Of a DNA stretch of 12,708 nucleotides, positions 1-12,708 are shown piece after piece. The number at the start of each line of letters is the position of its first letter. The first letter of the stretch is position 1. The stretch is from Sulfurovum sp. (GTDB taxonomy: Bacteria; Campylobacterota; Campylobacteria; Campylobacterales; Sulfurovaceae), in NCBI GenBank assembly GCA_027046415.1, contig JALTYW010000134.1, positions 1-12,708 on the forward strand. The letters run 5' to 3'. Both the position numbers and the translations under genes were made by a program. The notes under the pieces are model-generated. The model had not been told where the DNA came from and made no database searches. It saw only the letters and a program-made list of their open reading frames with translations.

Positions 1-291
1 AAGCCACTGCCGTATCTCATTCATATCTTCGGTATATCTCAGTTTTTCAGCTTCATTGGCCGCATCACTGTTTCCAAGCTGAAAGAGAAGCCCCTTTAAT
101 CCATGCAACACACTATCAACATCTTTTTGTGTTAGCGTATCACTGTTTAGCAAGTCAGAAAGATATGTCAATGTCTCCTCAAGATCTTTCAAGCCTTTTT
201 GAATGACAGATTCAATTTCACTCTCCTCAAATCCGAATTCCTTTAAAAAAACGGTTGCTTTGCCTTGTGTCTCCTCAAGCAGTTTTTGCAT
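1..291 (-). CDS. HPt phosphotransfer protein (partial, C-terminus outside window)
   Basis: Reading the minus strand from an ATG at 291 gives 97 codons that stay open to the window edge. Residues 59-84 look like a histidine phosphotransfer (HPt) helix: VLHGLKG at 61-67 gives the phospho-acceptor His63 with the usual Lys66-Gly67, followed by LGNSDAANEAEKL, which fits the family pattern (small residues, then an acidic/Leu helix). It would carry phosphoryl groups between the receiver of the upstream hybrid kinase and a second receiver, in the cytoplasm. The start lies 17 bp inside the end of the kinase gene and has a good ribosome binding site (AAAGGA, about 6 nt before the ATG), so the two are probably co-translated. 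Residues 1-58 are charged and helical and have no family I recognise. The right end is not seen, so fused further domains cannot be excluded. The HPt call is fairly sure. Confidence 0.8.
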   Translation of the reverse strand, partial: MQKLLEETQGKATVFLKEFGFEESEIESVIQKGLKDLEETLTYLSDLLNSDTLTQKDVDSVLHGLKGLLFQLGNSDAANEAEKLRYTEDMNEIRQWL

Positions 292-2137
292 TTTCTATCC
301 TTTTTAAAATCTCATTAAGCTGTTCAGGCTGCAAGGGCTTTTCAAGAATCCCCTCAAAACCTGCTTCTGATACTTTGTCATATGTCGATTTATACACATC
401 TGCCGTGAAAGCAAAAACAGGCGGTACCATAGAGAGTGCCTTTAGCTTCTTCATCACTTCAAACCCATCCATCCCCGACATTTTAAGATCAAGGAAAATA
501 ACATCATACTGTTTCACTTTGCACATACCAAGCCCTTCATAGCCGCTTCCTGCCAGATCTACCTTGGCATCCGGATACTCTTTTTTAATAAATAGGCGGA
601 AAATATCGAGGTTTGTTTCCGTATCGTCCACCACCAAAACTGAGAAAGACTTCCCATGACCTTTTCTCTCTATACTCACATTATGTAAATGTTTTTCATA
701 CGTTATGACCGGAGCGCAATACTCATACATATCATCATAATATTTCAAAGAAATATACTCACGCATGTTTTCCGCAATAAAAAATGTTTTGCTAAATCGT
801 TTTTCACTGCGTAGATAGTAAATAAGCGCATCTATTTTTGTATATGTCTGGGGATAGGTGATAAAAGAAAAAATGTCAGGTATATCTTTCTTCGTATTGA
901 GCAAAAAACTGATTAGTCTATTTTCACTTTTTATTTTCTTTACAATAGCTCCGCACTGCTCTAAAAAATGGATCTTGTCATGGATATAGGTATTTTTATG
1001 CATACTTTTCTCAACATAAAAATAGATCTTCTTCCCTTTGATATCGGGTTGATACGGTTTTGTTTTTTCAAACAAATAGCCAAAAGAGAAGGTTGTCCCC
1101 TTCCCCGGTTCACTCTGTACATCAAGCTCTCCACCGAGTCTCTCGGCAAGCTGTTTTGTTATGTGCATCCCCAGTCCGAGCCCCTGTTTTCTCTTTTGGT
1201 AGCGGCTATAGGGTGTAAAAACATTCCGTACCTGTTCAGGTGTCATCCCTGTACCGCTGTCAGTAACGGAAAAAAGCATTTGCACACCCTTTTGTTCTTC
1301 AGTGTAAACCATTTTAAGCCGTACAAACCCCTCTTCAGTGTATTTAAATGCATTGGTCAGAAAATTGACAATGATCTCCATCATATGCATTTTGTCTCCA
1401 TACACAAGAAAGGGTGTAAACATACTCTCATATTCAAAAATGATGTTAGGTCTCTTTTTCATATCCATTGAGACATGGTCAATACACTCCAGCAGCATCT
1501 CATCGATAGCAAAAAATGTTTTTTGTATCTCCAGTTGACCGCTGTTGATCTTGGTGATATTTAAAATATCATTTACCAGCGACTGCAGACTGAGAGCACC
1601 ATGTATCGCTTTTTTTAGCTGAAACTTCTGTTCGCCTTCCAATACTTTGCTTCCCTCAATAAGCGTAAGATACCCTTGAATCGTATTGAGCGATGTTCGC
1701 ATTTCATGGGAGAGGTTGGCAATCATCCGATCCTGCGTTTTCAAAACCGTATTGAGATGGTCACTGACATTTTTGAGGATATGCTGAGAGACAAGCGACT
1801 GTGCTTCTACACCTGCTGCATATAGACAACGGTCAATAAAAAGCGTATCAAACAGTGCGCAAAGTCCTGCAACAAATCTCTTTTTCTCTTCTTCATTAGA
1901 TGTATGTTCGCACAGATAGGTATATCCTTCCAGAAGAAAATGCATCAGCTTTTGTGTGTATGTCGGATTGTTCTCTTTAAAAATGCGATATTGCAGTTCA
2001 TAGATAATCTTCTCATCCCCTTCATACAGCATTTTCTGCAAATTTTCAATCGTCTCTATTGCCTCCTCTTTTGTCCCTCCAAACACCTTCATGACCGATT
2101 GGACAAGGTACGTTTTTTGATCACTCTTCAGTTTCAT
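275..2137 (-). CDS. Soluble hybrid histidine kinase (HisKA-HATPase-pseudo-receiver-receiver)
   Basis: This is a 620-residue sensor kinase with no membrane segment or signal peptide, so it is cytoplasmic. Residues 1-130 are a helical region of unknown fold that is the likely input or docking part. HisKA follows, with the H-box SHEMRT (His144). The ATPase domain shows the N-box NFLTNAFKYT (Asn258, Asn262), DSGTGM (Asp293) and GLGLGM (319-324). Residues about 365-485 resemble a receiver in pattern but lack the acidic pair and acceptor Asp. A true receiver spans about 497-612 with Asp504/505, acceptor Asp550, Thr578 and Lys600-Pro. Its ATG overlaps the stop of the FIST gene (ATGA) and its end overlaps the HPt gene, so all three are translationally linked. 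The kinase probably autophosphorylates His144, passes phosphate to Asp550 and then to the HPt protein. The family is certain; the signal is unknown, with the FIST partner the obvious candidate. Confidence 0.93.
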   Translation of the reverse strand: MKLKSDQKTYLVQSVMKVFGGTKEEAIETIENLQKMLYEGDEKIIYELQYRIFKENNPTYTQKLMHFLLEGYTYLCEHTSNEEEKKRFVAGLCALFDTLFIDRCLYAAGVEAQSLVSQHILKNVSDHLNTVLKTQDRMIANLSHEMRTSLNTIQGYLTLIEGSKVLEGEQKFQLKKAIHGALSLQSLVNDILNITKINSGQLEIQKTFFAIDEMLLECIDHVSMDMKKRPNIIFEYESMFTPFLVYGDKMHMMEIIVNFLTNAFKYTEEGFVRLKMVYTEEQKGVQMLFSVTDSGTGMTPEQVRNVFTPYSRYQKRKQGLGLGMHITKQLAERLGGELDVQSEPGKGTTFSFGYLFEKTKPYQPDIKGKKIYFYVEKSMHKNTYIHDKIHFLEQCGAIVKKIKSENRLISFLLNTKKDIPDIFSFITYPQTYTKIDALIYYLRSEKRFSKTFFIAENMREYISLKYYDDMYEYCAPVITYEKHLHNVSIERKGHGKSFSVLVVDDTETNLDIFRLFIKKEYPDAKVDLAGSGYEGLGMCKVKQYDVIFLDLKMSGMDGFEVMKKLKALSMVPPVFAFTADVYKSTYDKVSEAGFEGILEKPLQPEQLNEILKRIENAKTA

Positions 2138-3234
2138 GCCTTATCCTTTTCGCTGATCATCGCAATGCTGATTGTCTGGTTGTGAAGAAAAATATTGTCT
2201 GAAGGATCTTTGGCAGCAGGTAAGCCAATCTCCCCAAAAGTATGCACTCCTGTAAAAGAAACATCAATATGGTGTTTGATCTCTTCCAGATAGAGATACT
2301 CCATCATTTTTAAATTCTCTTTTATCCCTATGCAGTGAAACAGCAATGCCATACTTTTTCGAGGCGCGATACCGTAGAGTCTTCCAAGTCTTCTCAGCTG
2401 ATCCTGCCTGCTAAGCATAATACCGACTTTCACATACTCTCCAACTTCCACAGGACGATAGAGACTGACGCTTTTATCTTCTCTGTTCACAGAAACAATG
2501 GATGCCAATGGAGCTTCTCTCCACTCGATTTCATGATGTTTTTGTAAAAAAAACGGATAACCGAACCTTCCAACAACCGCATCATTGATTTTGCCTACAA
2601 TCTCTTCGAGCACATCCAATACAGGAAGATGATTGAGCTCCAAGACAGTATTTCCTTCCGCCTTTGTAACTTCAAGAGGAATACCCGCCGGACGGAAAAG
2701 ATGTATGCTCATCCCCTCTACGGCATACTGTGCTGCATCAATCCCCCAAAGTACAATATGTTTATCGTAAAAGACACCGTTACAAAAGAGGCTTGGCTGT
2801 GCTTTTGAACCAGATGAAACACCTGCCACACCCCCAAAAATTTTTGGCTTTTTCAATGTGACGGAAAAAGAAGAGAGTATCGACTCAAGATAACCGGAGG
2901 GAAGACTGCTGAGCAGAATCATTTGTCGGTACATTGGTGTAAAATTTATCGTTTCATGCTCTTTTACAACATCGACCCTAAATGCATCTTTCTCCATATT
3001 GCAGACAAGATAGACTATGGGGAATTGCTCTTTTGTTTCCACATAGGGGATCTCATTGGCAATATTTCCGGCACTACTGCATCCAATAACATCAACATCC
3101 GGATATGCATTTTTTAGCTGACGATATGCATCCTGAAAACGGTCAGCATAGGTATCTCTGTAAAAACCGACAATGATCGTCGGTGTAAAATCGATCCTGT
3201 CAAAGTCTCCGTCTGAGATTGTGACATACTCCAC
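2134..3234 (-). CDS. Stand-alone FIST-domain sensor protein
   Basis: This 366-residue protein matches the FIST_N plus FIST_C pair along its whole length. Visible marks are IGCSSAGNI (50-58) and IFGGVAG (132-138) in the N part, and HTFGEIGLP (331-339) with FLHNQTISIAM (349-359) in the C part. FIST domains are thought to bind small ligands, perhaps amino acids, and are usually fused to kinases, chemoreceptors or GGDEF/EAL outputs; here the domain stands alone with no signal peptide or membrane segment. It directly precedes and overlaps (ATGA) the hybrid kinase, so it most likely supplies the input to that kinase through contact. The start is a GTG at 3234: a TAG lies four codons upstream, no ATG occurs in the first 70 codons, and GGGGGA precedes the GTG. 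The family assignment is strong; ligand and coupling are inferred. Confidence 0.92.
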   Translation of the reverse strand: MEYVTISDGDFDRIDFTPTIIVGFYRDTYADRFQDAYRQLKNAYPDVDVIGCSSAGNIANEIPYVETKEQFPIVYLVCNMEKDAFRVDVVKEHETINFTPMYRQMILLSSLPSGYLESILSSFSVTLKKPKIFGGVAGVSSGSKAQPSLFCNGVFYDKHIVLWGIDAAQYAVEGMSIHLFRPAGIPLEVTKAEGNTVLELNHLPVLDVLEEIVGKINDAVVGRFGYPFFLQKHHEIEWREAPLASIVSVNREDKSVSLYRPVEVGEYVKVGIMLSRQDQLRRLGRLYGIAPRKSMALLFHCIGIKENLKMMEYLYLEEIKHHIDVSFTGVHTFGEIGLPAAKDPSDNIFLHNQTISIAMISEKDKA

Positions 3235-3274
3235 ACCTTCCCCCTACTGTTTTTTTACTACCTTAATATACCCT

Positions 3275-3652
3275 CTATTCAATCTCTAAAAGTCGTTCAA
3301 ACTTCTGCTTGTAAGTTGTCGGCATAATCGGTTTTCTAAACAGCAGATCAAAAAGCTCCGATGCTTCTTCATATACATCAGGGTAAAGCGTTAATGCTGC
3401 AATTTTTGTTGTGTCACTTTTTTTTGCCGCCTCTTTGGCAATCTCGACACCGTTTCCGTCAGGAAGGCTGATATCTACTATCACAATATCATAAGGAGGA
3501 TTTTCTGCAATCTTGCGCTTCGCTTCATCCACACTCATGGCACTGTCAACATGGATAGCAATATTATATTCTTCTACCAAGAGTGATATAACCTTCTCTT
3601 CAAATTCAAGATTGTATTTGAAATCATCCACAATCAATACGTGCTTTGCCAT
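3275..3652 (-). CDS. Single-domain (CheY-like) response regulator
   Basis: This 125-residue protein is a receiver domain and nothing more. It has the acidic pair Asp9-Asp10, acceptor Asp60 in VIVDISLPDG, Thr88 and Lys107-Pro108. There is no DNA-binding or enzymatic output, so it must act by protein contact or as a phosphate sink or relay member. It is the first gene of the minus-strand signalling operon, 40 bp ahead of the FIST gene with no terminator between them. The ATG at 3652 has a strong ribosome binding site (AAAGGAG, 5 nt before). Its promoter carries the 18-bp box shared with the porin gene. Its likely job is as terminal or intermediate receiver fed by the HPt protein encoded at the other end of the operon; that placement is inferred. 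Confidence 0.92.
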   Translation of the reverse strand: MAKHVLIVDDFKYNLEFEEKVISLLVEEYNIAIHVDSAMSVDEAKRKIAENPPYDIVIVDISLPDGNGVEIAKEAAKKSDTTKIAALTLYPDVYEEASELFDLLFRKPIMPTTYKQKFERLLEIE

Positions 3653-3668
3653 AGTCTCTCCTTTAGCT

Positions 3669-3711
3669 ATTATAATAAAATAATATCTTCATTAAAGCTA
3701 TAGGACTTTTC
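3669..3711 (-). promoter_or_regulatory. Promoter of the phosphorelay operon with conserved 18-bp box
   Basis: On the minus strand a TATAAT -10 element (3674-3669) lies 16 nt upstream of the receiver gene's start codon. Exactly 19 nt further upstream is the box written on the plus strand as AAAGCTATAGGACTTTTC (3694-3711). The box has a partial dyad, AAAG-N3-TA-N3-CTTT, centred near -40 of the expected start site, and no good -35 hexamer is present. An identical box with identical spacing stands before the porin gene. The placement suits an activator that replaces the -35 contact, although repression is also possible. Confidence 0.6.
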
Positions 3712-3892
3712 CTATTTTATTATATTTTTATCATAAAATAAATTTAACCATTTACTATTTCCAAGTTATGTGATAAAGTAGATTTATATAGCTTGTGTTA
3801 TATAATGATTAGATAAGATATTAATTTTTGCTCCGACGAGAAAAGTATTGGCACAAAGACTAACAAACACTTACATGTAGAACAATTTTTTT

Positions 3893-3917
3893 AGCCCAAA
3901 CCGCTTAGGTTTAAGCC
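3893..3917 (-). other. RNA hairpin in porin 3' region, favoured on the minus strand
   Basis: The minus-strand RNA can pair GGCUUAAACC with GGUUUGGGCU around a five-base loop. That gives a 10-bp stem with three G-U wobbles. On the plus-strand RNA those positions become A-C mismatches, so the structure belongs to the minus-strand transcript. It is followed by seven A residues, so it is not an ordinary terminator. It could be an mRNA 3'-end stabiliser or part of a small RNA. Confidence 0.4.
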
Positions 3918-3929
3918 GTATATGCAGGT

Positions 3930-3953
3930 TGTATTGCCGCATACGGCAATACA
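3930..3953 (-). other. Perfect 10-bp inverted repeat downstream of porin gene
   Basis: TGTATTGCCG and CGGCAATACA flank a 4-nt spacer with no mismatch. It lies about 55 bp past the porin stop. No T run follows on either strand. The GCCGTAT at 3915-3921 can also pair with ATACGGC at 3941-3947, which competes with this stem, so two alternative folds exist. A Rho-type or T-run-free terminator, an RNA stability element or a protein-binding palindrome are all possible. Confidence 0.45.
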
Positions 3954-4008
3954 TCACTTGGTGTTTTAGTTGCATATATTATATTGCAAAAATGCTCCAA
4001 AACTGTTG

Positions 4009-5250
4009 TTAGAACTTATAATCCAGCATAACCCATACTTTTGTTGTATCAACAGAGAAGGCATCTGCACTGTACCATGAAGCTTTCAGGAGACCGGAGA
4101 GTCCTTTGATGCCAGGGATTTTGTTTTTGTAGAGTGCATCGACTTCCGTACCGTAGTCAGTGCTTCCTCTGTCACTTGAAAAGTCATGATAGATCACTTT
4201 TGCCAGTCCGAAACCTTTGGCTTTGTACCCAAGCATTCCATTGACATCTACCAGACCATCTGCCGGTGTCCCAAGGAACATATCTGCCCAACCGTTATGT
4301 GCGTGCAATGTTGCAAGTGGTGTCGCAAATGCCCCATTACCATCACTTCCTGCGCCCAGTACTTCATACTGTGCTCCAACAAGAACCCCACTTATATTGA
4401 CAGTTCCTTGAATATTGTAGTAATCTGCATCTGCACTTCCATCACCGTTTGTCGGATCAGATTGATGGGCATACTCTGCACGATAGGAGAGCTTTGCGCT
4501 ATCGAAGCCCACTTTACCTGTCGCAGCGATACCATAGGTATCGGCAAAATCTTCAACAAGGTAGCCGTATGCAGTCAGTGTCAATTCAGGCATAAACGTA
4601 TACGCACCGTGTAAAAGTACAGTGTTGGTATCGAATCCGTCACCTACAGGTTTAACTGTTTTATCATCAAAGATAGTGTTGACACGCCATACATATGCAG
4701 CAAGCAGGTTAAGGTTTTCTACAGAGTTGTTGATAACAGCAACCGCATCATAGGTCTGTGGCATTTGTCTCCAGTTGACCGTACCGATGAAACGCTGGTT
4801 ATCGAGGTTGACACCCTGACGACCGGCACGGATCAGTGTTTTACCAAAAGCGTAGTCAACATATGCCTGTGTGATACGTGTCTGGTCAGGGTCAGCAACA
4901 ACCTGATAGAGCGGTTTGTCATTAATAGTATCATTGGAAAGATCCCAGTAGTCACCTGTACCGGCAACATTGGTTGCTTCCAAATAGGCAGAGAGACCCT
5001 CTACCTGAAGCAGGTCAGCATGAACACCAAGCATCAATCTGTTGGTGAATGCATTGGCATCATCTTTGCCATTGTCCGATGCATCGACAAACTCATATCT
5101 TGGACGAATCTCACCCTTTGCTGTGATATTGTTGAAGATCAGAAATTCTGATGCGACCGGTGCCGCCTGTTTTACCGGTGCCGGAGCGATATCTCCTCCC
5201 GCCAGAAGCATCGCTGATGCTGCCATTGAGAGCAAAAGTGTCTTTTTCAT
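4009..5250 (-). CDS. Opr-type outer-membrane porin
   Basis: This 413-residue protein begins with a signal peptide (MKKTLLLSMAASAMLLAGG, cleaved near residues 17-20), then a short Pro/Ala-rich linker. The body is rich in alternating aromatic/polar strands: GEIRPRYEFVDASDNG, LMLGVHADLL, ITQAYVDYAF and LIRAGRQGVNLDNQRFIGTV. It ends WVMLDYKF, with the C-terminal Phe used by the outer-membrane assembly machinery. This matches the Campylobacterota Opr/major porin family, which forms beta-barrel channels for small solutes. The start has a strong ribosome binding site (AAGGAG). Its promoter carries the same 18-bp box as the phosphorelay operon, so porin level is probably set by an environmental signal. 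Substrate preference cannot be read from the sequence. Confidence 0.85.
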   Translation of the reverse strand: MKKTLLLSMAASAMLLAGGDIAPAPVKQAAPVASEFLIFNNITAKGEIRPRYEFVDASDNGKDDANAFTNRLMLGVHADLLQVEGLSAYLEATNVAGTGDYWDLSNDTINDKPLYQVVADPDQTRITQAYVDYAFGKTLIRAGRQGVNLDNQRFIGTVNWRQMPQTYDAVAVINNSVENLNLLAAYVWRVNTIFDDKTVKPVGDGFDTNTVLLHGAYTFMPELTLTAYGYLVEDFADTYGIAATGKVGFDSAKLSYRAEYAHQSDPTNGDGSADADYYNIQGTVNISGVLVGAQYEVLGAGSDGNGAFATPLATLHAHNGWADMFLGTPADGLVDVNGMLGYKAKGFGLAKVIYHDFSSDRGSTDYGTEVDALYKNKIPGIKGLSGLLKASWYSADAFSVDTTKVWVMLDYKF

Positions 5251-5275
5251 TTAATTCTCCTTATAATTTTGTGCC

Positions 5276-5318
5276 ATAATAGTAAAACAATCTCTTCTCA
5301 AAAGCTATAGGACTTTTC
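5276..5318 (-). promoter_or_regulatory. Porin promoter with conserved 18-bp box
   Basis: The plus-strand sequence AAAGCTATAGGACTTTTC at 5301-5318 is identical to the box before the receiver gene. A TATTAT -10 element (minus strand, 5281-5276) lies 19 nt from the box, as at the other site. A TCTTC (5293-5297) also sits three bases from the box in both promoters. The sequences beyond the box and between the genes otherwise differ, so this is not a simple duplication of the whole upstream region. Confidence 0.6.
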
Positions 5319-5389
5319 TTAATTCATAAGATAGTATAAATTTTAGAGGCAGGAAAGAGGGGGCTCTGTCTGTTAGAACTACAGCTATT

Positions 5390-6037
5390 TTAGTTTTGAT
5401 GTTGAAGTACAAAATGTATCAGTTGTGCAGTATTGGAGAGTGAAAGTTTTTCAAGGATATGTGCATGGTGTGCCGAGACAGTTTTGGCAGAGATGTTTAA
5501 TTGCTTTGCAATTTCCTTGAAACTCAAACCTGAAACAATATAGTGGCATATTTCAAACTCCCTTTTGGAAAGTACAGTGAGTGATGGCTTTTGCCTCTTT
5601 GTCAATACAGTACCATACTTCAAACATTGTGCATATTCCGGATTGATATAAGTCTCACCGTTGATAATAGTATCTATTGCATCTTTAAAAGATTCAAGTA
5701 CGTGCTGCTTGTGCAGATAACCGACTGCACCTTCACGTATGCACTCTATGGCATAGGGGTCTTCAGGGTACATACTGCAAACCAGTATTTTCATTTTAGG
5801 ATACGCCTGTGCTATCTTTCGAATACGGTTAAAAGTGTTGACAGCACCAAGGTGAAGATCAAGAATAAGCAGATCATAGCTTTTCTTTTTAAGAAGTTGT
5901 ATCATATCGCTATAACTGCCGGTTGTATCTAGCTCATTGATTTGACACAATCGACACTTTTCAAGCAATGCCTTAATACCGGCACAGACAATATCATGGT
6001 CATCAACTATCAATACAGCATGACAATCCTGATTCAT
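5390..6037 (-). CDS. NarL/LuxR-family response regulator, no adjacent kinase
   Basis: This 215-residue protein has an N-terminal receiver with Asp12-Asp13, acceptor Asp60 in LLILDLHLG, Ser88 and Lys110. A linker leads to a LuxR-type helix-turn-helix at about 153-212 (LSKREFEICHYIVSGLSFKE, then IAKQLNISAKTVSAHHAHIL). It is a phosphorylation-controlled DNA-binding regulator. No kinase gene is next to it; the nearest is the hybrid kinase of the phosphorelay operon beyond the porin. It lies directly upstream of the porin on the same strand, with about 140 bp and a porin promoter between them, and is divergent from a cytochrome c gene. The dyad boxes before the porin and phosphorelay operon and the repeats before the cytochrome are candidate targets. 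The ribosome binding site is weak (AAGAAGA close to the ATG, GGGGGA further away). Confidence 0.92.
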   Translation of the reverse strand: MNQDCHAVLIVDDHDIVCAGIKALLEKCRLCQINELDTTGSYSDMIQLLKKKSYDLLILDLHLGAVNTFNRIRKIAQAYPKMKILVCSMYPEDPYAIECIREGAVGYLHKQHVLESFKDAIDTIINGETYINPEYAQCLKYGTVLTKRQKPSLTVLSKREFEICHYIVSGLSFKEIAKQLNISAKTVSAHHAHILEKLSLSNTAQLIHFVLQHQN

Positions 6038-6143
6038 TCTTCTTAATTCCCCCGTATAGTTGAACTATAATATCACTAAAACATATGTAAAATATAACAA
6101 TTTAAACGATGATGTTTTTTATTAAGACTTTTATCATTAAAAA

Positions 6144-6203
6144 TAACCATAAGTATGTTCAAATTGTAACCATATATAAGAATTCAATTTTATAGTGTAC
6201 AAT
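6144..6203 (+). promoter_or_regulatory. Putative cytochrome c promoter with two TAACCATA repeats
   Basis: TAACCATA occurs at 6144-6151 and again at 6167-6174, 23 bp apart and so on nearly the same helix face. A TACAAT -10 candidate lies at 6198-6203 and no -35 match is present at the right distance. The inner repeat is centred near -40 of the expected start, a usual place for an activator. The two copies sit between the divergent regulator and cytochrome genes. Confidence 0.4.
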
Positions 6204-6240
6204 ACTTCATGACTCAGACATATCTATTTAAAGGTATATA

Positions 6241-6594
6241 ATGTTCTTCAAAAAAAGAGTTCTCATATTACTATGCAGCACAGTATTTGCCGACGAATCA
6301 ATGCAGCAGCTCTATATGAAAAACGGGTGTAGTTCCTGTCATGGTATCTATGCGGAAGGAATCGGTGTCACACCAAAGTTGCAAGGGAGGAAGAAAGAAG
6401 TACTCATTGAACGCTTGAAAGATCTTAAAGCCGGAAAAACACGCAGTGCGTTTGGTACGGTTATGATCTCGTTTGCCAAAGCACTCAGCGATGAGCAGAT
6501 AGAAAAAATGGCAGAGTACCTTTCGACTCTGAAAAAAACAGAGCCGGAAGAACGTTATGAACTCGACCCTTATGAGGGTGACGGAACATCCTGA
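6241..6594 (+). CDS. Small periplasmic cytochrome c
   Basis: This 117-residue protein starts with a signal peptide (MFFKKRVLILLCSTVFA, cut near residue 17), followed by a class I cytochrome c fold. CSSCH at 30-34 binds the haem covalently through Cys30 and Cys33 with His34 as one axial ligand; Met75 in FGTVMISFAK is the likely second ligand. The helix ALSDEQIEKMAEYLSTL (81-97) is the usual C-terminal packing helix of such cytochromes. The tail is short and acidic. It would carry electrons in the periplasm; its partners are not visible here. It reads away from the NarL-type regulator gene and ends 10 bp from the convergent DUF2231-like gene. An AAAGG ribosome binding site is 6 nt ahead of the ATG. 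Confidence 0.9.
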   Translation: MFFKKRVLILLCSTVFADESMQQLYMKNGCSSCHGIYAEGIGVTPKLQGRKKEVLIERLKDLKAGKTRSAFGTVMISFAKALSDEQIEKMAEYLSTLKKTEPEERYELDPYEGDGTS

Positions 6595-6604
6595 CAGATA
6601 AACC

Positions 6605-7408
6605 TTAATGTGTCTCTACATGAACAGGCTGTGGAGCTGGAGAGGTTACTTTCTCTATCTCTGGAGCAGGAGTCTCCTGTGTCATCTCTGCCGCTTTTTC
6701 TTTCACTGCATCGACAGCTTCAGCAGCACCCTCTTTAACGCTATCCATCACTTCAGCACCCTTTTTAACAGCTTCATCCACTGCTTCGACAGCAGCAGCT
6801 TTTGCCGCTTCAACCTTCTGAGTTGCCTCTTGTGTAGCCGATTTCATCTTCTCTTTAAGTCCTTCAAGCGCTTCATTGGCTTCATCAAGCTCCTCTTTCG
6901 CATCGAAAAGTTCACTGTCAAGATCAGCAACACGTTCTACATTTGCACCGTACTTATAGACAAGTTCTCCACCATCTTTGCCCTGCTTGAGGATACCTGC
7001 AACAAACACCACCAGTACAAGCAGGAAAAGTGCTTTCATAATACCTCTTTGAATCATGGCAGAGAGCATTTTAAAGATCACAACGACCGCTGAAGCCAGC
7101 ATCAGGTAGGTGCCCAGAAGTTTATGCTCTTTAAGCTCATCCTGCCCTGCCTGGGTCAATGCATCAAATGCCTCTTTACCGTCAACTGTACCGGTAAGAT
7201 AGGCTGCAATTGCTGCGACCATACCGATGATCAGCAAAACAAAGGAGATTGTACCGATCGCACGCTTTTTGGCAACAAGGTTGATCAGTTCAATGATCAA
7301 TACAAGAATCGGAATAGCGATCACAAAGTGATCGACAGGCGGGTGTGCCAAAACGGGGATATCGAAAGGCAGTTGTATCTGCGGGAGTTTCAAAGCTGGT
7401 AGTTCCAT
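6605..7408 (-). CDS. DUF2231-type membrane protein with coiled-coil tail
   Basis: The N-terminal half of this 267-residue protein has four hydrophobic segments (about 26-46, 51-72, 97-118 and 122-141). It also shows the marks of the DUF2231 family: HPPVDHFVIAIPIL with His22 and His27, AAYLTGTVDGKEA, a later His95, and GGELVYKYGANV (146-157). DUF2231 proteins have no settled biochemical role, though conserved His residues have led to suggestions of metal or haem binding. The C-terminal half (about 160-245) is a charged Ala/Glu/Lys-rich amphipathic helix with near-repeats such as VKEGAAEAVDAVKEKAAE, followed by a Pro-rich end. The tail probably forms a coiled coil and is unlike the usual short DUF2231 protein. 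The ribosome binding site (AAAGGAC) and a TATAAT -10 (7446-7441) suggest its own promoter downstream of hemJ. Confidence 0.75.
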   Translation of the reverse strand: MELPALKLPQIQLPFDIPVLAHPPVDHFVIAIPILVLIIELINLVAKKRAIGTISFVLLIIGMVAAIAAYLTGTVDGKEAFDALTQAGQDELKEHKLLGTYLMLASAVVVIFKMLSAMIQRGIMKALFLLVLVVFVAGILKQGKDGGELVYKYGANVERVADLDSELFDAKEELDEANEALEGLKEKMKSATQEATQKVEAAKAAAVEAVDEAVKKGAEVMDSVKEGAAEAVDAVKEKAAEMTQETPAPEIEKVTSPAPQPVHVETH

Positions 7409-7440
7409 GGAATTGTCCTTTATATGGTTTGAAGTGAACG

Positions 7441-7446
7441 ATTATA
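7441..7446 (-). promoter_or_regulatory. -10 element before the DUF2231-type gene
   Basis: TATAAT on the minus strand, about 32 nt upstream of the ATG. A TTGACA at 7474-7469 is 22 nt away, too far for a standard pair, so the -10 probably acts without a canonical -35. Confidence 0.4.
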
Positions 7447-7470
7447 ACACAAAATGATTTAGAACTATTG

Positions 7471-7905
7471 TCAAAACGGTTTTACAACCACCATAATGAC
7501 AATAGCGATCATCAGCAGCGTCGGTACTTCATTGTATACCCTAAACCATTTTCCCGTTTTATAGTGGTCATCTTCAAGCATACGTTTGCGTATCTTCTCC
7601 AAAGAGAAATGGTAAGCAATCAACAGTGCGACAAAAAAGAGTTTTGCATGCATCCAACCACCACTTGAGAAGATGGCACTGTTAAGATAGAGCATCGTTC
7701 CACCCGAGATGATCGTCGCCCACATGGCAGGTACACCGATATACTTCATCAGTTTGTACTCCTGTATCTTGACCACCTCTGTAAAGGCTTTGGTATCGGC
7801 ATGTTCCCTGTGATAGATAAAGAGTCTCGGCAGATAAAACAACATCGCCATCCAACTGATAAAACTCATGACATGAAATGCCAGTATCCATGTGTAGTAC
7901 GCCAT
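7471..7905 (-). CDS. hemJ: HemJ protoporphyrinogen IX oxidase
   Basis: This is an integral membrane protein of 144 residues and about four helices, of the HemJ/UPF0093 family. It oxidises protoporphyrinogen IX to protoporphyrin IX, the penultimate step of haem synthesis. Diagnostic stretches, numbered from the GTG reading, are YYTWILAFHVMSFISWMAML (4-23) with His12, GGWMHAKLFFVALLIAYHF (83-101) with Lys89, and FRVYNEVPTLLMIAIVIMVV (122-141). His12 and Lys89 match the invariant pair linked to haem binding in this family. The frame also opens with a GTG at 7908, but GGAG lies 6 nt before the ATG at 7905, so I take the ATG. The upstream nuclease gene stops 3 bp before it, so the two are likely co-transcribed. 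Haem supply fits the many c-type cytochromes nearby. Confidence 0.92.
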   Translation of the reverse strand: MAYYTWILAFHVMSFISWMAMLFYLPRLFIYHREHADTKAFTEVVKIQEYKLMKYIGVPAMWATIISGGTMLYLNSAIFSSGGWMHAKLFFVALLIAYHFSLEKIRKRMLEDDHYKTGKWFRVYNEVPTLLMIAIVIMVVVKPF

Positions 7906-7908
7906 CAC

Positions 7909-9447
7909 TTACTCCAGTACAGTAAAATCTTTCCGGCTGTAGACAACCAGTTGCAGTCTTTTATAATACCCTATATGCGCATAGGCTATCTTGAGTTTAC
8001 TGCCGTTTGGCGGGGTGAGGACACGATTTTTGAAATAGAGTGGTATTTTTTTCCCTTTAGTGTAGAGGTATCCTCGTTTGTAGATACCTGTGATGTTTCG
8101 CACCACCTCGTTTTGCCATAGTGTGTTGAGTGTGCTGTAGTATGGTGCAAGTGTTTCTGTTCCTTCCTCTTTCAGCTTCACCATGGCAGTAATTTCCTTG
8201 AGACCCTTATAGGTATGTATCTCCTGCACCCTGAGGGTGTAGACACTCCCCTCTTCCAGCCCCCGTGCCGCACCAAACACAAAGATACCTCTGCCATTTG
8301 GATGCTGTTTCAGCACTGCATAACGCCCGCGTTTAAGCACAACAACAGCATGTTTCAGATCGACAGGTACGTCAAGCTTCTCTTTTTGGTAGAGCATCTC
8401 GATGGTACCGCTTACCGGTTTTGGCGGCATATATTTCGCAGTATGTACAAAGGGTTTCGTGTCAAAGAGTGCATAGATGGGAAGATGGTCAGAGTAGCCT
8501 TTGCCTGTGTGCTTTGCACCTTTGATCTGCCAGCTGTTGATGTACCCTTTTTTTGTAAAGAGATAATCGGCTTTAAAAACACCAAACGAACCATTGACAT
8601 AGTCGATGCCTTTGCCGTCAAACATCGATGCAGGCAAGAGTATGTGGTCGAGTGTGCTTTTGTGTCCGTAAAACCTGTGGCTCCACCGATTGGAGTACGG
8701 CAGTTGTGTCCATAGATCGACATGTGATCGTTGTAAAGGACGAATGTTCTCCGGTGTAAGAAGTTCATCATTTTCAACTGTTTTGAGCAGATGGTTGAGT
8801 CCGGTTTTCCCACCGGTATCGTTCAACCGTTTTGGCAGTGTCAGGTAGGCATCGTAGTCGGTATTGAGATCTCCCAGTAGAATGTAGGCTTTGTCTGACG
8901 GCATCGCATCGATGCGTCGTTTCAGTGCTCTGGCATAGGCGATACGCTTACTCTCATACCCCTTTCTGCTTTTGGACTTCCAGTGGTTGACAAAAACCTT
9001 CAAATCCTGCCCATCTACATACACATCCACTTCAAGAATGTTCCGTACCCGTGGGCTGTAACTAACCTGTATCTCACGGACACTGCGTATAGGGAAACGT
9101 GAGAGCAGTGCCACTTGTATCGGGGCACCTTGTTTGTGGGTGATTGCCCCGTAGCGGTACCCGCATCCAACACGTTTGAGGCGTGTGCGCAACTGCTCGA
9201 AAACATTTGCATTCTCTACTTCCTGCAATCCGACAATATCGGCATCGAGGTCACACAGTACCTCGGCTGTATGATCAAGCTTTCTCTCTGCCATACGCCT
9301 GTTCCAGTTGTGCCTTCCGGGAATGAACTCCTCATACTCCGTACCGTTGTATACGGCATCAAAGAGGTTTTCAACATTGTAGCTTGCTACTTTGAACGGC
9401 GCCGCAAACAGCAAAAACGGTATGAGAAAAAAAGAGAAAAGTTTCAT
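7909..9447 (-). CDS. Secreted endonuclease/exonuclease/phosphatase-fold nuclease with OB-fold tail
   Basis: This 512-residue protein has a signal peptide (MKLFSFFLIPFLLFAA, residues 1-16) and then an EEP (DNase I-like) domain to about residue 330. All catalytic motifs are present: SYNVENLF (Asn24), GLQEVEN (Glu76), NHWKSK (Asn154, His155), LGDLNTD (Asp193, Asn195), TLDHIL (Asp267, His268) and YSDHLPI (Asp320, His321). It should be an active divalent-metal phosphodiesterase exported to periplasm or medium, most likely a DNase. Residues about 345-430 (GRGIFVFGAARGLEEGSVYT, then YKGLKEITAMV) resemble the OB-fold found beside EEP domains in some extracellular nucleases and could bind nucleic acid. 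The last 80 residues are basic and unassigned. No clear ribosome binding site precedes the ATG. Roles in DNA scavenging or biofilm turnover are possible but not shown. Confidence 0.87.
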   Translation of the reverse strand: MKLFSFFLIPFLLFAAPFKVASYNVENLFDAVYNGTEYEEFIPGRHNWNRRMAERKLDHTAEVLCDLDADIVGLQEVENANVFEQLRTRLKRVGCGYRYGAITHKQGAPIQVALLSRFPIRSVREIQVSYSPRVRNILEVDVYVDGQDLKVFVNHWKSKSRKGYESKRIAYARALKRRIDAMPSDKAYILLGDLNTDYDAYLTLPKRLNDTGGKTGLNHLLKTVENDELLTPENIRPLQRSHVDLWTQLPYSNRWSHRFYGHKSTLDHILLPASMFDGKGIDYVNGSFGVFKADYLFTKKGYINSWQIKGAKHTGKGYSDHLPIYALFDTKPFVHTAKYMPPKPVSGTIEMLYQKEKLDVPVDLKHAVVVLKRGRYAVLKQHPNGRGIFVFGAARGLEEGSVYTLRVQEIHTYKGLKEITAMVKLKEEGTETLAPYYSTLNTLWQNEVVRNITGIYKRGYLYTKGKKIPLYFKNRVLTPPNGSKLKIAYAHIGYYKRLQLVVYSRKDFTVLE

Positions 9448-9487
9448 ATGAGAAGTGTATCAAAAAAAGAGGGGAGGATTAAAATTA

Positions 9488-9504
9488 TCTGTCAAATTGA
9501 CAGA
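9488..9504 (-). terminator. Short inverted repeat between yidB-like and nuclease genes
   Basis: TCTGTCA and TGACAGA form a 7-bp perfect stem around 3 nt, just after the yidB-like stop on the minus strand. The RNA then reads UAAUUUUAA, a weak U-rich run. It could be a weak terminator or an operator for the nuclease gene, which starts 40 bp further on. It is too short to be sure. Confidence 0.35.
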
Positions 9505-9522
9505 CAATTTCATACAGCCAGC

Positions 9523-9969
9523 TTACCCGAACATCTTGCCGAGCATACCCATAGCACCTTCCGCACCGCCAACCTGATCGAGCATCTGCTCGACAATACT
9601 GCCTTCACCGGAAGTTGCCTGGTCTACTACCTGCGGCAGAGCATCGGCAAGTGCCTGAAGTGCACTGTCCTCTCCGAGTCCAAGCTGAGAAGCGAACTGA
9701 GAAACCTTTTCCGGCCCAAGCAGTGCGCTTACCTGCTCAGGATCGATCGCTTTGTTCTCACCGTTTCCAAGCCACGAACCGACAATCTCACCTAATCCAT
9801 TCTCGGAAAGTCCTGAAACAAATGTTGAGAGATCAAGCCCTCCCTCCTCATTCTGTATCAGAGAGCCTATCGCATTGGCGATATCACCAAGATCAAGTCC
9901 TGTTGTCGCATCATCACTGTTGTTCTGTATGAGCTGGGCACCTATTTGGAAAAGTTCATTCAAGTCCAT
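9523..9969 (-). CDS. YidB-like (DUF937) protein
   Basis: This 148-residue acidic protein has no signal peptide or membrane segment. Residues 62-98 (IVGSWLGNGENKAIDPEQV, then LLGPEKVSQFASQLGL) match the core of the YidB/DUF937 family, and the flanks are Gly-rich helical turns such as TGLDLGDIANAIGSLIQNEE and GGAEGAMGMLGKMFG. The molecular role of the family is not established. The gene follows the cytochrome c-thioredoxin gene by 42 bp on the same strand and has a strong ribosome binding site (AAAGGAG). It may belong to the same operon or have its own promoter. A short hairpin lies after it. The family call is firm, function unknown. Confidence 0.85.
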   Translation of the reverse strand: MDLNELFQIGAQLIQNNSDDATTGLDLGDIANAIGSLIQNEEGGLDLSTFVSGLSENGLGEIVGSWLGNGENKAIDPEQVSALLGPEKVSQFASQLGLGEDSALQALADALPQVVDQATSGEGSIVEQMLDQVGGAEGAMGMLGKMFG

Positions 9970-10011
9970 TTTTGCTCCTTTTGAAGTTTATTTTCCTATT
10001 ATGACAAAGGA

Positions 10012-10782
10012 TTATCTGTAAACTCTCTCTTTTATGGATGCAAGCAGTGAGAGAAACTCCTCTTTGTTTCCTTTTCCTTCCACCATATCCACAATACGCT
10101 TTCCATCGGGTGCGATAAAATAGAATGACGGTGTTCCCAGCCGTTTCATACCAAGCGGCAACTTCTCGATAAGCAGATTTTTCTTCACCAGTACAAAATC
10201 TCTGTTGAGTGCTGCTTTGACTTCCGGCTCGACCATCACATTCCTGTCCATCCAGATACAGCCTCTGCAGTAGGGCAGATAGCCCTCTATAAGAATGATC
10301 TTGCGCTCTTTCCCGGCAATAGCAAGCGCCTCTTCGTAAGTGTAACGCTTAACCCCATGTGTCACCATCATCTCCTCGGCATACTCATAAAGATACTCCG
10401 CCAGAGCTTCAATCTCCTCTTCACTCACATCAACCGGGGGCATCTTGCCATACACAGCCCGTACATTTTTAGGCAAAATCGTTTTGAACGCTTCTGGATT
10501 TTTGAGAAATTGTGTCAGCCAATCTTCAATCTCGAACTTCTGCCCTTCCGGATCGAGGGTACGGTCTCCAACCTGGTCTTTGATACGAAAAGAGAGCTCT
10601 GTTACTGTCGGTGCAGTCAGATTCATATCTTTGTTATTGTGCTGGTAGTTGACAACCAGTTTGCTTTGGGGTATGTAGTCATGGCTGTGGCACACGGCAC
10701 ACTTTTTGGCAAATACCGTTTCTCCCGAGAGTGCAAAAAGTACCGTTTGCAAAAGTGTCAATATAACGATAGACCATTTCAT
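10012..10782 (-). CDS. Periplasmic cytochrome c-thioredoxin fusion protein
   Basis: The 256-residue product has a signal peptide (residues 1-19) and two domains. The first is a class I cytochrome c: CAVCH at 28-32 binds haem, Met114 in YGKMPPVDVSEEEIEALAEYL is the likely axial ligand, and that helix closes the domain near residue 138. The second (about 145-256) is a thioredoxin-like fold with YCRGCIWMD (Cys172, Cys175), which resembles the thioredoxin_7/SoxW-like group, and a cis-Pro in GTPSFYF (Pro218). A haem joined to a redox-active dithiol suggests electron transfer between the periplasmic respiratory pool and thiols; direction and partner are inferred. It is the second gene of an operon: the CvfB-like stop TAG overlaps its ribosome binding site (AGGAG), 8 bp from the ATG. 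Both sites are complete, so I expect both to be functional. Confidence 0.88.
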   Translation of the reverse strand: MKWSIVILTLLQTVLFALSGETVFAKKCAVCHSHDYIPQSKLVVNYQHNNKDMNLTAPTVTELSFRIKDQVGDRTLDPEGQKFEIEDWLTQFLKNPEAFKTILPKNVRAVYGKMPPVDVSEEEIEALAEYLYEYAEEMMVTHGVKRYTYEEALAIAGKERKIILIEGYLPYCRGCIWMDRNVMVEPEVKAALNRDFVLVKKNLLIEKLPLGMKRLGTPSFYFIAPDGKRIVDMVEGKGNKEEFLSLLASIKERVYR

Positions 10783-10790
10783 GTATGCTC

Positions 10791-11654
10791 CTAAGGAAGT
10801 GTTATCGCATCATCAAGCAGGACAATACGTCCCGAATCGATCAGCGAAGTCAGTGTTCGCTTGAAGTTTTTCTTGCTCAGACCAAATGTTTTTGCGATCG
10901 CCTCTGCATCACTTTTGTAGGTAAAAGGCAGTGACCCGTCAGCCTCTTTGAGCAGTTGAAGAACCGTACCCTCAGCCACAGAGAGTTTTGCCTCTCTGCC
11001 GATGGGTTGGAGTGACATATCGAGTTTACCGTCCTTGCGGAGTGACTTAATATAGCCGCGTTTCCTGTTACCTACCCTGATGGTTTCAAATATTTCATTG
11101 GCAAAGAGCATCCCCTCGTAGCGGTTGTCAACGATCACTTTGTAGCCAAGCGGTGTTTGTGCCAGCACAAGCATGTCGCAGACTTTATTCGGGTGCAGCC
11201 CTTTGAGTGATCGTTCAAAATATTTGCCGATCTTCTGCGTACCGTAGAGCCTGCCTGTTTTCTCGTCCAGACAGACCCTCAGAACATACTTTTTACCGAT
11301 ATGAAAATGCTCTTTTTGCTGAGAAAGCGGCACAAACAGGTCTTTGGGCAGTCCCCAGTTGACAAAGGCACCATAACTCTTGTAATCAACCACCGTAAAA
11401 TAGCCGTACTCTCCCAGCTTTGCGTAAGGCATCTTTGTCGTTGCCACCGAACGGTCTTCACTGTCGGTATAGACAAAGACATCGAGCAGACTTCCCATAG
11501 GCATCTCATCTTCCATGATGTAAATGTTGGGCAAAAGCACCTCTTCACCGTCAGCGGCACTAAGGTAGTAACCGTAGTCAGTATCGCGTTCTATTTTGAG
11601 GGTATTGATCTTGCCTATACTAATATGCTCGTCAGGTTGTTTTGGATGTGTCAT
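10791..11654 (-). CDS. CvfB-like S1 RNA-binding protein
   Basis: This 287-residue cytoplasmic protein has the layout of the CvfB/YitL family: three S1-type OB folds and a winged helix. The first S1-like unit is at about 11-74 (YYLSAADGEEVLLPNIYI). The second is at 76-143 (LGEYGYFTVVDYKSYGAFVN and DLFVPLSQQ). The third is at 155-216 (YKVIVDNRYEGMLFANEIF). The winged helix follows at about 240-285 (DAEAIAKTFGLSKKNFKRTL, then LIDSGRIVLL). The family binds RNA and in Staphylococcus affects virulence gene expression; a precise role here is unknown. It leads the operon with the cytochrome c-thioredoxin gene. The ATG at 11654 has only a weak GGA ahead of it. It is divergent from the MsrA gene. Confidence 0.88.
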   Translation of the reverse strand: MTHPKQPDEHISIGKINTLKIERDTDYGYYLSAADGEEVLLPNIYIMEDEMPMGSLLDVFVYTDSEDRSVATTKMPYAKLGEYGYFTVVDYKSYGAFVNWGLPKDLFVPLSQQKEHFHIGKKYVLRVCLDEKTGRLYGTQKIGKYFERSLKGLHPNKVCDMLVLAQTPLGYKVIVDNRYEGMLFANEIFETIRVGNRKRGYIKSLRKDGKLDMSLQPIGREAKLSVAEGTVLQLLKEADGSLPFTYKSDAEAIAKTFGLSKKNFKRTLTSLIDSGRIVLLDDAITLP

Positions 11655-11711
11655 GTGATTCCGTTCGTATGATGTCGTGATCTGCTCACGTGAATTGATC
11701 TTTCTTGGTAT

Positions 11712-11717
11712 ATTATA
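11712..11717 (-). promoter_or_regulatory. -10 element before the CvfB-like gene
   Basis: TATAAT on the minus strand, 57 nt upstream of the ATG, inside the 127-bp region divergent from the MsrA gene. No convincing -35 hexamer is present. The MsrA side shows only AT-rich sequence (TAGATTATAT at 11759-11768) as a possible plus-strand -10. Confidence 0.4.
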
Positions 11718-11781
11718 TCCTATTCCACACTGCTACACACTTTTTGGGTAGACTTTCATAGATTATATCTAAGGAACAATG

Positions 11782-12708
11782 ATGAAAACCCTTTTACTAC
11801 TATTGACACTTGCTCTCTCGCTATGGGCGAAACCGCAAACCATCGTCTTTGCCGCAGGTTGCTTCTGGGGTGTCGAAAAGCATTTTGAAGCAATGCCCGG
11901 TGTCATCAAAGCTACCTCCGGATATGCTGGCGGCAGCTATGACAATCCTGACTATGACACTGTGCTGAAATATCGTCACAATCCTCCAAAGGGACTTGTC
12001 AACCATGCCGAATCGGTCGAAGTGGTCTATGATGACAGCAAGATTACAGCAGCACAACTCATCAAATCGTTTTGGCAGATGCACGACCCTACGCAAGGCA
12101 ATCGTCAAGGCAATGACAGAGGCAACAACTACCGAAGTGCTATCTACTACACCACGCCAGAGCAAAAGAAGATAGCCTTTGAAACGAAGGCACGCTACCA
12201 GAAACTTCTGACCAAGGCAGGATACGGCACTATCACCACAGAGATCAAACCACTCAAAAAGTTTTGGCCTGCTGAGGCGTACCATCAGGACTATCTAAAG
12301 AAACACCCCTTTGGCTACTGTCCCAACCATGCCACCGGAGTAAAGTTTGAAAAGAGCACACAGAAACAGCGTACCTCCAAGGTAACACCGCTTAGCGGCA
12401 AGGAGATCATGGTCATTACCGCACCGCACTGCCGTTTTTGTGAAAACTTCAAGTTCGATGTGACTGACCACTACCATGGTACCATACCGCTGCGTACAGC
12501 ACAACAGAAAGAGCTTGAAGGGTTCACGCTCAAAGGAGATGTAGAAGGAACTCCGACTATTCTTTTCATAGAAAATGGCAAAGAGGTTTACAGACATGTA
12601 GGCTACATGGATGAAAAAGCATTTTACAAAGCGCTTGGTGCCTTCAAGCTCGGTACTGACAGTGAAGCGTTCGATATCGCTTTCAACAAAAGTACAGAGA
12701 GCCGTTTC
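11782..12708 (+). CDS. msrA: Exported MsrA-thioredoxin fusion, probably continuing into MsrB (partial)
   Basis: The frame is open from 11782 to the window edge (309 codons, no stop). It starts with a signal peptide (MKTLLLLLTLALSLWA). Residues 20-190 are methionine-S-sulfoxide reductase: GCFWG with catalytic Cys27, Glu77 in NHAESVEV, MHDPTQ, and GNDRGNNYRSAIYY, with Cys180 in GYCPNHATG as candidate resolving Cys. Residues about 207-290 are a small thioredoxin-like domain with HCRFC (Cys217, Cys220) and cis-Pro258 in GTPTI. The last residues, EAFDIAFNKSTESRF, resemble the first helix of MsrB (the 'kGTE-pF' stretch), so an MsrB domain probably follows outside the window. The protein would repair oxidised methionines in the periplasm, the thioredoxin part feeding electrons. 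An in-frame ATG at 11779 also exists; AAGGA spaced 6 nt from 11782 favours the second. Confidence 0.9.
   Translation, partial: MKTLLLLLTLALSLWAKPQTIVFAAGCFWGVEKHFEAMPGVIKATSGYAGGSYDNPDYDTVLKYRHNPPKGLVNHAESVEVVYDDSKITAAQLIKSFWQMHDPTQGNRQGNDRGNNYRSAIYYTTPEQKKIAFETKARYQKLLTKAGYGTITTEIKPLKKFWPAEAYHQDYLKKHPFGYCPNHATGVKFEKSTQKQRTSKVTPLSGKEIMVITAPHCRFCENFKFDVTDHYHGTIPLRTAQQKELEGFTLKGDVEGTPTILFIENGKEVYRHVGYMDEKAFYKALGAFKLGTDSEAFDIAFNKSTESRF

Follow-up and report, generated by a model that had tools for sequence, protein, structure and literature searches.

A candidate palindromic operator at the phosphorelay and porin promoters of a Sulfurovum genome

Relation to described phosphorelays and regulators

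The Rcs phosphorelay consists of a hybrid kinase, an Hpt protein and a LuxR-type regulator, and the window analysed here, by which we mean a whole stretch of 12,708 nucleotides (contig C134) from a Sulfurovum-type assembly, likewise encodes a hybrid kinase, an Hpt-like protein and a LuxR-type regulator. The genes concerned all lie on the minus strand, in the order regulator, porin, receiver, FIST, hybrid kinase and Hpt-like gene. The response regulator (5390–6037) combines a receiver with a LuxR-type HTH (Pfam Response_reg and GerE, both above cut-off), the domain pair that marks UvrY/SirA/GacA proteins. The outer-membrane porin-like protein (4009–5250) matches Pfam Alginate_exp above cut-off and OprD just below it, and is followed by a single-domain receiver (3275–3652; Response_reg), a FIST_N/FIST_C sensory protein (2134–3234; Pfam) and a hybrid histidine kinase with HisKA, HATPase and receiver domains (275–2137; Pfam). 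The protein at 1–291, cut by the window end, has no Pfam hit; we infer that it is an Hpt protein from its syntenic homologues and from an HGLKG motif seen by eye in the translation. NosP/NahK-type signalling likewise groups a FIST protein with a hybrid kinase and an Hpt-like protein, and the window FIST protein is a weak match to the nitric-oxide sensor NosP, at 28.9 bits where NF041558 needs 450. The operon is mostly syntenic in relatives: in the four nearest of them the regulator is directly followed by the box described below and the receiver gene, while in G024 an EAL/GGDEF gene stands between the two.

Based on NCBIfam models, the regulator is best matched by NF007018 (UvrY/SirA/GacA; 3.1e-35, 121.8 bits), with a lead of only about 2 bits over FimZ (120.1) and MctR (119.9), whereas the RcsB model gives a lower score of 56.9 bits, short of its equivalog cut-off of 235. 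Because its score is far below the NF007018 equivalog cut-off of 280, we do not file the protein as UvrY/GacA; it may nevertheless function like one. Over its full length the protein shares 27.8% identity with UvrY and 25.1% with RcsB, and the regulators of two relatives (G014 and G056) are slightly nearer RcsB.

The published UvrY/GacA site is TGTAAG-N6-CTTACA according to the excerpted text of three papers (PMC4950607, PMC9911603, PMC4682653), and in those excerpts the operators of the csrB/C and rsmY/Z promoters lie at −75 to −196, before genes for CsrA-titrating sRNAs. The RcsAB box is the 14-mer TAAGAATATTCCTA in the available portion of its source (PMC12388358). The initial annotation had not recognised the box as a known operator, a statement that fails because the palindrome at both window promoters fits the UvrY/GacA core and the RcsAB 14-mer as far as these portions of the sources go. 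As compared with the UvrY/GacA site so given, the window sites share the palindrome, the register and a TARG-N6-CYTA core but are without its outer TG/CA, and the TAAGA-N4-TCCTA of the window is in the same register as the RcsAB box in the portion cited. Unlike the UvrY/GacA operators, window-type sites are predicted to lie near −42 and precede protein-coding signalling genes. CsrA (PF02599) was found above cut-off in none of 78 genomes of the genus, with three control genomes positive and two sub-threshold matches (G075 and G076), so that signalling by way of sRNAs, as in UvrY/GacA systems, is improbable here. In the literature on Sulfurovum GacA or response-regulator binding sites, as judged by title, this operator was not found described.

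The palindrome and its position at promoters

An 18-nt box, AAAGCTATAGGACTTTTC (GAAAAGTCCTATAGCTTT on the gene, or minus, strand), occurs exactly at 3694–3711 and at 5301–5318. As first reported, and as a count by eye confirmed, it is identical at the two promoters and equally spaced, 19 nt from TATAAT (3674–3669) and from TATTAT (5281–5276), and TCTTC (GAAGA on the gene strand) sits 3 nt off on the gene side of both sites; this GAAGA neighbour is absent from the receiver-gene promoters of the relatives compared. No third site exists in the window with up to 3 mismatches, a threshold at which 200 shuffled windows gave a mean of 0.03 matches and none contained two, nor was there a further site in the window's own assembly (1,440,956 bases), where the reversed pattern yielded 4 matches at the same threshold. 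Conservation had been thought confined to the box. This did not hold, as 19 of 27 further bases beyond the 18-mer also agree between the two promoters (background mean 8.1, s.d. 2.5; 0.03% of random pairs reach 19); counted from the dyad described below, 26 of the 34 bases that follow it agree, 7 of these within the 18-mer. The partial dyad originally proposed, AAAG-N3-TA-N3-CTTT, was in the wrong register and is not conserved, the relatives reading GAAAAGTCTTATAGCCTT (G024) and GAATAATCCTATATGTTT (G014 and G061).

Among the sequences compared, the conserved unit is the palindrome TARGA-N4-TCYTA, which starts three bases upstream of the box and is found throughout the genus in the promoters of homologous phosphorelay genes. 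In the window, two candidate operator dyads on the minus strand conform to it: TAGGA-AAAG-TCCTA (3701–3714), the exact conserved palindrome with perfect 5-bp arms, which precedes the phosphorelay operon and overlaps the box at 3694–3711, and TAAGA-AAAG-TCCTA (5308–5321), with one arm position mixed, which precedes the porin and overlaps the box at 5301–5318; in context they read TAGGAAAAGTCCTA and TAAGAAAAGTCCTA. The sites of G024 (TAAGAAAAGTCTTA) and G057 (TAGGAATAATCCTA) illustrate that the arms can co-vary, TAGGA occurring with TCCTA and TAAGA with TCTTA. Mixed arms are also found, and the four nearest relatives have a weaker left arm, TCAGA.

The regulator (E 1e-40) has homologues in 16 of the 78 genomes of the genus and the FIST protein (E 1e-50) in 13, and the surroundings of these genes were fetched. 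The dyad stands before the receiver gene, or, in G002 and G012, before the FIST gene with no receiver between. In 20 stretches totalling 203,419 bases there were 20 exact palindromes, all of them outside ORFs even though about 188 kb of these bases are ORFs, whereas 59 permuted palindromes had in the same stretches a mean of 0.31 occurrences outside ORFs and 1.22 inside; the best of them, whose form overlaps the motif, had 7 outside and 1 inside. Fifteen of the 20 came from stretches fetched for relatives of the regulator or FIST protein, the others being from the window (2), L186 (1) and L191 (2). According to the ORF picker some dyads elsewhere do fall within ORFs (L194:9792, L196:428, and others in L234, L235, L240 and further stretches), and at 2 mismatches the own assembly contains 38 matches to the operator pattern vs. 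51 to its reverse, which is no excess.

The box itself is kept upstream of orthologous operons in the related Sulfurovum loci compared; the named relatives found through the regulator are three Sulfurovum MAGs. A plain 18-mer scan was discarded as stand-alone evidence: allowing up to 2 mismatches, it hit 32 places in the genus and its reversed pattern 13. With at most 1 mismatch, the 17-mer TARGAAWARTCYTATAG gave 55 places and its reversed pattern 23; 30 of the 55 had loci, and 10 of these 30 lay outside ORFs by the ORF picker. Seven of the 10 precede a receiver orthologue (one being the window), one lies by the kinase cluster of G061 and two are unrelated. The L148 place precedes a receiver gene, yet overlaps another ORF.

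The position of the dyad relative to a −10 element is constrained as well. When both strands were counted, 26 of 29 distinct exact dyads had, on one strand or both, a TAnnnT at a distance of 23 or 24 nt, as compared with a mean of 5.2 and a maximum of 10 of 29 for other adjacent pairs of offsets. The 29 dyads can be read in 58 orientations, of which 39 are in register, and include those of L186–L192, which were fetched through a motif match. All 34 gene-facing orientations chosen by the analyst, from 28 dyads, carried an in-register −10, a selection made after the −10 spacing had been seen and one that omitted orientations such as L186+4812 (33 nt from a 475-aa ORF, no in-register −10); the 29-dyad count repeats the result without such a choice. 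Dyads lacking an in-register −10 were L196:428, L187:3421, L188:6217 and a one-mismatch site on contig C169 of the own assembly (G000). With the −10 at −12 to −7 and 23–24 nt from the dyad, the dyad centre therefore falls at about −42, and the arrangement expected for a class II activator, an operator centred near −41.5 with a −10 downstream, is predicted at 26 of the 29 dyads. In the window, the candidate −10 hexamers on the minus strand are TATTAT at 3677–3672 (23 nt after the dyad) and TATAAT at 3674–3669 (26 nt) for the operon, and TACTAT at 5284–5279 (23 nt) and TATTAT at 5281–5276 (26 nt) for the porin. Those at the conserved 23-nt register overlap the ones picked originally. Because the better hexamer lies at 26 nt, not 23, the window operator centre is possibly near −45. 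The earlier proposal of an activator-type operator near −40 at the phosphorelay operon and the porin is thus supported at the level of sequence.

Two paralogous regulators and their sites

A second UvrY-like system exists in the same genome. Searched with NF007018, the own assembly gave 21 matches, of which the window regulator (122.5 bits) and a regulator on contig C146 (C146:10404–11033; 135 bits) stood apart from the other 19 (at most 48.6), and TARGAWWWRTCYTAYA is exact at four places in this assembly, the two window sites, C146:1925 and C146:5809. The C146 cluster (L191, 1925–11480) encodes a hybrid kinase (by Pfam), a PAS protein, a receiver and the UvrY-like regulator, together with an EAL/GGDEF protein, more kinases and an Hpt-like protein identified by eye from translations. 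One of its dyads precedes the receiver gene and the other lies between divergent kinase and PAS genes, with −10s in register both ways; the divergent layout with its dyad recurs in several relatives. One site of this second system, TGTAAG-AATTAT-CCTACA, has a near-full UvrY/GacA form, and second-paralogue sites read TGTARG-N6-CYTACA, like the published site in the excerpts cited above.

The strict site GTARGAWWWWTCYTACA gave 65 rows (37 places) in 23 of 175 genomes of the family, as compared with 2 rows for the reversed pattern. Within the genus it was present in 13 of the 16 genomes that encode the regulator (at E 1e-40) vs. 5 of the 62 that do not (Fisher 1.7e-8). Among the five exceptions, the second regulator has full-length relatives in G037 and G055, a partial one in G019, and none at 1e-20 in G031 and G077; the genomes with strict sites despite no regulator at 1e-20 are G031, G077, G092, G095, G118 and G162. 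Strict palindromes were also seen in intergenic positions in other genera of the family, at L224 (G111), L225 (G118) and L222 (G092). G111 has a second-type regulator too (53% identity), on a different contig from its palindrome.

In a tree of 22 regulators, those of the window, G023, G041, G050 and G024 form one supported clade. The first regulator of G053, which is split into two pieces in different frames (L077:5434–6293), was excluded from the tree. The window clade (5 of the 22) has the recognition helix KTVSAHH(A/T)H, whereas the other 17 have KT(V/I)STY, and the helix of E. coli UvrY, KTVNSYRYR, resembles the KTVSTYRTR of most relatives. The flanks of the boxes differ along the same lines, in counts that are not independent because the helix changed once, on a single branch: beside changed-helix regulators, none of 10 boxes had outer G/C on both sides, 4 had it on one side and 6 on neither, while all 10 second-paralogue boxes had it on both (9 with an in-register −10), and of 13 boxes in an intermediate group 6 had it on both sides, 7 on one side and none on neither. 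Set apart from these counts, as being without an in-register −10, were a site at window position 10290 (coding) and L196:428, and L186 was placed in no group. A coupled change in protein and site would yield this pattern of helix and flank, to which G055, with an unchanged helix and a box lacking both outer G/C bases, is an exception.

These observations allow a broader reading, in which two UvrY/GacA-like circuits within a CsrA-less Campylobacterota genome would be insulated from one another by linked changes in helix (STYRTR to SAHHAH) and operator (where the outer G/C pair is lost), the altered circuit having captured a porin through promoter duplication; we advance it tentatively, at somewhat below even chances. 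A paralogous regulator/operator pair in one genome makes divergence in specificity accessible to base-by-base and residue-by-residue study.

Proposed activation and alternative explanations

The reading that we favour, and consider probable, is that regulator 5390–6037, once phosphorylated by the relay, would bind both dyads and activate the receiver-FIST-kinase-Hpt operon as well as the porin, the latter by way of a duplicated promoter; this NarL-type protein is the likely binder of the two sites. In this scheme phosphate would pass from the hybrid kinase (275–2137) to the Hpt-like protein (1–291) and on to the regulator, dimers of which may then occupy TARGA-N4-TCYTA about 42 bp upstream of the transcription start and contact RNA polymerase where a −35 element would otherwise lie, as in class II activation. 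Switching on the receiver-FIST-kinase-Hpt operon would close a positive feedback loop, and the porin would be switched on too. At the level of sequence it draws on the palindrome, with its placement relative to a −10, its conservation and its presence in genomes that encode this family of regulators, together with the helix change and the paralogous porin. The G055 exception and the near-tie between family models lower our confidence both in this reading and in that of two insulated circuits. Such an operator provides a computable regulon for Sulfurovum phosphorelays, and suggests that class II promoters make direct use of a UvrY/GacA-type site in a genus where CsrA was not found.

The porin is 87% identical to a paralogue at C110:12872–14140, the two being the porins of this kind in the own assembly at E 1e-60, and their start regions share a ribosome-binding stretch. 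No dyad is present in the 159 nt upstream of the C110 porin. Porin matches were found in 36 genomes besides that of the window, and the porin stretches of six relatives checked (L120–L125) contained no dyad. The proposed phosphorelay-porin link is seen in this genome, through the shared operator-like site, and finds no counterpart in the relatives examined, where no porin lies under the box. The simplest reading is that an extra porin copy came to lie behind a duplicated operon promoter: a copy with its own ribosome-binding site may have been inserted between regulator and operon, and the operon promoter duplicated, in an order that we reconstruct from the present arrangement.

Several alternatives were weighed against activation by the window regulator. 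The second UvrY-like regulator (C146:10404–11033) could be the main binder of the boxes, or both could bind, so that the window and C146 would form one cross-wired regulon. The core TARGA-N4-TCYTA is identical in both clusters, the two regulators are 41% identical, and in G055 a box before a receiver gene (L186:4812–4825) is without outer G/C although the sole regulator found in that genome has the unchanged STYRTR helix, with no first-type regulator at 1e-40 and none of either kind in the L186 stretch. We still hold cross-wiring to be unlikely, given that across the remaining genomes compared the two groups have different outer bases and different recognition helices, and that G004, where a single regulator match at 1e-40 belongs to the second type, has a dyad-free FIST stretch (L078). 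A transcription factor encoded outside the window, for example a LuxR-type or Rcs-like protein, might instead use the site, which fits the RcsAB 14-mer as given in the portion of the source cited; another regulator could be missing because the own assembly is 65.7% complete. Such a factor is nonetheless very improbable, as there are just two strong UvrY-like regulators in the assembly and site and regulator co-occur.

To a similarly slight degree we credit the view that the two promoters are recent copies alike by descent alone, the box being no regulator site. The 19 of 27 matching bases beyond the 18-mer speak for copying; however, the palindrome is kept where the remaining promoter has diverged, beside regulators of 40–69% identity, and its arms co-vary in some sites, though mixed arms occur. 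Finally, the box at 5301–5318 also follows the regulator gene, and AAAAG..CTTTT could pair, as in a transcription terminator or RNA hairpin, and some near matches to the 18-mer in other genomes look terminator-like by eye. Only 5 pairs would form, mostly A/T, and the conserved palindrome is TARGA-N4-TCYTA instead; moreover, the −10 spacing is fixed, Rfam gave no match in the window or in three loci, and the porin gene ends some 300 nt before the box at 3694 is reached, which together leave this explanation a negligible probability.

Several observations concern sequences in other genomes. In other Sulfurovum genomes (L008, L010, L012, L018 and L024, in each near position 1500), an 18-mer-like repeat AAAAGTCC..AGCTTT was seen that is terminator-type in look by eye. 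At L075:3714, L076:571 and L077:10066 the Hpt-like gene is followed by a dyad with one mismatch and a −10 in register, and then by PilJ-domain genes, two of which were counted downstream in L075, where this was tested; in these three relatives the PilJ-domain genes behind the dyad are likely extra members of the regulon, and FIST and PilJ-domain genes together suggest a small-molecule input. A further dyad, at L081:8481, lies upstream of a Wzz/tyrosine-kinase-like gene, which suggests surface polysaccharide as another target.
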